From Alphaproteobacteria bacterium (lineage in GTDB: Bacteria; Pseudomonadota; Alphaproteobacteria; Rhizobiales; Devosiaceae), in contig JAHJWO010000041.1 in the NCBI GenBank assembly GCA_018828145.1, forward strand, positions 1-64,000: 64,000 bases of DNA. Direction: 5' to 3'. Numbering within the stretch: position 1 is the first letter of the stretch; each line of letters starts with the position of its first letter. Position numbers and translations under genes: made by a program. The notes below the pieces were generated by a model. It was not told the origin of the DNA. It saw only the letters and a list, made by a program, of their open reading frames with translations, and made no database searches. Shown one piece after another: positions 1 through 64,000 of this stretch.

Positions 1-29
1 CCTTCCTTGTGCACCACACTCGGTAAAGG

Positions 30-78
30 CCCCCTCACCCGACCGAAGACGGTCGACCTCTCCCCCAGAGGGAGAGGT
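30..78. repeat. intergenic palindromic repeat, copy 1
   Basis: Two adjacent hairpins are visible: GACCG/CGGTC (41-54) and CCTCTCCC/GGGAGAGG (57-77). The same CTC-rich palindromic style recurs between genes near 14.8, 18.1, 54.3, 57.7, 59.4 and 63.2 kb. It sits just upstream of cobM. Confidence 0.6.
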
Positions 79-92
79 AAGAAAGTGCTGCC

Positions 93-851
93 ATGACCGT
101 CCATTTCATCGGCGCCGGCCCCGGCGCGGCCGATCTCATCACCGTGCGCGGCATGAAGCTGCTCGCCGCCTGCCCGGTCTGTCTCTATGCCGGCTCCATC
201 GTGCCGCCGGACATACTGGCCTGGTGCGGCCCTGATACCCGTCTTGTCGACACGGCACCGCTGTCGCTCGACGAGATCGAAGCCGAGTATGTCCGGGCCG
301 ACGCCGCCGGAGAGGACGTCGCCCGGCTCCATTCGGGGGATCTGTCGGTATGGAGCGCCGTGGCCGAACAGATGCGCCGACTCGATCGGCTGGGCATTGC
401 CTATACGCTGACGCCGGGCGTCCCCGCCTTCGCCGCCGCGGCGGCCGCGCTGGGTCGCGAGCTGACCATTCCGGCCGAGGCACAGAGCCTGGTACTGACC
501 CGTGTGTCGGGTCGCGCCTCCCCCATGCCCGAACGCGAGACGCTCGCCGCCTTCGGCGCGACCGGCGCAACGCTGGCCATCCATCTGGCCATTCATTCAC
601 TGGTCAGGGTCGTGACCGAATTGCGGCCGCTCTACGGCGACGACTGCCCCGTGGCCATCGTCTTCCACGCCTCCTGGCCCGACGAAAAGATCATCACGGG
701 CACCCTGGCGGACATCGAAGCCCGCTTTGCCGCCGATCCGGTCGAACGCACGGCCATCATCTTCGTCGGCCGTGGCCTCGGCGCTACCGACTTCCGCGAG
801 AGCAGCCTCTACGACCCCGACTACCAGCGCCGCTTCCGGGATCGCAGCTAA
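93..851 (+). CDS. cobM: precorrin-4 C11-methyltransferase
   Basis: SAM-dependent methylation of precorrin-4 at C-11 in aerobic cobalamin synthesis, cytoplasmic. The 252-aa protein has the usual family length. It opens with the tetrapyrrole methylase glycine motif [16 protein letters not shown] and carries the family's GDLSVWSA and [15 protein letters not shown] stretches, with the late [19 protein letters not shown] motif that is characteristic of CobM/CbiF. No other cob gene lies in the window, so any cobalamin cluster is off the left edge. The start is an ATG about 15 nt after the palindromic repeat; a purine-rich AAGAAAG precedes it. Confidence 0.93.
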
Positions 852-905
852 GCTTTTGATCACACTGCGCTTTCCCGCACCAGCAGGTCGGGTTGCCGAG
901 ATGTC

Positions 906-1955
906 CTAGAGACGACGGCCGCTGGCGCGGTTGAAGGGGTGCAGCGTGGCGACGGGCACGGCGAAATCCACCTGGCCGGTCTCAGTCAGGGTCGTGCGGC
1001 CCTGCGCGACGATGACGAAGATCTGCTCCAGACCCGCCACCCGCACATAGAGATGGCTCTCGCCGCCCACAGGCTCGATCAGTTCCACCGTGCCGGTCAG
1101 CGGGATATCGCCCGCCGCGCCCTTGCCCATGACGACGGCGTCGGGCCGGATGCCCACGATGTCGGTGCCGGCCGGCAGGCTTGCGGGCAGGCTCACGCCG
1201 GGCAGCGCGCGGATCCGCTCGACATCGATCAGGTTCATCGGCGGCGAGCCGATGAAGCCGGCCACGAAGAGCGAAGCCGGGCGGTCGTAGAGTTCGGTCG
1301 GCTTGCCAACCTGCTCGATATGGCCGCCATTCATCACCACCAGCCGGTCGGCCAGGGTCATGGCTTCGAGCTGGTCATGGGTCACGTAGACACTGGTGGT
1401 GCCGAGCGAGCGCTGCAGGCGGCGTATTTCGATGCGCATCTGGCCGCGCAGCTTGGCGTCGAGATTGCTCAGCGGTTCGTCGAACAGGAAAGCCTTGGGC
1501 TGGCGGACAATGGCCCGGCCCATGGCGACGCGCTGGCGCTGACCGCCCGAAAGCTGGCGCGGCTTGCGGTCGAGGAAGGGGGCGATCTCCAGCGTCTGCG
1601 CCGCGGCGTTGACGCGGGCATCGATCTCGTCGCGCGGCGTGCCGCGGTTCTTGAGCCCGTATTCCAGGTTTCCCCGCACCGTCATGTGCGGATAGAGCGC
1701 ATAGTTCTGGAACACCATGGCGATGTCGCGCTCGGCGGGCTCGCGCTTGTTGACCACGGCGCCACCGATGGAAATCGTGCCCTCGGTGATGGATTCGAGG
1801 CCGGCAATCATGCGCAGCAGGGTGGACTTGCCACAGCCTGATGGCCCCACCAGCACGACCATTTCGCCATCGGCAATGGCCAGGTCGATGCCGTGGATCA
1901 CCTGGGCGCCGCCGGGATAAGTCTTCTTGACGCCCGAGAGTTCGATGGCGGCCAT
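906..1955 (-). CDS. ugpC: sn-glycerol-3-phosphate import ATP-binding protein
   Basis: ATPase of the glycerol-3-phosphate importer, membrane-associated in the cytoplasm. The 349-aa CUT1-type ATPase shows Walker [10 protein letters not shown] (residues 37-45), the signature LSGGQRQR, Walker B with [13 protein letters not shown], and a C-terminal regulatory OB domain. An upstream in-frame extension exists, but the ATG at 1955 begins the conserved [13 protein letters not shown] and lies 2 nt after the ugpE stop, so I use it. Last gene of ugpBAEC. Assignment to Ugp rests on the whole operon, since MalK-like ATPases look alike. Confidence 0.9.
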
Positions 1956-1957
1956 TG

Positions 1958-2806
1958 CTATTTCTCCGTTTCGACCAGGCCCTTGACGAACAGGCGCTGC
2001 ATGAAGATGACGACGAGGACTGGGGGCAACATGGCCAGCATCACGGCGGCCATGACGAAGTTCCACTGCGGTTCGGAATCCGCCGTGGCGGCCAGGCGCT
2101 TGATGCCCATGACGACCGTGTAATAGCGGCTGTCGGTGGTCACCAGCAGGGGCCAGAGATACTGCACCCATCCATAGATGAAGAGGATGACGAAAAGCGC
2201 CGCGATATTGGTCCGGCTAAGCGGCAGCAGGATATCGCGGAAGAACTTGATCGGGCCGGCCCCGTCGACGCGGGCGGCTTCCATCAGCTCGTCCGGGACG
2301 GTCAGGAAGAACTGGCGGAACAGGAAGGTGGCCGTTGCCGAGGCGATCAGCGGCAGGGTCAGCCCGACATAGGAATTGAGCAGGCCCAGATTGGCCACGA
2401 CCGCGAAGGTGGGGATGATGCGCACCTCGACCGGCAGCATCAGCGTGATGAAGATGATCCAGAAGGCCACCATGCGGAACGGGAACTTGAAGAACACGAT
2501 CGCATAGGCCGAGAGCAGCGAGATGGCGATCTTGCCCACGGCGATGATGATGGCGATGATCAGCGAGTTCATCAGCATGATCCACAGCGGCGGCGCGCCG
2601 GCGGTGGAAATGCCCTCGGTGAGCATCTTGCCGTAGTTCTCGATCAGGTGCGGCCCCGGCAGGAGCGGCACTAGTCCGCGCATGAAGTCGCCGCTGCCAT
2701 GGGTGGAGGCGATGAAGGCCAGATAGACCGGAAACACCACCACGATGACGCCAACGATGAGCACCAGGTGGGTGAGGACGGTGAGGAGAGGACGATTTTC
2801 GACCAT
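1958..2806 (-). CDS. ugpE: sn-glycerol-3-phosphate ABC transporter permease UgpE
   Basis: Inner-membrane permease of the glycerol-3-phosphate importer, 282 aa, the usual UgpE length. It has a hydrophobic N-terminal helix ([20 protein letters not shown]) and about five further membrane segments. The EAA coupling loop is visible as [15 protein letters not shown]. The N-terminal part with [12 protein letters not shown] is typical of UgpE. It lies between ugpA (15-nt gap) and ugpC (2-nt gap), so it is co-transcribed. A mis-assignment to another CUT1 sugar permease is unlikely given the UgpB and UgpA neighbours. Confidence 0.92.
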
Positions 2807-2821
2807 GTTATGCTGCGCTCC

Positions 2822-3706
2822 TCAATACTGTACGCGCCGCTCGACATAGCGGAACTGGATGGCGGTCAGCACGATGACAATGGCCATCAGCACCACGGAT
2901 TGCGCTGCGGACGAGCCGATATTGAGCCCGAGGAAGCCGTCGGCATAAACCTTGTAGACCAAGATATTGGTGGCCTGGTTGGGCCCGCCCGACGTCGTCG
3001 CGTCGATGATGCCGAAGGTGTCGAACATGGCGTAGTTGATGTTGACGATCAGCAGGAAGAAGGTGGTGGGCGAGAGCAGCGGAAATACAATGGTCCAGAA
3101 GCGCTTGAAGGGTCCGGCGCCATCGATGGCGGCCGCCTCGGTGAGCGATTGCGGCACCGATTGCAGCCCCGCGACGAAGAACAGGAAATTGTAGGATATC
3201 TGCTTCCAGCTCGCGGCGATGATGACGAAGATCATCGCCTGGTTGCCATCCACGCGGTGGTTCCAGGAAATGCCCGCGGCGCGCATCAGATAGGGCGCGA
3301 TGCCGATGGTGGGGTTGAACATGAACCACCACAGGATGCCGACGACCACGGGGGCCACGGCATAGGGCCAGACCAGCAGGGTGGTATAGGCGCGATTGGA
3401 GCGCAGCACGCGGCTGACGGCCACCGCGAGAATGAGCGACAGGGTCATGGACAGCAGCGTCACCGACACCGCGAACATCGCCGTCTTGGTGAGCGAGTTC
3501 ACATAGCCGGGGTCGGCGAACAGGCGCGAATAGTTCTCGAACCAGATGAAGGTGGTCTTGAAGCCGAAGGGATCTTCGCGCTCGAAGGATGATTTGACCG
3601 CCTGGGCTGCAGGCCAGATGAAGAAGATCAGGGTCACGGCAAGCTGCGGCGCCAGCAGCGCGTAGGGCAGCAGCTTGTTGGGAAAGGTAGTGCGCTTGGT
3701 TTGCAT
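2822..3706 (-). CDS. ugpA: sn-glycerol-3-phosphate ABC transporter permease UgpA
   Basis: First inner-membrane permease of the importer, 294 aa. The N-terminus [20 protein letters not shown] and the [20 protein letters not shown] region are characteristic of UgpA. The EAA loop [16 protein letters not shown] couples it to the UgpC ATPase. Six membrane segments are expected and are visible as hydrophobic stretches. It pairs with UgpE as a heterodimer. It is separated from ugpB by 108 nt that contain a strong stem-loop. Confidence 0.93.
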
Positions 3707-3773
3707 TTGGGCCGAGAACTCCCCCGACGATCACGGCCAGACAAGCCGGGCGGCAATGGCCGCTTGGTTGGTA

Positions 3774-3805
3774 GGCCGCCCGCGACTTTGCGGTCGCGGG
3801 CGGCC
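3774..3805 (-). other. intraoperonic stem-loop between ugpB and ugpA
   Basis: Perfect 13-bp inverted repeat (3774-3786 against 3793-3805) with a 6-nt loop, starting 9 nt after the ugpB stop. There is no T-run, so it is not a classical terminator. In ABC importer operons such structures commonly protect the binding-protein message from 3' decay, giving excess binding protein over permease; that role is inferred here. Confidence 0.7.
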
Positions 3806-3814
3806 CGGGGAGAC

Positions 3815-5143
3815 TTACTGATTGGCGGCTTCGAAGTCGCGCAGGATCTGGTTGCCGCGTTCGACGGCGGCGTCGAGGGCTTCCTGGGCGGTCTTGTTGC
3901 CGGCGAGCAGGGCTTCGAACTCCTCATCGACCACGGTGCGGGCCTGGGTCAGGTTACCAAAGCGGATGCCCTTGGAATTGGCCGTCGGGGTGCCGCGGGT
4001 GATCTGGTTGATGGCGATGTCCGAGCCGGGATTGGCTTCGTAATAGCCCTGTTCCTGGCCGAGTTCATAGGCAGCATTGGTGATCGGCAGGTAGCCGGTC
4101 GCCTGGTGCCAGTCGGCCTGGACTTCGGGGCTCGAGAGGTAGGTGAAAAACTGGGCGACGCCCTTGTAGACTTCCGGGTCCTTGCCATTGAGGGCCCAGA
4201 GGGTGGCGCCGCCAATGATCGAGTTCTTCGGCTCGGTGGTCACGTCGTCATAGTAAGGCAGGGGTGCGAAGCCGACTTCGAACTCCTTGGAATTGTTGAC
4301 GACGCCAGCGCGCGATGCCGAGGAGTTCATGTAGATCGCGCATTCCTGGGCGTAGAATTTGGGCGGAGCATCGGCGCCGCCGACCGGGCCACCATACTGG
4401 AACAGGCCTTCGTCAGCCCACTTCTTCAGGTTTTCCCAATGCTTGACCTGAACTTCACCATTGAAGGTGAACTCGCTGCCCAGACCGCCAAAGCCGTTTT
4501 CGAGCGTGCCATAGGGCTGGTCGTGGATGGCCGAGAGGTTTTCGAGCTGTACCCAGGAGATCCAGCCGGAGGTGAAGCCACAGGGGGCGGCACCCGATTC
4601 CATGATCTGGCGGCTCATGGTCTCGAGCTCGGCCCAGGTCTTGGGCGGGGTTTCGCGGTCAAGGCCGGCTTTTTCGAACACGTCCTTGTTGTAGTACATG
4701 ATCGGGGTGGACGAGTTGAACGGCATGGACAGGATGTTGCCGTCGGTGTCGGAATAGTAGCCGGTCACGGGAGCCAGGAAGCCCGACGGGTCCCAGGCTT
4801 CGCCATTCTCAGTCATCAGCGAGTAGACGGGGTTCACCGCGCCCTTGGCGGCCATCATGGTGCCGGTGCCCACTTCGAAGACCTGCACGATGGCGGGTTG
4901 TTCGTTGGCGCGGAAAGCGGCAATGGCGGCGGTCAGCGTCTCGGGATAGCTGCCCTTGTAGCTGGGAACCACGACGAATTCGCTCTGGCTTTCATTGAAG
5001 CCTGTGGCGATGGCTTCAAGGCGCTGGCCAAGCTCGGCATCCATAGCGTGCCACCAGGCGATCTCGGTCTGCGCAAAGGCAGCCGAAGAGGAAAGCATCA
5101 GCGACAGGGCGGCAAGCCCGGCTACGCCATTCAGATTCTTCAT
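3815..5143 (-). CDS. ugpB: sn-glycerol-3-phosphate-binding periplasmic protein
   Basis: Periplasmic substrate-binding protein of the importer, 442 aa, normal UgpB length. It has a Sec signal peptide (MKNLNGVAGLAALSLMLSSS, cleavage expected after AAFA before QTEIAWWHAM). The WWHAM motif, FNESQSEFVVVPSYKGSYPE and QVFEVGTGTMMAA are strong UgpB markers. It is the first gene of ugpBAEC, and a PhoB-type repeat array lies about 200 nt upstream on the same strand, consistent with induction by phosphate starvation. Confidence 0.95.
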   Translation of the reverse strand: MKNLNGVAGLAALSLMLSSSAAFAQTEIAWWHAMDAELGQRLEAIATGFNESQSEFVVVPSYKGSYPETLTAAIAAFRANEQPAIVQVFEVGTGTMMAAKGAVNPVYSLMTENGEAWDPSGFLAPVTGYYSDTDGNILSMPFNSSTPIMYYNKDVFEKAGLDRETPPKTWAELETMSRQIMESGAAPCGFTSGWISWVQLENLSAIHDQPYGTLENGFGGLGSEFTFNGEVQVKHWENLKKWADEGLFQYGGPVGGADAPPKFYAQECAIYMNSSASRAGVVNNSKEFEVGFAPLPYYDDVTTEPKNSIIGGATLWALNGKDPEVYKGVAQFFTYLSSPEVQADWHQATGYLPITNAAYELGQEQGYYEANPGSDIAINQITRGTPTANSKGIRFGNLTQARTVVDEEFEALLAGNKTAQEALDAAVERGNQILRDFEAANQ

Positions 5144-5344
5144 GGTTATCTCCCGTTGTTACCGGCTCGGCCTTGTGACCGACCAGCTTCTTCCAGAACT
5201 TCGAATTTGAGCGCTGAGGACTGTCATCAAGGCTTCACGAAACAGAAGCGAAATCTATCAGACAGAAAACGAAACCTCATACGCGCACGCCACCCTCCTC
5301 GTGGCGGGGACGCATGGTGTGCGGCCCCGATCTAGTCAGGCCAG

Positions 5345-5384
5345 ATAACAGCTGCGTGACAACTAGGTAACAGAAATGTGACTG
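5345..5384 (-). promoter_or_regulatory. four-unit PhoB box upstream of ugpB
   Basis: On the minus strand four 7-mers are spaced exactly 11 bp apart: CAGTCAC (5384-5378), CTGTTAC (5373-5367), TTGTCAC (5362-5356), CTGTTAT (5351-5345), each followed by a 4-bp spacer. PhoB binds direct 11-bp repeats of this 7+4 form (CTGTCAT-like). Position and orientation fit control of ugpBAEC. The rest of the 5144-5513 intergenic stretch also has a lone CTGTCAT at 5221 on the plus strand and a small GC hairpin near 5283-5304; nothing else was recognised. Confidence 0.75.
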
Positions 5385-5513
5385 TGGACCAAGAGGCGAC
5401 TGCAGGCCGTAGAGTCAGGCCTGTGCAACGCGCGTTTGCGACGTCATCGACAGCGTGAAACGCAGGGTCTGCAGGGGATTGCGCCGGTCTTGTCGCGGTG
5501 TTGCGCGGCGCAA

Positions 5514-6260
5514 TCAATAGGTCGTACGGCCGCCGGAGAGATCGAAGACGCTGGCGGTGGTGAAGCTGTTTTCCCGGCTGACCAGCCAGGCCACCATCGA
5601 GGCGGCCTCGTCCACCTCCAGGAACCGGCCGCGCGGAATGCGCACCAGCATGTAGTCGATGAATTCCTTGGTCAGCGTATCGAGGATGCGCGTCTTGGCA
5701 GTGGCGGGCGTGATGGCATTGACCGCGATGTCATATTTGGCGAGTTCCTTGCCCAGTGACTTGGTGAGCCCGATGACGCCGGCCTTGGCGGCCGAATAGG
5801 CCGACAGGTTCGGATTGCCCTCCTTGCCGGCAACCGATGAGATGTTGACGATTCGGCCGTAATTGCGCGCCTTCATCGCCGGGATGACCACCTTGTTGAC
5901 GTAGAAGGTGCCGTTGAGATTGATCTCGACGACGCGACGCCACTCGTCGGGGTCATAGTCTTCCAGCGTGGCATTGGGGCCGGCAATGCCGGCGGAGTTG
6001 ACCAGTATCGACACCGGCCCGAGTTCTGCCTCCACCTCGGCATGCACTCGCTGCAGACCCGCAAGATCGGTGATGTCGACCGTCTTGGCCGAAGACGCGG
6101 GGCCAAGATTGTCGAGCGCCATGGCCAGGGCCTCGGCATTGGTGTCCCACAGGCTGACCCTGGCACCAGAGGCGATCAGCCGCCGGGCAATGGCAAAGCC
6201 GAGCCCCTGCGCGCCGCCGGTGACGACGGCAATCTGGTCGTTGAGGTCGATGACATTCAT
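5514..6260 (-). CDS. SDR family oxidoreductase
   Basis: Classical short-chain dehydrogenase/reductase of 248 aa. The NAD(P)-binding TGGAQGLGFAIA motif, NSAG, the catalytic Ser in NISSVAG and the YSAAK (YxxxK) pair are all present, so it should be active. The acidic residue in LWDTNAEAL after the second strand suggests NAD(H) preference. The ATG at 6260 is chosen because the Rossmann fold begins directly after MNVIDLNDQ; a longer start at 6311 would add a non-conserved tail. Substrate unknown; related SDRs act on sugar acids or 3-oxoacyl groups. It lies upstream of ugpB but ends 370 nt away, so co-transcription is unlikely. Confidence 0.85.
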   Translation of the reverse strand: MNVIDLNDQIAVVTGGAQGLGFAIARRLIASGARVSLWDTNAEALAMALDNLGPASSAKTVDITDLAGLQRVHAEVEAELGPVSILVNSAGIAGPNATLEDYDPDEWRRVVEINLNGTFYVNKVVIPAMKARNYGRIVNISSVAGKEGNPNLSAYSAAKAGVIGLTKSLGKELAKYDIAVNAITPATAKTRILDTLTKEFIDYMLVRIPRGRFLEVDEAASMVAWLVSRENSFTTASVFDLSGGRTTY

Positions 6261-6391
6261 GGGGCAAACACCTTGGTCAATCATGCGGCGCGAAGCCGAC
6301 TCCGCGCTCACTAGGCGTAGTACCGGCCCGACCCGTTGTCCATTTGCGGGCTCCCCCTTCCTTTAGCCTGCGTCACACCCCCCGGCGCCCG

Positions 6392-6412
6392 GAACCGGGC
6401 CGGTCCCGGTTC
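6392..6412. other. hairpin upstream of treY
   Basis: Perfect 8-bp inverted repeat GAACCGGG/CCCGGTTC with a 5-nt loop, 34 nt before the treY start, in the divergent region between the SDR gene and treY. No T-run. It could be an operator or leader hairpin; no family assignment. Confidence 0.4.
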
Positions 6413-6445
6413 GTTGTGGCCAGTGCACACAGGCTCGGACCGCTC

Positions 6446-8905
6446 ATGACCTCCCAGACGCCTTCTTTCGACGGGGACCGGGCGCCCCGCGCGACCTACC
6501 GGCTGCAACTCAACAGCGCCTTCACCTTCGCCGATGCGCAGAGGCTTGCGCCCTATCTCGATGCGCTCGGGGTCAGCCACGTCTATCTCTCGCCGATCCT
6601 CAAGGCGCGGCCCGGCAGCACGCATGGCTATGACACGGTCGATCATCAGCAGATCAATCCGGAGCTGGGATCGCTCGACGATTTCCGCGCCCTGGTGGCA
6701 GCGCTGCGGCAGCACGGCCTGGGCGTCATTCTCGATTTCGTCCCCAACCACATGGGGGTGGGCGGCGCCGACAATGGGTTGTGGCTCGACGTGCTCAAGC
6801 ACGGCCCGTCCAGTCGCTATGCCGACTGGTTCGATATCGACTGGCACCCGCCAAGACCGGGCATGGCGGGCAAGCTGCTCGTGCCCTTTCTGGGCGCCAG
6901 CTATGCCGAAAGCCTGACATCCGGTCACCTGCAGATCAGGGCCGATGCCGACGGCTTCGCCATCTGGGCGGGGGACGACCAGAAGCTGCCCATCCGTCCC
7001 GAGGACGAAAGCGATCTGCTCGCGCGCCATGGCACGGCCGAGGCGGCGATCGCCGCGCTTTCTGGCCATCCGGAACAGGCGGGCTCCTGGGCGGCCCTTG
7101 ATGCGCTGATCGCGCGCCAGCACTGGCGGATCGCCCACCATTCGGTCGCGGGCGACGAGATCAATTACCGGCGATTCTTCATCAACAGCGACCTGGCCGG
7201 CATTCGCATCGACCGGCCGGATGTGTTCGCGCATGCCCATGCGCTGATCTTCGCCCTGATCGCAGAGGGGCTGGTCGATGGCCTGCGCATCGATCACATC
7301 GACGGGCTGCTCGACCCCAAGGGGTATATCGAGAAGCTGCGCGAATGCGCGCCCCGGACGATCTACCTGATTGTCGAGAAGATCCTGGCGCCGCATGAGC
7401 AGTTGCGCGGCGATTGGCCGGTTGAAGGCACCACCGGCTATGAAGTGGGCGCGCAGCTCACCCGGATCCTGATGCCGGCCCATGCCGAGCCGGCGGTGAC
7501 TGCTGCCTATGAGGCCTTTGTCGGCGCGGTCGCCGATCCGCAGGAGGAGGCCTATCGCTGCAAGCTGCGGGTCATGGACAACGAGCTGGCAGCCGAGCTG
7601 GCGGCCCTGGCGCGGCGCTTCGCCACGATCGCCTGGGCCGTTGGGACCACCATGGACCTCGCCGAGGCCGGCTTGCGCCGGGCGCTGCGCGAAACCATCG
7701 CGCAGCTCGAGGTCTACCGCGTCTATGCCGACGATGCCGGCAGCGGCGCGCGCGACAGGCGCGAGATCGGGGTCGCCATCGGCAAGGCGCGGCGATCGGC
7801 GGCGCACCTGCCCCCTGCCCTGTTCGACTTTGTGGGGGACCTGCTCTGCGGCGCGGTGGGGAATGAATATGATCCGAAGCTGGTGGCCGAGGCCGTCGGC
7901 CGCTTCCAGCAATATAGCGGGCCGGTGATGGCCAAGGGCCTCGAGGACACTGCGCTCTATCGCTACAACCGGCTGGTTGCGCTCAACGAGGTGGGGGCGC
8001 ATCCGGACCGGTTTGCCCTTTCCGTTTCCGCCTTCCATGACAGCAATCGCCGGCGTCTCGCCACCCATCCGGCCTGCATGATTGCCACCTCGACCCATGA
8101 CACCAAGCGGGGAGAGGACCTGCGCGCCGTCGTTGCGGCGATTGCCGGCGACCCGGCCCGATGGCAGGCCGCGACGCAGGAATGGCGAGCCATTCTGGCG
8201 GCCGATGGCGCCGACGCGATTGCGGCCAACGACCTTTATCTGCTGTTCCAGTTGCTGCTTGGCGGCTGGCCCATCGAGGGTGAGGCCCATGACCTTGCCG
8301 ACCGCATCAAGGCCGCGATGACAAAGTCGCTGCGCGAGGCACGGCAGCGCAGCGACTGGGGCGTCAACAATACCGGCTACGAAAACGGGGTTTTGGCCTT
8401 CATCGACGCTGCCCTGGCCAACCAGGCATTCCTGCGCAGTTTCCATGCGGCGCGGCTGCCCCTGGTCGAGATCGGCCGCCGCAAGGCACTGATCCAGCTG
8501 GGACTGAAGCTGACCATTCCGGGCGTGCCGGACATCTATCGTGGCGCCGAGGATTGGGAGCAGAGCTTTGTCGACCCCGACAACCGGCGCCCGGTCGATT
8601 TCCCGGGTCTGGCGCAGCGCCTAGCCCGGCCGATGGCGCAGCGTGACGACAAGATGATGCTGACCCAGACGCTGCTGCAGCTCCGCCGCCGGCTGCCGGA
8701 GGTGTTTGCCCAGGGGCGCTACGAGCCCGTTGTGCTGGACCCCGCAGTGCTCGCCTTCCGCCGCTGTCATGGCGCCGACGAGGTGCTGGTGATCGCCGAT
8801 CTCTCCGCCCGCCACGATGCCGGCCTGGCACGCTGGCTCGACATTGTCGGCGCGCCGCCTGAAGAGGTCTATCGCTCCGACATGCTCGTGGTCTTCTCGA
8901 CCTAG
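6446..8905 (+). CDS. treY: maltooligosyl trehalose synthase
   Basis: GH13 enzyme that converts the reducing-end alpha-1,4 bond of maltodextrins to alpha-1,1, giving maltooligosyl trehalose. The 819-aa protein begins with the TreY N-terminus RATYRLQLNSAFTFADAQRL and LSPILKARPGSTHGYDTVDH. GH13 catalytic elements are visible: LRIDHIDGL (nucleophile Asp), YLIVEKILAPHE (acid Glu) and TSTHDTKRGED (third Asp region), then PDIYRGAEDWEQSFVDPDNRRP near the C-terminus. The start at 6446 gives MTSQTPSF just before the conserved part; an upstream start at 6344 would include the hairpin. The usual partner treZ and glgX are absent from this window. Confidence 0.93.
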   Translation: MTSQTPSFDGDRAPRATYRLQLNSAFTFADAQRLAPYLDALGVSHVYLSPILKARPGSTHGYDTVDHQQINPELGSLDDFRALVAALRQHGLGVILDFVPNHMGVGGADNGLWLDVLKHGPSSRYADWFDIDWHPPRPGMAGKLLVPFLGASYAESLTSGHLQIRADADGFAIWAGDDQKLPIRPEDESDLLARHGTAEAAIAALSGHPEQAGSWAALDALIARQHWRIAHHSVAGDEINYRRFFINSDLAGIRIDRPDVFAHAHALIFALIAEGLVDGLRIDHIDGLLDPKGYIEKLRECAPRTIYLIVEKILAPHEQLRGDWPVEGTTGYEVGAQLTRILMPAHAEPAVTAAYEAFVGAVADPQEEAYRCKLRVMDNELAAELAALARRFATIAWAVGTTMDLAEAGLRRALRETIAQLEVYRVYADDAGSGARDRREIGVAIGKARRSAAHLPPALFDFVGDLLCGAVGNEYDPKLVAEAVGRFQQYSGPVMAKGLEDTALYRYNRLVALNEVGAHPDRFALSVSAFHDSNRRRLATHPACMIATSTHDTKRGEDLRAVVAAIAGDPARWQAATQEWRAILAADGADAIAANDLYLLFQLLLGGWPIEGEAHDLADRIKAAMTKSLREARQRSDWGVNNTGYENGVLAFIDAALANQAFLRSFHAARLPLVEIGRRKALIQLGLKLTIPGVPDIYRGAEDWEQSFVDPDNRRPVDFPGLAQRLARPMAQRDDKMMLTQTLLQLRRRLPEVFAQGRYEPVVLDPAVLAFRRCHGADEVLVIADLSARHDAGLARWLDIVGAPPEEVYRSDMLVVFST

Positions 8906-8913
8906 AGCACACG

Positions 8914-9183
8914 TTACGCGCGGCGGCCGGGCTCGGCAGAGGTCAGCCGCGACAGCCAGCGCGCCGCCTGGTCCGCCACCCGCCGCCGCTGGATCAGATG
9001 CTCGGTCAGCAGCACCTTCACCGTGTCCGCGGCCGGCGCATTGCCGAGCGGACTCAAGACGGGGTGTCCGCCGATCCGCGCATGGATGATGTTGTTCTCA
9101 ACGTAGTAACTCGCACGGTGAATCACACCGTCAAGCGTGACTTCGACAGTCTGAACAATGCACTCCCGTTCGGTATTATTCAT
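8914..9183 (-). CDS. hypothetical protein (89 aa)
   Basis: I do not recognise the family. The protein is soluble, with a beta-rich N-terminal half (VQTVEVTLDGVIHRASYYVE) and a charged helical C-terminus (HLIQRRRVADQAARWLSRL). A clear Shine-Dalgarno GGAGG lies 6 nt before the ATG at 9183 and decides that start over a GTG two codons upstream. It converges on treY, ending 8 nt away, and is separated from the guanidine operon by about 110 nt. Confidence 0.6.
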   Translation of the reverse strand: MNNTERECIVQTVEVTLDGVIHRASYYVENNIIHARIGGHPVLSPLGNAPAADTVKVLLTEHLIQRRRVADQAARWLSRLTSAEPGRRA

Positions 9184-9294
9184 GGCCACCTCCGGCCATA
9201 ACCATGGACACGGGCGCTGAGCCCTTCAAGTTAGCACTGCTGACCTTTCTGCCTCGCCAACCAGGTCGGTGCAGCAATCACAAGGGGCTCAACC

Positions 9295-9432
9295 TCACGG
9301 GCGTCTGGCGCGAACAATCACATTGCCTCGATTGCGGCTGATCCTGGCCTCCCGGGTGTAGCCAATCGCCCCGCTCCGGGCGGCAAAGCCGTTGACGATG
9401 AGGGTGATTCCGGTCCGTAGCCACTGGAGCAT
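9295..9432 (-). CDS. small protein at the end of the guanidine operon (45 aa)
   Basis: Short ORF beginning 17 nt after the atzF stop with a strong GGGAGGA Shine-Dalgarno 8 nt before its ATG. The product starts MLQWLRTGITLIVNGF, is very basic (about ten Arg/Lys in 45 residues) and has one moderately hydrophobic stretch (TGITLIVNGFAA) too short for a confident membrane helix. No family is recognised. The strong ribosome site and tight spacing are the only support; co-transcription with the operon is inferred. Confidence 0.45.
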   Translation of the reverse strand: MLQWLRTGITLIVNGFAARSGAIGYTREARISRNRGNVIVRARRP

Positions 9433-9449
9433 TGCACTGTCCTCCCAGA

Positions 9450-11255
9450 TTACACGCGGCTGGCGAGATAAGCGCGCCAGCCGCCGTGATGGGTGATGTC
9501 CTCGGCACCGGCCAGGGCGTGGGCCTCGCACAGGAATCCGGACACCTGCGATCCATCGTCGAGCGTCACCTTGCCGATGCCGAGCGGCGCCGGAATGCGC
9601 GCCACGAATTGACCGAAGGCCGCGGCCGGCAGTTCCCAGACTTCCACCGCGAGCCCGCTCCCGGCAAAGCCCGGCTCCTGCAGCATGCCAGGCTTGGGCG
9701 GTACTGTGCCCGGCAGGGCGAAGAGCCGGTAGTTGGCGGCCGTCCGGCAGGCCTTGAGCATGCGTCCGCCGGGACCGGTCAGTTCCCTGTTGAGCGGCAT
9801 GCCGGTGAGATGGGCACCGACCACGACGATCGGGACCATGTCGCTGGCCGCAGGGAGTACCTTGCTAGCCTCGGGCAGGCTTGCCGCCTTGTCCCGGCCC
9901 ATGCCACGCGCGCCCTGGCGGTGCAGGGCATCGGCCAGGGGCGCCAGGGCGTTGTCGGTGAAGGCAGGGGCGACCAGGGTCACGCCGGCAGGCAGGTGGT
10001 CGGCGCTGTCGCAGCCGGCGGGAACGGCAAAGGCCGCACAATCGAGCAGGTTGACGAAGTTGGTGTAGCGGCCGAAATGCGAATTGAGCCGGATCGGGTC
10101 GGCCCGCATGGCCTCCACGGTGTAAGTGGTTGGGGAGGTTGGCAGCAGCAGCACATCGGCCTTGGTCCATTCGGCCTCGGTGATGCGGCGCAGTTCTTCG
10201 AGGCGATACTTGCCCTTGAAGGCCTCGACCGCCGTCTTGCCCTTGGCGCCGCCGATGATGGCCCGCACTGTGGGATCGAAATCGGCCTCGTTGCTGGCGA
10301 AGAACTCTTCCACCGCTGCAAGCCGCTCGGCCACCCATGGGCCCTCATAAAGCAGCGCCGCCGCCTCGCGGAACGGGGCGTAGTCGAAGGGGACGGTGGT
10401 GGCGCCGAGGGCGCGGATATTGGTGATGGCGGCATCGTAGAGCCGTTCGACCTCTGCATTGCCGAAGAATTCGCGCTCGGCCCCGTCGAGCACGCCGACG
10501 CGGAGATTGTCGACGGGCAGGCCGGCCCACCTGGCCCTGCGCGAGAATGGATCGGCGGCATCGAAGCCTTCGGCGACCTGGCGGATGGCGACGCCATCGC
10601 CGACCGTGGCGGCAAAGATGGTGACGCAGTCGACACTGCGGCAGGCAGGCACGACGCCGGTATTGGGCAGCAGACCCGGCGTCGGCTTGATGCCGACAAG
10701 GTTGTTGAACATGGCCGGGACGCGGCCCGAGCCGGCGGTGTCGGTGCCCAGCGAGAAGGCCGCAAAGCCGGCCGCGACCGCGACGGCCGAGCCCGAGCTG
10801 GAACCGCCCGAGACATAGTCGGCATCGAAGACCGAACGTGGCGCGCCGTAGGGCGAGCGGGTGCCGTTGAGGCCGGTGGCGAACTGGTCGAGATTGGTCT
10901 TGCCGATGACGATGGCCCCGGCAGCGCGCAGGCGAGCGACCACGGTGGCGTCGGCGGCTGGGTGATAGGCGAAGGCCGGGCACGCCGCCGTGGTCGGCAG
11001 GCCGGCCACATCGATATTGTCCTTGACCGCAAAGGGAATGCCCCAGAGCGGCAGGCTGTTGGGCTCGGGGTGCTGGGTCATCAGCGCCTCGGCGGCGGCG
11101 CGCAGGTCGGCATCACTGGTGGGCGTGATGAAAACCGCCTTGTCGAGCCAGGCGGCGCGGCGTTCGATGACGGCCTCCATCACATCGCGGGGCGTGACCG
11201 TCCGATCGGCATAGAGCGCCTTCAGGGTTGCCAGGTCGAGCATGATCGGCAGCAT
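9450..11255 (-). CDS. atzF: allophanate hydrolase
   Basis: Hydrolyses allophanate to two ammonia and two CO2, the last step of the guanidine pathway here. The 601-aa protein is full length. The amidase-signature domain (about 1-440) has Lys78 in AVKDNID, the GGSSSGSA serine loop (150-157) and the nucleophile Ser176 in TDTAGSGRVPA. A C-terminal domain (about 480-601, from IVVVGAHLTGMPLNREL) is the AtzF-type extension that removes the N-carboxy intermediate. The start ATG overlaps the carboxylase stop by one base (TGATG), so translation is coupled. Confidence 0.93.
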   Translation of the reverse strand: MLPIMLDLATLKALYADRTVTPRDVMEAVIERRAAWLDKAVFITPTSDADLRAAAEALMTQHPEPNSLPLWGIPFAVKDNIDVAGLPTTAACPAFAYHPAADATVVARLRAAGAIVIGKTNLDQFATGLNGTRSPYGAPRSVFDADYVSGGSSSGSAVAVAAGFAAFSLGTDTAGSGRVPAMFNNLVGIKPTPGLLPNTGVVPACRSVDCVTIFAATVGDGVAIRQVAEGFDAADPFSRRARWAGLPVDNLRVGVLDGAEREFFGNAEVERLYDAAITNIRALGATTVPFDYAPFREAAALLYEGPWVAERLAAVEEFFASNEADFDPTVRAIIGGAKGKTAVEAFKGKYRLEELRRITEAEWTKADVLLLPTSPTTYTVEAMRADPIRLNSHFGRYTNFVNLLDCAAFAVPAGCDSADHLPAGVTLVAPAFTDNALAPLADALHRQGARGMGRDKAASLPEASKVLPAASDMVPIVVVGAHLTGMPLNRELTGPGGRMLKACRTAANYRLFALPGTVPPKPGMLQEPGFAGSGLAVEVWELPAAAFGQFVARIPAPLGIGKVTLDDGSQVSGFLCEAHALAGAEDITHHGGWRAYLASRV

Positions 11256-14200
11256 CAGATTTCCTCCAGCACGACGACGACGTCGCCGGTTTTGACATTG
11301 CGGCCCGGGCCGGCCCGCACTTCGCGGACACGGCCGGGGGCATGGGCGGTGACGGTGATTTCCATCTTCATGGATTCGATGATGGCGACGGCGTCGCCCT
11401 CGGCGACTGCGGCGCCGTCCTCGACGAGGATCTTCCAGATATTGCCCGGCACGCCGCTGGCGACGCCGAAGCATCCGAGCGGAATGTCGCCTTCCACCGC
11501 GCCATTGCCGGCATCGTCGGCGATGAAGCTGTCGAGGCCTTCTGCCTTCCAGCGATTGCGCTCCGCATCGAACGCCGCCTGCTGGCTGGTCTTGAAGGCG
11601 GTGATGCTTTCGGCGTTTCTGGCGAGGTCGCTGGCATACTCCGCATAAGAAAATTGCGTCTCCTCGATCCGCAGCGGATAGGCGCCATGCGGGAAGGCGG
11701 CGCGGGCTTCGGTGAGTTCGTCATGGCTGACCGGGAAGAAGCGTATCTGGTCGAAGAAATTGAGCAGCCAGGGCTTGCCCGGTGTGAACTCCGGGGTCGA
11801 ACGCCAGGTGTTCCAGACCTGGATGGTGCGGCCGAAAAGCTGATATCCGCCAGGGCCTTCCATGCCGTAGACGCACATATAGGCGCCCCCGATCCCCACC
11901 GCATTTTCCGGCGTCCAGGTGCGGGCCGGGTTGTATTTGGTGGTGACGAGGCGATGGCGCGGATCCATGGGGGTCGCTACCGGCGCGCCAAGATAGACAT
12001 CGCCTAGGCCAAGCACGAGATAGCTGGCATCGAAGATGGTACGCCTGACGTCGTCGATACTCTCCAAGCCATTGATGCGGCGGATGAATTCGATATTGTC
12101 CGGGCACCAGGGGGCGTTGGGGCGCACCAGTTCCTGGTACTTGCGCATGGCCAGCTGGATGTCCGGATCGTTCCATGACAGGGGCAGGTGGACGATGCGG
12201 CTGGGCACCACGACATCCTCGGCAGCGGGGAGCGAGGCCTCGATTTCGGCCAGCAGGCCGAGCAGGCGGGTGCGCGACAGGCTCGTGCCATCATAGTGGA
12301 TTTGCAGCGAGCGAATGCCAGGCGTCAGGTCGATTGCCGCCAGCATGCTGGCACTTTTCTTCAGTTCTTCCTGCAGCAGATGAACGCGCAGCCGCAGGGC
12401 GATGTCGAGCGACATGTCGCCATATTCGACAAGGAGATTGTCGTCGCCCTGGCGGCGATAGACGACCGGCACCGGACCCGCATCGGATCGCGCCAGGATG
12501 GCCGAACCGGTGTCGAGTTGCGGGCGGCGGATGGCCGGGCCGGCAATGGGATCGTCCGGACGCTCCACGGGATGGAAGCGGATGGTGTCGCCGGGCTTGA
12601 ACTGGCCCATCTTCCAGAGTTCGTCGCGCGCGATCACGGCCGGGCAGACGAAGCCGCCCAGGCTCGGGCCATCGGGCCCCAGGATGATCGGCATGTCGCC
12701 GGTAAAATCGATGGCGCCGACGGCATAGGCGTTGTCATGCAGGTTGGAGGGGTGGAGTCCGGCTTCACCACCGTCAGTGCGGGCCCATTTGGGCGCCGGG
12801 CCGATGAGGCGCACACCCGTGCGGGCGCTGTTGAAGTGAACTTCGTAATCGGTGGCGAAGAGGGTTTCGATATCGCTTTCCTGGAAGAAGTCCGGCGCGC
12901 CATGCGGGCCATAGAGCACGCCGACATTCCAGTGGCGGGTGAGTGGCGCCGGCGCTTCGGCCGGCAGCCCAATTTGGTCTGCGCGTGCAAGGTGCAGGAC
13001 CTGCCCGGCCTTGAGCGCGCCGGTGGCGTGGCCGCCGAACTGGCCGAGGCCGAAGGTGGCGCGGGACCCCAGCACCACTGGCGCGGCAAAGCCGCCCGCC
13101 ACGGCAAGATAGCTGCGCTGGCCCGGTCCATCGACGGCGCCGATGGCCAGTGTCTGGCCGGCACCAATGGCAATGGGGCCGTTGTGGGCGACCGGGACGC
13201 CATCGAGCTTCATCGGCATGGTCGCGCCCGACAGGGCGATGGTGACCGGGGCATGGAAGCGCAGGGTTGGTCCGGCGACTGTCAGCTCCAGCGCCGCCGT
13301 GGTGTCGGCATTGCCGACCAGCCGGTTGGCGTGGCGGAAGCTGTATTCGTCCATCGGGCCGCTGGGCGGCACGCCGACATGCCAGAGACCCAGCCGCCCC
13401 GGCAGTTCCTGAATGCTCGACTGGGCGCCGGGGGCGATGACCTCCACCACGTCGGGCACGAAGACAAAATCCTTCAGCGCGGTGGTGGCCACCTTGCCGC
13501 TGGCGAGCAGGTCGGAGGCGGCGATGGCGCGGAGATAGCTCAGGTTGGTCTCGATGCCACAAATGGACGTGGCCTTGAGCGCGGCGCGCAGATTGGCGAT
13601 GGCGGTGGGGCGGTCGATGCCGGCGACGATGATCTTGGCCAGCATGGGATCGTAGTAGGACGTGACCTCGGTGCCGGTCTCGATCCAGCCATCGACGCGG
13701 ATGTGGTCGGGGAAGCTGACTTCGGTGAGCAGGCCCGCACTGGGCCGGAAATCGGCATGCGGGATTTCGGCATAGAGCCGGACTTCGATAGCCGCACCGT
13801 GCGGAGTGAGCGGACCGGCCTTGGCAATCGGGTCCTCGCCGGCGGCCTGGCGGATCATCCATTCGACCAGATCGATGTCGAACACCGCCTCGGTGACGGG
13901 ATGCTCGACCTGAAGGCGGGTGTTCACTTCGAGGAAGTAGAAGTCCTCGCGGATGGGGTCATAGATGAATTCCACCGTGCCGGCCGAAGCGTATCTGACG
14001 GCTGAACCGAGGTCGGTGGCAGCCTGGTGGAGGCGCGCGCGCACGGCGTCGGAGAGGCCCGGGGCCGGCGTCTCTTCCACCACCTTCTGGTTGCGGCGCT
14101 GCAGCGAGCAATCGCGTTCACCCAGGGCAACCACCCTGCCCTTGCCATCGCCGAAGATCTGCACTTCGACATGGCGCGCCGCGGAGACAAAGCGCTCGAT

Positions 14201-14791
14201 ATAGACGCGCGCATCGCCGAAGCTGGCTGTCGCCGTGCGCTGCACGCTGTCGAAGGCGGCGGCGAGCGCCGCCCTGTCGGCGCAAAGCTGCATGCCGATG
14301 CCCCCGCCCCCCGCCGTGCTCTTGAGCATGACAGGATAGCCGATGGTTTCGGCGGCACTGAGGGCTTCGGCGGCGCTGGTCAGCAGGCCCGTGCCCGGCA
14401 GCAGCGGCACGCCGCTGGCCTTGGCCAGCTCGCGCGCGGTGTGCTTGAGGCCGAAGGCCTCGATATTGGCCGGCGTCGGGCCGATGAAGGTGATGCCGGC
14501 ATCGGCGAGGCGCTGGGCGAAGCCGATATTCTCGGACAGAAAGCCATAACCGGGATGCACCGCCTCGGCGCCGGTGGCCTTGCAGGCGGCAATGACGGCA
14601 TCGACGTCGAGATAGCTGTCGCTTGCCGGGGCGGGGCCGAGGCGGACAGCTTCGTCGGCAAGCTGGACCGCCCGGGTGAAGCGATCGGCATCGGAATAGA
14701 CGGCCACCGAGGCTATGCCCATGCGGCGCAGCGTCTTGATGATGCGCACGGCGATTTCGCCGCGATTGGCGATGAGGACTTTGGTGAACAT
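11255..14791 (-). CDS. guanidine carboxylase (annotated family: urea carboxylase)
   Basis: Biotin-dependent, ATP-consuming carboxylase of 1178 aa. In order: biotin carboxylase domain (about 1-450, KVLIANRGEIAVRIIKT start, STAGGGGIGMQ ATP-grasp loop, FLEVNTRLQVEHPVTE), a KipA/AHS2-type carboxyltransferase part (about 465-770), a KipI/AHS1-type part (about 800-1010), and a C-terminal biotinyl domain with ESMKME, biotin Lys at 1142. Known relatives use urea or guanidine. The guanidine-I riboswitch upstream and the two DUF1989 genes beside it, which deiminate carboxyguanidine, argue for guanidine. The substrate-deciding residue in the carboxyltransferase pocket was not assigned. Confidence 0.88.
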   Translation of the reverse strand: MFTKVLIANRGEIAVRIIKTLRRMGIASVAVYSDADRFTRAVQLADEAVRLGPAPASDSYLDVDAVIAACKATGAEAVHPGYGFLSENIGFAQRLADAGITFIGPTPANIEAFGLKHTARELAKASGVPLLPGTGLLTSAAEALSAAETIGYPVMLKSTAGGGGIGMQLCADRAALAAAFDSVQRTATASFGDARVYIERFVSAARHVEVQIFGDGKGRVVALGERDCSLQRRNQKVVEETPAPGLSDAVRARLHQAATDLGSAVRYASAGTVEFIYDPIREDFYFLEVNTRLQVEHPVTEAVFDIDLVEWMIRQAAGEDPIAKAGPLTPHGAAIEVRLYAEIPHADFRPSAGLLTEVSFPDHIRVDGWIETGTEVTSYYDPMLAKIIVAGIDRPTAIANLRAALKATSICGIETNLSYLRAIAASDLLASGKVATTALKDFVFVPDVVEVIAPGAQSSIQELPGRLGLWHVGVPPSGPMDEYSFRHANRLVGNADTTAALELTVAGPTLRFHAPVTIALSGATMPMKLDGVPVAHNGPIAIGAGQTLAIGAVDGPGQRSYLAVAGGFAAPVVLGSRATFGLGQFGGHATGALKAGQVLHLARADQIGLPAEAPAPLTRHWNVGVLYGPHGAPDFFQESDIETLFATDYEVHFNSARTGVRLIGPAPKWARTDGGEAGLHPSNLHDNAYAVGAIDFTGDMPIILGPDGPSLGGFVCPAVIARDELWKMGQFKPGDTIRFHPVERPDDPIAGPAIRRPQLDTGSAILARSDAGPVPVVYRRQGDDNLLVEYGDMSLDIALRLRVHLLQEELKKSASMLAAIDLTPGIRSLQIHYDGTSLSRTRLLGLLAEIEASLPAAEDVVVPSRIVHLPLSWNDPDIQLAMRKYQELVRPNAPWCPDNIEFIRRINGLESIDDVRRTIFDASYLVLGLGDVYLGAPVATPMDPRHRLVTTKYNPARTWTPENAVGIGGAYMCVYGMEGPGGYQLFGRTIQVWNTWRSTPEFTPGKPWLLNFFDQIRFFPVSHDELTEARAAFPHGAYPLRIEETQFSYAEYASDLARNAESITAFKTSQQAAFDAERNRWKAEGLDSFIADDAGNGAVEGDIPLGCFGVASGVPGNIWKILVEDGAAVAEGDAVAIIESMKMEITVTAHAPGRVREVRAGPGRNVKTGDVVVVLEEI

Positions 14792-14819
14792 GGCCTAGCG
14801 TTCCCCGCAGGCACGGTCG

Positions 14820-14940
14820 GCACCCTCCCCCTTGCGGGGAGTGATGGGGATGGGGATGGGGATGTTTAGGCACGAAGCATCGGGGCCAGTCCACACCCCC
14901 TCCCAGCCTCCCCCGTCGAGGGGGAGGTGCTGTCCGGTGA
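14820..14940. repeat. palindromic repeat remnants plus GGGGAT tandem repeat, copy 2
   Basis: Gap between the carboxylase and the upstream DUF1989 gene. It contains CCCTCCCCCTTGCGGGGAG, about three and a half tandem GGGGAT units (14844-14864) and CCTCCCCCGTCGAGGGGGAGG (14910-14930 region), a perfect hairpin. It belongs to the same repeat style as the copies near 18.1 and 59.4 kb. It could attenuate or stabilise the message within the operon. Confidence 0.6.
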
Positions 14941-14967
14941 ATGCGGTGAGATAGGGCAAAATCGCAC

Positions 14968-15567
14968 TCATTCCGCACCGCCCGAAATCACCACCCGGAT
15001 CGGCGTGGGGTTGAAGCCGTTGCAGGGGTTGTTGACCTGGGGACAGTTGGAGATGACGCAGAGGACGTCCATCTCGGCGACCATTTCGACGTGATCCCCG
15101 GGAGCGGACAGGCCGTCGACGATGGTCATCTGGCCGCTCGGCTCGATGGGGACGTTCATGAAGAAATTGATGTTGGGGACGATGTCGCGCTTGGACATGC
15201 CGTGCCGGGTCACTTCGAGCAGGAAGTTATCGCGGCAGGCGTGGAGATACCTGGTGTCGTGGCCGAAGCGGACAGTGTTGCTCTCACACGAGCAGGCGCC
15301 GGCCGAGGTGTCATGCCGACCGCATGAGTCGGCAGTGACGGTCAGCATCACATTGCCTTCGTTGCTGACGATTTTGGTACCCAGGCCAACATAGGCCTTG
15401 CCGTTGACGCGCAAGGTGTCCTGGCCGCTATAGCGCTCGGAGAAGTCGTCGGCCCTGTAGAACAGCGTATCGACGGCCTGCTGGCCTTCGCTGTCGATGA
15501 TGCGGATGGTCTGGCCCTTGCGGACAAGGCCGGACCAGGGCTTTTCGGCGGGGATGAGATAGTCCAT
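14968..15567 (-). CDS. DUF1989 protein, probable carboxyguanidine deiminase subunit (UAAP1 type)
   Basis: 199-aa DUF1989 protein, formerly named urea carboxylase-associated protein 1. Published work on guanidine-assimilating bacteria showed that the paired DUF1989 proteins form a carboxyguanidine deiminase (CgdAB) giving allophanate and ammonia. Visible family motifs are KGQTIRIIDSEGQQAVDTLF, a Cys-rich GACSCESN, HACRDNFL and VISNCPQVNNPCNGFNPTP; the conserved His and Cys are likely zinc ligands. It follows its 266-aa partner by 12 nt. Which of the two is CgdA and which CgdB I leave open. Confidence 0.85.
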   Translation of the reverse strand: MDYLIPAEKPWSGLVRKGQTIRIIDSEGQQAVDTLFYRADDFSERYSGQDTLRVNGKAYVGLGTKIVSNEGNVMLTVTADSCGRHDTSAGACSCESNTVRFGHDTRYLHACRDNFLLEVTRHGMSKRDIVPNINFFMNVPIEPSGQMTIVDGLSAPGDHVEMVAEMDVLCVISNCPQVNNPCNGFNPTPIRVVISGGAE

Positions 15568-15579
15568 TTTCGCCTCCCC

Positions 15580-16380
15580 TCAAGCCAGCTGCATGGCGTT
15601 GTTTTCAAAGCCGCGCACGGCTTCGGCGGTGGCAGTGCGGCAGAGATCGTCCGCGGCAACAGGCGCGCGGAAGCGCGTCACGGTGACGGGCTGCGGCGCA
15701 TAGTCGGGGCTCGGATCGAGCGGATGCGGGCAATTGGAGAGGGCGATGATCAGGTCCATCTCGGCGCGCAGCTCGACATAGTCGCCGGCGACGCGCAGCT
15801 CGTCGCGCCAGATGAAATTGCCTTCAGCATCGACCCGCACGGGCGCGAAGAGGGTCAGCGCCGAGGGGATGTCGCGGCGGTCGAGGCCGAGCTTGCCGGC
15901 GACGAGGATGAAATTGTCGCGCGTGTTGCGCTGGTCACCGGCATATCTGGCGGCATTGGAGGCGGCGGTGGAGCCGCCGACCAGCGCGTCATGGGCCGTG
16001 GAGGCGGCTTCGGTCACCGAGAAGAGCACCCGGCCCATATCGGTGAACAGCACCCTGCCCCGGGCGATGGCGGTGGTCCACTGCACCTTGACGGTATCGT
16101 GGAGGTTGAGGCGCTCGGAGGTGTCGGCGGACGACCAGGCCACCAGCGACACGGCCGAAGGTCCATGGTCCTGCGCGATGCGGATGGTGTCGCCGGCCTT
16201 GAGCGCGGTCGACCAGTACCAGCCGCCTGGAATGGTCTCGACATGAATCGGGGCGGCAATCGGCGTGGCGGGAATGGCGCTCGGGCCGGGCAAGGCCCTG
16301 GGGGCATTCTGCAGGCCCTTGCGCTGGTGTTCCTCGTAGCGCGCGCGGTCGGCGGCGATCTGATCCGGGGTGCGGCTCAT
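15580..16380 (-). CDS. DUF1989 protein, probable carboxyguanidine deiminase subunit (UAAP2 type)
   Basis: 266-aa DUF1989 protein, formerly urea carboxylase-associated protein 2. The core is paralogous to the 199-aa neighbour: KAGDTIRIAQDHGPSAVSLV corresponds to KGQTIRIIDSEGQQAVDTLF, and IALSNCPHPLDPSP to VISNCPQVNNPCNG. It has an extra N-terminal arm with YEEHQRKGLQNAPRALPG, usual for this subfamily. The start overlaps the ATPase stop by 4 nt (ATGA). Together with its neighbour it should convert carboxyguanidine to allophanate. Confidence 0.85.
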   Translation of the reverse strand: MSRTPDQIAADRARYEEHQRKGLQNAPRALPGPSAIPATPIAAPIHVETIPGGWYWSTALKAGDTIRIAQDHGPSAVSLVAWSSADTSERLNLHDTVKVQWTTAIARGRVLFTDMGRVLFSVTEAASTAHDALVGGSTAASNAARYAGDQRNTRDNFILVAGKLGLDRRDIPSALTLFAPVRVDAEGNFIWRDELRVAGDYVELRAEMDLIIALSNCPHPLDPSPDYAPQPVTVTRFRAPVAADDLCRTATAEAVRGFENNAMQLA

Positions 16381-17198
16381 GGATTGTCTCCTTGTGGCGC
16401 CGGGTCGTCCTGGCTGAGGCCCAAAGGAATGGCCGGGTCGTCCCGGTCGGGGGCAAAGAGGGAGGGCTCGCCAGCGATGCGCGGCGGCCAGATGTAGATG
16501 TCGCGGCTAAGCAGCGAGCCGTAACGCTCGCGCTCTTCCGGGCGGTCGCGCGGACGCTCGAAGGCGATGACGCGGGTGCCCAGGGTAAAGGCCTCGCGCA
16601 TGTCGTGGGTGACCATGACGACAGTCAGCTCGGTCTCGTGCCACAGCCGCTTCATCAGCACGTGGATGTCGGCGCGGATGCCGGGGTCGAGCGCGCCGAA
16701 GGGCTCGTCGAGCAGGAGGACCTTGGGCTTCATGATCAGCGCCTGCGCCAGAGCCAGCCGCTGCTGCATGCCGCCGGAGAGCTGGGCGGGATATTTGGTT
16801 TCGGAACCAGCCAGGCCCACCTCGGCGATCAGCGCCATGGCTTCGTCCACGGCATTGCGGCGCGCCGCGCCGAAGAGCCGTGCCGCCACGGGGCTCCTGA
16901 ACTCCTTGCCCAGCAGCACATTGCCCAGCACGGTCAGGTGCGGGAACACCGAATAGCGCTGGAATACCACGCCGCGGTCGGGACCGGGCTCGGCGACGAG
17001 CGGCACGCCATCCATGGTGATGGTGCCTTGGGTGGGGGCTTCCTCGCCCAGGAGAAGCTTGAGGAAGGTGGTCTTGCCGCAGCCGGAGGGGCCGACCAGG
17101 GCGACGAAGGCGCGCGAGGCAATGGTCAGGCTGATCTTCTCGAGGACGATCTGGTCGCCATATTCCTTCCAGACCTTGTCGAAGACGATGGTGCTCAT
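16377..17198 (-). CDS. ABC transporter ATP-binding protein, guanidine importer
   Basis: 273-aa NitT/TauT-type ATPase. Walker A GPSGCGKTTFLK, signature LSGGMQQRLALAQAL and Walker B LLLDEPFGALDP are intact, with the MVTHDMREAF switch His. It overlaps the permease stop by one base and the 266-aa DUF1989 gene by 4 nt. A C-terminal extension (GSLLSRDIYIWPPRIAGEPS) beyond the ATPase core is typical of the ATPases annotated as urea carboxylase-related. Substrate is inferred as guanidine from the riboswitch. Confidence 0.85.
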   Translation of the reverse strand: MSTIVFDKVWKEYGDQIVLEKISLTIASRAFVALVGPSGCGKTTFLKLLLGEEAPTQGTITMDGVPLVAEPGPDRGVVFQRYSVFPHLTVLGNVLLGKEFRSPVAARLFGAARRNAVDEAMALIAEVGLAGSETKYPAQLSGGMQQRLALAQALIMKPKVLLLDEPFGALDPGIRADIHVLMKRLWHETELTVVMVTHDMREAFTLGTRVIAFERPRDRPEERERYGSLLSRDIYIWPPRIAGEPSLFAPDRDDPAIPLGLSQDDPAPQGDNP

Positions 17199-18013
17199 CA
17201 GCGTACCCCCAGATTGGACCAGGGGAAGACGACGATGCGCAGCCGATCGAGCGCGAAGCTGGTGATGACCGCGAGCAGCGTGATCCAGGCCACATAGGGA
17301 AAGATCACATCCATCGAGAGATAGCGGCGAACGAGGAAGATGCGGTAGCCAAGGCCGCTGTCGGCCGAAATGGCTTCGGCGGCAATGAGGAAGAGCCAGG
17401 CGGGCCCCATCTGGAGGCGCAGGCTGGTGATCAACCGCGGCAGGATTTGCGGCAGCACGACGCGCAAAGCGATCTGCCAGGAGGAGCCGCCCAGCGTCTC
17501 GGCCTTGGTGATCTGTTCCTTGGGCAGCTCGATGACCCGCAGGGCCAGGTCGCGGATCATGGCCGGGGCGACGCCGATAACGATCAGGGTGATCTTGGCG
17601 GTTTCACCCAGGCCCAGCACGATGAAGAGGATGGGCAGCAAGGCCAGCGGCGGGACCATGGAAATGGTGGCGATGAAGGGCGCGAGCAGCGCCCGGACAT
17701 AGGGCAGCATGCCGACAAGCATGCCGAAGACCAGAGCGATAAGCGTGGAAATGCCCAGCGCCGAGAACAGACGGACGAGGCTCGCCGCCGTATCGGACCA
17801 CAGGATGAGTTCGCCGGTGCGCGGATCGGGAATGAAGGCCAGGCGGTTGACGGCGTCGACCATGGTCTGCAGTGCCGGCAGCAGCTTGTCGCTGGGATTG
17901 TCCGCCAACCGCGCGGCCGAGCCCACGCCATAGGCGATGACCAGCAGCACGAAGGGCGCCAGCATCAGCAGCGTGGCGACGGCCGGCGATGGTTTGGTAT
18001 TGATCCAGCGCAT
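17198..18013 (-). CDS. ABC transporter permease, guanidine importer
   Basis: 271-aa NitT/TauT-family permease with about six membrane segments (for example PAVATLLMLAPFVLLVIAYG near the N-terminus). The coupling loop reads AETLGGSSWQIALRVVLPQI. The ATG at 18013 is chosen because upstream codons run into the palindromic repeat 18046-18172. It presumably forms a homodimer, since only one permease gene is present. It is separated from its binding-protein gene by the repeat. Confidence 0.85.
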   Translation of the reverse strand: MRWINTKPSPAVATLLMLAPFVLLVIAYGVGSAARLADNPSDKLLPALQTMVDAVNRLAFIPDPRTGELILWSDTAASLVRLFSALGISTLIALVFGMLVGMLPYVRALLAPFIATISMVPPLALLPILFIVLGLGETAKITLIVIGVAPAMIRDLALRVIELPKEQITKAETLGGSSWQIALRVVLPQILPRLITSLRLQMGPAWLFLIAAEAISADSGLGYRIFLVRRYLSMDVIFPYVAWITLLAVITSFALDRLRIVVFPWSNLGVR

Positions 18014-18045
18014 GGTTTTTGCTCGGACGGTTGGTGACCTTCGAA

Positions 18046-18166
18046 GCCCCTCATCCGCCCTTCGGGCACCTTCTCCCACGGCGGGGAGAAGGGGATGGAA
18101 CCGGGAGGCCTCAGGCGGCCCTTCTCCCCTCGTGGGAGAAGGTGGCGCGTAGCGCCGGATGAGGGG
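18046..18166. repeat. long imperfect palindrome between binding-protein and permease genes, copy 3
   Basis: Left arm CCCCTCATCCG-CCCTTCGGGC-ACCTTCTCCCAC (from about 18048) is mirrored by right arm GTGGGAGAAGGT-GGCGCGTAGCGC-CGGATGAGGGG (to about 18166), each arm carrying its own inner hairpin. The whole could fold into one long stem in the operon transcript. Same repeat family as copies near 59.5 and 63.2 kb. Confidence 0.75.
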
Positions 18167-18167
18167 G

Positions 18168-19241
18168 CTACAGCGCCCCTTCAGCCGCCATCTGCATGTA
18201 TTCTGCGGTGAAGCGCAGCTTCACATTGGCGCTGTCGCCCAGCACCGTGCCGTCGGGCAGCTCGATGCCGATGACGTCGGCCGAGGGGGCGCCGCTTCCG
18301 AGCAGGCCCTTGTCGAAGAGGAAGGTGCGCACCTTGTCCATGGTGGTGGCGAGATCGGGCGAGGTGGTGAAGGTCACGGCCTCGGCGGCGGTGGGGAAGA
18401 GCTTGGTGGCGGCGAGTTGGGCTTCAAAGCCGGCCTGGTCGGTGCCCGAGGCGGCGCCCATGGCCTCGCGCGCGGCGGCGCCTTCGGGCGTATCGGCCGT
18501 CATGATCGCCATGGTGTCATACCAGATGCCGACCAGCGCCTTGCCGAAATCGGGATTGGCCTCCAGCACCTCGGTATTGGCGACCATCATGTCGATGATC
18601 TCGCCGGGGATCTGGGCGCTGTCGAATACCTTGGTGGCGTCGGGGAGCGCCAGGATTTCCGAAACCATCGGGTTCCAGGTGACCATGGCGGTGACGTCGG
18701 CGGTCTGGAAGGCGCCGACCATGTCGGGATCGGAGGTATTGACGACGCTGACATCACGCTCGGTCATGCCGACGCTTTCGAGCGCCCGGGCGAGCAGGTA
18801 GTGCGACACCGAGAATTCGACGAGGTTGACCGACTGGCCGGCGATGGAAGCCAGGTCGCCCGCGCCCTTGAGGATGACCGCGTCATTGCCGGCCGAGAAA
18901 TCGCCGATGACCACGGCGGTGGTATCCACGCCACCGGCGGAGGGGATGGACAAGCCATCCATGTTGGTCAGCGTCACCGCGTCATAGGCGCCGGCGGTGT
19001 ACTGATTGATCGATTCCACATAGTCGTTGAACTGGGTGACCTCGATGGTAATGCCATACTGGTCGGCCCATTTCTGGACGATGCCGGCGTCGGCGGCGTA
19101 GCCCCAGGGCATCCAGCCGACATAGATCGACCAGGCGACCTTGAAATCGGTCTTGGCCTGGGCCAGCGCCAAGCTGGATGTGCCGGTGGCGAGGGCCATC
19201 GAGAGGGCGGCTACGGTTGCAATCCTGGTCAGAAACGTCAT
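18168..19241 (-). CDS. ABC transporter substrate-binding protein, guanidine importer
   Basis: 357-aa periplasmic binding protein of the NitT/TauT (SsuA-like) fold. Sec signal peptide MTFLTRIATVAALSMALATG with cleavage after the following LALA, before QAKTDFK. The mature start DFKVAWSIYVGWMPWGYAAD and NDYVESINQYTAGAYDA are typical of the proteins annotated as urea carboxylase-related binding proteins. The ATG at 19241 is preceded by AAGGGG. It is the first gene after the guanidine-I riboswitch and terminator, so its expression should depend directly on guanidine. Confidence 0.88.
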   Translation of the reverse strand: MTFLTRIATVAALSMALATGTSSLALAQAKTDFKVAWSIYVGWMPWGYAADAGIVQKWADQYGITIEVTQFNDYVESINQYTAGAYDAVTLTNMDGLSIPSAGGVDTTAVVIGDFSAGNDAVILKGAGDLASIAGQSVNLVEFSVSHYLLARALESVGMTERDVSVVNTSDPDMVGAFQTADVTAMVTWNPMVSEILALPDATKVFDSAQIPGEIIDMMVANTEVLEANPDFGKALVGIWYDTMAIMTADTPEGAAAREAMGAASGTDQAGFEAQLAATKLFPTAAEAVTFTTSPDLATTMDKVRTFLFDKGLLGSGAPSADVIGIELPDGTVLGDSANVKLRFTAEYMQMAAEGAL

Positions 19242-19264
19242 CTCAATTCCCCTTTGCGTTCTCA

Positions 19265-19303
19265 CAAAAAGGGATTGGGCAGAAACCATCGCGCCAATCC
19301 CTT
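19265..19303 (-). terminator. intrinsic terminator of the guanidine riboswitch
   Basis: Minus-strand 10-bp stem AAGGGATTGG/CCAATCCCTT (arms 19303-19294 and 19278-19269) with a 15-nt loop, followed by a T-run (A tract at 19266-19270 on the plus strand). It lies about 10 nt after the aptamer and about 25 nt before the first gene, the position expected of an expression platform. Confidence 0.85.
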
Positions 19304-19311
19304 GGCTATCG

Positions 19312-19416
19312 AGGTCTCCCGGGCTTTTGTCCCGCCGTGCGTCCGGCCGGATGTCTCCCGCCCGGTGGCAGCTCTCGGACCAGACGCGCCGTGCAGCGCC
19401 GGAACCCTAGCTCCTT
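19312..19416 (-). promoter_or_regulatory. guanidine-I (ykkC) riboswitch aptamer
   Basis: Minus strand carries the guanidine-I consensus blocks in order: GAGCTAGGGTTCCGGC (19413-19398), CTGGTCCGAGAGC (just after), and CACGGCGGGACAAAAG followed by CCCGGGAGA (ending near 19313). The invariant CUAGGGUUCCG, CUGGUCCGAGAG and AAAAGCCCGGGAGA segments match the class without an obvious gap. Guanidine binding is expected to relieve the terminator that follows and switch on the operon. This is the strongest single clue to the pathway. Confidence 0.95.
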
Positions 19417-19742
19417 ACTCGGTTCAGAAGGAGCAAGCGGCGTGCCAATTGGAAAGGCGAGCGGAATCAATGATTTACGGATATAACGCCGCGACGCAAC
19501 TGCGCAATATCTGGGCAAGGCGATGCAGTTCGGCTAAAATTTGGGCAGGACTCCGGGACGCGGTCGGGCAGCGAAACCGTGGATTTCGGGGCGCTTCTGC
19601 GGTGCGGATGGTCTTGGTGCGCCGTGTTTTTGGTGGGAGGTGTCGATTCTGCAGCGGCCATGTATGCAAGGCGGCGTGGCCTGATCATTTATCAGGCAGA
19701 TGCGACCGGGACGGCAGCGGGGGCACATGGTAATGTGGGGAC
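19417..19742. other. non-coding stretch between riboswitch and tRNA-Gln
   Basis: About 325 nt with no recognisable gene on either strand. It should contain the promoter of the guanidine operon (minus strand) and the 3' region of tRNA-Gln. I could not assign -35/-10 elements with confidence. Confidence 0.5.
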
Positions 19743-19817
19743 TGGCTGGGGCGCCAGGATTCGAACCTGGGAATGCCGGTACCAAAAACCGGTGCCTTAC
19801 CGCTTGGCGACGCCCCA
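19743..19817 (-). tRNA. tRNA-Gln (UUG)
   Basis: 75-nt tRNA with encoded CCA. Acceptor stem TGGGGCG/CGCCCCA, D arm GCCAAGCGGTAAGGC, anticodon arm ACCGGTTTTTGGTACCGG with anticodon TTG, and TTCGAAT in the T loop. The sequence follows E. coli tRNA-Gln(UUG) closely. Confidence 0.95.
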
Positions 19818-19995
19818 ACTGGCGCGGTTCCTACACGGTTTGGAAGTGCTGCGCAACACGACCGCTGGCCCCGCAAAAAGCCGCTGCGAGACGCTTGAAC
19901 GGGATGGCAAGCGCGGCTATAACCCGCCCCATCGCGACGGGCAGCGATCGCATGAAAATGCGGCGCCGCCAACAAATCCCGTGTCGCCTTCCTGA

Positions 19996-20072
19996 CGGAG
20001 TATAGCGCAGCCTGGTAGCGCACCTGCTTCGGGAGCAGGGGGTCGAGTGTTCGAATCACTCTACTCCGACCA
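19996..20072 (+). tRNA. tRNA-Pro (CGG)
   Basis: 77-nt tRNA with encoded CCA. Acceptor stem CGGAGTA/TACTCCG, D loop with GCCTGGTAGC, anticodon arm CTGCTTCGGGAGCAG giving anticodon CGG, and GTTCGAATC T loop. Oriented divergently from tRNA-Gln and followed by a terminator. Confidence 0.95.
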
Positions 20073-20075
20073 ATC

Positions 20076-20106
20076 AAGCCCGGCCTCTCGCGAGGTCGGG
20101 CTTTTT
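20076..20106 (+). terminator. intrinsic terminator of tRNA-Pro
   Basis: 12-bp stem AAGCCCGGCCTC/GAGGTCGGGCTT (one G-T wobble) with TCGC loop, followed by TTTTTT. It begins 4 nt after the CCA end. Confidence 0.9.
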
Positions 20107-20146
20107 TACACCGACAGGGTTGATGGTCAGACAGGAATTCTGGGGC

Positions 20147-20203
20147 TGCTTCGCGCCCCATTCCGGCCGTTCAGACAGCCTGAGCGATTTCCTAAAAGCA
20201 GCC
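20147..20203. repeat. degenerate intergenic repeat, copy A
   Basis: Block GCGCCCCATTCCGGCCGTTC followed about 16 nt later by GATTTCCTAAAAGCAGCC. The same two-block pattern recurs near 23.9, 24.0, 33.6, 34.5 and 35.15 kb and nowhere else in the window. It lies about 40 nt after the tRNA-Pro terminator. Confidence 0.65.
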
Positions 20204-20332
20204 ACTTCGTCTAGATCGCGAGAATGACAAAAGGGCAAGAACCAAGCGAATACCCGACCACCCTCTCGACTGCCAAATGGACTGACCGGGGCTTCGGGCG
20301 CGGCCTCTTGGGCTGCGCCGAAGGTGGTCCTT

Positions 20333-20812
20333 CTACTCCTGCAGCGCTACGGCGCCGGCAGGGACGGTGCGGACGGATCGGTCGCCGCTCTCCATACAGC
20401 CTCGACGACATCGGACGGCAGCGTCTGTGCCGCTCCCGCGTGCGCATAGTGGAGATGACGCCATTGGCGAAATCCGAATAGGCCCACGGGAAACCGCCCT
20501 TCGCCGTCAGCAGCGCCATTGCATTTCTGCCAAAGCTGGTATCCGGCGCGGCTCCAGACAGCACGATCTTGACCGTAATCCCGAGCGGGGCAAGTTCGAT
20601 TGCCAGGGACTGCGTGAAAGCATGGTCACACTCTATGTCACCTTGATGATGAGCCCCACACCACGTTCCCAGAATTGGGGCAGGACCGCGCGAACCATGC
20701 GCATGGTGCCGATGGTTTTGGTCTCGAAGATTGACTGGGCCACATCGATCGGCGTTCCCTCAAGTGCATTGAGCCAGCCGATGCCGGCGTTGTTGACCAG
20801 CACAGCTATTTC
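20333..20812 (-). pseudogene. broken SDR oxidoreductase gene
   Basis: Minus-strand reading gives VLVNNAGIGWLNALEGTPID and TIGTMRMVRAVLPQF, then a stop. After a loss of roughly 60 nt covering the catalytic YTASK region it resumes with HAFTQSLAIELAPLGITVK and SGAAPDTSFGRNAMALL, then shifts frame to AAQTLPSDVVEAVWRAATD and again to PAGAVALQE with a final stop. The N-terminal Rossmann part is missing. It is clearly related to the intact SDR at 25165-25914, which has LVNNAGAGMMAALEG and FGTMAMTQAVLPGF in the same places. Confidence 0.85.
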
Positions 20813-20897
20813 TCAAAGGCTCCGCGAACGGCGGAATGCGATTGCATTTGCGCGGGTGAGGGGGCAGGAACATCGTCTTTATAGAAAGCACGTGACC

Positions 20898-21047
20898 ATG
20901 GCCCGCACCCCGAACTACAATTTCGAGCGTCAAGAACGCGAACGGGTGAAAAAACAGAAGACTGCGGCGCGGGCGGAGGCCAAGCTCAAGCTTCCGGTCG
21001 AGGAAACCAAATCTGACACTCCTCATGACACGCCGACGGAAGATTGA
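20898..21047 (+). CDS. small basic protein (49 aa)
   Basis: Short charged protein beginning MARTPNYNFERQERERVKKQ with a Lys/Ala-rich middle and an acidic, Thr-rich tail. Proteins starting MARTPNY-FE--ER are common small conserved hypotheticals in alphaproteobacteria as I recall; no function is known to me. The ATG at 20898 gives the conserved N-terminus; a longer in-frame start would run through the broken SDR gene. It ends 45 nt before rsgA. Confidence 0.65.
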   Translation: MARTPNYNFERQERERVKKQKTAARAEAKLKLPVEETKSDTPHDTPTED

Positions 21048-21091
21048 ATGCGCTTAGCTCCTGACAGTCTGCTGATGGCTGGCCTAGCGCG

Positions 21092-22081
21092 GTGGACGAT
21101 GTGGCCCCTGCCCCGCAGCAAACGGACGAAGATATCCGCCAACTTGGCTGGACCGTTTTTTTCGAGGATCAGCTGGACGGCGAGGAAGCCGAGTTGGCGC
21201 GGCTGCGCATCGATGCGGTGCATCGGCGGCGGCTGACGGGTCTTGGCAAAACCGGGCAGGTGGAGATCGAACTGCCGCCCAATACCAATACCGGCGACTT
21301 TGCGGTCGGCGATTGGGTTTTGGCCAATCCAGGCTCGTTTTTGCTTGAGCGCCGACTGGCCCGTAGAACCCTGTTGCAACGCGGCGCGGAAGGCAGGAAG
21401 CCGATCCAGCTGGTGGCGGCGAACGTCGATACCCTGTTTATCGTGGCCTCCTGCAACGCAGATTTCAACCTGGCGCGGCTCGAGCGCTATTTGGCTTTCG
21501 CTAATGATGCCGGAACCGAGCCGGTCATCGTCCTGACCAAAGCAGACCTGGTCAACGATGCGGCGATATTCGAGCAGCAAGCATCTGCGCTTCAGCGCGG
21601 TCTGGCCGTCATTTTGTTGAACGCTCGCCTGGCAGAAGGGGCGAAAGTCTTGCAGCCGTGGTGCGGTTCGGGATCGACAGTCGCACTGGTCGGCTCCTCC
21701 GGCGTGGGTAAATCCACACTGGTGAATACTCTTGTCGGCGCAAGGGGAAGCGAACCGCAACAAACCGGCGCAGTGCGAGCGGGCGACGCCAAGGGGCGTC
21801 ACACGACTACGTCACGATCGCTGCATGCAATGGCCGGGGGAGGCTGGGTTATCGACACGCCCGGCGTCAGAAGCCTACACCTTAAGGATGTGGGGCAAGG
21901 GATCGACATGCTGTTTTCCGAAATCACGGAACTCGCTCCCCAATGCAAGTTCCGCAACTGTACCCATGATCACGAACCCGGATGCGCCGTGCTATCGGCA
22001 GTGGCCTCAGGAACGCTTGATCCCGAGCGACTGGAACGTTGGAGAAAACTTCAGACGGAGAGCCGAAGCGGCTCAGCGTAA
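21092..22081 (+). CDS. rsgA: ribosome small subunit-dependent GTPase A
   Basis: Circularly permuted GTPase that helps late 30S maturation. 329 aa with an N-terminal OB fold, then in permuted order TKAD (149-152), Walker A GSSGVGKST (201-209), the TTT of RHTTTS (238-240), and DTPG (255-258). The C-terminal zinc knuckle is intact (Cys285, Cys290, His292, Cys298). The start is GTG at 21092; no strong Shine-Dalgarno is seen. Housekeeping in type although it lies among accessory genes. Confidence 0.93.
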   Translation: MDDVAPAPQQTDEDIRQLGWTVFFEDQLDGEEAELARLRIDAVHRRRLTGLGKTGQVEIELPPNTNTGDFAVGDWVLANPGSFLLERRLARRTLLQRGAEGRKPIQLVAANVDTLFIVASCNADFNLARLERYLAFANDAGTEPVIVLTKADLVNDAAIFEQQASALQRGLAVILLNARLAEGAKVLQPWCGSGSTVALVGSSGVGKSTLVNTLVGARGSEPQQTGAVRAGDAKGRHTTTSRSLHAMAGGGWVIDTPGVRSLHLKDVGQGIDMLFSEITELAPQCKFRNCTHDHEPGCAVLSAVASGTLDPERLERWRKLQTESRSGSA

Positions 22082-22133
22082 GGCAAAGACCGGCGCAAGA
22101 CCACATCGGCAATCCGCAGTCGGGGAACGACCC

Positions 22134-22502
22134 TTAACGTTTGCGAGCCTTGCGTGCCGCATAGCGCCTGTCGCGCTCGGCTTTGCTCTGTGCTTCCGCA
22201 GCGGTTTGTGCCTCGGCACTCAAGGCCACCTCGGCTGCTTGGCTATTCAACGCGTTCGCTTCGGCTTGGGCGCTTGCTTCTTCGTCCGCAAGCAGTTGCT
22301 GCGCTTTGGCTTCCTTGGCGCGTTCTCGCTCAGCTTCGCGTGCTTCACGCGCCAGCGCCGCTGCAGCCTTCTCTTCATTCTTGCGGTCAAGCTGCGCCTG
22401 ATCAGGCACCGGTGCAGACCTGATGCGCTCCAACAATTGCTTCTTGGCGTTCAGAGACGTTTCGCGCCGCCCGGCAAAACTGCCGTCTTTGTCATACTTC
22501 AT
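22134..22502 (-). CDS. DUF6481 family protein
   Basis: 122-aa hydrophilic, Ala/Glu/Arg-rich protein that should form a long coiled coil from about residue 40 to 120. The N-terminus KDGSFAGRRETSLNAKKQLL and the C-terminal DRRYAARKARKR fit DUF6481 as I know the family. Function unknown. It converges on rsgA with about 50 nt between. Confidence 0.7.
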   Translation of the reverse strand: MKYDKDGSFAGRRETSLNAKKQLLERIRSAPVPDQAQLDRKNEEKAAAALAREAREAERERAKEAKAQQLLADEEASAQAEANALNSQAAEVALSAEAQTAAEAQSKAERDRRYAARKARKR

Positions 22503-22797
22503 CGCTCGGTCTCAAAGATGCGAGATTGTGGCCGATGCTTAGACCAACAAACCAGACTTGTCGCCTTTTGCGAGGACTCTGGCTTCAGTTTCTGAGGCTC
22601 GTATCCCTTCGGGATGGAAAGTTGCCGAGCAGCTTTGCGCCAGAACCAGCCGTTCGCAACGATCTGCCTCGCCAATCGCCAACATTCTAAGGGTGATCGT
22701 ACTCATCACCGAATTTACACATGCCGCTCCGATCGAGCGAGCGCGCGGCTTTGTGCGTCAGAGCCATCCAAAGGGAAGTGCTAAGTACAGCAGGCCT
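22503..22797. other. non-coding stretch
   Basis: About 295 nt with no convincing gene, repeat or RNA on either strand. Confidence 0.5.
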
Positions 22798-23598
22798 TCA
22801 CGGGACAATGCCGCGGCAAGCCCAGGCCACACTGGCGAAGGAACGCGGACCGTCTGGTCTGCCACACTCGTACGCATCGCGAACCGCGGCGGTCACTCGA
22901 TTGAGTTCCCCCGCTTCGAGTTGGCCAACAAACTTGCCAAGTGGCCCTTCACCAGCAGCGATGGGTGCCCAGAGGTCGTCGAAGTCTCGGTAGCCCATGC
23001 GTATCATCAGCTGCTCTTCGGCGACGTCCCTCAGCCCCTGGTCGACGAACGCTTGCTTCATTTCGCCGGGTTGCATCATGGGCTGAAAGACGTAGCGGTT
23101 GCGAAGCTGTCGGCCACCCTCCGAGAGCATTGCGACAGTGTCCACGATCATGCGCATCCCGGGCATGCCACCAAGATGGTCCCACACGACCGCCGCAACG
23201 ACGCCGCCTGGCCTGACGACCCGACGCATTTCTCTGATGGCCAACGGCGCGTCCGGCACAAAGTGCAAGACCAGCATCGCCATCGCTCGATCGAATGTCC
23301 GATCCCCAAATGGCAATGCAGTGGCGTCTGCCTGTTCTATCGTCACACGGGGATCGGTATTGCGCTGCCTCGCCGCCTCTACAAACGCCGGAGCGTAGTC
23401 GATGGCGCGGATCTCGCTCGGCTCGCCTCGCGCTGCGAGCTCAAATGTCAGGCTGCCCGTACCACAACCGACGTCGAGCAGTTTCTCACCGGCTGCGAGC
23501 CCCGCAAATTCGACGAATGCCGGTGCCAGCTTACGACTCCAGCGCCCCATGAGTTGCTCGTAGCCAGAGGCCTCGTGCACGGTGAATGTGGATGCCAT
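22798..23598 (-). CDS. class I SAM-dependent methyltransferase
   Basis: 266-aa Methyltransf_11-type enzyme. Motif I LLDVGCGTGSLTFEL, the acidic loop RAIDYAPAF, DATALPFGDRTFDRAMAMLV and the post-motif MRRVVRPGGVV are intact. The ATG at 23598 follows a GAGGAGAG Shine-Dalgarno and is preferred to longer in-frame starts. The C-terminal half is helical as in UbiE-like or small-molecule methyltransferases; the substrate cannot be told. It stands alone, flanked by repeat-rich non-coding DNA. Confidence 0.8.
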   Translation of the reverse strand: MASTFTVHEASGYEQLMGRWSRKLAPAFVEFAGLAAGEKLLDVGCGTGSLTFELAARGEPSEIRAIDYAPAFVEAARQRNTDPRVTIEQADATALPFGDRTFDRAMAMLVLHFVPDAPLAIREMRRVVRPGGVVAAVVWDHLGGMPGMRMIVDTVAMLSEGGRQLRNRYVFQPMMQPGEMKQAFVDQGLRDVAEEQLMIRMGYRDFDDLWAPIAAGEGPLGKFVGQLEAGELNRVTAAVRDAYECGRPDGPRSFASVAWACRGIVP

Positions 23599-24324
23599 CG
23601 TAAACTCTCCTCGGACTATCTCGAACGAGCTCAAGCAAGTTAGAACACGACACGCATCGCGCCAAGACGCGATTGCCGCCATCCCGTGTTGGCTGGATCG
23701 ACGATAATTGAGAGCCAGTACAGCGCGTTGGCATCTCGCTTGGACGTCCTGGCCGAGCGCCATTGGTGGCGCCGGGAGGCTCTCTGCGGACCGGCGGGCT
23801 AGTCTGGAGACTACTGCGCCAAGTTGTGGGATCGGCCCGTGTTCTTGCCCCGCTGGCCTTTGACGTCCGCTTGGGGGTTGGAAGCTGCCGGGCGGCGCGC
23901 CCCGTTCCGGCCGTTCGGGCAGTCATTTCGATTTCCTGAAAGCGGTCGGTCCGGTTAGCGTCACGCTCGCGACAATAAGGGGGTAGTAAGCGGTCAGTCC
24001 GGCCACGAGGTAACGACCGCTTCGCGCCCCATATCGGCCGTTCAGCCTGCGATTTCGAGTTCCCGAAAGCTGCCGGTCCGCTCTGGGCGCGCCAACGTCG
24101 AGAACGGGATGTTTCCAGTCCGACCGCTTTTGGGCGGAGCGCGGAAGCGGCCGTTCACGTGGTTGCTGTAAGTAGACCGCAACGCGCCACATTGCTGGTG
24201 TGACCTAAACGTCGAAATGTTGAAAGCCGACTCGATACTTACGCGCATGCATGGCGCAACGTTACGGGATGCCGGAGAATGTCCGTGCTTGGTGGCTCGT
24301 TTCCACTCCCCCATCGCGCTCAGA
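23599..24324. other. repeat-rich intergenic region (copies B, C, D)
   Basis: About 725 nt without a convincing gene. Three repeat copies are visible: B at 23895-23954 (CGCGCCCCGTTCCGGCCGTT ... GATTTCCTGAAAGCGGTCGG), C at 24013-24080 (GACCGCTTCGCGCCCCATAT ... GTTCCCGAAAGCTGCCGG), and D at 24121-24160 (CGACCGCTTTTGGGCGGAGC then GAAGCGGCCGTTCACG). The rest has only short, low-quality reading frames. Confidence 0.65.
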
Positions 24325-24951
24325 CTACCCTGCATTTCGGCTTCCGTAGCGCAGACCATCCAGCAGCAACATCACCATTCGCTCGGTGTGCGCCGCGCCA
24401 TCTTCACCTGATGCAGTGGACAGGTTCCCAATCCCGCGCAACAGGTCGTAGGACGCCACATCCGAGCGAACCTCGCCGGCATCTGCAGCGGCATTCAGTA
24501 GCATTGATAAAGCCGGCTCGAACCGGCTTCGGAAGTAGTCAGGCAAGCTGGCGAATGCTGAATCGCCGGAATGCAGTGCGGCGGCCAGTCCCTGCTTGGT
24601 AGACAAGAACTGCGTATAGAGCATGAGCCAGGCGGCAAGCGCCTCGACAGATCCATGCATGGCTGCAAGCAGGCCCGCCGCATCTGCACAGGCGTCGACC
24701 TCGCGCTTGAACACTGCTGCCACCAAGTCCGCGCGTGTAGGAAAGCGACGATAGAGCGTTGCCAGGCCCACCCCGGCTTGCGTCGCGATCTCCCTGATAG
24801 GGGCCTTGACCCCCGAACGGGCAAAAACAAGCTTCGCTGCCTCAAGAATGGCACCTTCGTTTTTGCGCGCGTCGACGCGCAGTCGTGGCGCGGATGCGTC
24901 GGCCTCATCCGCTTTGGACAAGGCGATCTTCTCTGGTGGTCTTAGCGTCAT
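24325..24951 (-). CDS. TetR/AcrR family transcriptional regulator
   Basis: 208-aa repressor-type regulator. The N-terminal helix-turn-helix is visible (REIATQAGVGLATLYRRFPT, about residues 53-72), followed by a helical ligand-binding domain. A 30-residue charged N-terminal arm precedes the DNA-binding part. It is divergent from the SDR gene at 25165, and the space between holds two copies of a 17-bp palindrome, so it most likely represses itself and the SDR gene. Ligand unknown. Confidence 0.9.
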   Translation of the reverse strand: MTLRPPEKIALSKADEADASAPRLRVDARKNEGAILEAAKLVFARSGVKAPIREIATQAGVGLATLYRRFPTRADLVAAVFKREVDACADAAGLLAAMHGSVEALAAWLMLYTQFLSTKQGLAAALHSGDSAFASLPDYFRSRFEPALSMLLNAAADAGEVRSDVASYDLLRGIGNLSTASGEDGAAHTERMVMLLLDGLRYGSRNAG

Positions 24952-24970
24952 TCGTTGAGGCTCTTGCTAA

Positions 24971-25014
24971 ACGGATCAATGATCCGTATATGCAGTACCG
25001 GATCATTGATCCGT
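24971..25014. promoter_or_regulatory. twin TetR operators
   Basis: Two 17-bp palindromes, ACGGATCAATGATCCGT (24971-24987) and CCGGATCATTGATCCGT (24998-25014), centres 27 bp apart, and together almost a larger inverted repeat. They begin 19 nt upstream of the TetR gene start and 150 nt upstream of the SDR start, the classical position for autorepression of a divergent pair. Confidence 0.85.
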
Positions 25015-25164
25015 TTATCGGTATTGGGTTTGCACTCCAATGTCCAGTTCAGTCTTCGACGCTTGCAAACAGCCGCAGGATGGCCGTTCGCACCGAGCGC
25101 AGGAAGGCCGTGCGACGACAATGGCCGCAGACTTTCTCACCCCTGTACCCACCTGAGTAGGTTC

Positions 25165-25914
25165 ATGAGCACAATTCTTATCACCGGCAGTTCGTCCGGT
25201 TTCGGACTGGAAACGGCCCGGTATTTTCTGGATCGGGACTGGACTGTCTTGTCCACGATGCGCACGCCCAATACGGATCTGCTGCCTCAATCCGAGCGTC
25301 TGCGCATCCTTGCGCTGGATGTGACGGACGCCGCCAGCATTGCCCGCACACTGGAGAAAGCAGGGCCGATCGACGCGCTCGTCAACAATGCCGGGGCAGG
25401 CATGATGGCCGCCCTTGAAGGCATCTCGATCCAGGCCGCGCGCCAACTCTTCGAGTTGAACACATTCGGCACCATGGCAATGACACAGGCTGTGCTGCCG
25501 GGCTTTCGCAAGCAAGGCTCCGGCGTGATTGTTAACCTGTCCTCGGCCGTAACTCTCAAGCCGCTACCCATGCTGTCAACCTATACGGCCAGCAAGGCGG
25601 CGGTGGAGGCCTTCAGCGAGGATCTCGCGCTGGAGCTCGAACAATTCGGCATTCGCGTGCGGTTGGTCCTTCCCGGTCGCTCGCCAGAAACCGCTTTCAG
25701 CGCGTCGGCGCGCGCCCGCTCGCTGGACGGTATACCAGAGGCTTATGCAGCCTGGGCGAAGCAGGTGTTCTCGGCTGCGCCGCAGCAACCGTCCGAAGTC
25801 ACAACGGCAAACGACGTGGCTAAAGCAGTCTGGCAGGCGGTAACCGATGCCAACTCACCATTCCGCATCCCGGCCGGCGCGGACGCGGTAACACTCGCCA
25901 CGCGGGCCGCATGA
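25165..25914 (+). CDS. SDR family oxidoreductase
   Basis: 249-aa short-chain dehydrogenase. Gly motif TGSSSGFG (residues 7-14), NNAG, catalytic Ser in NLSSAV and YTASK are intact. The Arg in STMRTPN after strand two suggests NADP(H). The ATG at 25165 starts the fold directly (MSTILITGSSSGFG); an earlier in-frame start at 24955 would translate through the operators. Likely regulated by the divergent TetR protein. Paralogue of the broken SDR gene near 20.5 kb. Substrate unknown. Confidence 0.87.
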   Translation: MSTILITGSSSGFGLETARYFLDRDWTVLSTMRTPNTDLLPQSERLRILALDVTDAASIARTLEKAGPIDALVNNAGAGMMAALEGISIQAARQLFELNTFGTMAMTQAVLPGFRKQGSGVIVNLSSAVTLKPLPMLSTYTASKAAVEAFSEDLALELEQFGIRVRLVLPGRSPETAFSASARARSLDGIPEAYAAWAKQVFSAAPQQPSEVTTANDVAKAVWQAVTDANSPFRIPAGADAVTLATRAA

Positions 25915-25957
25915 TACCGGAGGCCCCGGATGTACGTCCGGGGCCCCAACTTCACAC

Positions 25958-26212
25958 TCAGTCGGCAAGTGATCCGTTCGCTTCTTCGTCGAGCAACATC
26001 GCATTGGCGCCGGTTGCCGACAGACGTATGGCTGTGCCTTCGATGTCGGCGACAAGCCCACCAGGAATGTAATGGCTATGCCCCGCATGATCTCCAGCGG
26101 AAACAGGCTCAAGCTTGATCCGGCCGTCGACGACACCCGCCACCAAGCCGACATGGACCCCATCTGCGCCGATGACGCTCATTCCTGCTGTAATTCTCGA
26201 AAGCTCGCTCAT
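25958..26212 (-). CDS. DUF2171 family protein
   Basis: 84-aa PRC-barrel-like small protein. ITAGMSVIGADGVHVGLVAG and VDGRIKLEP match the DUF2171 pattern, where a short beta-barrel ends with a HYIPGGLVADI-type strand. The ATG at 26212 is preceded by AGGACGAC. No biochemical role is established for the family. Same strand as the alpha/beta hydrolase 110 nt upstream, so the two may share a transcript. Confidence 0.75.
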   Translation of the reverse strand: MSELSRITAGMSVIGADGVHVGLVAGVVDGRIKLEPVSAGDHAGHSHYIPGGLVADIEGTAIRLSATGANAMLLDEEANGSLAD

Positions 26213-26323
26213 TTGTCGTCCTGCATGTTGAGCCACCCGGATGGGTGGCGGTGTTTGATGGCTGGATGTGGCTTTGCCCCATTCTGCGGTCAGCGGCAGG
26301 AGGACAGCCATTGCCGTTCAGCC

Positions 26324-27160
26324 TCAGCCGGCAATGAAGGCCAGAATGTCCGCGTTCAGCACATCCGCATTGACCGTCAGCATGCCATGCGAAAAGCCGG
26401 GATAGCTCTTGAGCGTGCCGTTCGGCAGCAACTTGACGGCTTTGTGGGCCGCAGCGGCGATCGGAACGACCTGATCATCTTCACCATGCAGCACCAGTGT
26501 AGGCACGCTGATCGCCTTCAGGTCTTCGGTCTGGTCGGTTTCCGAAAAGGCCCTGATGCCCTCGGAATGCGCGTTGGCGCCGCCCATCATGCCTTGCCGC
26601 CACCAGTTCTGGATGACCCCTTCATGCACCGTGACCCCTGGGCGATTGAATCCATAGAAGGGACCGGCGGGAACATCGCGGAAAAACTGCGCGCGATTGC
26701 CGGCAAGGGCCGCGCGAAAGCCATCAAAGACCTCCATCGGAGTGCCTTCGGGATTGTCGGCCGTCTTCAGCATGAGCGGGGTAATGGCCGCCACGAGCAC
26801 GGCCTTGGCCACACGGCCGGCAGGCCCGCCATGCCGGGCGACATAGCGCGCAACCTCGCCACCGCCGGTCGAATGACCGATGTGCACCGCGTTGGTCAGG
26901 TCAAGCGCCTTGACGACGGCAAAAGCATCGGCGGCGTAGTGGTCGATGTCGTGCCCGCCCCCGACCTGCGCCGAGCGCCCATGACCGCGCCGATCATGGG
27001 CCACAACGCGATACCCCTTCGACAGGAAGAAAAGCATCTGCGCATCCCAGTCGTCGGAGCTCAGCGGCCAGCCGTGATGGAAGACGATGGGCTGGGCGTC
27101 CTTGGGGCCCCAGTCCTTATAGAAGATGTCCACGCCATCGTCCGTCGTTACAAAGCTCAA
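26324..27160 (-). CDS. alpha/beta hydrolase, non-haem chloroperoxidase/arylesterase type
   Basis: 278-aa cytoplasmic hydrolase. Nucleophile Ser97 in GHSTGGGE, acid around Asp228 in HGEDDQVVP and His258 in FSHGM form the triad. FHHGWPLSSDDWD and AHDRRGHGRS are hallmarks of the cofactor-free haloperoxidase/esterase group. Such enzymes hydrolyse esters and can make peracids; the natural substrate is unknown. Divergent from a LysR gene, which is its likely regulator. Confidence 0.87.
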   Translation of the reverse strand: MSFVTTDDGVDIFYKDWGPKDAQPIVFHHGWPLSSDDWDAQMLFFLSKGYRVVAHDRRGHGRSAQVGGGHDIDHYAADAFAVVKALDLTNAVHIGHSTGGGEVARYVARHGGPAGRVAKAVLVAAITPLMLKTADNPEGTPMEVFDGFRAALAGNRAQFFRDVPAGPFYGFNRPGVTVHEGVIQNWWRQGMMGGANAHSEGIRAFSETDQTEDLKAISVPTLVLHGEDDQVVPIAAAAHKAVKLLPNGTLKSYPGFSHGMLTVNADVLNADILAFIAG

Positions 27161-27287
27161 TCAATTTCTCCTTGGAAGTTGTGCTGTGACGCAGTGAGGA
27201 ACCTGCTCTCTGGCGAGCGAACTGAAACACTCGGGGCATTATCCCAACTCCCGCAGATGGTGCGGTAGTGACTTTTCGTGCCAAACT

Positions 27288-28178
27288 GTGTCGCAAAATC
27301 AGGAACGCAAATTGGACATAGAAGAGCTACGCACATTTGTTGAAGTTGCTGATGCCGGGGGCATTACCTCCGCGGCGCGGCGCCTGGGCGTCTCCAAGTC
27401 CATCGTCAGCCGACGGCTTGGGCGGCTCGAAACTGAACTCGGCATCCAGCTGCTTGCCAGAACGACCAGGGGCGCGGCGCTGACCGAGGCAGGCGTGACG
27501 TTCCGTGAACACGCGGCCAAAATCGTTGCCGAGATCGAAATGGCGCGGGAGACCATCTTGCCGGATGGCGACCTGCGGGGGCGCCTGCGCGTGTCGGTCC
27601 CCTTGTCCGTTGGGCCATCCCAGTTTGCACCCATTCTTGCCGAATTGGCCAGGCGCCATCCGCGGCTGCACGTTCATGCCGCCTATAGCGATCGCTTTGT
27701 CGATCTCGTCGCGGAGGGCTTTGATTGCTCGATCCGGGTTGGCTATCTTCCCGACTCCAATCTCATGGCGCGGCGCGTTGGCCCTTTCTATGGGAAAGTC
27801 GTCGCCAGCCCGGACTATGTCGAGCGGCACGGCATGCCCGAAACGCCGGACCAAATCCTCAACCACGAAGCACTGATGCAGGGCACGGAAGCCTGGCAGC
27901 TTACCGACGGCGAAAGGATCGTCATGGTTCAGCCGCGGGGACGCTTCAAGGCAGACAATGGCACCGCCCTTGTGCCGGCCGCATTGGCCGGGCTGGGAAT
28001 TGCCTGGCTGCCCGATTGCCTGGTTGACGAGCATCTTGCCAGCGGCGCGCTTGTTCCCGTGCTCACGCGCTTTCCGCCGCCGGTGGCTGGCGTCTATGTC
28101 GTACGACCCCCAGGCCAGTATCCCGCGCGCAAGGTACAGGTGCTGACAGAAATGCTGATCGAGCATTTTGGCAAGTAG
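27288..28178 (+). CDS. LysR family transcriptional regulator
   Basis: 296-aa LysR regulator. N-terminal winged HTH (LRTFVEVADAGGITSAARRL, SKSIVSRRLGRLE) and a C-terminal effector domain with GLGIAWLPDCLV. The start is GTG at 27288; a TTG eight codons later (LDIEELRTF) is possible. It is divergent from the hydrolase across 127 nt and precedes the pirin gene on its own strand, so control of either is plausible. Confidence 0.9.
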   Translation: MSQNQERKLDIEELRTFVEVADAGGITSAARRLGVSKSIVSRRLGRLETELGIQLLARTTRGAALTEAGVTFREHAAKIVAEIEMARETILPDGDLRGRLRVSVPLSVGPSQFAPILAELARRHPRLHVHAAYSDRFVDLVAEGFDCSIRVGYLPDSNLMARRVGPFYGKVVASPDYVERHGMPETPDQILNHEALMQGTEAWQLTDGERIVMVQPRGRFKADNGTALVPAALAGLGIAWLPDCLVDEHLASGALVPVLTRFPPPVAGVYVVRPPGQYPARKVQVLTEMLIEHFGK

Positions 28179-28329
28179 GCGCGTCAGCACGGTTTGCGTT
28201 CCATTTTTCGCGACACAGCTCCTCGCGCCACGCGCCTAGTCCCGCCGGAGCTGGCTGGGTAGTTGAGTCCTGTAGCAAACAATTCTCGGCCGGTTGCCCG
28301 CAGGGCCCGCGAGATTGAGAGGATGGCGC

Positions 28330-29265
28330 ATGAGTTGGAACCCAGCCTTGGAACCGGGCAATCCCGACGATGTTGGCCTGGATGCGATCGAAACGCTCAT
28401 CATTCCTCGCAGCCGCGACATCGGCGGTTTCGCAGTCCGCCGCGCCTTGCCGGCCCCGCAGCGACAGATGGTGGGGCCGTTCATCTTCTTCGACCAGGCT
28501 GGGCCTGCCGAACTGTTGACCGGGCAGGGAATCGACGTGCGTCCCCATCCGCATACCGGACTGGGCACCGTCACTTATCTCTTCCGCGGCGACTTCCATC
28601 ATCGCGACAGCACTGGTGCTGACCAGATCATCCGTCCCGGCGAATTGAATTGGATGGTTGCGGGACGCGGCGTCTCCCATTCAGAACGAACCTCGGCCGT
28701 GGCGCGAACCGGCCCGAATAGTCTCTTTGGCATCCAGACCTGGGTCGCCCTGCCGGAAAGCTATGAGGAGATGGCACCGAGCTTTGAGCACCACGGCAAG
28801 CAGGCACTGCCCACTTTGGAAGACAGGGGCGTGTCCCTGCGGCTGATCCTGGGCAAAGCCTACGGCCAAGAGGCGCCTGCGACTATGTTCTCGGAAGCCT
28901 TCTATGCCGACGTGCAACTGGCTGGTGGAAGCCGGTTGCCCATGCCAGACGATCATGAGGACCGGGGCATCTATATCGTCGAGGGATCGATCGCGGTTGC
29001 CGGGCAGGAATTTCAGGCCCCGCAGATGATGGTGTTCCGACCCGGCGACAGGATCACGGTGGCCGCCGGCGACCGGGGCGCCAGGGTGATGATCCTGGGT
29101 GGCGCGACGCTGAGCGGGCCGCGCTACATCTGGTGGAACTTCGTCGCCTCGTCCCAGGAGCGGATCAAACAGGCCAAGGCCGAGTGGCGGGCCCAGAACT
29201 GGGGTCAGGGTCTTTTCGACCTGCCGGTCAACGACCGGGACGAATTCATCCCGCTGCCGGATTGA
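28330..29265 (+). CDS. pirin family protein
   Basis: 311-aa bicupin. The N-terminal pirin cupin shows the metal-ligand block RPHPHTGLGTVTYLF with HHRDSTG, and GRGVSHSER; the C-terminal domain includes IYIVEGSIAVAG. Bacterial pirins are Fe(II) proteins, some with quercetin 2,3-dioxygenase activity. The start at 28330 follows GAGAGGATGGCGC and avoids a non-conserved extension. It lies downstream of the LysR gene by 151 nt and 43 nt before the DUF5996 fusion gene. Confidence 0.88.
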   Translation: MSWNPALEPGNPDDVGLDAIETLIIPRSRDIGGFAVRRALPAPQRQMVGPFIFFDQAGPAELLTGQGIDVRPHPHTGLGTVTYLFRGDFHHRDSTGADQIIRPGELNWMVAGRGVSHSERTSAVARTGPNSLFGIQTWVALPESYEEMAPSFEHHGKQALPTLEDRGVSLRLILGKAYGQEAPATMFSEAFYADVQLAGGSRLPMPDDHEDRGIYIVEGSIAVAGQEFQAPQMMVFRPGDRITVAAGDRGARVMILGGATLSGPRYIWWNFVASSQERIKQAKAEWRAQNWGQGLFDLPVNDRDEFIPLPD

Positions 29266-29308
29266 GCTGCAGCTTCTGAAAATACCGAAATTCAGCACAG
29301 GCACTACC

Positions 29309-30565
29309 ATGACCAACTGGCCCCAACTCGACTATCTCGGCTGGCGCGAAACCTGCTCGGCATTGCATCTCTATCTTCAAGTGGCCGGCAAGTACCGGCT
29401 GGCTCATACGCCCTGGCTCAACCATTCCTGGCACGCGACCTTCTATGTCACGCCCATGGGCCTGGCCTCCTCGCCCATTCCCGACGGGCCCGGCATCGAA
29501 ATCCTGTTCGATCTCAAGAACCATCTGGTGGTCGGCACATGCGGCCACGGCCACAAGGCCTCCTTTCCCCTTGAAGCCATGACGGTTGCAGACTTCCACG
29601 GCAAGTTCGTGGACCTCGTTACTGAACTCGGAGGGACACCGACCTTCAATGGCGAGCCCAACGAGGTGCCCAATCCAGTGCCCTTCGCGGAAGATCATCG
29701 CGGCCGCCCCTATGATCGGGAAAGCGTCGAGGGGTTTCATAAGGCATTGGTGGCCATAGACCGGGTCTTCGGTCGGTTCAGGACATCGTTCCTCGGCAAG
29801 TCCAGTCCGGTCCATTTGTTCTGGGGCAGCTTCGATCTTGCCGTGACCCGCTTTTCCGGACGGCGAGCGCCCCTTCACCCTGGCGGCATCCCGGCCTTGC
29901 CGATCGAGGTGGCACAGGAGGCCTATGACAGGGAAGTCGCGTCGGTCGGCTTCTGGCCCGGCGGCGGTGGATTGGACTATCCCGCCTTCTACGCCTATGC
30001 CTACCCGGCCCCGAGCGGCTTCAAGGCGGCCCCGGTGCAGCCCGCGGGTGCATTCTGGCACGACACACTGGGCGAGTTCATCCTGCCCTATGCAGCGGTC
30101 CAATCCGCAACAGATCCGGACGCGGCTCTCACGGCATTCCTCCATTCGACCTATGACGCCGCTGCCGATCTCGGCGGCTGGGATCGCGACCTGCTCGAAT
30201 GCGGGCCGGGCCACCCCCGCCAGGTCCGTCCGCATGATGCCGGCCACCACTATGCTCTCCCGACTGTCAGTGACGAGGTTATCGAGCGGGAGGATGGCCC
30301 AACCAAGGGCCGCTACCGCTTGGTCATCGATGGCGTCGAAGCGGAGATGACCTATAGCCGGATCAATTCCAAGCTGATCGTCATCGACCACACAGGCGTT
30401 CCCGAAGCGCTTCGCGGCCGGAAGGTTGGGGAGCGCCTGGTGCGACACGCAGTTGAAGATGCGAGGCGGGATGGCGTTTCCATCATTCCGCTCTGCCCCT
30501 TCGCCAAGGCGCAGATCAACCGGCACCCAGAGTGGCAGGACGTGCTGCAACGATCAGGAGCGTAA
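29309..30565 (+). CDS. DUF5996 protein fused to a GNAT (YjdJ-type) acetyltransferase
   Basis: 418 aa. Residues about 1-300 fit DUF5996: WPQLDYLGWRETCSALHLYL at the start, LFWGSFDLAVTRFSGRRAP in the middle and FLHSTYDAAADLGGWDRDLL at the end. Residues about 325-415 form a short GCN5-related acetyltransferase: GRYRLVIDGVEAEMTYSR, IDHTGVPEALRGRKVGERLV and IIPLCPFAKAQINRHPEW. The two families usually occur as separate proteins as far as I know. No frameshift is needed to join them. Function unknown. Confidence 0.75.
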   Translation: MTNWPQLDYLGWRETCSALHLYLQVAGKYRLAHTPWLNHSWHATFYVTPMGLASSPIPDGPGIEILFDLKNHLVVGTCGHGHKASFPLEAMTVADFHGKFVDLVTELGGTPTFNGEPNEVPNPVPFAEDHRGRPYDRESVEGFHKALVAIDRVFGRFRTSFLGKSSPVHLFWGSFDLAVTRFSGRRAPLHPGGIPALPIEVAQEAYDREVASVGFWPGGGGLDYPAFYAYAYPAPSGFKAAPVQPAGAFWHDTLGEFILPYAAVQSATDPDAALTAFLHSTYDAAADLGGWDRDLLECGPGHPRQVRPHDAGHHYALPTVSDEVIEREDGPTKGRYRLVIDGVEAEMTYSRINSKLIVIDHTGVPEALRGRKVGERLVRHAVEDARRDGVSIIPLCPFAKAQINRHPEWQDVLQRSGA

Positions 30566-30573
30566 GAACAGTC

Positions 30574-30747
30574 ATGTACGAAGACACCGAGAAATTTGTC
30601 GATCTCGATTTCGAGCAGCGCGTGCGTCAGCGTGCCTATGACCTCTGGGAAAAAGACGGACGGCAGGGAGGGCGCGAGACGGACTATTGGTTCGAGGCCC
30701 TTCGAATGGAATTGGACTCGCGTGAGCGGCCTGACGCCGAAGCCTAG
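30574..30747 (+). CDS. DUF2934 family small protein
   Basis: 57-aa protein with the DUF2934 core RQRAYDLWEKDGRQGGRETD followed by YWFEAL. The ATG at 30574 lies 8 nt after the DUF5996-GNAT stop; CAGGAGCG upstream can serve as ribosome site. No function is established for the family. It is 8 nt before the LLM oxidoreductase gene, so likely part of one operon from about 28.3 or 29.3 kb to 33.5 kb. Confidence 0.72.
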   Translation: MYEDTEKFVDLDFEQRVRQRAYDLWEKDGRQGGRETDYWFEALRMELDSRERPDAEA

Positions 30748-30755
30748 GGTTTGCT

Positions 30756-31808
30756 ATGAGTATTGAGTTTGGAATAGACTCCTTCGGCGACCTGCCGCGG
30801 GACGAGCGTGGCACTATCATGTCCCATGCGGCGGCCATACGCGCCACGGTCGACGAGGCCGTGCTGGCTGACCAGATCGGCATAGATGTGGTGTCGCTCG
30901 GCGAGCATCATCGCCCCGAATATGCGATCTCCAGCCCCGAAACGGTATTGGCGGGCATTGCGACCAGAACGTCGCGTATTCGCCTTGCTTCAAGTGTGAC
31001 TGTGCTGAGTTCCGATGATCCCGTGCGGGTATATCAGCGTTTCGCCACGGTCGACGCTCTGTCCCATGGAAGGGCCGAGGTCATCCTCGGCCGCGGTTCG
31101 TTCACGGAATCCTTTCCGCTTTTTGGCTTCGATCTCAAGGATTACGACATCCTGTTTGAGGAGAAGATCGATCTGTTTAACCGGCTTCTCGAGGAGAAGC
31201 CGGTATCTTGGAAAGGGACGACCCGGGCGTCGCTGGACGGTGCGGAGGTGTTTCCAAAGACCGAATCCGGGCGGCTGACGACCTGGGTCGGTGTCGGTGG
31301 CTCACCTCAATCGGTCATCCGGACAGCAAAATACGGCTTTGGCCTCATGCTGGCTATCATCGGCGGTCAGCCCGCCCGCTTTGCGCCTTATGTAGACCTA
31401 TACCGTCAGGCCAGCGAGCAGTTTGGCACAACCGCCCTGCCCGTGGGCATGCATTCGCCAGGTTTCGTCGCCGACACGGACGAGCAGGCACGCGAACTTT
31501 TTTACCCCGGGTATCGGGAAATCCGCGATCGCATTGGGGCCCTCCGAGGCTGGCCGCGGCTGCGCAAGGACGAGTTCGATGCCGAGGTGCAGAGCGGCTC
31601 GCTCTACGTCGGTTCGCCCGAGACCGTTGCTCGCAAGATGGCCATGGCTATCGAGACGCTGGATGTGGGACGGTTTGACCTCATTTATTCCGCAGCCGGT
31701 ACCGTCGCCGCGAGTGCTCGGCTCAAGGCTGTGGAGCTCTACGGAACCAAGGTCTTGCCGCGCGTGAAGGAAATCCTGGCCGAGCGAAAGGCGGCAGCAA
31801 ACCGATGA
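30756..31808 (+). CDS. LLM class flavin-dependent oxidoreductase (first copy)
   Basis: 350-aa luciferase-like TIM-barrel protein. [60 protein letters not shown] and [18 protein letters not shown] are standard for the flavin monooxygenase-like group. It is about as long as, and clearly similar to, the second copy at 32476. It overlaps the next gene by 4 nt (ATGA). Substrate unknown; a flavin reductase would be needed, and the gene between the two copies is a candidate redox partner only by context. Confidence 0.87.
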
Positions 31809-32479
31809 TAATGTCCAACAACCCAGTAAAGACAGTCGGCATCTTGGGTGCGGGCAAGGTTGGGGTTGTTCTGGCCAGACTTGCCATCGCTGCCGGCTAC
31901 CGGGTTCTCATCGCCGGATCGGGCGATCCCGACGACATTGCGCTCACGATCGGCGTGCTGGCTCCCGGCGCGGTGCCGGTCAGGTCTGCCGAAGCAGCGC
32001 GAGAGGCGGACATCGTGATCCTGGCTTTGCCGCTCGGCAAGTATCAGAGCCTGCCCGTTGCAGAGCTCGGGGGCAAACTCGTTATCGACGCCATGAACTA
32101 TTGGTGGGAGACCGATGGCAAAAGGGCCGATTTTATGGATCCTTGCCGGTCCACCAGCGAGATCGTGCAGGGCTTTCTGCCGACCGCGCGGGTGGTGAAA
32201 GCACTCAATCACATGGGCTATCACGACCTTGACGAGCAGGCGCAGCCCACGGGCAATGTCGACAGGAAGGCAATCGCAGTGGCGGGCAATGATCCCCTCG
32301 ATGTAGCAATTGTCGCTGAGTTCGTCGACGCGATCGGCTTTGACGCCGTCCATGCGGGTTCGCTGCGCGACGGCACCAGACTGCAGCCGGGCGCGGCCGC
32401 GTTCGGTGCCAACGTTCCCTCGTCCCAGCTCAAAAACCTGCTCTCGCAGGCCGCCAGCGTTCGCAAGGACATATCATGA
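31805..32479 (+). CDS. NADP-binding F420-reductase-like protein
   Basis: 224-aa protein with an N-terminal Rossmann motif [17 protein letters not shown] and [15 protein letters not shown], as in the F420_oxidored (NADPH-dependent F420 reductase) family. Later motifs [11 protein letters not shown] and [13 protein letters not shown] also fit. Most relatives outside F420-making organisms have unknown activity. It overlaps both neighbours by 4 nt, so the three genes are translated as a unit. Confidence 0.8.
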
Positions 32480-33507
32480 AAATCGGCATCCATAGCTTCG
32501 CGGCCCTTTTCCCCGACCCACAGACTGGGGATATACCCTCCGCCGCCGATCGGATGGCCGGTGTTCTCAACGAGATTGAACTGGCAGAAGAGGTGGGCCT
32601 CCACTTTTTCGGCATTGGCGAGCACCATCGTCCCGAATTCCTGGATTCCGCGCCAGCGATGATCCTGGCGGCAGCAGCGGCGCGGACCAACAGGATCCGG
32701 CTCACCAGCGCGGTGACGGTATTGAGCGCGGACGACCCGGTGCGGGTGTTTCAGGATTTTGCGACGCTGGACCTGATCTCCCGTGGTCGTGCGGAAATCG
32801 TCGCGGGGCGTGGCTCGTCTGTGGAAGCGTTTCCCCTATTCGGCCTGCCTATGACAGACTACGATGACCTGTTTGCCGAAAAACTCGACCTGCTGCTGCT
32901 ATTGCGCGGCACCGCCAATCCGACATGGAAGGGGCGCTTCCGGCCCGCGCTCGCCGGACAGGGCGTCTTTCCACGGCCCCATCAGGATAGGATGCCGATC
33001 TGGGCAGGCGTTGGGGGAACGCCCCAGTCTTTTGCCCGGGCCGGCGCGCTTGGTTTGCCATTGATGATTGCCATCATCGGCGGGACTTTCGAACGGTTCC
33101 GCCCGCTCGTCGATCTCTATCGCAAAGCGGGCATGCAGGCAGGGCATGATCCCGCGAAGCTGGAGGTAGCGGTCCACGCCATGGGCTTTGTGGGCGAGAG
33201 CGACGAACAGGCGGGTGACAGCTTCTATCCGGGCTGGGCGCAGATGATCGGCAAATATGCACGCGAGCGCGGCTGGCCGCAGCCTGACCGCACCCAGTTC
33301 GACCATGCGACCGGCCCCAATGGCGCATTCCTTGTGGGCAGTCCGGAGACGGTCGTGGCCAAGATCCGACACGCCGATGAAGTCCTCGGCGGTCTTTCGC
33401 GCGTGGCTTTCCAGATGACCTCCGCAGCCTTCGAGACAGAAGCTATGCTTCGCTCGATCGAGTTACTCGGTACTAAGGTGGCCCCTGCCGTGTATTCGGT
33501 CGCATGA
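32476..33507 (+). CDS. LLM class flavin-dependent oxidoreductase (second copy)
   Basis: 343-aa luciferase-like protein and paralogue of the 30756 gene: [60 protein letters not shown] and [18 protein letters not shown] align directly. The ATG overlaps the upstream stop (ATGA). Two different paralogues in one operon may give a heterodimer, as in bacterial luciferase, or two substrates. The last gene of the operon; no terminator recognised after it. Confidence 0.87.
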
Positions 33508-33629
33508 TGCTTAGGGAGTGGCAAGAGCAATACGTCTGAAAGTTTTTTGAAGGCGCAAGGTCTGCTTCTGGCCTTCGCCCGAGGGGGCCTCAACGGCCGC
33601 AATGGGGTCGGTTGCTGCCAGACCGGACC

Positions 33630-33685
33630 GAGCCCCATTCCGGTCATTCCCTTCGTCCACCTAGAGCTCCCTAAAGCTGCCGTTG
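33630..33685. repeat. degenerate intergenic repeat, copy E
   Basis: CCCCATTCCGGTCATTCCC followed by GAGCTCCCTAAAGCTGCCG, a diverged copy of the two-block repeat seen at 20.15 and 24.0 kb. Confidence 0.5.
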
Positions 33686-33764
33686 CTTCAGCGGTAGGCG
33701 ACTATGGCTGCGGCGTTCAAGCAAGCTCTGTTAATCGTCCCGACAGCCTGACGTAGACAGACTT

Positions 33765-34133
33765 GTGAACTCTTTGCAGTCTTTCATGATGGCAGACCAG
33801 GCAAAGCTTCGGGCTCAGCGTTCAGACGGCAACGTCTTTGCTTTCCGACGCCTGAAGTGGGGCGATCCACCTGCGCGGTTCCGCTTAAATACCGTTATGC
33901 GTCGGCATGTTAGCGCGCCTAATGTGACATCACATGCATTGCTCGATGAGGACAAAGTGCACGGTGGCGTCGAGGCTAATCCACCAAAGGAAATATCCCA
34001 AGCTTCACCCGTTACCGATCTGTACGACCGGCGCAAGCGGGAGCGGATTGTCGATGCGGCTATCTGGGCCTCTGTGATTATATCCGTTTCCGCACTTGCA
34101 GTTGCACTCATCTGGACTGTTTGGATCCGGTGA
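33765..34133 (+). CDS. small tail-anchored membrane protein, hypothetical
   Basis: 122-aa reading frame with a polar first 95 residues and one C-terminal membrane helix (AAIWASVIISVSALAVALIW, about 98-118) ending WTVWIR. The GTG start is uncertain; Met codons at residues 8, 9 and 45 are alternatives and no good Shine-Dalgarno is seen. Its stop overlaps the start of the HEPN-like gene as GTGA, which supports its being real. Family unknown. Confidence 0.5.
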   Translation: MNSLQSFMMADQAKLRAQRSDGNVFAFRRLKWGDPPARFRLNTVMRRHVSAPNVTSHALLDEDKVHGGVEANPPKEISQASPVTDLYDRRKRERIVDAAIWASVIISVSALAVALIWTVWIR

Positions 34134-34519
34134 CCAAGCTTGGACCTACACTTAAAGATCTGCATGCCGAGATAGGCATGACCCTTGTAGTCTGGGGTTG
34201 GCTCGAAGGCGAAATGATCGACGCCAGAATAAATTGGCGCCATGTCTCCCCCGAGTTGGCGACGGACCCCTTGAAAACTTTCCTGCGGGACCTCGTGGAA
34301 CCCCGCGGCGTACGGAACGCCATTGCCCATGGGCTCGCATCTGCCCACAGCGATCCCTGGGAGGCAGACTTCGAGCCGTATGTCACCTGCAGGACCCACG
34401 ATGCGGGCTTAAGGAAAATAACACTGAGTGATCTGCGTCGTACGCAGTCGCAGCTTCAGAGCCTTCGAGATGTATTGCGGGGATTTTCGCCATCGGTGCC
34501 CGCCAGATCTCGACGATGA
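34130..34519 (+). CDS. HEPN-like small protein, hypothetical
   Basis: 129-aa helical protein. VRNAIAHGLASA contains R-N-x3-H, the motif of HEPN ribonucleases, and the surroundings (MTLVVWGWLEGEMIDARINW, LRDLVEPRG) fit a helical bundle of that type. The GTG at 34130 overlaps the upstream stop by 4 nt, so I prefer it to a TTG at 34121. Many HEPN proteins are toxins or defence RNases, but some housekeeping proteins share the motif, so the activity is not certain. Confidence 0.55.
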   Translation: MTKLGPTLKDLHAEIGMTLVVWGWLEGEMIDARINWRHVSPELATDPLKTFLRDLVEPRGVRNAIAHGLASAHSDPWEADFEPYVTCRTHDAGLRKITLSDLRRTQSQLQSLRDVLRGFSPSVPARSRR

Positions 34520-34806
34520 CAATCAGACTGCTCACGCGCCCATTCCGGACGTTCGACGAACCAACGCGCCTCACTTAAAGCGGACGTATTCTGAGCACCA
34601 ATCGGGTAAAATTTGACTGTTCATTCAGGTAACGACGCCTCGCAGTCGGATGCGGCTACTGACCCATTCCGGTCCTAGCAGATGGAGCGCGTCTGGTATT
34701 GAATTGAAACATCACCGACGAGAAGCGGCATACCGCCAAAAGCGATCTGACCGCAGTCGGCCCCATTGCTGCCGTGACACATGGCAAGCGGCACCTCTAG
34801 CGCCAC
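34520..34806. other. non-coding stretch with repeat copy F
   Basis: Holds a diverged repeat copy at 34533-34586 (CACGCGCCCATTCCGGACGTTC ... CTTAAAGCGGACG; first block abbreviated) and a lone CCCATTCCGGTCCT near 34660. No gene recognised. Confidence 0.5.
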
Positions 34807-35152
34807 CTAGCGCCGCGGCCTCGCCATTTTCGCTGCGGCTTCACGCAGATGATCGGGATGGTGGTGCCCGTAGACGTTCAACAGTACCTCCACGGTCATC
34901 CCAAAATAGCCAGAGGCCAGCCACGTATCCATTCCGCTCTGCATTCCCCATGTCACACCGGTGTGGCGCAATATGTGGTACGACGTCACGAGCCAGGCCA
35001 CATTCCTTCACAAGGTTGCGGAATGCCTTTGAGATATTGTCGACGCGGCGGCCGTTGAACTCAACGGCGAAGGTCTGCCCCTCCCGGCGCCACCGCCTCA
35101 GATGCGCCAGCGGCGATGGACCTGCCGCAGGCGTGGCAGCTTGGCGTGCCAT
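34807..35152 (-). pseudogene. tyrosine recombinase/integrase remnant
   Basis: Minus-strand frame from 35152 reads AVEFNGRRVDNISKAFRNLV and [13 protein letters not shown]; the homology then continues in another frame as [20 protein letters not shown] and [20 protein letters not shown] to 34807. [10 protein letters not shown] carries the H-x-x-R box and VYGHHHPDH the nucleophile Tyr of tyrosine recombinases. The N-terminal half is missing and there is a frameshift near 35000, so the protein cannot be active. It suggests a past site-specific integration. Confidence 0.88.
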
Positions 35153-35381
35153 TTCGGCCGTTCAGATAAGGCTGGCCAGTACCGGAAAGCAGACATCCTC
35201 CAGCCGGCGATCGAGCGGGCGCATCATGGCGAGATCCATTGGCGGTCGCGACGAGTGTGTGGTTGACCGTCAGGGGCCGAGTCGTGCTCTGGAACCCACG
35301 AGACCGAGACTTCCCACGAGCAAATTTCGCGGGGCACGGCAGTCAGGGTTCTCCAACTACGCTCGAAACCACCGTCAGGGG
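35142..35381. other. repeat copy G and non-coding stretch
   Basis: 35142-35193 holds GCGTGCCATTTCGGCCGTTC and GTACCGGAAAGCAGACATCC, a diverged repeat copy touching the 5' end of the integrase remnant. The remaining 190 nt before the DeoR stop contain no recognisable gene. Confidence 0.5.
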
Positions 35382-36200
35382 TTAGTCGAGCGCGATCACC
35401 CGGGTCGAGGCAAGCGTTGCGGCGTGGTCGAAACGCTGCAGCGGGTCGCCGTTGGTGATCAGGACGTCAACATCGGCCATCTGGGTCACGACATGGGGAG
35501 CGCGACGCTCGAACTTGTCATCATGGGCGACGAGGATGACTTGCCTGGCATGGGGCAGGATGGAGCGTACCAGATCGACCTCCATCGGATCGAACTCCTG
35601 CACCGTGCCCTCGCGGTCGATGGCGCTCGCACCGATGACCGCAATATCGAACTTGAAGCGCTGCCGGCTGTCATCGCCAAGCGTCAGGACCGAGGAGTCC
35701 TTGTTGCGGACGTAACCGCCATAGACATAAACGGTGGCGTCGGTCTTGAGCGCACAGGAGTGTGCGACCTCGAGATTGGGGGTGGCGATAAGTACGCCCG
35801 GATGACGCGCCAGAATCTCATGGAGGGAATCAAATGTCGTGCCAAGCCCGACAAAGATGGTAGCGCCGGGCAGGAGGAATTCCTCGAGCGCCTGCACCAG
35901 CCGGCGCTTCACCGAGAGCTGGCTGGCATGGCGTTCGTCATGGGTATGATGGGCGACACCGGGAGAGGCAAAGGCGCCGCCAAACCCCTTTTGCAGCAGT
36001 CCCTGCAGCTCAAGGGCACGCAGGTCGCGCCGGATGGTCTGGTAGGTCACGTCGAACCGGGCCGCGAGTTCGGCCACCGATGCTGCGCCATTCGCGCGCA
36101 CGGCCCCGAGGATGGCTTGGCGGCGGTCACGGGCACGGCCGTTTTCGGCAGGCGTGACGGAGGATGCTGAGCGCAAACTCGGAGCGGCGTCGCCGCTCAT
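35382..36200 (-). CDS. DeoR family transcriptional regulator
   Basis: 272-aa regulator. N-terminal HTH (SVAELAARFDVTYQTIRRDL, then LRALELQGLLQKGFGGA) and a C-terminal sugar-isomerase-like sensor domain with IFVGLGTTFDSLHEIL and VYVYGGYVRNKDSSVLT. DeoR proteins usually sense phosphorylated metabolites. The ATG overlaps the PP2C stop by 4 nt, so it is coupled to the binding protein-phosphatase operon and is its likely regulator. Confidence 0.9.
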   Translation of the reverse strand: MSGDAAPSLRSASSVTPAENGRARDRRQAILGAVRANGAASVAELAARFDVTYQTIRRDLRALELQGLLQKGFGGAFASPGVAHHTHDERHASQLSVKRRLVQALEEFLLPGATIFVGLGTTFDSLHEILARHPGVLIATPNLEVAHSCALKTDATVYVYGGYVRNKDSSVLTLGDDSRQRFKFDIAVIGASAIDREGTVQEFDPMEVDLVRSILPHARQVILVAHDDKFERRAPHVVTQMADVDVLITNGDPLQRFDHAATLASTRVIALD

Positions 36201-37213
36201 TTCAGCCTCACGCCCAGATAGCTCCGGTCATCAGTGAGCTGCGTATCCGTTGTACCCTTGGTGCTCATATAGCGGCCGATCTTGTGGTAGTCTTCGGTTT
36301 CGACCTCCTGGAAAGCCGCTTCCCAGGCCGCCACACCGAATCCCTCGCCCGGTTTGAAGTAACCGTCGGAGAATAGCTCGATCGTTTCCACTTCTGCCAG
36401 ATCATAGCTGCGGGTTTCGATGAAACGGGGCGGCACCAGGAAGCCGTCAATGCCGCCATAGCCCAGCACCGGCTCGGTGACATTCTGGAAATTGCCCTGG
36501 CCATGCGCAATGCCGTGCTGGATAAGGTCCAGCAATTCGTTGTCGGGAACGCCGGGCAGATGGTTGCGACAGGCTTCCAGCACCCGGCCTTCTATGGTGG
36601 ACAGCAGGTCCGGGTCCGCAGTGGCACTGCCTTCCGGCTGGTTGCGGGTGCCTTGCCAGGTCAATGATGTGGCGTAGCGATCGCAATCGGCGGTCGAGCT
36701 GCCAAGCGCCTCGAAATAGTGCCAGGTTTCCCGGCGCAGTATGGCGGTGACATCGTCGAGCGGCTTGAGCACCTGCAGGGTATCGTGGCCATTGATACGG
36801 ATGCCGCTATCACCCACGGCGACGACTTCGAGCCGATCTCCAATCAGCATGGCGGCCATGACGGTGCAGCCACCGCGCAGCTTCCAGTCCGCTTCCACTG
36901 CGGCAAGTGCATCGTGGGCGACATAGCCGGCATGAATGGACCTGCCGAGATAGTCGATGAAGTGCTCGCCGCCCTGGAATTGCAGGTCGGGCTGGCTCGG
37001 ATCGCCCTGCGCGAGCAGGAATATCTCGATGGCGCGCTTGACGGTGCGCGAGGCAAATTGGCCTGACAACATGCCGTCATAGCGCGTTCCGTTGCGGTCG
37101 GTTACGCCGTCGATGACGGCGTAACCCAGGTTTGGCATGACCACGAGGCTGTCTTCGTTGGTCTCGGGATGGCCGAACTTCTTGCCCAGCGAAAAGGCTT
37201 CAAGTTGCCTCAT
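36197..37213 (-). CDS. PP2C-like protein phosphatase
   Basis: 338-aa PP2C-fold protein. GHPETNEDSLVVMPNLGYAV with IDGVTD supplies the first metal-binding Asp pair, GGCTVMAAMLIGDRLEVVAV with GDSGIRI the central strand and Asp, and LTDDRSYLGVRLK the final Asp. No membrane segment, sensor or other domain is attached. PP2C enzymes are Mn/Mg-dependent Ser/Thr phosphatases, though some act on small molecules. It lies 39 nt after an ABC binding-protein gene, which is unusual company. Confidence 0.8.
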   Translation of the reverse strand: MRQLEAFSLGKKFGHPETNEDSLVVMPNLGYAVIDGVTDRNGTRYDGMLSGQFASRTVKRAIEIFLLAQGDPSQPDLQFQGGEHFIDYLGRSIHAGYVAHDALAAVEADWKLRGGCTVMAAMLIGDRLEVVAVGDSGIRINGHDTLQVLKPLDDVTAILRRETWHYFEALGSSTADCDRYATSLTWQGTRNQPEGSATADPDLLSTIEGRVLEACRNHLPGVPDNELLDLIQHGIAHGQGNFQNVTEPVLGYGGIDGFLVPPRFIETRSYDLAEVETIELFSDGYFKPGEGFGVAAWEAAFQEVETEDYHKIGRYMSTKGTTDTQLTDDRSYLGVRLK

Positions 37214-37252
37214 TTGGTCCTGTCTCTAGTCTGGCTGTAGTGAACGGCCCGC

Positions 37253-38245
37253 TTATTCGCCGATGGCAGTCCGCCATTCTGCGAGAACGGCTTCGGCACC
37301 GCCGAAATCGCTCAGTGGCTTGACATCGACCAGGGTGAGGTCGGCCAGGTTCGGCGTGCCGGCAGGACCGGCAACATCGAGACGCACCGAGCGGCGGCCG
37401 ATATCCATGGCCAGCTTTTCCTGAGTGGACTTGGACATGGCCCAGTCGATAAAGGCCTTGCCGCCTTCCGGATTCGGGCTGCCCTTGACGAGGGCGACAC
37501 CATCCGGCGTTGCAGCAGTGCCGTCGGACAGGTGCACGATGGAGATCGGCGCGCCGCCCTGGACATATTCCAGTGCATTGTCTTCCAGCGTCAGGCCCAT
37601 CGATGTTTCGCCATCGGCCACGAAACGCGGAACTGCGCCCGAGGAATCGGCAAACACAAAGTTCTTGGCCATTTCTGCGTATTTGGCCCAGCCTTCGTCA
37701 CCGAAGACGGTGAGGACGGTCTGTAGCTGCTGCATGGCCGAACCCGAACCATCGGCGCGGGCACTGGCGATCTGGCCGGCCCACTTAGGATCGGCAAGTT
37801 CGGCCCAGGTCTTGGGTGCAGTGTCTAGCGGCTGCAAGTCGGTATTGACCGCGAGCACGTAGACCACGGCGGTATAAGGCGTCCAGGCATCGTCCTTGAC
37901 GAATTGCGGATCGATCTGATCGGCCTCGGGTGGGGTATAGGGCTCGAGCAGGTCCTTGAGCTCGGTGAGCTGGCTGCCCGAAATGGACCAGATGACGTCG
38001 GCGGCGGGAGCGCCGGACTCGGCTTGCACGCGCTTGGCGATGTCACCCGAGCCGAGCTTGACCACCTCGGCCTTGAGGCCGGTTTCCTGCTCGAAAATGG
38101 GCAGCAGCGTGTCGACGATGGACGACTTGTGGGCGGTGTAGATCACCACCGATCCGTCCTGGGCAAAGGCGATCGACGACATGCTCGTGGAGCCAATGAG
38201 CGCCGCGACAGACAGCGCCAGAAATGTACGTTTGCGAATGACCAT
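37253..38245 (-). CDS. ABC transporter substrate-binding protein 1, Fe3+/2-aminoethylphosphonate type
   Basis: 330-aa periplasmic binding protein. Sec signal peptide (FLALSVAALIGSTSMSSIAF, cleavage after the next Ala). VVIYTAHKSSIVDTLLPIFE and VIWSISGSQLTELKDL fit the AfuA/PhnS-like cluster that includes iron(III) and 2-aminoethylphosphonate binding proteins. Its likely partners are the divergent ATPase 38378 and permease 39439. Which of the two substrates, or another, cannot be read from sequence alone. Confidence 0.82.
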   Translation of the reverse strand: MVIRKRTFLALSVAALIGSTSMSSIAFAQDGSVVIYTAHKSSIVDTLLPIFEQETGLKAEVVKLGSGDIAKRVQAESGAPAADVIWSISGSQLTELKDLLEPYTPPEADQIDPQFVKDDAWTPYTAVVYVLAVNTDLQPLDTAPKTWAELADPKWAGQIASARADGSGSAMQQLQTVLTVFGDEGWAKYAEMAKNFVFADSSGAVPRFVADGETSMGLTLEDNALEYVQGGAPISIVHLSDGTAATPDGVALVKGSPNPEGGKAFIDWAMSKSTQEKLAMDIGRRSVRLDVAGPAGTPNLADLTLVDVKPLSDFGGAEAVLAEWRTAIGE

Positions 38246-38339
38246 CAGAATCCTCCAGTTCGAATATGATCAATTGGGGTCGAAATGATCGTGAACTACG
38301 CGAATAAATGTTGCAATACGAAAGTTTGTCGGTGTCATA

Positions 38340-38357
38340 TGTGACGGTTCTGTGACG
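38340..38357. promoter_or_regulatory. possible PhoB half-site pair
   Basis: TGTGACG at 38340-38346 and again at 38351-38357, exactly 11 bp apart with a 4-bp spacer; on the minus strand TCGTCAC and CCGTCAC. The spacing is that of PhoB repeats and the 7-mers resemble TTGTCAC in the ugp array, but only two units are present. It lies in the divergent region between binding protein 1 and ATPase 1. Confidence 0.35.
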
Positions 38358-38377
38358 AAGATGTCTGGGGGATCGGC

Positions 38378-39433
38378 GTGAGTTACCTAACCGTCAGCAA
38401 TGCGATGAAGCGTTTTGGGCCCGAATTCATGGCGCTGAACGGGGTGTCAGTTGCCGTGGAGCGCGGGGAGTTTTTTACCCTGCTGGGCCCCAGCGGCTGC
38501 GGGAAGACAACATTGCTGCGCTCGATCGCCGGCTTCAATGACCTGACCTCGGGTGACATCACTCTCGATGGCGCCAACCTGCGCATCGTGCCGCCGCACC
38601 AGCGCGATATCGGCATGGTGTTCCAGGACTATGCGGTGTTCCCTCACCTCAGCGTCTTTGAAAATGTTGCTTTCGGGCTCAAGCCGCGCAAAGTGCCGGC
38701 CGCCGAGATCAAGACCCGGGTCACGCAGGCGCTCGATGCAGTTCGTCTCGGGGCCATGGCGGACCGTCTGCCGGCGGCCATGTCCGGCGGGCAGCAGCAG
38801 CGCATCGGGCTCGCCCGCGCCATGGTTATCAAGCCGCGCCTGTTGCTGATGGATGAGCCGCTGTCCAACCTCGATGCCAAGCTGCGCATCGAGCTGCGAG
38901 AGGAAATCCGCGACATCCAGAAGCAGGTCGATATCGCGACCATCTATGTGACGCATGACCAGGAAGAGGCGCTGGCCATTTCCGACCGCATCTGCGTGAT
39001 GAACGCCGGCAGGATCGAACAGGTCGGCACGCCGCCCGAAATCTATGGCGATCCGCAGACCCGCTTCGTCGCCGAGTTCGTCGGGACCCTCAATACGTTC
39101 GCGCCGGGAGCGGCCCTTGATGCCATGCTGAGCCAGTTGGGCCTGAGCCTGCCGGGAGCCACGGTGTGGACCGCGCGTCCGGAGCGGCTAGGGCTGGCGG
39201 CGCGCGGCGGCGACACTGGTGGCGCCGCGACACTTGAGGGCACCATCGCCAAATTCACCTATCTGGGTCGCGAAGCGCATGTGCAGGTGGAAACACCGGC
39301 GGGCCTTGTGGTCGTGCAAATTGCCAATCCGGGCATGACCCTGACACACCAGCCGGGCGAGCAGGTGAGTGTACTGGTGCCGCGCGAGGCGCTTATGGCC
39401 TTTGGCGCCGACAACATTCGTATCGGAGGGTGA
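38378..39433 (+). CDS. ABC transporter ATP-binding protein 1
   Basis: 351-aa PotA/FbpC-type ATPase. Walker A GPSGCGKTT, Q-loop VFQDYAVFPHLSVF, signature MSGGQQQRIGLARAM, Walker [15 protein letters not shown] and a C-terminal TOBE domain are intact. The start is GTG at 38378. It is followed by a fused permease with an overlap or near-contact, so both are one transcript. It is related to, but not identical with, ATPase 2 at 42190. Confidence 0.88.
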   Translation: MSYLTVSNAMKRFGPEFMALNGVSVAVERGEFFTLLGPSGCGKTTLLRSIAGFNDLTSGDITLDGANLRIVPPHQRDIGMVFQDYAVFPHLSVFENVAFGLKPRKVPAAEIKTRVTQALDAVRLGAMADRLPAAMSGGQQQRIGLARAMVIKPRLLLMDEPLSNLDAKLRIELREEIRDIQKQVDIATIYVTHDQEEALAISDRICVMNAGRIEQVGTPPEIYGDPQTRFVAEFVGTLNTFAPGAALDAMLSQLGLSLPGATVWTARPERLGLAARGGDTGGAATLEGTIAKFTYLGREAHVQVETPAGLVVVQIANPGMTLTHQPGEQVSVLVPREALMAFGADNIRIGG

Positions 39434-39438
39434 GCGCC

Positions 39439-41079
39439 ATGCCGCGCCTCAACTTCTGGACCGTGGTGATGATCCTCACCTGGCTGATGCTGTTCGTGCT
39501 GCTGTTTATCCCGGTCGGCTCTGTTCTGACGGCCAGCTTCTACGACCAGCAGGGCAATGTCACGATCGCCAACTACCTCAAATTCCTCAGCGAACCGCGA
39601 TTTCACCAGGCTTTTTTCAATACGCTGGTTGTCGGTTTCGGCGGGCTGTTCGGCGCGCTGCTGCTGGGCTCCATCATGGCTTTCTGCGTGTCGCGCTTCG
39701 TCATACGCGGCGGCAAGTTCGTGTCGCTGCTGGCCATTCTCGCTTTGGTATCGCCGCCGTTTATCGGCGCCTATTCCTGGATCGTGCTGTTCGGTGCCGG
39801 TGGCGTGGTGCGCGGGTTTCTGCGCGACATGGGCATCAACATGCCGCCTATCTATGGCGTGGGCGGCATTCTCATCGTCTTCTCGCTCAAGTTCTATCCA
39901 TACGTCTACCTGATGGTCTCGGGGGCGCTGAGCAATGTGAACCGCTCGCTCGAAGAGGCGGCCGAGGGCCTGGGGCTGACGCCCTGGCAGCGGACGATGA
40001 AGATCTCGTTCCCCATGGTGTTTCCAGCACTCACCGCCGGCGGCCTGCTGGCGCTGATCCAGGCCATTGCCGATTTCGGCACGCCGCGCCTGCTCGGACG
40101 TGGCTATAATGTGCTGGCGACCGAAGCCTTCACGCTCTATTCGGCCGAAGTAGGCTCCAACATGTCGATGGCCACCACGATCAGCGTCGTGCTGATCCTG
40201 GTATCGATGGTCTTCGTCATGCTGCAGCGCTACGTGTCGCGCCGGAACGTCTACCACGGCAACATGATCAACAAGCCGATCCGTATCCAGCTCAAGGGCT
40301 GGCGGAATGTGCTGGCCCATTTTGCCGTCTACTTCATCGGCCTGTGCGGCGCGCTGCCGGTCATCATCTCGGTCATCTATTCCTTCCGCAAAACCAGCGG
40401 CCCCGTGTTCCAGGATGGCTTTGCGCTGCAGAGCTATGAGCGCATCCTGTTTGGACTGGGCGATGTGGTGCGCAATTCGCTGACCTTTTCGATGGCGGCA
40501 GTAGCGCTGATCGTGATCGTGGGTACGGTGGTCGGCGTGCTGGTCGCCCGGCGCACCAACTTCAACACGGCGCTGCTCGATGGCGCATTCATGGTGCCCT
40601 ATGTCATGCCGGGCATCGTCATCGGCATTGCATTCATCGCCGCCTTCAATACCGGCCCGATCGTGCTGACCGGCACGGCGACCATCATCATCCTGTCGAT
40701 CTTCATCCGGCGCCTGCCCTACACGGTGCGCACCACGGCATCGTCGCTGCGACAGATTTCGCCCAGCATGGAAGAGGCGGCAATCTCACTGGGCTACAGC
40801 CCGTTCCAGGCGTTCCTGCGCATCACCGTGCCGCTGATCGTGCCGGGCATCATCGCGGGCGGCATGCTGAGCTTTGTTACAGCAATCAACGAGCTATCGT
40901 CGTCGCTGGTGCTCTATGTCGGGAGCACCATGACCATGCCGGTGCGCATCTACCTGCTGATCCTCGACGGCGATTTCGGGGTGGCCGCGGCGCTCTCGAC
41001 CATCCTGCTGCTGCTCAGCGGCTGCGCCGTCTACATCGCCTTCCGCTTCATGGGCCGCAACGAGCAGGCTTTGTTGTGA
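39439..41079 (+). CDS. ABC transporter permease 1, fused double-domain
   Basis: 546-aa permease made of two fused membrane domains of six segments each. The coupling loops are EEAAEGLGLTPWQRTMK in the first half and EEAAISLGYSPFQAFLR in the second. This is the architecture of FbpB/AfuB iron permeases and of putative 2-aminoethylphosphonate permeases. The ATG at 39439 has GGAGGG 8 nt upstream, better than a GTG at 39430. Forms a full channel alone, driven by ATPase 1. Confidence 0.87.
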   Translation: MPRLNFWTVVMILTWLMLFVLLFIPVGSVLTASFYDQQGNVTIANYLKFLSEPRFHQAFFNTLVVGFGGLFGALLLGSIMAFCVSRFVIRGGKFVSLLAILALVSPPFIGAYSWIVLFGAGGVVRGFLRDMGINMPPIYGVGGILIVFSLKFYPYVYLMVSGALSNVNRSLEEAAEGLGLTPWQRTMKISFPMVFPALTAGGLLALIQAIADFGTPRLLGRGYNVLATEAFTLYSAEVGSNMSMATTISVVLILVSMVFVMLQRYVSRRNVYHGNMINKPIRIQLKGWRNVLAHFAVYFIGLCGALPVIISVIYSFRKTSGPVFQDGFALQSYERILFGLGDVVRNSLTFSMAAVALIVIVGTVVGVLVARRTNFNTALLDGAFMVPYVMPGIVIGIAFIAAFNTGPIVLTGTATIIILSIFIRRLPYTVRTTASSLRQISPSMEEAAISLGYSPFQAFLRITVPLIVPGIIAGGMLSFVTAINELSSSLVLYVGSTMTMPVRIYLLILDGDFGVAAALSTILLLLSGCAVYIAFRFMGRNEQALL

Positions 41080-41129
41080 GGAGCCCATTCAACCATTCAA
41101 GTCGAACAGTCCAAATCCGGAGGAACGCC

Positions 41130-42158
41130 ATGCCTAGCCTGACCAAGATTACCGCTACCGCCTTTTTCGCTACCGCCGTGTCGCTTGTCGCCCTTGCCAG
41201 TGCGCAGGGCCAGGAGATTTCCGGCACGACGCTGGTGGTCTATACGCCCAACGAGGAAGGCATGTTGCAGAGCCTGATCCCGGTGTTTGAAGAAAACACC
41301 GGCGTGACCGTCCAGTTGATCACCGCCGGCACGGGTGAGCTCTATTCGCGTATCCGCAGTGAAGCGGGCAATCCGCAGGGCGACGTGATGTTTGGTGGCG
41401 GGGCTGCCCAGGCCGCCGTCAATGCCGAGCTCTGGCAGGAATATGTCTCGCCAGAAGATGCAGGCATGGTCGAAGCCGGCAAGAACACCACCGGTGCCTT
41501 CACGCCATACCAGGCGGACGGCTCTAACCTGCTGGTCAATACCGAGGCACTGGCCGAAGCCGGCATCGAGATCAACAGCTATGCCGACCTGCTGCAGCCC
41601 GAGCTCAAGGGCAAGATCGCCTATGGCGACCCCACCGGCTCGTCCTCGGCCTTTGCCCAGCTCACCAACATGCTCAAGGCTGTTGGCGGCGATTATGAAG
41701 CGCAGGCCGGCTGGGACTATGTCACCGCGCTGGTCGAGCAGCTCGATGGCATCTCGATCGGCTCGTCCAGCCAGGTGGCGGCAGACGTTGCCAATGGCGA
41801 ATATATTGTCGGCCTGACCTATGAGCCGCTTTCGCTGAACTTCGTGCTGAGCGGCTCTCCGGTCGAGATTGTCTATCCTGCCGAAGGCGCGGCCTTCCTG
41901 CCTGCAACGGTCCAGATCATCAAGGGTGGACCCAACCAGCCGGCAGCCGAAGCCTTTATCGACTTTGTGATCTCCGAAGAGGGCCAGACGATCATCGCCG
42001 AACAGACCGCCGGTCGTCCGCTGCGCGACGGCATAGTCAAGCCAGGCCTGCCTGCGCTGGCCGACATCCCGACCGTGCAGGAAGACGGCGCCTATGTCGC
42101 TGCAAACCGCGAAGCGATCGTCGAGAAGTATCGTGCGATCCTCGAGGCCCGTTCCTGA
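41130..42158 (+). CDS. ABC transporter substrate-binding protein 2, Fe3+/2-aminoethylphosphonate type
   Basis: 342-aa periplasmic binding protein with a Sec signal peptide (ATAFFATAVSLVALASAQGQ). TTLVVYTPNEEGMLQSLIPV and QGDVMFGGGAAQAAVN are of the same family as binding protein 1 but the two are well diverged. The ATG at 41130 follows a very good CCGGAGGAACGCC site, which settles the start. First gene of the second importer set, 50 nt after permease 1. Confidence 0.83.
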   Translation: MPSLTKITATAFFATAVSLVALASAQGQEISGTTLVVYTPNEEGMLQSLIPVFEENTGVTVQLITAGTGELYSRIRSEAGNPQGDVMFGGGAAQAAVNAELWQEYVSPEDAGMVEAGKNTTGAFTPYQADGSNLLVNTEALAEAGIEINSYADLLQPELKGKIAYGDPTGSSSAFAQLTNMLKAVGGDYEAQAGWDYVTALVEQLDGISIGSSSQVAADVANGEYIVGLTYEPLSLNFVLSGSPVEIVYPAEGAAFLPATVQIIKGGPNQPAAEAFIDFVISEEGQTIIAEQTAGRPLRDGIVKPGLPALADIPTVQEDGAYVAANREAIVEKYRAILEARS

Positions 42159-42189
42159 TCGTGATGACTGAGAAAACTGGAGAAGCGCT

Positions 42190-43275
42190 ATGACCCGTAT
42201 AGCGCTTCAGGCACTCCGCAAGGAATATGCCGGGCAGGTTGCCATCCTCGATCTTACTCTCGAGATCGCCGATGGTGAGTTTTTTACCCTGCTTGGGCCT
42301 TCGGGCTGCGGCAAGACCACGCTGTTGCGCATGATCGCCGGCTTCAATTCCATTGAAGCCGGGACGATCTCTTTCGATGGCACCGTCATCAATGACCGCC
42401 CGGCCTCGGAACGCAATATCGGCATGGTGTTCCAGAACTATGCGCTCTTTCCGCAGATGACCGCGGCAAAGAATGTCGGCTTTGGCCTGCAGACCCGCAA
42501 GATCGCGCGGGCCGAGGCCGAGCGCCGTGTTGCCGAAGCGCTCGAGTCGGTGCGCATGGGGCACCTCAAGGATCGCCTGCCCGGTCAGATGTCGGGTGGC
42601 CAGCAGCAACGCGTCGCCCTGGCGCGCGCGCTGGTGATCCAGCCGGCGCTGTTGCTGATGGATGAACCGCTGTCCAATCTTGACGCCAAGCTGCGCGTCG
42701 AAATGCGCGACACGATCCGTCAGGCGCAGCGCGATGCCGGCATCACCACGGTCTATGTCACCCATGACCAGGAAGAGGCCATGGCCGTTTCCGACCGGAT
42801 CGCGGTGATGAATCTGGGTGTCGTGCAGCAGGTCGGCACCCCTGCCGAGATCTATCGCCGCCCCGCCAATCGTTTCGTGGCCGAATTCATCGGCAAGACC
42901 AATCTGCTCGAACGCGACCTCGTCCGGCAGGATGGCAGGGCGCTGATTGACCTGGGCAACGGTCAGATTATCGACGTGACGGACATGATCAATCCATCAG
43001 CCAGCGGCCGGGTACAGGTCTCGGTGCGCCCGGAGGCCGTCAAGGCCGCAAGCACCGGTCTGGCTGCCGAAGTCGTGGATGAAACCTTCCTCGGATCACA
43101 CTCCCAGGTCCGGGCGCAGCTGGTCAGCGGCGATATCGTCGAGTTCCTCGAATTCTCGCAACGTTCCGTCCTGTGGCAACGCGGTGAAAAGGTGTTCCTC
43201 CATGTCGATACGAACCTCCTGACCTTTTTTGATGCGGCGAGCGGCATGTCGATCATGGCGGGAGCAGCGGTTTGA
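42190..43275 (+). CDS. ABC transporter ATP-binding protein 2
   Basis: 361-aa PotA/FbpC-type ATPase. Walker A GPSGCGKTT, VFQNYALFPQMTAAKNVGFG, signature MSGGQQQRVALARAL and [20 protein letters not shown] are intact, with a TOBE domain at the C-terminus. GGAGAAGCGCT precedes the ATG. It overlaps the start of permease 2 as TTGA. Second set of a duplicated importer; the same D-loop wording as ATPase 1 points to a common origin. Confidence 0.88.
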   Translation: MTRIALQALRKEYAGQVAILDLTLEIADGEFFTLLGPSGCGKTTLLRMIAGFNSIEAGTISFDGTVINDRPASERNIGMVFQNYALFPQMTAAKNVGFGLQTRKIARAEAERRVAEALESVRMGHLKDRLPGQMSGGQQQRVALARALVIQPALLLMDEPLSNLDAKLRVEMRDTIRQAQRDAGITTVYVTHDQEEAMAVSDRIAVMNLGVVQQVGTPAEIYRRPANRFVAEFIGKTNLLERDLVRQDGRALIDLGNGQIIDVTDMINPSASGRVQVSVRPEAVKAASTGLAAEVVDETFLGSHSQVRAQLVSGDIVEFLEFSQRSVLWQRGEKVFLHVDTNLLTFFDAASGMSIMAGAAV

Positions 43276-44921
43276 AAATCGGTGGCAAACCCGTTGATGG
43301 ATGGACCTCGATCGCACTGCTGCTGACGGGCGGCTATCTCTTCATGGTGGTCTGGCCACTGGTCACTGTGCTGTTGGCCAGCGTCACCAATGGTGAGGGC
43401 TTTTCGCTCGATGGCTTCGCGACATTTTTCTCGTCGCGGCTCTACTACGGCACGCTGCTCAACAGCCTCCTCGTGACGATCTGCGTGACGGTGCTGGCTT
43501 TCGTCATCGCCTTCCCGCTCGCCTATTTCATGACGCTGTTCCGCATTCCTGGCACGCGCACCATCCAGGTGCTGATCCTCGCCTCGATGATGTCGCCACC
43601 CTTTATCGGGGCCTATTCGTGGATCCTGATGCTGGGCAATAACGGGCTCATTACCCGCTGGTTCAAAGATGTCGGGCTCGAAGTCCCCAGCATCTATGGC
43701 TTTACCGGCATCGTGCTGGTGTTGACGCTGCAACTGGTGCCGCTGATCTTCACCTACCTGATGGGCGCCTGGCGCACCATCGACGTCTCGCTGCTCGAAG
43801 CGGCGGAAAGCATGGGCATGACCGGCTGGCGCCGGGCCCTCAAGGTCATCATGCCCTTGCTGCTGCCCACGATCCTGGGCGGAAGCCTGTTGGTCTTCGT
43901 GCGCGCCTTTGCCGACTTCGGTACGCCCATGCTGATCGGGCAAGGATTCCGCACGATTCCGGTGCTGATCTACAGCTCCTTTGTTGGAGAAGTCAGTGTC
44001 GACCGCAGCTTTGCCGCCGCCGTTGCGGTGATCGTCATTGCGGTGACGCTGGGCGTGTTCCTGGTACAAAAATTCATCGTCGATCGCCGCACCTTCTCGA
44101 TGACGGCGATGCGGCCGATCGAACCCAGCCCCCTTGCCGGATGGAAAGGCTGGGGTGTCTACGCCTATGTCTATGGCTTCCTGGTGCTGGCCCTGGCGCC
44201 GCTCGTCGTCGTGGTGGTCAGCTCGTTCCGCAACACGCTTTATGGCCAGTTCGTCGACGGATTCTCGTTCCGCAACTACCTCACGGCGCAGCGCGACATC
44301 ATTCGCTACATCACCAACACCTTCAGCATCGGGCTGACGGCGCTGGTGCTGCTGGTCATCGTGGCGGTGCTGGTGTCCTATCTTACGGTTCGCCGCAAGG
44401 GCGCGCTGACAGGGGCGCTCGATACCATGACCATGGTGCCCTATGTGGTGCCCGGGCTGATCATCGGCATCGCGCTGATCACCGCCTTCAGCCAGCCGCC
44501 GCTGGTGTTGACGGGAACATTTGCGGTCATGGTGCTGGCCCTGGCCATCCGTCGGCTGCCCTATTCGGTACGCTCCACAACAGCGCTGATGTATCAGTTC
44601 AGCCCCAGTATCGAGGAAGCGGCTGTGAGCCTGGGGGCGTCCAAGTTCCGCACGCTGGTGCAGGTCATCGTGCCGGCACTGGCGCCCGGCATCGTATCGG
44701 GCGCGGTGCTGAGCTGGGTCACCATCATCACCGAACTCAGCACGACGCTGTTTCTCTATAACACGTCGACCCAAACGCTTTCGCTTGGCATCTATGCTCA
44801 GGTCATCCGTGGGCAGTTGGGAACGGCTGCAGCGCTGTCCACCATCCTGCTCATCCTGACCATGCTGTCCTTGTTCCTGTTGCTGCGCCTGTCAGGCGGC
44901 AGCAGAGAGATCCGCCTTTGA
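43272..44921 (+). CDS. ABC transporter permease 2, fused double-domain
   Basis: 549-aa fused permease, about twelve membrane segments. Coupling loops LLEAAESMGMTGWRRALK and EEAAVSLGASKFRTLVQ. It aligns with permease 1 through MMSPPFIGAYSWILMLG and MVPYVVPGLIIGIALI. The start is TTG at 43272, overlapping the ATPase stop (TTGA) with GGGAG upstream. Last gene of the cluster; a short hairpin without a T-run follows at 44928. Confidence 0.87.
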   Translation: MKIGGKPVDGWTSIALLLTGGYLFMVVWPLVTVLLASVTNGEGFSLDGFATFFSSRLYYGTLLNSLLVTICVTVLAFVIAFPLAYFMTLFRIPGTRTIQVLILASMMSPPFIGAYSWILMLGNNGLITRWFKDVGLEVPSIYGFTGIVLVLTLQLVPLIFTYLMGAWRTIDVSLLEAAESMGMTGWRRALKVIMPLLLPTILGGSLLVFVRAFADFGTPMLIGQGFRTIPVLIYSSFVGEVSVDRSFAAAVAVIVIAVTLGVFLVQKFIVDRRTFSMTAMRPIEPSPLAGWKGWGVYAYVYGFLVLALAPLVVVVVSSFRNTLYGQFVDGFSFRNYLTAQRDIIRYITNTFSIGLTALVLLVIVAVLVSYLTVRRKGALTGALDTMTMVPYVVPGLIIGIALITAFSQPPLVLTGTFAVMVLALAIRRLPYSVRSTTALMYQFSPSIEEAAVSLGASKFRTLVQVIVPALAPGIVSGAVLSWVTIITELSTTLFLYNTSTQTLSLGIYAQVIRGQLGTAAALSTILLILTMLSLFLLLRLSGGSREIRL

Positions 44922-44927
44922 TCGATA

Positions 44928-44956
44928 CGACCGGCCGTGGAGATGGCCCGGTCGTA
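44928..44956. other. hairpin after the importer cluster
   Basis: 8-bp stem ACGACCGG/CCGGTCGT with a 13-nt loop, 7 nt after the permease 2 stop. No T-run follows, so termination is only a possibility. Confidence 0.35.
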
Positions 44957-45037
44957 GCGAGGGCACGGGCTGCCTGAAGATGTCAGCGATTTCTGACAGG
45001 TTGGACACGTCGCGCCGCCCAGTCAATGCGAGGCCAT

Positions 45038-45913
45038 CTAGTGTGTGGCGCCGATCTGCGCGGAAATATGCGCGAGCTTGTCCGGGTTCCGGATCTTGTA
45101 GATGGCGGTGACAAGACCTTCCTCGATCTCGAACGAGGTTGTCTGCAATGTGCCGTTGTACAGGCTGACATAGCCCGGCAGACCGTCGATCCAGACCTGT
45201 CTCACCAGGCTCTCGGTATCGCCGTACTTCCGGAAGAGCCCCTCGTAGAGGCGGAGTGCCTTGTCGAGGCCGACAATGGCGTTCGGGAAGGCCAGCACCT
45301 TGCCGCCACCATCCGAAACGATCCTGACCCCTTCGGCAAGGATCGTCCGGAGCGTGCCGATATCGCCTGTCCTTGTCGCGTCGAGGAAGGCCAGGGCGAT
45401 CCGCTCGCCATCGTCGCGGGCAACAGGATAGCGCGGCTTGTCGGCCTGCACGTTGCGGCGGGCGCGGGATGCCAGTTGCCGCACGGTCACGACATCGCGG
45501 TCGAGCGTCGCGGCGATCTCGTCCATCGGGGTGTCAAACACATCGTGCAGCAGGAAGGCGGCGCGTTCGAGCGGCGACAGCCGCTCCAATGCCAGCATGA
45601 GCGTCAGGGTGAGATTGTCGGCCCTGAGATCGTCGTCTTGCTCGGGCAGCGGGTCCGGCAACCAGCTGCCGATATACGTCTCGCGCTGGGCGCGGGCCGA
45701 CTTCATGGCGTCGAGGCATAGCCGGGTGACGATGCGGGTCAGAAACGCCGGCGCGTTCTGAACTTCGGACACGTCCGCGCGCTGCCAGCGCAGCCAGGCG
45801 TCCTGCACGACGTCCTGTGCCTCGGCGACCGAACTCAGCATCCGGTAGGCGAGGCGCAGCAGCCGTGGTCGCTGCGCCTCGAACAGGCGAGTTGCTTCAG
45901 GCAGCCTGCCCAT
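45038..45913 (-). CDS. sigJ: RNA polymerase sigma factor, SigJ type
   Basis: 291-aa ECF sigma factor with a SnoaL-like C-terminal domain. Region 2 is visible in RLAYRMLSSVAEAQDVVQDA with WLRW, region 4 in SPLERAAFLLHDVFDTPMDE with ATLDRDVVTVRQLASRARRN, and the SnoaL part from about residue 180 (IALAFLDATRTGDIGTLRTI). The ATG at 45913 follows GGGGAAAGC and overlaps the upstream gene by 17 nt. SigJ proteins are linked to oxidative stress; no anti-sigma factor lies nearby. Confidence 0.87.
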   Translation of the reverse strand: MGRLPEATRLFEAQRPRLLRLAYRMLSSVAEAQDVVQDAWLRWQRADVSEVQNAPAFLTRIVTRLCLDAMKSARAQRETYIGSWLPDPLPEQDDDLRADNLTLTLMLALERLSPLERAAFLLHDVFDTPMDEIAATLDRDVVTVRQLASRARRNVQADKPRYPVARDDGERIALAFLDATRTGDIGTLRTILAEGVRIVSDGGGKVLAFPNAIVGLDKALRLYEGLFRKYGDTESLVRQVWIDGLPGYVSLYNGTLQTTSFEIEEGLVTAIYKIRNPDKLAHISAQIGATH

Positions 45914-46364
45914 TGCTTTCCCCGGGTGGATGGACGGCGCGGAGACCCACCTGCAGCCTGTTCCACAGGTTGATCGCGCCAATTGCCAGGGTCAGGTAGA
46001 CCCTTTCCGTTTCGTCGAAGGAGGCCTCTACGAGCTCATAGTCTGTGTCGGACGCTCCGTTGCGGGCGACGTCGGTCAGCGCTTCCGTCCAGGCGAGCGC
46101 GGCGCGCTCGCGCGCCGAGTACAAGGTGGATTCACGCCACGCGTCGAGCAGGTAGATGCGCATCTCGGTCTCGCCGTCTGCTCGCGCGGCGGTGGCATGC
46201 ATATGCAGGCAGAAGGCGCAGCCATTGATCTGCGAGGCGCGCAGCTTGACGAGGTGCAAGAGTGTCTTGTCCAGGTTCCCCGCAATTGCTGCCTCAACGG
46301 CATACATGCCCTTGATCCCTGCAGTGGCCTTGGAAAACGGGTCGACAATTCGCGGTATCATCAT
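45897..46364 (-). CDS. carboxymuconolactone decarboxylase family (AhpD-like) protein
   Basis: 155-aa AhpD-like protein. The redox motif CAFCLHMH (CxxCxxxH) is intact in LVKLRASQINGCAFCLHMHA. These proteins often act as alkylhydroperoxidase-type reductases. Typical companion of SigJ genes. It lies between the GST gene (20-nt gap) and sigJ (17-nt overlap), so the four genes from 47742 to 45038 read as one operon. Confidence 0.87.
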   Translation of the reverse strand: MMIPRIVDPFSKATAGIKGMYAVEAAIAGNLDKTLLHLVKLRASQINGCAFCLHMHATAARADGETEMRIYLLDAWRESTLYSARERAALAWTEALTDVARNGASDTDYELVEASFDETERVYLTLAIGAINLWNRLQVGLRAVHPPGESNGQAA

Positions 46365-46384
46365 GATCTCCAGTGTAAAACTTC

Positions 46385-46990
46385 TCAGACTTTGAGGCCA
46401 GCGAGGCCTTCGGCTGCCATTGCGGCAGCTACGGCGGGCCGCTCACGCATCTTCGTGCGCAGTTCGGCCATCGGTTCGGGAACCTCCACGTCGAAGCGCT
46501 CGGCCCACAGCAGCATGACGAACAGGTAGAAGTCGGCGACCGTCGGGTCCTTTCCGAACAGGAAAGTCCCCTTCATGCCCGCCGAGAGCAGGACCAGGAG
46601 GCCGGTCACCGTCTCATTGGCCTGCGCGCGTTCGCGCTCGGAGCCGCCATGCCACATGGGCTTGAAGGCCCGATGCAGTTCAGTGGAGATCGTCGCGAGC
46701 GCTTCGAGCATTCGGGTGCGGCCCAGCGGGCCGGTCGGCGCAAGCTGTGGATGAAGCGCTGCCAGATGGTCGAGCACGGCGATGTTCTCGGTCAGCAACT
46801 GGCCGTCGGCAAGGATCAGCGCCGGAACATAACCCTTGACACTGATGGTCCTGAAGTCGACGCCGCTCTCGGTGGTGTGGGTGCGGATATCAACGCGCTC
46901 GATGTCGAATTGCGCACCCGCTTCATGCAGGGCGATGTGGTCGGCAAGGCTACAGGCGCCCGGCGCGTAGTAGAGCTTCAACCGGCTCAT
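46385..46990 (-). CDS. glutathione S-transferase family protein
   Basis: 201-aa beta-class-like GST. N-terminal thioredoxin fold KLYYAPGACSLADHIALHEA with the GYVPAL cis-Pro and LTENIAVLDHLA; helical C-terminal domain ending KDPTVADFYLFVMLLW. Overlaps the upstream NAD(P)-binding gene by 4 nt. Probably detoxification of electrophiles or peroxides under the neighbouring sigma factor. Confidence 0.88.
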   Translation of the reverse strand: MSRLKLYYAPGACSLADHIALHEAGAQFDIERVDIRTHTTESGVDFRTISVKGYVPALILADGQLLTENIAVLDHLAALHPQLAPTGPLGRTRMLEALATISTELHRAFKPMWHGGSERERAQANETVTGLLVLLSAGMKGTFLFGKDPTVADFYLFVMLLWAERFDVEVPEPMAELRTKMRERPAVAAAMAAEGLAGLKV

Positions 46991-47742
46991 GTACGCAGGT
47001 CTCCGCGACCGAGGAAGGCGTCGAACGTGGTCGCGCCAAGCCTGGCCTTGCCCGCCGGCAAGAGGGAGGTCTCCTCAAGCACGACGCCGAAATAGGGCGA
47101 TGCAGGATCGGTGACGACCACCCGCGGATCCTGCGCGGCCGACAGAAAGCGCGCGACCATGCGGTCCATCGGTTCGCGGTCTGGCCCGGCGATCTCGACC
47201 AGCCCGTTAACCGGAGCGCCCAGCGCGATGTCGGCTACCGCTTCGGCTACGTCGTCGGAGATGATCGGCTGGATCAGCGCCGACGACAGCCGGACCTCGT
47301 TGCCTTGGGTCGCGGCGCGGGCGATGGCGCCCATGAATTCGAAGAACTGCGTGGAGTGAATGATCGTAAAGGGTGTGCCGGAGGCTTCGATCAGTTCTTC
47401 CTGCGCCTGCTTGGCGCGGAAGTAGCCGCTGTCCTGCAGCCTCGCGGTACCCACAACTGACAGAGCCAAGTGGTGGACGACGCCTGCCTTCTTCTCTGCG
47501 GCAAGCAGGTTGCGGCCCGAGGTCTGGAAGAACTCCATTGCCGCCGCGTCCTCGAAGGAGGGCGAGTTGGCGAGGTCGATGACAACCGAGGTTCCTTCAA
47601 GGGCTGCGTCCAGTCCTTCACCCGTGATCGTATCCACCCCTGTCGAGGGCGCGGCAGCGATTGCCTCATGACCGCGCTCGCGCAGTTTCGCGACGGTTTT
47701 CGACCCGATCAGGCCGGTTCCGCCAATGACGACGATCTTCAT
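46987..47742 (-). CDS. NAD(P)-binding NmrA-like oxidoreductase
   Basis: 251-aa atypical SDR. The N-terminus KIVVIGGTGLIGSKTVAKLR has the NAD(P) motif; no YxxxK pair is evident, in line with the NmrA/NAD(P)H-binding group. HHLALSVVGTARLQDSGYFR and FTIIHSTQFFEFMG are standard there. The ATG at 47742 follows AGGAGCCAAC, which settles the start. First gene of the stress operon with GST, AhpD-like protein and SigJ. Confidence 0.85.
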   Translation of the reverse strand: MKIVVIGGTGLIGSKTVAKLRERGHEAIAAAPSTGVDTITGEGLDAALEGTSVVIDLANSPSFEDAAAMEFFQTSGRNLLAAEKKAGVVHHLALSVVGTARLQDSGYFRAKQAQEELIEASGTPFTIIHSTQFFEFMGAIARAATQGNEVRLSSALIQPIISDDVAEAVADIALGAPVNGLVEIAGPDREPMDRMVARFLSAAQDPRVVVTDPASPYFGVVLEETSLLPAGKARLGATTFDAFLGRGDLRT

Positions 47743-48196
47743 GTTGGCTCCTATGGGATGCTTCACGAACAAGACGAGATGGCGTGCGCCAACGTGACAT
47801 CAAACCGGAATTATTCTCCGACTGCGCAGAAGCCGCCAAGGTCGCCTGCCGAACTGCCTGGTAAAGAGACGTGCCGGTGCACCTGCTGGAAGCGAACGCC
47901 AAAGACACTTTGGGGCAATTAGCTGAGACGGCGGTGGCGGTCACGGTCAGGGTTGTGGAGCGAGCGCACACGGTCCGTCCATGACGGTTTTCACAACTGG
48001 AGGCTCAACAGCTGGCCTCAAGCGAGAGCTCGCTGCTGGTTTTCGTTCCGAAGTTCCCTGCACTTGAGCTGGTCTGAACTCCGGCGTGGCGCCGCGCTAT
48101 GGCGGCCACATTCCGCAGGTCGGAATCCGCGCGTCGCGCAATAGTCCGGCCTCCGCCTTGCCGATAGATGGGCGGCGCCAGAGAAGGATCGAGTTG
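47743..48196. other. non-coding stretch between divergent operons
   Basis: About 450 nt. It must hold the promoter of the SigJ operon (minus) and that of the LigI-like gene (plus). One frame from 47870 to about 47975 reads like a protein fragment (VPVHLLEANAKDTLGQLAET) but is preceded by a stop and has no recognised relative, so I leave it as possible decay. Confidence 0.45.
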
Positions 48197-49066
48197 ATGC
48201 AAGCGCAACGCAATTGCCCGCCCCCGCACCCCAGCCCGTCGCGTCCTGCCCTGAAACTGCCGGACGGGGCCTGTGACACGCATTGCCATGTCTTCGGGCC
48301 CGCGGCGAAATACCCCTTCAGCCAGGCGCGCGCCTACACTCCCGAGGACGCCCCCGTCGAGCGCCTCCAGGCACTGCACGACCTGCTGGGCATTTCGAAA
48401 GCCGTCTATGTCCAGGCCAGCTGCCATGGCTTCGACAACAGCGCCATGCTGGATGCCATCGCGCTGAACCCGGCTGACCGGCGCGGCGTCTGCATTGTAC
48501 CGGCTGACATCGACCAGGCCGCATTGGTCCAACTCGACCGGCGCGGCGTGCGCGGCGCCCGGCTGAATTTCATGGCGAGGCTCTCCGCGGCTCCTGACCG
48601 GGACGCCGCCACACAGCTGGCCAAGCGCATCGCCGCCCTGGGCTGGCACCTTGTCGTGCATTTCGATCCCGAGGTGCTGCCGGATCTGTCGAGCTGGCTG
48701 GCTGCCCTGCCCCTGCCCGTCGTCATAGACCATATGGGGCGCCTGTCGGCGTCGGACGCCGACGGGCCGGAAATGAGAATCCTGCTTCGCCTGCTCGAAA
48801 ACGACAATGTCTGGTGCAAGATATCGGGGGCCGAACGGAGCTCACTCACCGGTGCGCCCTGGCACGACGTCTTGCCCATCGCCCACGGTATCCTCGACGT
48901 CGCTCCGCACAGGGTATTGTGGGGAACCGACTGGCCCCATCCGGTTCTGGACCGGGAGATGCCTGATGATGGCAAACTCGTGGATCTGATTTCCAACCTC
49001 ATTCCCGATGCTCAGATGCAGCAGGTGCTCGTGGACAATCCGAAACGTCTCTATGGCTTTGCATGA
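48197..49066 (+). CDS. amidohydrolase, 2-pyrone-4,6-dicarboxylate lactonase (LigI)-like
   Basis: 289-aa amidohydrolase_2 TIM barrel. KLPDGACDTHCHVFGPAAKY carries the HxH metal motif in the LigI context; VVIDHMGR and VLWGTDWPHP give the later His and Asp. LigI opens the lactone ring of 2-pyrone-4,6-dicarboxylate, but close relatives act on other lactones. GAAGGATCGAGTTG precedes the ATG at 48197. Next to a tricarboxylate-type binding protein, which fits uptake and breakdown of an organic acid. Confidence 0.8.
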   Translation: MQAQRNCPPPHPSPSRPALKLPDGACDTHCHVFGPAAKYPFSQARAYTPEDAPVERLQALHDLLGISKAVYVQASCHGFDNSAMLDAIALNPADRRGVCIVPADIDQAALVQLDRRGVRGARLNFMARLSAAPDRDAATQLAKRIAALGWHLVVHFDPEVLPDLSSWLAALPLPVVIDHMGRLSASDADGPEMRILLRLLENDNVWCKISGAERSSLTGAPWHDVLPIAHGILDVAPHRVLWGTDWPHPVLDREMPDDGKLVDLISNLIPDAQMQQVLVDNPKRLYGFA

Positions 49067-49217
49067 TCGTCATGGCAGCGGGTGGGCAACAGCAGCCGTA
49101 CAGGCGGTCAATCAAGCGTTCCGCCAGCCGAAATCCGGTGCACACTGCAATGCGGTCGCCCTGCCCGCCTGCCATGAGTTTCCCAGTTTTTGCCAACCAG
49201 GCTTCGGGAGGAGCAGC

Positions 49218-50183
49218 ATGAAAAAACTATTGGGGGTTGTCAGCGGGATACTGGCGTCTGTTGTCATGGTCGGGTCGCCGGCCCTGGCCCAGGAAGAATA
49301 CCCCGTGGACACGGTAACGGTCATCGTGCCCTACGCGGCCGGGGGAGCCGCTGACCTTGTGGGCCGGATCGTGGCCGAGGAACTGTCCAAGCGTTTCGCC
49401 GCAAACTTCATTGTCGAAAATGTCGGCGGCGGCGGCGGCACGATCGGTGCCGAGCGAGCAGCACGCGCCGCGCCCGATGGCGCAACACTGCTGCTCGCGG
49501 GCAATGCCATCATCACCACTTCGCCGCATCTGTCCGAGGTCGGGTTTGACCCACTCAATGATCTGGTTGCCATTGCAAATGTCAGCGAAGCCCCACGCAT
49601 GCTTGCGGCAACGAAAGAAATCGCCGAGCTGAGCAATTTCGAGTCGTTTGTCGCCTACGCCAAGGACCATCCAGGCGAGCTGAATTATGGCTCGGTCGGC
49701 GTCGGTTCCACCGGCCATATTGCCATCGCCGACCTTCTGGCCTCGGCTGGTATCGAGGCCACCCACATCCCCTATTCGGGCGCGAGTGAAGTGGTGCAGG
49801 CCGTTCTGTCCGGCGACGTCCATTTCATGCTGGAGGCATCCACCATCGGTCAGGTCAGGCAGGGCACAATGACACCGCTGGCGCTGCCAGGCGCTGAGCG
49901 CATGGCAGAATTCCCCGATGTCCCGGGCCTCGCCGAATTGGGCTACCCCGACGTCCGCGGGACGGGACGTCAAATGCTGATGGCGCCCGCGGGAACCCCG
50001 CCGGACCTGTTGGCGCGGGTCGAGCTTGCGCTCAATGCCGCAATTCAGGATCCGGAAGTACAGGACAAGTTTGCGCGAATCGATATCACGCCGAAATTCA
50101 TGACGATGCTCGAGACGAATGAGGCTCTGCAGCAGGAATACCATCACTATGATGGCCTGTTGGCCGAGATGGGTCTGAAATAG
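49218..50183 (+). CDS. tripartite tricarboxylate transporter substrate-binding protein (TctC/Bug family)
   Basis: 321-aa periplasmic protein. Signal peptide KKLLGVVSGILASVVMVGSP with cleavage before QEEYPVD; TVIVPYAAGGAADLVGRIVA, VENVGGGGGTIGAERAARAA and NYGSVGVGSTGHIAIADLLA are Bug family hallmarks. GGGAGGAGCAGC precedes the ATG. The membrane subunits TctA and TctB are not in the window, so it is an orphan binding protein as many Bug proteins are. Confidence 0.9.
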   Translation: MKKLLGVVSGILASVVMVGSPALAQEEYPVDTVTVIVPYAAGGAADLVGRIVAEELSKRFAANFIVENVGGGGGTIGAERAARAAPDGATLLLAGNAIITTSPHLSEVGFDPLNDLVAIANVSEAPRMLAATKEIAELSNFESFVAYAKDHPGELNYGSVGVGSTGHIAIADLLASAGIEATHIPYSGASEVVQAVLSGDVHFMLEASTIGQVRQGTMTPLALPGAERMAEFPDVPGLAELGYPDVRGTGRQMLMAPAGTPPDLLARVELALNAAIQDPEVQDKFARIDITPKFMTMLETNEALQQEYHHYDGLLAEMGLK

Positions 50184-50244
50184 CCCACCAGCTTTCAACG
50201 CCGGGACACTGCGCCCAGGAGTTGCACGAGGCGCAAATGTGGCG

Positions 50245-50274
50245 ACGGTCCGGTAATCCGGGCCGTTTCTTTTT
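50245..50274 (+). terminator. intrinsic terminator after tctC-like gene
   Basis: Stem ACGGTCCGG/CCGGGCCGT (one G-T wobble) with TAAT loop, followed by TTCTTTTT. 61 nt after the stop. Confidence 0.75.
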
Positions 50275-50434
50275 GACGACACTCCCATAGCCCGCCGAAT
50301 GCGCGCCGGATGACGGGTATGCGCCGCGGGCGTTCGGAAAATTCTCGCCACTTGCCGACACCATGAGGCGGTGTGAAGAGTTCCGGTCTTGGCCGTGACG
50401 GTGGCGGCACGGCTTATGGAGTGAGGTTATACAG

Positions 50435-51898
50435 ATGGTGCCCAATCTCAAGGACAGCGGGCTGTTGCGGCAGGCGGCCTATATCGGCGGCGAATGGATC
50501 GAGGCGGCGGGTGGCAAGACCATCGCGGTGACCAATCCCGCCACGGGCGAGGTCATCGGCCAGGTGCCTGATCTCGATGCGTCGGCCGCGCGCCGCGCCA
50601 TCGAAGCGGCCGAGGCAGCGCAGAAAGACTGGGCGGCCCGCACCGCCAAGCAGCGCTCCGACCTGTTGCGCGCCTGGTTCGACCTGATGATCGCCCATCG
50701 CGACGATCTGGCATCGATCCTGACGGCGGAACAGGGCAAGCCGCTGGCCGAGGCGCGCGGCGAGATCACCTATGGTGCCAGCTTCATCGAATGGTTTGCC
50801 GAGGAAGCGCGCCGCATCAATGGCGACATCATTCCCGGCCACCAGCCAGACAAGCGCATCATGGTGCTAAAGCAGGCCATTGGCGTCGTGGCCGCGATCA
50901 CGCCGTGGAATTTCCCCAATGCCATGATCACCCGCAAGGTGGGGCCGGCTCTGGCGGCCGGCTGCGCCATGGTGCTCAAGCCGGCCAGCCAGACGCCGTT
51001 CTCGGCCATTGCCCTGGCAGTGCTGGCCGATCGCGCCGGACTGCCGGCGGGGCTGTTCAGCGTCGTTACCGGCTCGGCCCGTGCCATTGGCGGCGAGATG
51101 ACCAGCAACCCGCTGGTGCGAAAGCTGACCTTTACCGGCTCGACCGAAGTCGGCGCCGAGCTCTACCGGCAATGCGCCCCGACGATCAAGAAACTGAGCC
51201 TCGAACTGGGCGGCAATGCGCCCTTCATCGTCTTCGATGACGCCGATCTCGACGCGGCGGTCGACGGCGCACTGATCGCCAAATTCCGCAACAATGGCCA
51301 GACCTGCGTCTGCGCCAATCGCCTCTATGTCCAGGACGCCGTCTACGACGCCTTTGCCGAAAAGCTGGCCAAGGCTGTGTCCGGCCTGCGTACCGGCAAT
51401 GGCTTTGACGAAGGCGTGGTGCTGGGGCCGCTGATTGACGACAAGGCTGTCGCCAAGGTCGAGGAACACATTGCGGACGCGCTCAGCAAGGGGGGTGAGA
51501 TTGCCCTGGGTGGCAAGCGCCACGCCCTGGGCGGCACCTTCTTCGAGCCGACCGTGCTGACCGGGATGACCGCGGACATGGCCGTCGCGCGGGAAGAGAC
51601 CTTCGGCCCGGTGGCGCCGCTTTTCCGGTTCCGGGACGAGGCCGATGTGATCGCACAGGCCAATGATACCGAGTTTGGACTGGCCTCCTACTTCTATGCC
51701 CGCGACCTGTCGCGCGTCTGGCGCGTCGCGGAGGCGCTCGAATATGGCATGGTCGGGGTCAATACCGGCCTCATCTCCACCGCCGAGGCCCCATTCGGTG
51801 GTATCAAGTCATCGGGCCTCGGCCGCGAAGGCTCGCGCTATGGCATCGAGGAATTCATCGAGCTCAAATATGTCTGCCTGGGCGGCATAGGCGCCTGA
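50435..51898 (+). CDS. gabD: NAD(P)-dependent succinate-semialdehyde dehydrogenase
   Basis: 487-aa aldehyde dehydrogenase oxidising succinate semialdehyde to succinate in GABA breakdown. Catalytic Glu257 in LELGGNAPFIVFDD and Cys291 in NGQTCVCANR are intact; ITPWNFPNAMITRKVGPALA and the C-terminal EAPFGGIKSSGLGREG match GabD. No gabT is adjacent. Alternative: glutarate-semialdehyde dehydrogenase, which cannot be excluded. Confidence 0.87.
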   Translation: MVPNLKDSGLLRQAAYIGGEWIEAAGGKTIAVTNPATGEVIGQVPDLDASAARRAIEAAEAAQKDWAARTAKQRSDLLRAWFDLMIAHRDDLASILTAEQGKPLAEARGEITYGASFIEWFAEEARRINGDIIPGHQPDKRIMVLKQAIGVVAAITPWNFPNAMITRKVGPALAAGCAMVLKPASQTPFSAIALAVLADRAGLPAGLFSVVTGSARAIGGEMTSNPLVRKLTFTGSTEVGAELYRQCAPTIKKLSLELGGNAPFIVFDDADLDAAVDGALIAKFRNNGQTCVCANRLYVQDAVYDAFAEKLAKAVSGLRTGNGFDEGVVLGPLIDDKAVAKVEEHIADALSKGGEIALGGKRHALGGTFFEPTVLTGMTADMAVAREETFGPVAPLFRFRDEADVIAQANDTEFGLASYFYARDLSRVWRVAEALEYGMVGVNTGLISTAEAPFGGIKSSGLGREGSRYGIEEFIELKYVCLGGIGA

Positions 51899-52612
51899 TC
51901 AGGCGCGGGGCCTGGCTGGGCGAGGTGCAGCCGCGCGGCTCCTGTTGGCCAGCCAGATGTGGTGGCGTTCGCCGCCACTGGCGCCGCGGGCGCGGACCCG
52001 GGCTTCCTCGACGTCAAACCCCGCCATGGCCAGCCGCTTGGTGAAGGGGGCGCTGGTATGGGACGACCAGACGGCCAGCACGCCGCCATCGCGCAGCGCC
52101 CGCAGGGTGCGGCGCAATCCGGCGACGGTATAGAGCTGGTCATTGGCGTCGCGGGTCAGCCCCTCGGGGCCGTTATCGACATCGAGCAGGATGGCGTCAT
52201 AGAGCTTTTCGCCGTGCAGCAGGGCGCCGACATCGGCCTCGCGGATCGTCACGCGCGGGTCGGAGAGGCTCGTCCCAAATACCTCGGCCATGGGGCCGCG
52301 CGCCCAGGCGACCACGGCGGGCACCAGTTCGGCGACCGTGACCTTTGCCTCGGCCGGCAGGATGGCCAGGGCGGCGCGGAGCGTGAAGCCCATGCCGAGG
52401 CCCCCGATCAGCATATGGGGCTGTTTCTGCTGGCTGATGCGCGCAAAGGCCAGGCTCGCCAGCGCCTCTTCGGAGCCGCTCATCCGGCTGTTCATCAACG
52501 AGGTCGAGCCGGCCATGATGGAGAATTCGCTGCCGCGTTTCATCAGGCGCAGCGTGCCTTCGCCGCCGGGCACGGTGGCCGTGTCGAGCAATTGCCAGGG
52601 ATTGACCGCCAT
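51899..52612 (-). CDS. spermidine synthase-like methyltransferase-fold protein
   Basis: 237-aa protein with a Rossmann fold of the spermidine synthase family: MLIGGLGMGFTLRAALAILP for the ligand loop, VTVAELVPAVVAWARGPMAE and YDAILLDVDNGPEGLT. The N-terminal tetramerisation strands of true spermidine synthases are reduced, so its reaction is unclear. The start ATG at 52612 (MAVNPWQLLD) lies in the downstream flank of the bioY terminator. Convergent with gabD, with its stop adjacent to that of gabD. Confidence 0.78.
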   Translation of the reverse strand: MAVNPWQLLDTATVPGGEGTLRLMKRGSEFSIMAGSTSLMNSRMSGSEEALASLAFARISQQKQPHMLIGGLGMGFTLRAALAILPAEAKVTVAELVPAVVAWARGPMAEVFGTSLSDPRVTIREADVGALLHGEKLYDAILLDVDNGPEGLTRDANDQLYTVAGLRRTLRALRDGGVLAVWSSHTSAPFTKRLAMAGFDVEEARVRARGASGGERHHIWLANRSRAAAPRPARPRA

Positions 52613-52621
52613 GCTGTCTCG

Positions 52622-52655
52622 CAAAAAAGAAAGCCGGCCGCTTGGGCCGGCTTTC
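52622..52655 (-). terminator. intrinsic terminator of bioY
   Basis: Minus-strand 11-bp perfect stem GAAAGCCGGCC/GGCCGGCTTTC with a 5-nt loop, followed by TTTTTT. Begins about 20 nt after the bioY stop. Confidence 0.9.
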
Positions 52656-52675
52656 GGGAATAGACCGGAAGCGGT

Positions 52676-53287
52676 TTAGCGCTTGGCGAAGAGGTTCCAG
52701 GCGCCGGTCACCGTCAGTGCGGCCAGGGCCATCTTGAGGATGTCCCAGACGATGAAGGGCTGCACGGCCTTGGCGAAAGCCGAGGCGACGACATTGGACT
52801 GGTCGATCCAGCCGGCCTGGCCGGCCATGACTAGCAGCCAGGCAAAGCCCAGCACGAAGAGCACGGCATCGCCCACCAGCATGGCGGCGAACAGGGTCAG
52901 CGGCTTGCCCGAGGCGCCGCGATCGGCGGCATAGCCGACAATGGCAGCCAGAGCCAGGAAGCCGATGAGGAAGCCGCCCGTCGGGCCGGCGAGATAGGCC
53001 AGGCCGCCACCGGTGGCGAAGACCGGCAGGCCGAAAGCGCCTTCGAGCAGGTAGAGCGCCACCGTGGCAACGCCGATGCGCATGCCGAAAGCGGCCGCCA
53101 GCGCGGCAATGGCAAAGCCCTGCAGCGTCACCGGCACGGGCCAGACCGGCACGTTGATCTTGGCGCAGATGGTGATGAGCAGCGTGCCGAGCACGACCGT
53201 CGCGATGTTGGCCGCCAGTTTGGCAGCGTCGCCCTTGGGCTGGAATACGCCGAGGAGCGTGTTGGGCGTGGTCAAAGTCACGGCCAT
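52676..53287 (-). CDS. bioY: biotin transporter BioY
   Basis: 203-aa membrane S-component for biotin uptake, about six segments. KINVPVWPVPVTLQGFAIAA, GLPVFATGGGLAYLAGPTGG and the C-terminal FIVWDILKMALAAL are BioY hallmarks. No bioM/bioN is adjacent, so it may work alone or with a shared ECF module. No BioR-type operator was recognised upstream. Biotin is the cofactor of the guanidine carboxylase 38 kb away. Confidence 0.92.
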   Translation of the reverse strand: MAVTLTTPNTLLGVFQPKGDAAKLAANIATVVLGTLLITICAKINVPVWPVPVTLQGFAIAALAAAFGMRIGVATVALYLLEGAFGLPVFATGGGLAYLAGPTGGFLIGFLALAAIVGYAADRGASGKPLTLFAAMLVGDAVLFVLGFAWLLVMAGQAGWIDQSNVVASAFAKAVQPFIVWDILKMALAALTVTGAWNLFAKR

Positions 53288-53382
53288 TTCATACCTTCCA
53301 TGCTTGTCTGAACCGGCGTCCCCTCCCGGGCCGCACTGTCATTCAGGTATCGACTTCTTAGTCTCTCGGCAAAGTGAGTGCA

Positions 53383-54291
53383 ATGGCATCGCCCGCCCCC
53401 GCCCTGTCCTTCGATCGGACCTTCCTACCACAGACCGGCGAGCCGGTCGTGCTGGCGGAAGGTATTACCCGCATCACCGCGCCCAATGCGAGTGCCTATA
53501 CGTTCACCGGAACCAACAGCTTTCTGCTGGGGCACGAGCGCCTTGCGCTGGTCGACCCGGGCCCGGACGACGCGGCCCACATGGCCGCCCTGCTGCGTGC
53601 CATTGCCGGAAGGCCGGTCGCGGCCATCATCTTGACGCATACCCACCGCGACCACAGCGCATTGGCCGCCAGGCTGGGACGGACACTGGATGCGCCGCTC
53701 TGGTTCGGCGGCCGGCATCGGCTGTCGCGACCGCTGCGGCGATTCGAGCGCAATCCGATCCGCCGCTCCTGCGACTGGGACCTGGTGCCCGACCGCACGC
53801 TGGTCGATGGCGAATCCATCACGGCTGGCGATATGGCGGCCAGCGTCCACACCACGCCGGGCCACTGCGCCAATCACCTGGCGTTCGCGATCGGGTCCGA
53901 CCTGCTGAGCGGCGATCACGTGATGGGCTGGAATTCGACGCTCGTCTCGGTCCCCGATGGCTCGATGGCCGATTATTTCGCCTCGCTCGACAAGGTCATC
54001 GCCCTGCCCCAGCGCCGCTACCTGCCGGCGCATGGCGGGCCGATTGCCGATGGCCGGGCCTATGCCACCGCCTTGCGGGCGCATCGCCAGCTGCGCAACG
54101 CGCAGGTGATTGCCGCGGTCGAGGCCGGCGCCAGCAGTATCGCGGCTCTGGTGGCGGCCATTTATCCCGACCAGCCCCTGCCGGTGCGGTTGGCTGCCCG
54201 CATGACCATCACGGCTCATGTCGAATATCTCGAAAGCCTGGGCCAGCTGACCGTCCGTCGTGGCCCGTTCGGCACGCGGATCATGAAATAG
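53383..54291 (+). CDS. MBL-fold metallo-hydrolase
   Basis: 302-aa metallo-beta-lactamase-fold hydrolase. Metal motif LTHTHRDHSAL (HxHxDH), then HTTPGHCANHLAF and SGDHVMGW supply the remaining ligands, with a C-terminal winged-helix part (LAARMTITAHVEYLESLGQL) as in the LACTB2-like group. ATG at 53383 preferred, GTG at 53374 possible; neither has a clear ribosome site. Substrate unknown. Confidence 0.85.
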   Translation: MASPAPALSFDRTFLPQTGEPVVLAEGITRITAPNASAYTFTGTNSFLLGHERLALVDPGPDDAAHMAALLRAIAGRPVAAIILTHTHRDHSALAARLGRTLDAPLWFGGRHRLSRPLRRFERNPIRRSCDWDLVPDRTLVDGESITAGDMAASVHTTPGHCANHLAFAIGSDLLSGDHVMGWNSTLVSVPDGSMADYFASLDKVIALPQRRYLPAHGGPIADGRAYATALRAHRQLRNAQVIAAVEAGASSIAALVAAIYPDQPLPVRLAARMTITAHVEYLESLGQLTVRRGPFGTRIMK

Positions 54292-54295
54292 GGCA

Positions 54296-54330
54296 GTTCT
54301 TCACCTTTCCCCTGGGGGAGAGGTCAGAAA
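54296..54330. repeat. intergenic palindromic repeat, copy 4 (short)
   Basis: TTCACCTTTCCCCTGGGGGAGAGGT between two convergent genes, the same CTC/GAG palindrome as at 57-77; given here by position, arms CCCCT/GGGGG. Confidence 0.45.
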
Positions 54331-54332
54331 GC

Positions 54333-55160
54333 CTACTCAGCCGTCGGCACATCCGGGGAGACGTCGTCTTCCGGGACCGTCTCGAGCGGCTGGTTGGCGC
54401 TGGGATTGTCGCGCAGCAGGGTGGTGACGGCATCGTCGAGCGCGGCGAGAAAAGTCTCGATGCGGCGTCCGTTCGAGCCGAAATCGTGCTGGGCATTGAG
54501 CGAGGCGGATCGCATGTCCACGACGGCATTGGTGTCGCTGCCCGTAACCCGGATCACCACTTCCTCGCGCCATCCGGCCAGGGTCATGACCTGGGCATTG
54601 AGCTGGCCGACGTCGACGCCGGTGCCGGGCTCGCGCAGCAGCCGGATCTCCCAGCCCCAGCCTTCGACCAGATCGCGCACCACCGCAAAGGTCGGCACGA
54701 AGCCAAGCGGATAGAGGCGGCGTTCGACATTGGGGAATTCCACCGCCAGTTCAGGGGCGGTCAGCGTCTTGGGTGGCGGCATCATGGCCGTGCCGGGCTC
54801 GAAGACCAGCGGCATCGATCCGCGATCGGCCGTCGCGATATCGGTCACCGCCGGGTAACGCAGCATCAGGCTGGCATACCAGCCGAAGGGCACGAGACTG
54901 ATCAGCCCGAACAGCAGGCCGGCCAGCGCCCTGCCCCAGCCCTGATCGCCGGTCTGCCACAGCCGCGCCAGCGCGATCAGCCCGATGAGCACGGCCAGCA
55001 GCGCCACAAGGCCGGAGGCCAGCGCCGCCACGACGAACACATCGCTGGTGATGAGGCGCAGCCGGTGCAGCAGCAGCGAGATGACGACGAGCGGCACCGC
55101 GACGCTGCCCAGCCGGCGCGCCCAGATGGCCCATCTCGATGTTCGGATCAGTATGCGCAA
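54333..55160 (-). CDS. DUF1499 domain membrane protein
   Basis: 275 aa. Three hydrophobic segments in residues 10-105 (SVAVPLVVISLLLHRL, VFVVAALASGLVALLAVLIG, ALAGLLFGLISLVPFGWYAS), then a DUF1499 domain from about residue 135, with VVIRVTGSDTNAVVDMRSAS and QHDFGSNGRRIETFLAAL. Function of DUF1499 is unknown. It stands 74 nt after the M48 protease gene on the same strand. Confidence 0.82.
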   Translation of the reverse strand: MRILIRTSRWAIWARRLGSVAVPLVVISLLLHRLRLITSDVFVVAALASGLVALLAVLIGLIALARLWQTGDQGWGRALAGLLFGLISLVPFGWYASLMLRYPAVTDIATADRGSMPLVFEPGTAMMPPPKTLTAPELAVEFPNVERRLYPLGFVPTFAVVRDLVEGWGWEIRLLREPGTGVDVGQLNAQVMTLAGWREEVVIRVTGSDTNAVVDMRSASLNAQHDFGSNGRRIETFLAALDDAVTTLLRDNPSANQPLETVPEDDVSPDVPTAE

Positions 55161-55234
55161 AGCAGCCTCTTCACATGCGCCGGGAGATTAGCCGCAAGGT
55201 GTTGCGCGAACTTGAACATTTGCCTGCCAGGCGA

Positions 55235-56386
55235 TCATTTGGTCTTGGTCCGGGGCTCTGCGGCGGGCGTCGCGCCGCACATGCTGCGAATGGCGCGCCA
55301 TTCGGCAGCGGTGAAGGGCGGCTCGAGCCCGGTGGGACGCTGCTGGCTGAGGATTTCCAGCGCCGCCTTGCGGTCCTCGGTCAGCGGATGGGTGTTGAGC
55401 AGGGCCAGGGCGCGGGCGAATTCGTCGTCGGCGCCGACGCGGTTGATCAGGTCGGCGAGGCCCGCCGGATTGAAATCAAGCCGCTGCGCCACCTGCGCGG
55501 CGAAGGCGTCGGCCTGCCGCTCGGCATCGCGCGAGAAGCGCGCATCGATCATGGTGGCACCCAGGCCCGCCGCGACCGAAAGACCTGTCATGTCGCCCAG
55601 GATGAAGCCGATCAGCGCGCCCGTTCCTGCTGTCGAGATGAGCTGTTCCATGCCGTGCCGATAGGCCACATGGCCGATTTCATGGGCCAGCACACCGGCA
55701 AACTCGTCCTGCGTCTGGGCCTGCTCAAGCAGCGAGGAGAAGAAGAAGACCTGCCCGCCCGGCAAAGCAAAGGCATTGGGAATGTCGGAGCGGACGACGC
55801 GGATATCGAGATCGAATGGCGAGCCCGATCCGGCCAGGGCCTCTGCGCCGAAGCGGGCAATGGCGCGGTTGGCGAGGCTGTCGGGGTTGGCATCGCAGAG
55901 CTGCAGGCCACCGCTTTCGCCCAGGCTGGCTTCCATCTGGCCCGCCACCGTCTCGCCCAGGCTGGCCTCCCAGGCGGCCGGCACCATGCCGACAATGCGG
56001 CTGGCCAGCAGCGGCACGCCATAGAGATAGGCGGCAATGACCGCGGCAAGGGCCACCGTCGCGGTCACCGCCAGCCGCACCTGACGGCCGGCCTCCTGCC
56101 GCCGCTTTTCGGTGAGGACCGGCAGCGTGGCCAGCACCCGGGCCACATCGTGCTGCCCCTCGACCACGACTCGGGCGCCGGCAGGCTGGCCATTGGCCCC
56201 CAGCCGCAATTCGTCGCGCCGGCCATGCAGGGCATAGAGCGTATTGGCCGGCCAGCGGCCCAGCTCGGCGCCGTCCCCGCTGCGGCGGATCACCAGCGTG
56301 CCGACCGCGCCCATGGCCTGGTATTCAAGCTCAACGGCCTCTACCTCGGCCACCAGCCCGTCGTGAAAGCGCGCCGCGATCGCCAT
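55235..56386 (-). CDS. M48 family metallopeptidase
   Basis: 383-aa membrane-anchored zinc protease. A membrane helix at about 103-125 separates an N-terminal cytoplasmic part from the protease domain, where HEIGH (235-239) and Glu289 in DAERQADAF bind zinc. NAFALPGGQVFFFSSLL is the usual substrate-side strand. The ATG at 56386 overlaps the DUF898 stop by one base (TGATG). Probably membrane protein quality control, from family knowledge. Confidence 0.88.
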   Translation of the reverse strand: MAIAARFHDGLVAEVEAVELEYQAMGAVGTLVIRRSGDGAELGRWPANTLYALHGRRDELRLGANGQPAGARVVVEGQHDVARVLATLPVLTEKRRQEAGRQVRLAVTATVALAAVIAAYLYGVPLLASRIVGMVPAAWEASLGETVAGQMEASLGESGGLQLCDANPDSLANRAIARFGAEALAGSGSPFDLDIRVVRSDIPNAFALPGGQVFFFSSLLEQAQTQDEFAGVLAHEIGHVAYRHGMEQLISTAGTGALIGFILGDMTGLSVAAGLGATMIDARFSRDAERQADAFAAQVAQRLDFNPAGLADLINRVGADDEFARALALLNTHPLTEDRKAALEILSQQRPTGLEPPFTAAEWRAIRSMCGATPAAEPRTKTK

Positions 56387-57594
56387 CAATAGGCTCCGAC
56401 ATTGAGCGCATCGGCCAGGCCTTCGCCGGCCAGCGCCTTGTCTTCATCGCGCGCGCGCACGGTGCGGAGGCTATTAAGCCCGGTGATAGTGGCGCCGCGT
56501 GCCACCAGCGTCCACAGGCCCAGGCCGAGGAAGAGCTCGACCATGAGGCTGAAGGCCGCGAGGATCAGCAGGTAGCCGAAGATGATGGCCAGAAGCGTGA
56601 TCAGGCTCCCCTGCATGTGCTGCATGAAAATGTCGAGGTCGAACTGTCCGCCGGCAAAGGCAGTGCCGGCGACGATGCCCAGCACGACAACGCCACCTAT
56701 GGCGAGGAGGATATAGCTGCCGACCAGGCCCAGGCCGAACAAAGCGTGTTGCCAGACCAGACCGCGCGCCCGCACCTTGACCGTCAATGCCGCGCCCCCC
56801 AGCCGCACCGAGGAGAACATCTCCGTCAACTCGCGTGACCGGTAGTAGAGAAATACCAGGCCGATCAGCAGGGCGGCCACCAGCAGCGGCGGGAAGCCGG
56901 CCGGGTTTGGCGGGCTGTCGAGCGCGCCCATGGGCGCGGCAAGGCCCAGGCCGATCGCCCCGATGACAACCACGATGCCATAGGCGAGATAGAATGGCCG
57001 GGCGAGCTGCCGCCAGCTCCCGACAAAGCCGAACTGCCGATCGCCATACCAGCTGTTGCGATAGCGATAGGCCCAGAGATTGGCGCTCATGAAGGGATAG
57101 GCCAGCCCCGCCGTCACGATCACCAGCAGCGACCAGAAGAAGCGCCGGAAGGCATAGTTCCAGGCACTGCCGCCCTGGTCGCAGCGGATACCGCGCCACA
57201 GGGTGCGCGACAGCCGGAAGTCGCGCGCCCGGTAGATGGCATAGCCGGTGAGAAACCACAGCAGCACGCCGACCCCGCCATAGCCGACAATGGCCGCCTG
57301 CGAGGACAGGGTGGAGAGGTAGAAGAACAGGCCATAGAGCGGCACGAAGACGGCCAGCGCCATCAGGAAGCCGAGCAGCAGCTGCATGGCATGGCCGGTA
57401 TATTCCAGCGGATCGCCGGCGATCTCGGTATGGGACCAGTAGAAGCGCCGCTTCCAGGCGGTCAGCCAGAAGCGGTAGAGGCCGATGGTCGGGAGCAGCA
57501 GCAGATAGCCGCGCAGCAGCATGCCGCCCAGCTCACGCCGCATGCCGGTGAACTTCACCGGCACTGGCTTCTCCTCTGTCCCACCCCAGACCAT
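56386..57594 (-). CDS. DUF898 (YjgN) family membrane protein
   Basis: 402-aa polytopic membrane protein of the YjgN/DUF898 family: LGGMLLRGYLLLLPTIGLYR with FWLTAWKRRFYWSHTEI and GDPLEYTGHA, then RLSRTLWRGIRCDQGGSAWN. GAGGACTGCG precedes the ATG at 57594. It is coupled to the M48 protease gene, a pairing common for DUF898 genes. Function unknown. Confidence 0.83.
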   Translation of the reverse strand: MVWGGTEEKPVPVKFTGMRRELGGMLLRGYLLLLPTIGLYRFWLTAWKRRFYWSHTEIAGDPLEYTGHAMQLLLGFLMALAVFVPLYGLFFYLSTLSSQAAIVGYGGVGVLLWFLTGYAIYRARDFRLSRTLWRGIRCDQGGSAWNYAFRRFFWSLLVIVTAGLAYPFMSANLWAYRYRNSWYGDRQFGFVGSWRQLARPFYLAYGIVVVIGAIGLGLAAPMGALDSPPNPAGFPPLLVAALLIGLVFLYYRSRELTEMFSSVRLGGAALTVKVRARGLVWQHALFGLGLVGSYILLAIGGVVVLGIVAGTAFAGGQFDLDIFMQHMQGSLITLLAIIFGYLLILAAFSLMVELFLGLGLWTLVARGATITGLNSLRTVRARDEDKALAGEGLADALNVGAY

Positions 57595-57664
57595 CGCAGT
57601 CCTCACATCATGGTTTTCTAGGCGAGGCGTGGAGAATTGGGAAGCAGCGTGCGGGGGAGCCATC

Positions 57665-57704
57665 AGTCGACACCCTCCCCCCTCAGGGGAGGCCGGGAGA
57701 AGGC
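57665..57704. repeat. intergenic palindromic repeat, copy 5 (short)
   Basis: CACCCTCCCCCCTCAGGGGA followed by GGCCGGGAGAAGGC, between DUF898 and pdxH. Confidence 0.45.
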
Positions 57705-58343
57705 CTATGGATAAAGCCGGGTACTCACCCAGGGCTGGTCCGCGCTTTCTCGGGTAAAACGTACCCGGTCATGCAGGCGGAATTCGCCGTCTTTCCAGAA
57801 TTCGATGCTGGTCGGCACGATGCGGAAGCCCGACCAGTGCGGCGGGCGGATCACGGGGCCGTCGTCGATCGTGGTGGCGAGTTCGGATACGCGATTGAGC
57901 AGCGTCATCTTGCTGTCGAGCGCCCGCGACTGCTGGGAGGCTGCCGAGGCAATCTGGCTGCCCTTGGGGCGGCTGCCGAAATAGGCGTCGGCCTTTTCGG
58001 GCGAGACCACCTCGACCGGACCGCGCATCCGCACCTGCCGGCGCAGCGATTTCCAGTGCATCACCATGGCGGCCTTGGGATGGGCCAGCAGCTGGCGCCC
58101 CTTCTCGCTCTCGAAATTGGTGAAGAAGCTGAACCCGCGCGCATCTCGGGCGTTGAGCAGCACCATGCGCACATCGGGCAAGCCCTCGTCATCGACGCTG
58201 GCCAATGCCATGGTGTGCGGATCGTTGATCTCAGCCTCGCGGGCCAGTGCAAACCACTCCTCGAACACGGCAAAGGGGTCGAGATCGGTCCGGTCGCCGT
58301 CGTCAAACAGGCGTTCAGTCAGCGTTTGAAGCATGAATTTCAT
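57705..58343 (-). CDS. pdxH: pyridoxamine 5'-phosphate oxidase
   Basis: FMN enzyme that makes pyridoxal 5'-phosphate. 212 aa, normal length. Substrate and FMN motifs VRMVLLNARDARGFSFFTNF with ESEKGRQL, then SQIASAASQQSRAL, WSGFRIVPTSIEFW and the C-terminal RLYP are all present. Divergent from the dnaJ-like gene. MKFMLQTLTERLF start is used; an internal Met is less likely. Confidence 0.95.
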   Translation of the reverse strand: MKFMLQTLTERLFDDGDRTDLDPFAVFEEWFALAREAEINDPHTMALASVDDEGLPDVRMVLLNARDARGFSFFTNFESEKGRQLLAHPKAAMVMHWKSLRRQVRMRGPVEVVSPEKADAYFGSRPKGSQIASAASQQSRALDSKMTLLNRVSELATTIDDGPVIRPPHWSGFRIVPTSIEFWKDGEFRLHDRVRFTRESADQPWVSTRLYP

Positions 58344-58440
58344 CCCTTAGTCGCGAGCCGGCAGCTCAAAACTGGACAAGGCGGGGGGTGGTGGCCATAT
58401 AGGACGGGAAACCTGGGCTAAGCAACGCCCGACTCATTGA

Positions 58441-59400
58441 ATGGACCAAATGCGCGATCCCTATACCGTGCTTGGGGTGCCAAGATCGGCGAGCGAGAAG
58501 GACATCAAGTCCGCCTATCGCAAGCTGGCCAAGAAGTATCACCCCGACCAGAACCCAGACGACCCTGCGGCGCACGGCAAGTTTGCCGAGGCGACGAATG
58601 CCTATGACCTGCTCAATGACCCCGAAAAGCGCGGCCAGTTCGACCGCGGCGAGATTGATGCCGACGGCAATCCCAAATTTGCCGGCTTCAATCCCGGTGG
58701 CTTTTCGGGCGGTCAACGCGGCAGCCGTACTGCCGCGGGCGGCTTTTCGGCCGAGGACATCCTCAAGGAATTCATGAGCGGCTTTGGCGGCCAGCAGCGT
58801 GGCGGACCCGGAGCGGGCCGCGGCACGGCCGGCGGCGCGCAGTGGGACCCCTTTGTGGGAGCCGCTGCGGGTGGCGCTGGCGCCGGGCGGAGCATGAAGG
58901 GCGAGGATATTGTGGTCAACGCCACCGTCTCGCTCGAGGACGCCCACAAGGGTGGCTCGATCCCGGTGCGCATGCCTTCGGGCAAGGTGCTGTCGGTCAA
59001 GCTGCCCGACAAGGTCGAGGAAGGCCAGCAGATCCGCCTCAAGGGCCAGGGCTCGCCCGGGCTCGGCGAACCCGGCGACGCACTGGTCACCGTGCGCTTC
59101 GGCAAATCCAAGCAGTTCCGCCGCGATGGCGCGGACCTGCGCACGGATGTGCCGATCACGCTTTACGAAGCCGTGCTGGGCGCCAAGGTGCGCGTGCCGA
59201 CGCTCGACGGCTCGGTGGAACTCAACCTGCCGCCCGGCATCGACACCAGCAAGGCGCTGCGCCTCAAGGGCAAGGGGCTCTACGGCGACGGCGATCTCTA
59301 TGCCAACCTCAAGGTCATCCTGCCGCCTGGCGGGGATCCGGACCTCGAGGCGCTGGCCCGGTTCATGCGCGAGCAGAAGCCGTATAAGGTCAGGGACTAG
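58441..59400 (+). CDS. DnaJ C-terminal domain co-chaperone, CbpA-like
   Basis: 319-aa class II DnaJ. J domain at the N-terminus (DPYTVLGVPRSASEKDIKSA, HPD in KKYHPDQNPDD), Gly/Phe-rich linker at about 80-150, no zinc finger, and two C-terminal beta domains (VNATVSLEDAHKGGSIPVRM; DVPITLYEAVLGAKVRVPTL). Stimulates DnaK. Stands alone. Confidence 0.92.
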   Translation: MDQMRDPYTVLGVPRSASEKDIKSAYRKLAKKYHPDQNPDDPAAHGKFAEATNAYDLLNDPEKRGQFDRGEIDADGNPKFAGFNPGGFSGGQRGSRTAAGGFSAEDILKEFMSGFGGQQRGGPGAGRGTAGGAQWDPFVGAAAGGAGAGRSMKGEDIVVNATVSLEDAHKGGSIPVRMPSGKVLSVKLPDKVEEGQQIRLKGQGSPGLGEPGDALVTVRFGKSKQFRRDGADLRTDVPITLYEAVLGAKVRVPTLDGSVELNLPPGIDTSKALRLKGKGLYGDGDLYANLKVILPPGGDPDLEALARFMREQKPYKVRD

Positions 59401-59402
59401 CT

Positions 59403-59566
59403 CCTCTTCCCCTCTCCCCTTGAGGGAGAGGGACGGCCTGACGCGTTCAGCGGAAGGCCAGGGTGAGGGGTGCTGCGCTATCCCATGCTACGAGCGTTCG
59501 AATAGCGCAGCACCCCTCATCCGCCCTTCGGGCACCTTCTCCCTCAAGGGGAGAAGGAAGAAAGCG
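59403..59566. repeat. long composite inverted repeat between convergent genes, copy 6
   Basis: A perfect 17-bp inverted repeat GAGGGGTGCTGCGCTAT (59465-59481) and its complement (59502-59518) is flanked by outer arms CTCTCCCCTTGAGGGAGAGG and CTTCTCCCTCAAGGGGAGAAG. The right half contains CTCATCCGCCCTTCGGGCAC as in copy 3. It may terminate dnaJ and tsaC from both sides. Confidence 0.75.
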
Positions 59567-59568
59567 TC

Positions 59569-60501
59569 CTACCCCCGCGGCGCGGCTGCCCTTTGCAGCC
59601 TGTCGTTGATCGCCTCGCCCAGTCCCGCCTCGGGTATCGGCGCCACGGCGATCATGCCGGCCCCTGCAGCGTCCAACTCATGCAGCATCGAGAACAGGTT
59701 GCGCGCCGCCTCGTGCAGGTCCCCCGCCGGCGACAGGTTACGCATCGGGCCGGCAAACGCCGCCGCATTGCCAAATGCCAGATAGGCCTCGCCAGGGCGC
59801 GGCTCGGCATTGAGCCGCAGCAGCGCATTGGGGGCATAGTGGCTGAGCAGCATGCCTGGCGCGGTGACCGCGGCATGCTTTTCCGCCAGCGCGACCGCCA
59901 CGCCCAGGCGGCGCTCGATCTCCTCGCGCGCCACGGCCCCGGCCCGCAATTGCACCAGTCGCTCGCCCTCGACCCGGATGATGGTGGATTCAACGCCCGC
60001 TTGGCAGGGACCGCCATCCAGCACCGGCACCCGGCCGGCAAAGCCGCGCCGCACCTGTTCCGCCGTGGTCGGCGACAGGCGTCCCGACGGATTGGCCGAC
60101 GGGGCGGCCAGCGGCCGGCCCACCGCCGCGATCAGCTGCAGCGCCAGGGAATGATCGGGAATGCGGATGGCCACGCTTTCGAGACCGGCCGTTGCCACAT
60201 CGGCCAGACCATTGCCCGGTCGCGCCGGCAGGACCAGCGTCAGGCTGCCTGGCCAGAGGCTCGCCACCCGGCGCGCCAGTGGCGAGAACTCGGCAAGGGT
60301 TTCAGCCATGGCCAGGTCGGCGCAGTGAATGATCAGCGGATTGAAGCGCGGCCGCCCCTTGGTCTCATAGATCGACAGCACCGCATCGGCATCGGTCGCA
60401 TCGGCGCCCAGGCCGTAGACCGTTTCGGTCGGGAAGGCGCAGAGCTGGCCGGAACGGAGCAGCGCGGCCGCCTCTGCCACCGATTTTGGTTCATCCGTCA
60501 T
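59569..60501 (-). CDS. tsaC: L-threonylcarbamoyladenylate synthase (Sua5/YwlC type)
   Basis: Makes threonylcarbamoyl-AMP for t6A37 of ANN-decoding tRNAs. 310 aa: YrdC domain with CAFPTETVYGLGADATDADA, KGRPRFNPLIIH and APSANPSGRLSPT, then a C-terminal Sua5 domain of about 110 residues from GMLLSHYAPN. Essential core gene. Confidence 0.92.
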   Translation of the reverse strand: MTDEPKSVAEAAALLRSGQLCAFPTETVYGLGADATDADAVLSIYETKGRPRFNPLIIHCADLAMAETLAEFSPLARRVASLWPGSLTLVLPARPGNGLADVATAGLESVAIRIPDHSLALQLIAAVGRPLAAPSANPSGRLSPTTAEQVRRGFAGRVPVLDGGPCQAGVESTIIRVEGERLVQLRAGAVAREEIERRLGVAVALAEKHAAVTAPGMLLSHYAPNALLRLNAEPRPGEAYLAFGNAAAFAGPMRNLSPAGDLHEAARNLFSMLHELDAAGAGMIAVAPIPEAGLGEAINDRLQRAAAPRG

Positions 60502-60592
60502 ACATCAACCGTTCATACTGGTGGCGGTTGTTTGACAACGGGACCCCGGCGCGTCAAGACGAAGTGACGAATCGACAGGAGACTCGCCCCGC

Positions 60593-61540
60593 GTGACCAC
60601 GCTGCTCGTCAGTCAGCCGAACTTTGCCGACCACGTCACGCCGCCGGGTCACCCCGAGCGCGCCGACCGAATCCGGGCCGTCGAAGAGGCGCTCAGCCGG
60701 CCGCGCTTCGACAAGCTGCTGCGCCGCAATGCGCCATCGGGCGACCTGATGCTGGCCGAATTGGTACATGATTCCAGATACTTGTCGCGGCTACGCGATG
60801 GCCGCCCGGCCGAGGGGATCGGGCAGATCGATGCCGATACCTTCATTTCGGCGGACTCGCTGGCCGTGGTTGCCACGGGCCTCGGCGGCGCCCTCAACGC
60901 GCTCGACGCGGTGCTGCTGGGCGAAGTCGACAACGCCTTCTGCGCCATCCGCCCGCCCGGACACCACGCCGAAATCGCCACACCCATGGGCTTCTGCCTG
61001 ATCAACACCATCGCCGTCGTCGCCCGCGAAGCGCAGCGCAAATACGGCGCCGAACGCATCGCCATCGTCGATTTCGACGTGCATCACGGCAATGGCACGC
61101 AGGATATTTTCAAAGCAGATTCAACGGTCTTCTACGCATCTAGCCACCAGATGCCGCTCTATCCGGGCACGGGCAAGCCAAGCGAGACGGGTGTTGGCAA
61201 CATCACCAATGTCCCGCTCGACCCCAATAGCGACGGCTCCAGCATGCGCGAGGCCTATGCCAGCCACATCATCCCGGCGCTGATCGATTTCTCGCCCGAC
61301 CTGATCCTGATTTCGGCCGGTTTCGACGCGCATGAGCGCGACCCATTGGCGCAGCTCAACTGGAATTCGGCCGACTTTGGCTGGCTCACGGGCAAGTTGA
61401 TGGATGTGGCCGAACGCGCCTGCGGCAATCGCATTGTGTCGCTGCTCGAAGGTGGCTATGACCTCAAGGGCCTGGCGGGCGGTGCATCCCATCACGTCGC
61501 CATGCTGATGGACGGCGCCATCGGGCGCCTCGACGATTAG
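60593..61540 (+). CDS. histone deacetylase family protein
   Basis: 315-aa zinc hydrolase of the class II HDAC/acetoin utilisation family. [36 protein letters not shown] and [13 protein letters not shown] give the His pair and zinc Asp/His ligands. The start is GTG at 60593 after ACAGGAGAC. Bacterial relatives deacetylate polyamines or small amides; the substrate is unknown. Followed 10 nt later by xseB. Confidence 0.87.
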
Positions 61541-61550
61541 GACCTTTGCC

Positions 61551-61799
61551 ATGGCCGAAACCAGCAATGACGACGTCAAAACCCTGAGCTTCGAGGCCGC
61601 GTTGGCCCAGCTCGAAGAGATTGTCGGCAAGCTGGAATCCGGCCGCGCGCCGCTGGCCGAATCCATCGCCATCTACGAGCGCGGCGAAGCCCTCAAGGCC
61701 CATTGCGAAGCGCTGCTGCGCACGGCAGAGGCGCGCATCGAGAAGATCACCCTGAGCCGCGATGGCAAGCCGACGGGCACCGAACCGCTCGACGCCTAA
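61551..61799 (+). CDS. xseB: exodeoxyribonuclease VII small subunit
   Basis: 82 aa with the conserved [20 protein letters not shown] and [19 protein letters not shown], two helices that bind XseA. Degrades single-stranded DNA with XseA, which is not in the window. Confidence 0.93.
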
Positions 61800-61833
61800 C
61801 CGCATTCGCATCCAGGCGTGCCACAGAGGCAAT

Positions 61834-62439
61834 ATGACCACCGCACCGAAGACCATCCGCAATTTCCGCATCGTCCTGTGGACGCTCGTTGCCCTCGTGG
61901 CCATTGGCGCCACGGCGCTCTATCTGTTCCGGCCACCGGCGCGGCCTCTGGGGATCACCGGCCAGGAATTTGCGCTCAACTCAACCAAGGGTGGCGCCTT
62001 CACGCAGGATGACCTGCGCGGCGTGCCCAGCCTGATCTTTTTCGGCTACACCTTCTGCCCCGATGTCTGCCCGACGACGCTGGCCGAGACGACGGCCCTG
62101 CGATCGCAGCTGGGGCTGACCGACGAGCAATTGCGCATCATCTTCGTCTCGGTCGACCCCGAACGCGACACGCTCGACATGGTCAGGGAATATGTCGAGG
62201 GCTTCGACCCCAGCGTCATCGGCCTTGTCGGGCACGATCTGGAGCAGACCGAAAACGCCAAGGCCGCCTTTGGCGTGTTCTCCGAAAAGGTCGGCGAGCC
62301 GGGCGACCCCTATTATCTGGTCAACCACACCGCGCTGACCTTCCTCATCGACGACGATGGCAGCTTCGAGGGCACCATCGCCTATGAGGAAGCGCAGGAC
62401 ACGGCCCTGGCAAAGGTCAAGCGCCTGGTCGAGGGATGA
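61834..62439 (+). CDS. SCO family protein (SCO1/SenC)
   Basis: 201-aa membrane-anchored thioredoxin-like copper protein. N-terminal helix IVLWTLVALVAIGATALYLF, copper motif FCPDVCP (CxxxC) and the later His in YYLVNHTALTFLID. Helps copper delivery to cytochrome oxidase. The ATG at 61834 begins just before the membrane helix. Overlaps tlyA by 4 nt (ATGA). Confidence 0.9.
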   Translation: MTTAPKTIRNFRIVLWTLVALVAIGATALYLFRPPARPLGITGQEFALNSTKGGAFTQDDLRGVPSLIFFGYTFCPDVCPTTLAETTALRSQLGLTDEQLRIIFVSVDPERDTLDMVREYVEGFDPSVIGLVGHDLEQTENAKAAFGVFSEKVGEPGDPYYLVNHTALTFLIDDDGSFEGTIAYEEAQDTALAKVKRLVEG

Positions 62440-63173
62440 GCGAGCGCATCCGCCTCGATCTCGCGCTCGAACAGCGTGGCCTCGTGCCGAGCCGGGCCCG
62501 GGCACGCGACGCAATCCTGCGCGGCACCGTCACCATCAATGGCGTCACCGCCCACAAGCAGAACCAGATGGTCGGCCGCGACGACAAGCTTGAGCTCAGC
62601 GACCCTGCAGCCAACTATGTCTCGCGCGCAGCGCTCAAGCTGGTCGCCGGCCTTGATGCCGGCGCCATAGACGTGGCAGGCAAGACCTGCATCGACGTCG
62701 GCGCATCCACCGGGGGCTTCACCCAGGTGCTGATGGAGCGTGGCGCGCGTCGCATCTACGCCGTCGATGTCGGCCACGACCAGTTGCACCAGCGCCTCAA
62801 GGGCAGCGACCGCGTGGTCAGCATGGAGGGCGTCAATGCCCGCGACCTCACGGCCGAGATGATCCCCGAGCCGATCGACCTGCTGGTTTCGGATGTCAGC
62901 TTTGTATCGGTGACCAAGGTGCTCGAGGCGCCACTGGCGCTGTGTACGCCGAGTGCCGATGCGGTGATCCTGTTCAAGCCGCAGTTCGAAGTCGGCCGGC
63001 AGAATGTCGGCAAGGGCGGCATCGTCACCGACCAGGTCGCCATCGACACGGCCCTGGCAGAAGTCATCGCCTTCATGGCTCAACACGGCTTTGCGCATCG
63101 CAAGTCCGAGACCTCGCCCATCGCTGGTGGTGATGGGAACGTGGAAACCGTGCTGGTTTTTGCGAGAAGCTAG
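62436..63173 (+). CDS. tlyA: TlyA family rRNA (cytidine-2'-O)-methyltransferase
   Basis: 245 aa. S4 RNA-binding domain at about 5-65 (RLDLALEQRGLVPSRARARD) and an FtsJ-like methyltransferase with CIDVGASTGGFTQVLMERGA, DVGHDQLHQRL and KPQFEVGRQNVGKGGIV. TlyA enzymes 2'-O-methylate cytidines of 16S and sometimes 23S rRNA. Starts within the SCO stop. Confidence 0.9.
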   Translation: MSERIRLDLALEQRGLVPSRARARDAILRGTVTINGVTAHKQNQMVGRDDKLELSDPAANYVSRAALKLVAGLDAGAIDVAGKTCIDVGASTGGFTQVLMERGARRIYAVDVGHDQLHQRLKGSDRVVSMEGVNARDLTAEMIPEPIDLLVSDVSFVSVTKVLEAPLALCTPSADAVILFKPQFEVGRQNVGKGGIVTDQVAIDTALAEVIAFMAQHGFAHRKSETSPIAGGDGNVETVLVFARS

Positions 63174-63178
63174 CAGAC

Positions 63179-63229
63179 CGCTCATCCGCCCTTCAGGCGG
63201 CTTTTCCCTAAAGGGGAGAAGGGAAGAGC
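63179..63229. repeat. intergenic palindromic repeat, copy 7
   Basis: CGCTCATCCGCCCTTCAGGC followed by TTTTCCCTAAAGGGGAGAAG between tlyA and aroC (convergent). Closely matches half of copies 3 and 6. Confidence 0.65.
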
Positions 63230-63231
63230 AG

Positions 63232-64000
63232 TCAGTTCCTCTCGAACCCCACAGCGCCGTCCCGGCCGGTCTGGCCGCGATGCCGCAGCATGTGGTCGGC
63301 CAGCACCAGCGCCATCATGGCTTCGCCCACCGGCACGGCGCGGATGCCGACGCAGGGGTCGTGCCGTCCCTTGGTGACGATGTCGGTATCCTCGTTGGCC
63401 GTGGTCACAGTCTGGCGCGGCGTCAGGATCGATGAGGTCGGCTTGACGGCGAAGCGGCAGACAATGGGGTCGCCGTTGGAAATGCCGCCGAGAATGCCGC
63501 CGGCCTGGTTGGACAGGAAATAGGGCTTGTCGGCCCCTGCCCGCATCTGGTCGGCATTATCGATGCCGGTCAGGCTCGCGGACTCAAAGCCGGCGCCGAT
63601 TTCGACAGCTTTGACCGCATTGATGCTCATCATCGCCGAGGCGAGGTCGGCGCTGAGCTTGCCATAGATCGGCGCGCCCCAGCCGGCCGGGACATTTTCG
63701 GCGACCACCTCGATGACAGCACCCACGGAATTGCCTTCCTTGCGGATGCCGTCGAGATAGCCGGCCCACAGTTCGGCCGCCTTGGCATCGGCGCAAAAGA
63801 AGGGGTTCTCCCCCACCTGGTCCCAGTCGAAATTGGCATAGTCGATCTTGTGCGGCCCGACCTGGACGAGGCTGGCGCGAATGGTGATGCCCGCCAGCAC
63901 CTGCCGCGCCACGGCGCCTGCCGCGACGCGCGCCGCGGTCTCGCGCGCCGAAGTGCGGCCGCCGCCGCGATAGTCGCGGATGCCATATTTCTGGTCATAG
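63232..64000 (-). CDS. aroC: chorismate synthase, 3' part
   Basis: Converts EPSP to chorismate. The gene runs off the right edge; 256 C-terminal codons are present. The visible N-terminal stretch [20 protein letters not shown] is a chorismate synthase signature; [20 protein letters not shown] and [17 protein letters not shown] follow. Intact reading frame as far as seen. Confidence 0.95.

Follow-up and report, generated by a model that had tools for sequence, protein, structure and literature searches.

A predicted guanidine assimilation operon in Devosia with guanidine riboswitch elements of two classes, one lying within an ATPase coding sequence

We propose that the operon described here, located on the minus strand of a 64,000-nucleotide stretch of alphaproteobacterial DNA (the window), serves the assimilation of nitrogen from guanidine and is controlled by two guanidine riboswitches that belong to different classes, a reading to which we assign a probability of roughly 0.8. 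In this model, the Guanidine-I riboswitch in the leader would gate the whole transcript, and the ABC importer would take up guanidine, which the carboxylase would convert into carboxyguanidine. The two DUF1989 proteins would then deiminate carboxyguanidine to allophanate, from which the allophanate hydrolase would release ammonia. Without guanidine, the linker of the Guanidine-II element would pair with the Shine-Dalgarno (SD) sequence of the first enzyme gene, encoding a DUF1989 protein; with guanidine, the two Guanidine-II hairpins would engage each other and free the SD sequence, so that the enzymes would be made when guanidine is present. We infer ligand binding, the direction of both switches, the substrate of the importer and of the carboxylase, and growth on guanidine. 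The pathway, the diagnostic residues and the riboswitch link are already described in print, and the window represents a further case, in Devosia.

Table 1. Features of the predicted guanidine operon, in order of transcription
Feature	Position	Strand	Support
Guanidine-I (ykkC) riboswitch aptamer, operon leader	19314..19421	-	RF00442
Expression platform after Guanidine-I	19246..19316	-	helix A, hairpin a:b, SD strand
ABC substrate-binding protein, annotated 'urea'	18168..19241	-	TIGR03427 540.7 bits, cut-off 333.9
ABC permease, GTG start as listed	17198..18079	-	PF00528 74.3 bits
ABC ATPase	16377..17198	-	PF00005 114.5 bits
Guanidine-II (mini-ykkC) element within ATPase coding sequence	16400..16449	-	RF01068 31.5 bits
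Shine-Dalgarno AAGGAGA of first DUF1989 gene	16387..16393	-	sequence
DUF1989 protein UAAP1	15580..16380	-	TIGR03425 264.8 bits, cut-off 205.95; PF09347
DUF1989 protein UAAP2	14968..15567	-	TIGR03424 328.4 bits, cut-off 284.7
Probable guanidine carboxylase, annotated urea carboxylase	11255..14791	-	TIGR02712 1804.6 bits, cut-off 1303.85
Allophanate hydrolase with C-terminal domain	9450..11255	-	TIGR02713 797.5 bits, cut-off 511.05; PF01425, PF21986
Unannotated 45-residue ORF after allophanate hydrolase	9295..9432	-	motif [LI]xxG[LFI]xAR

Family matches confirmed the one-direction gene order of the original prediction, with seven minus-strand genes observed in the order given there (Table 1). 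Overlapping reading frames of the kind that it described were present: the ATPase stop is shared with the start of the first DUF1989 gene in an ATGA at 16380-16377, and the carboxylase and allophanate hydrolase genes are joined by a TGATG overlap. Overlap is not general, and there are gaps of approximately 176 bases upstream of the carboxylase gene, where a dispersed repeat is contained, and of approximately 88 bases downstream of the binding-protein gene. The true start of the permease may lie further in than the listed GTG. The Guanidine-II element, together with the sequence that flanks it on the 3' side, makes up the final 23 or so codons of the ATPase gene. The carboxyguanidine deiminase CgdAB requires two different DUF1989 subunits, of the UAAP1 and UAAP2 types, and both models matched above their cut-offs, one for each gene. 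On this sequence evidence, the two proteins are the probable subunits of CgdAB.

The annotation of these genes as urea genes was examined by aligning the carboxyltransferase active site with that of the Kluyveromyces lactis urea amidolyase, whose carboxylase part (3va7, 5i8i) shows full-length homology (residues 2-1175). In a published criterion, guanidine carboxylases are recognized by Asp at K. lactis position 1584 and by Asp, not Asn, at position 1330 (PMC11410670). Both residues of the window carboxylase fit this description: in the alignment to 5i8i, D931 falls on K. lactis D1584 (TIGR02712 position 956), and D695 falls on N1330 (TIGR02712 position 701), where the yeast urea enzyme has Asn and the window has Asp.

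As a control across the phylum, 32 of the 35 places with over-cut-off TIGR02712 matches were fetched from a sample of 249 genomes, giving 24 loci of the Asp type and eight of the Asn type. The DUF1989 pair was present at 24/24 Asp-type loci versus 0/8 Asn-type loci, and a Guanidine-I match at 20/24 versus 0/8. The four Asp-type loci without a Guanidine-I match are L180, L192, L193 and L194, of which L193 has a Guanidine-II match. All six genomes with two copies carried one of each type. Another 80 loci, from named records, were all of the Asp type, but the query used to select them by similarity was itself of this type; a Guanidine-I match was found in 69 of them, the match of L109 being distant and on the opposite strand, and some of the loci without a match are cut short. 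The original prediction that no urease is nearby holds locally, but a urease alpha subunit is encoded elsewhere in the same genome, on contig C8 (197 bits). The genome also encodes, away from the operon, a SugE/Gdx-type SMR exporter (134.4 bits, cut-off 126), and this gene is preceded by a Guanidine-II match of 32.5 bits.

Based on the Asp residues, the association with the DUF1989 pair and Guanidine-I, and the presence of urease and SugE-type genes elsewhere in the genome, the operon most likely serves guanidine. Together with the covariance match of the aptamer, the residues, their sorting with partner genes and the genomic context suggest that the 'urea' labels of TIGR02712, TIGR03427 and UAAP1/2 are probably wrong for this operon, and the substrate of the binding protein is probably guanidine. 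The alternative is that the annotation is correct and that this is a urea carboxylase or urea amidolyase operon acting on urea, as the NCBIfam equivalog names say; a residual urea activity would be compatible with the sequence. We reject urea as the substrate, and consider this reading extremely improbable, on the Asp at the position equivalent to 1330, on partner genes that, in the phylum sample, accompany every Asp-type locus (the DUF1989 pair) and are absent, like Guanidine-I, from all eight Asn-type loci, and on a genome that already has a urease. The earlier suspicion that the urea annotation misleads is thus favored by residues, partners and context, and the guanidine interpretation as a whole gains from an aptamer match above its cut-off combined with the Asp pattern. 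For Devosia, this would correct the 'urea' annotation of the importer, the carboxylase and the two DUF1989 proteins, and it would extend the predicted use of guanidine nitrogen to the genus.

The distribution of the operon is patchy within the genus sample: TIGR02712 scored over its cut-off in 12 of 73 genomes, including the genome of the window, and in two more the match is interrupted, by the end of a contig in G027 and by a break in G038. In loci L044, L047 and L051, the DUF1989 pair and the allophanate hydrolase are separate from the importer-carboxylase block. The host is described as a soil bacterium, and its genome is assigned to Devosia by kinship.

The minus-strand Guanidine-I aptamer was recovered by a covariance search of the window with Rfam cmscan, with an RF00442 match at 19421-19314 of 73.3 bits, above the gathering score of 63 (E = 4e-11). 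This was the sole RF00442 match in the genome search. As a Guanidine-I aptamer, the RNA would be expected to bind guanidine specifically, not ppGpp or PRPP, and the Rfam search listed no further ykkC-type family at the site. Three strands are conserved in the leader downstream of the aptamer: helix A and hairpin a:b clearly, and the SD strand less so. Helix A joins 19316-19310 to 19291-19284 and encloses a small hairpin; it is paired in 96.0% of 579 cells with no both-side change. Hairpin a:b joins 19303-19294 with 19278-19269 and is followed by a U run; its pairing is kept in 96.8% of 493 cells, with four both-side changes. The helix b:c, which involves the SD strand around 19256-19246, is paired in 76.6% of the cells, and a slide by one column (-1) does better.

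The original prediction placed a terminator after the aptamer. A conserved, covarying hairpin with a U run is indeed present at a:b, but a run of at least four T after the hairpin is absent in 11 of 51 homologous leaders, and a terminator is one reading of the hairpin. A scan for consensus terminators with a loop limit of 8 did not list it. Hairpin a:b could instead be an anti-sequestor whose 3' strand has two alternative partners, the upstream strand and the SD sequence of the binding-protein gene, in which case Guanidine-I would act on translation. The missing T runs agree with this alternative, as does the unconstrained fold of the leader, in which the SD sequence is hidden. Locking the 3' end of the aptamer made the SD sequence freer by more than 0.1 in 17 of the 51 leaders, with the reverse in one. 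However, the mean SD accessibility stays low in both states (0.07 versus 0.15), the SD helix is paired in no more than 76.6% of the cells and is beaten by its own one-column slide, and Guanidine-I is described in print as acting on transcription. We regard the anti-sequestor as possible, while leaning against it. It touches the platform only and is compatible with the guanidine-operon reading.

The original prediction overlooked the Guanidine-II element at 16449-16400. The RF01068 match at this site reached 31.5 bits, just under the gathering score of 32, with E-values of 0.0014 in a 4.8 kb search and 3e-4 in the genome. Because the window score lies below the cut-off, we call it an element that would work like Guanidine-II and that is homologous to relatives that pass. 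It shares with RF01068 two hairpins with ACGR-type loops (both ACGA in the window), a linker that joins them, a downstream SD sequence and covariation across relatives; it differs in its score and in its location, which is within the coding part of the upstream gene. The core of P1 spans 16446-16433 and P2 spans 16413-16400, and the linker contains an anti-SD-like CCTTTG at 16427-16422. The element lies wholly within the ATPase frame, six bases upstream of AAGGAGA and 19 bases upstream of ATGA. Matches to families named as microRNAs in the same Rfam search were rejected, being far under their cut-offs and located on palindromic repeats.

Among the relatives, RF01068 matches of at least 32 bits were found in 14 of 17 loci searched, and their positions place nearly all of them where the ATPase gene ends. 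For a wider survey, a model (R1) was built from 15 Guanidine-II copies, with the window and its kin included, and searched over the relatives' loci. After the removal of two duplicates, there were 56 distinct loci with Guanidine-II adjoining the ATPase gene. The element is wholly inside the ATPase reading frame in 42 of these, straddles the stop codon in six and lies beyond it in eight. The embedded loci fall into two reading frames, with 36 in one frame and six, of the Bradyrhizobium type, in another. In more distant loci, the hairpin finder placed Guanidine-II between the second DUF1989 gene and the carboxylase gene (L108, L115-L117, L120 and L123) or immediately upstream of the carboxylase gene at the locus end (L114). 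Neither the hairpin finder nor the R1 search detected Guanidine-II at the ATPase gene of L090, L110, L111, L121 and L128. The finder, in its strict form, also missed the copies of the window, L045, L049 and L057.

There is constraint at the RNA level inside the ATPase coding sequence across relatives. The codon comparison covered 33 equally long embedded loci and used 518 pairs with ATPase codon identity of at most 75%, which are not independent of each other. Codons for the same residue were identical in 3621 of 3693 cases in the stems (98%), as compared to 996/1677 in the linker and 52095/88390 in the ATPase body (both 59%). At fourfold sites, identity was complete in the stems (1543/1543), versus 841/1329 in the linker and 31733/56285 in the body. 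None of 216 ten-codon stretches of the ATPase body reached 0.98, the best being 0.88. In an alignment of 52 copies (49 distinct) that was itself fitted to the R1 model, the stems were paired in 96.6% of 582 cells, and structures slid along the alignment paired in 16-57%. Both-side changes numbered 21, as compared to 6.8 in shuffles, and none of 500 shuffles was as high; covariation was thus found across homologues at the same place. An outer P1 pair (columns 3 and 18), which is outside the model, also covaries. In L053 and L054, a P1 pair is changed on both sides, replacing Arg with Gln and Pro with Leu.

These data bear on whether the Guanidine-II match could be a repeated peptide motif of the ATPase (DRDDP ... 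QDDP) with the hairpins as a by-product of coding, an idea that fits an element which, in the window, is in frame throughout and scores just under the cut-off. A peptide motif does not account for the other frame of the six Bradyrhizobium-type loci, for the elements that straddle the stop codon or lie beyond it in 14 of the 56 loci, for stem codons that are fixed at synonymous sites, or for compensatory changes that replace residues. The peptide-motif explanation was rejected on the frame changes and the synonymous-site constraint, and we consider it highly improbable.

A separate matter is whether the window copy itself is functional. Its P1 core has all five pairs intact, with an A.C mismatch in outer P1 and another in P2. 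The fold has a z-score of -1.09, with 27 of 200 shuffles as good; P1 is missing from the minimum-energy fold and present in the centroid, and the copy is the worst folder of five tested. The copy may be decaying. If so, Guanidine-II would be real in the family and non-functional in this strain, and Guanidine-I alone would control the operon, as the score below threshold, the two mismatches and the weak z-score would suggest. The intact P1 core and ACGR loops argue against this, and so does L045: despite the same P2 mismatch, its fold (z = -3.17) contains both P1 and P2 as well as the linker-SD helix. On balance, we find loss of function in this strain unlikely and retain the reading with two riboswitches.

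The switching model follows the published proposal that guanidinium makes the two Guanidine-II hairpins kiss and thereby releases an anti-SD sequence from the SD sequence (PMC7544219). The pairing of linkers with their own SD sequences was stronger than with those of others (-8.45 versus -7.70 kcal/mol), with 15 of 5000 permutations as low, although the permutation ignores shared ancestry. The pairing is visible in the folds of L045, L048 and L084; in L053 and the window, the minimum-energy fold lacks it.

The location of Guanidine-II in a reading frame may be passive. Across the element, 90% of frames are open, with three open frames in 40 of the 56 loci and two in 16, which would make chance read-through easy; the data give no evidence that embedding was itself selected for. 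In some lineages, the ATPase frame was probably extended into the element and came to stop at the next start codon, with an ATGA end in 28 of the 42 embedded loci. Overlaps of stop and start codons of the ATGA type are common in operons, and this end suggests translational coupling only. A bolder reading, which we put forward tentatively and hold to be rather unlikely, is that the riboswitch is translated as protein, that translation of the ATPase opens the second switch and passes ribosomes to the enzyme gene, and that the small ORF at the end of the operon is an added part. Ribosomes finishing the ATPase would then cross Guanidine-II in relatives from Devosia, Rhizobium and Bradyrhizobium, the ATPase tail would be the shadow of an RNA captured in two reading frames, and the conserved small protein encoded after the allophanate hydrolase gene would belong to the system as well, despite its lack of annotation. 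Enzyme output would, in that case, depend on both guanidine and translation of the importer.

Operons for guanidine carboxylase (gca, cgdA/B, atzF) with Guanidine-I, some of them with Guanidine-II before gca, are described in Raoultella, Erwinia, Klebsiella and Vreelandella boliviensis (PMC12186494, PMC12508155). The window has in common with these the genes, the importer, the Guanidine-I leader and an additional class II guanidine switch in the operon. In these operons, Guanidine-II is described as preceding the carboxylase gene, and in V. boliviensis it occupies the spacer between cgdB and gca, whereas in the window it lies inside the ATPase gene and before the deiminase genes. The placements in L108, L114, L115-L117, L120 and L123 resemble that of Vreelandella. 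Unlike the published operons, as far as they are described, the window has no gene such as mgdH or mgdL between the carboxylase and allophanate hydrolase genes. The B12 riboswitch of ppe2 in Mycobacterium tuberculosis, with its translated uORF and AUGA coupling, is similar in combining a riboswitch with a stop-start overlap; there, however, the switch is reported to act on a uORF, which passes the signal on to the following gene (PMC11260477), whereas the window element itself forms the end of an ABC ATPase coding sequence. No description of Guanidine-II inside a coding sequence was recognized in the portions available of the literature covered by our search, including PMC12186494, PMC11410670, PMC12508155, PMC2864571, PMC3766115, PMC7544219 and PMC11260477, the scope of which excluded the primary papers on the pathway, Guanidine-I and Guanidine-II.

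The coding-embedded Guanidine-II is the part of greatest further interest, with the window contributing the poorest folder of the five copies. A riboswitch in this location would offer a case of one stretch of DNA under both RNA and protein constraint, and of ribosomes crossing an aptamer. If the coding overlap is functional, a sensor of the shared substrate would link translation of the importer to that of the enzymes.

The 45-residue ORF at the end of the operon is located behind a purine-rich stretch. It gave no match in NCBIfam, and the Pfam search yielded only sub-threshold matches to DUF202, in two of nine members. A stricter motif used earlier was found in 12 of 63 loci, with 1/660 in the control, and the motif was loosened after more members had been inspected. 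With the current motif, an ORF was detected in 21 of 63 distinct loci, all of them among the 33 in which the allophanate hydrolase is at least 70% identical; the motif had itself been derived from some of these loci, so that counts and motif depend on each other. None of 660 control windows inside allophanate hydrolase genes contained an ORF with the motif, and the ORF is, judged by its sequence, a possible small protein of the operon.

In other Devosia, three carboxylase loci (L044, L047 and L052) have a second Guanidine-I riboswitch nearby. The two genes that follow it in L044 and L052 code for a binding protein (SBP_bac_5) and a hydrolase of the metallo-beta-lactamase fold; the hydrolases of the two loci are only weakly similar to each other. 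The products of this gene pair may take up a compound that yields guanidine and hydrolyse it. Elsewhere in the genome that contains the window, a gene for a SugE/Gdx-type SMR exporter is preceded by a match to the Guanidine-II riboswitch.

Within the operon, a dispersed palindromic repeat separates the second DUF1989 gene from the carboxylase gene, and a search of the genome returned 43 matches to it, a count that includes the query itself. The corresponding gap in the related locus L045 is about 10 bases. A second stretch resembling a palindromic repeat lies between the genes for the binding protein and the permease, and displayed weak matches, far under the cut-off, to Rfam families named as microRNAs. 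Small ORFs related to the unannotated one located 3' of the allophanate hydrolase gene were identified in 21 of the 33 close loci (allophanate hydrolase at least 70% identical). In another relative (locus L057, genome completeness 84%), several genes of the operon copy are split into frames, perhaps due to sequencing error.

Features within and outside the operon
Feature	Position	Strand	Remark
Second Guanidine-I riboswitch	L044 12358-12464	+	near carboxylase locus, other Devosia
Second Guanidine-I riboswitch	L047 3958-4064	-	near carboxylase locus, other Devosia
Second Guanidine-I riboswitch	L052 13922-14028	+	near carboxylase locus, other Devosia
Guanidine-II match	L200 1693-1738	-	32.5 bits; own genome, contig C20
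SugE/Gdx-type SMR exporter gene	L200 1362-1673	-	own genome, contig C20
Dispersed palindromic repeat	window 14796-14960	-	between second DUF1989 gene and carboxylase
Palindromic repeat-like stretch	window 18050-18163		between binding-protein and permease genes
45-residue ORF	window 9432-9295	-	no annotation; after allophanate hydrolase; related ORFs in same position
tRNA gene	window 19746-19817	-	a short way upstream of Guanidine-I riboswitch
tRNA gene	window 19996-20069	+	a short way upstream of Guanidine-I riboswitch
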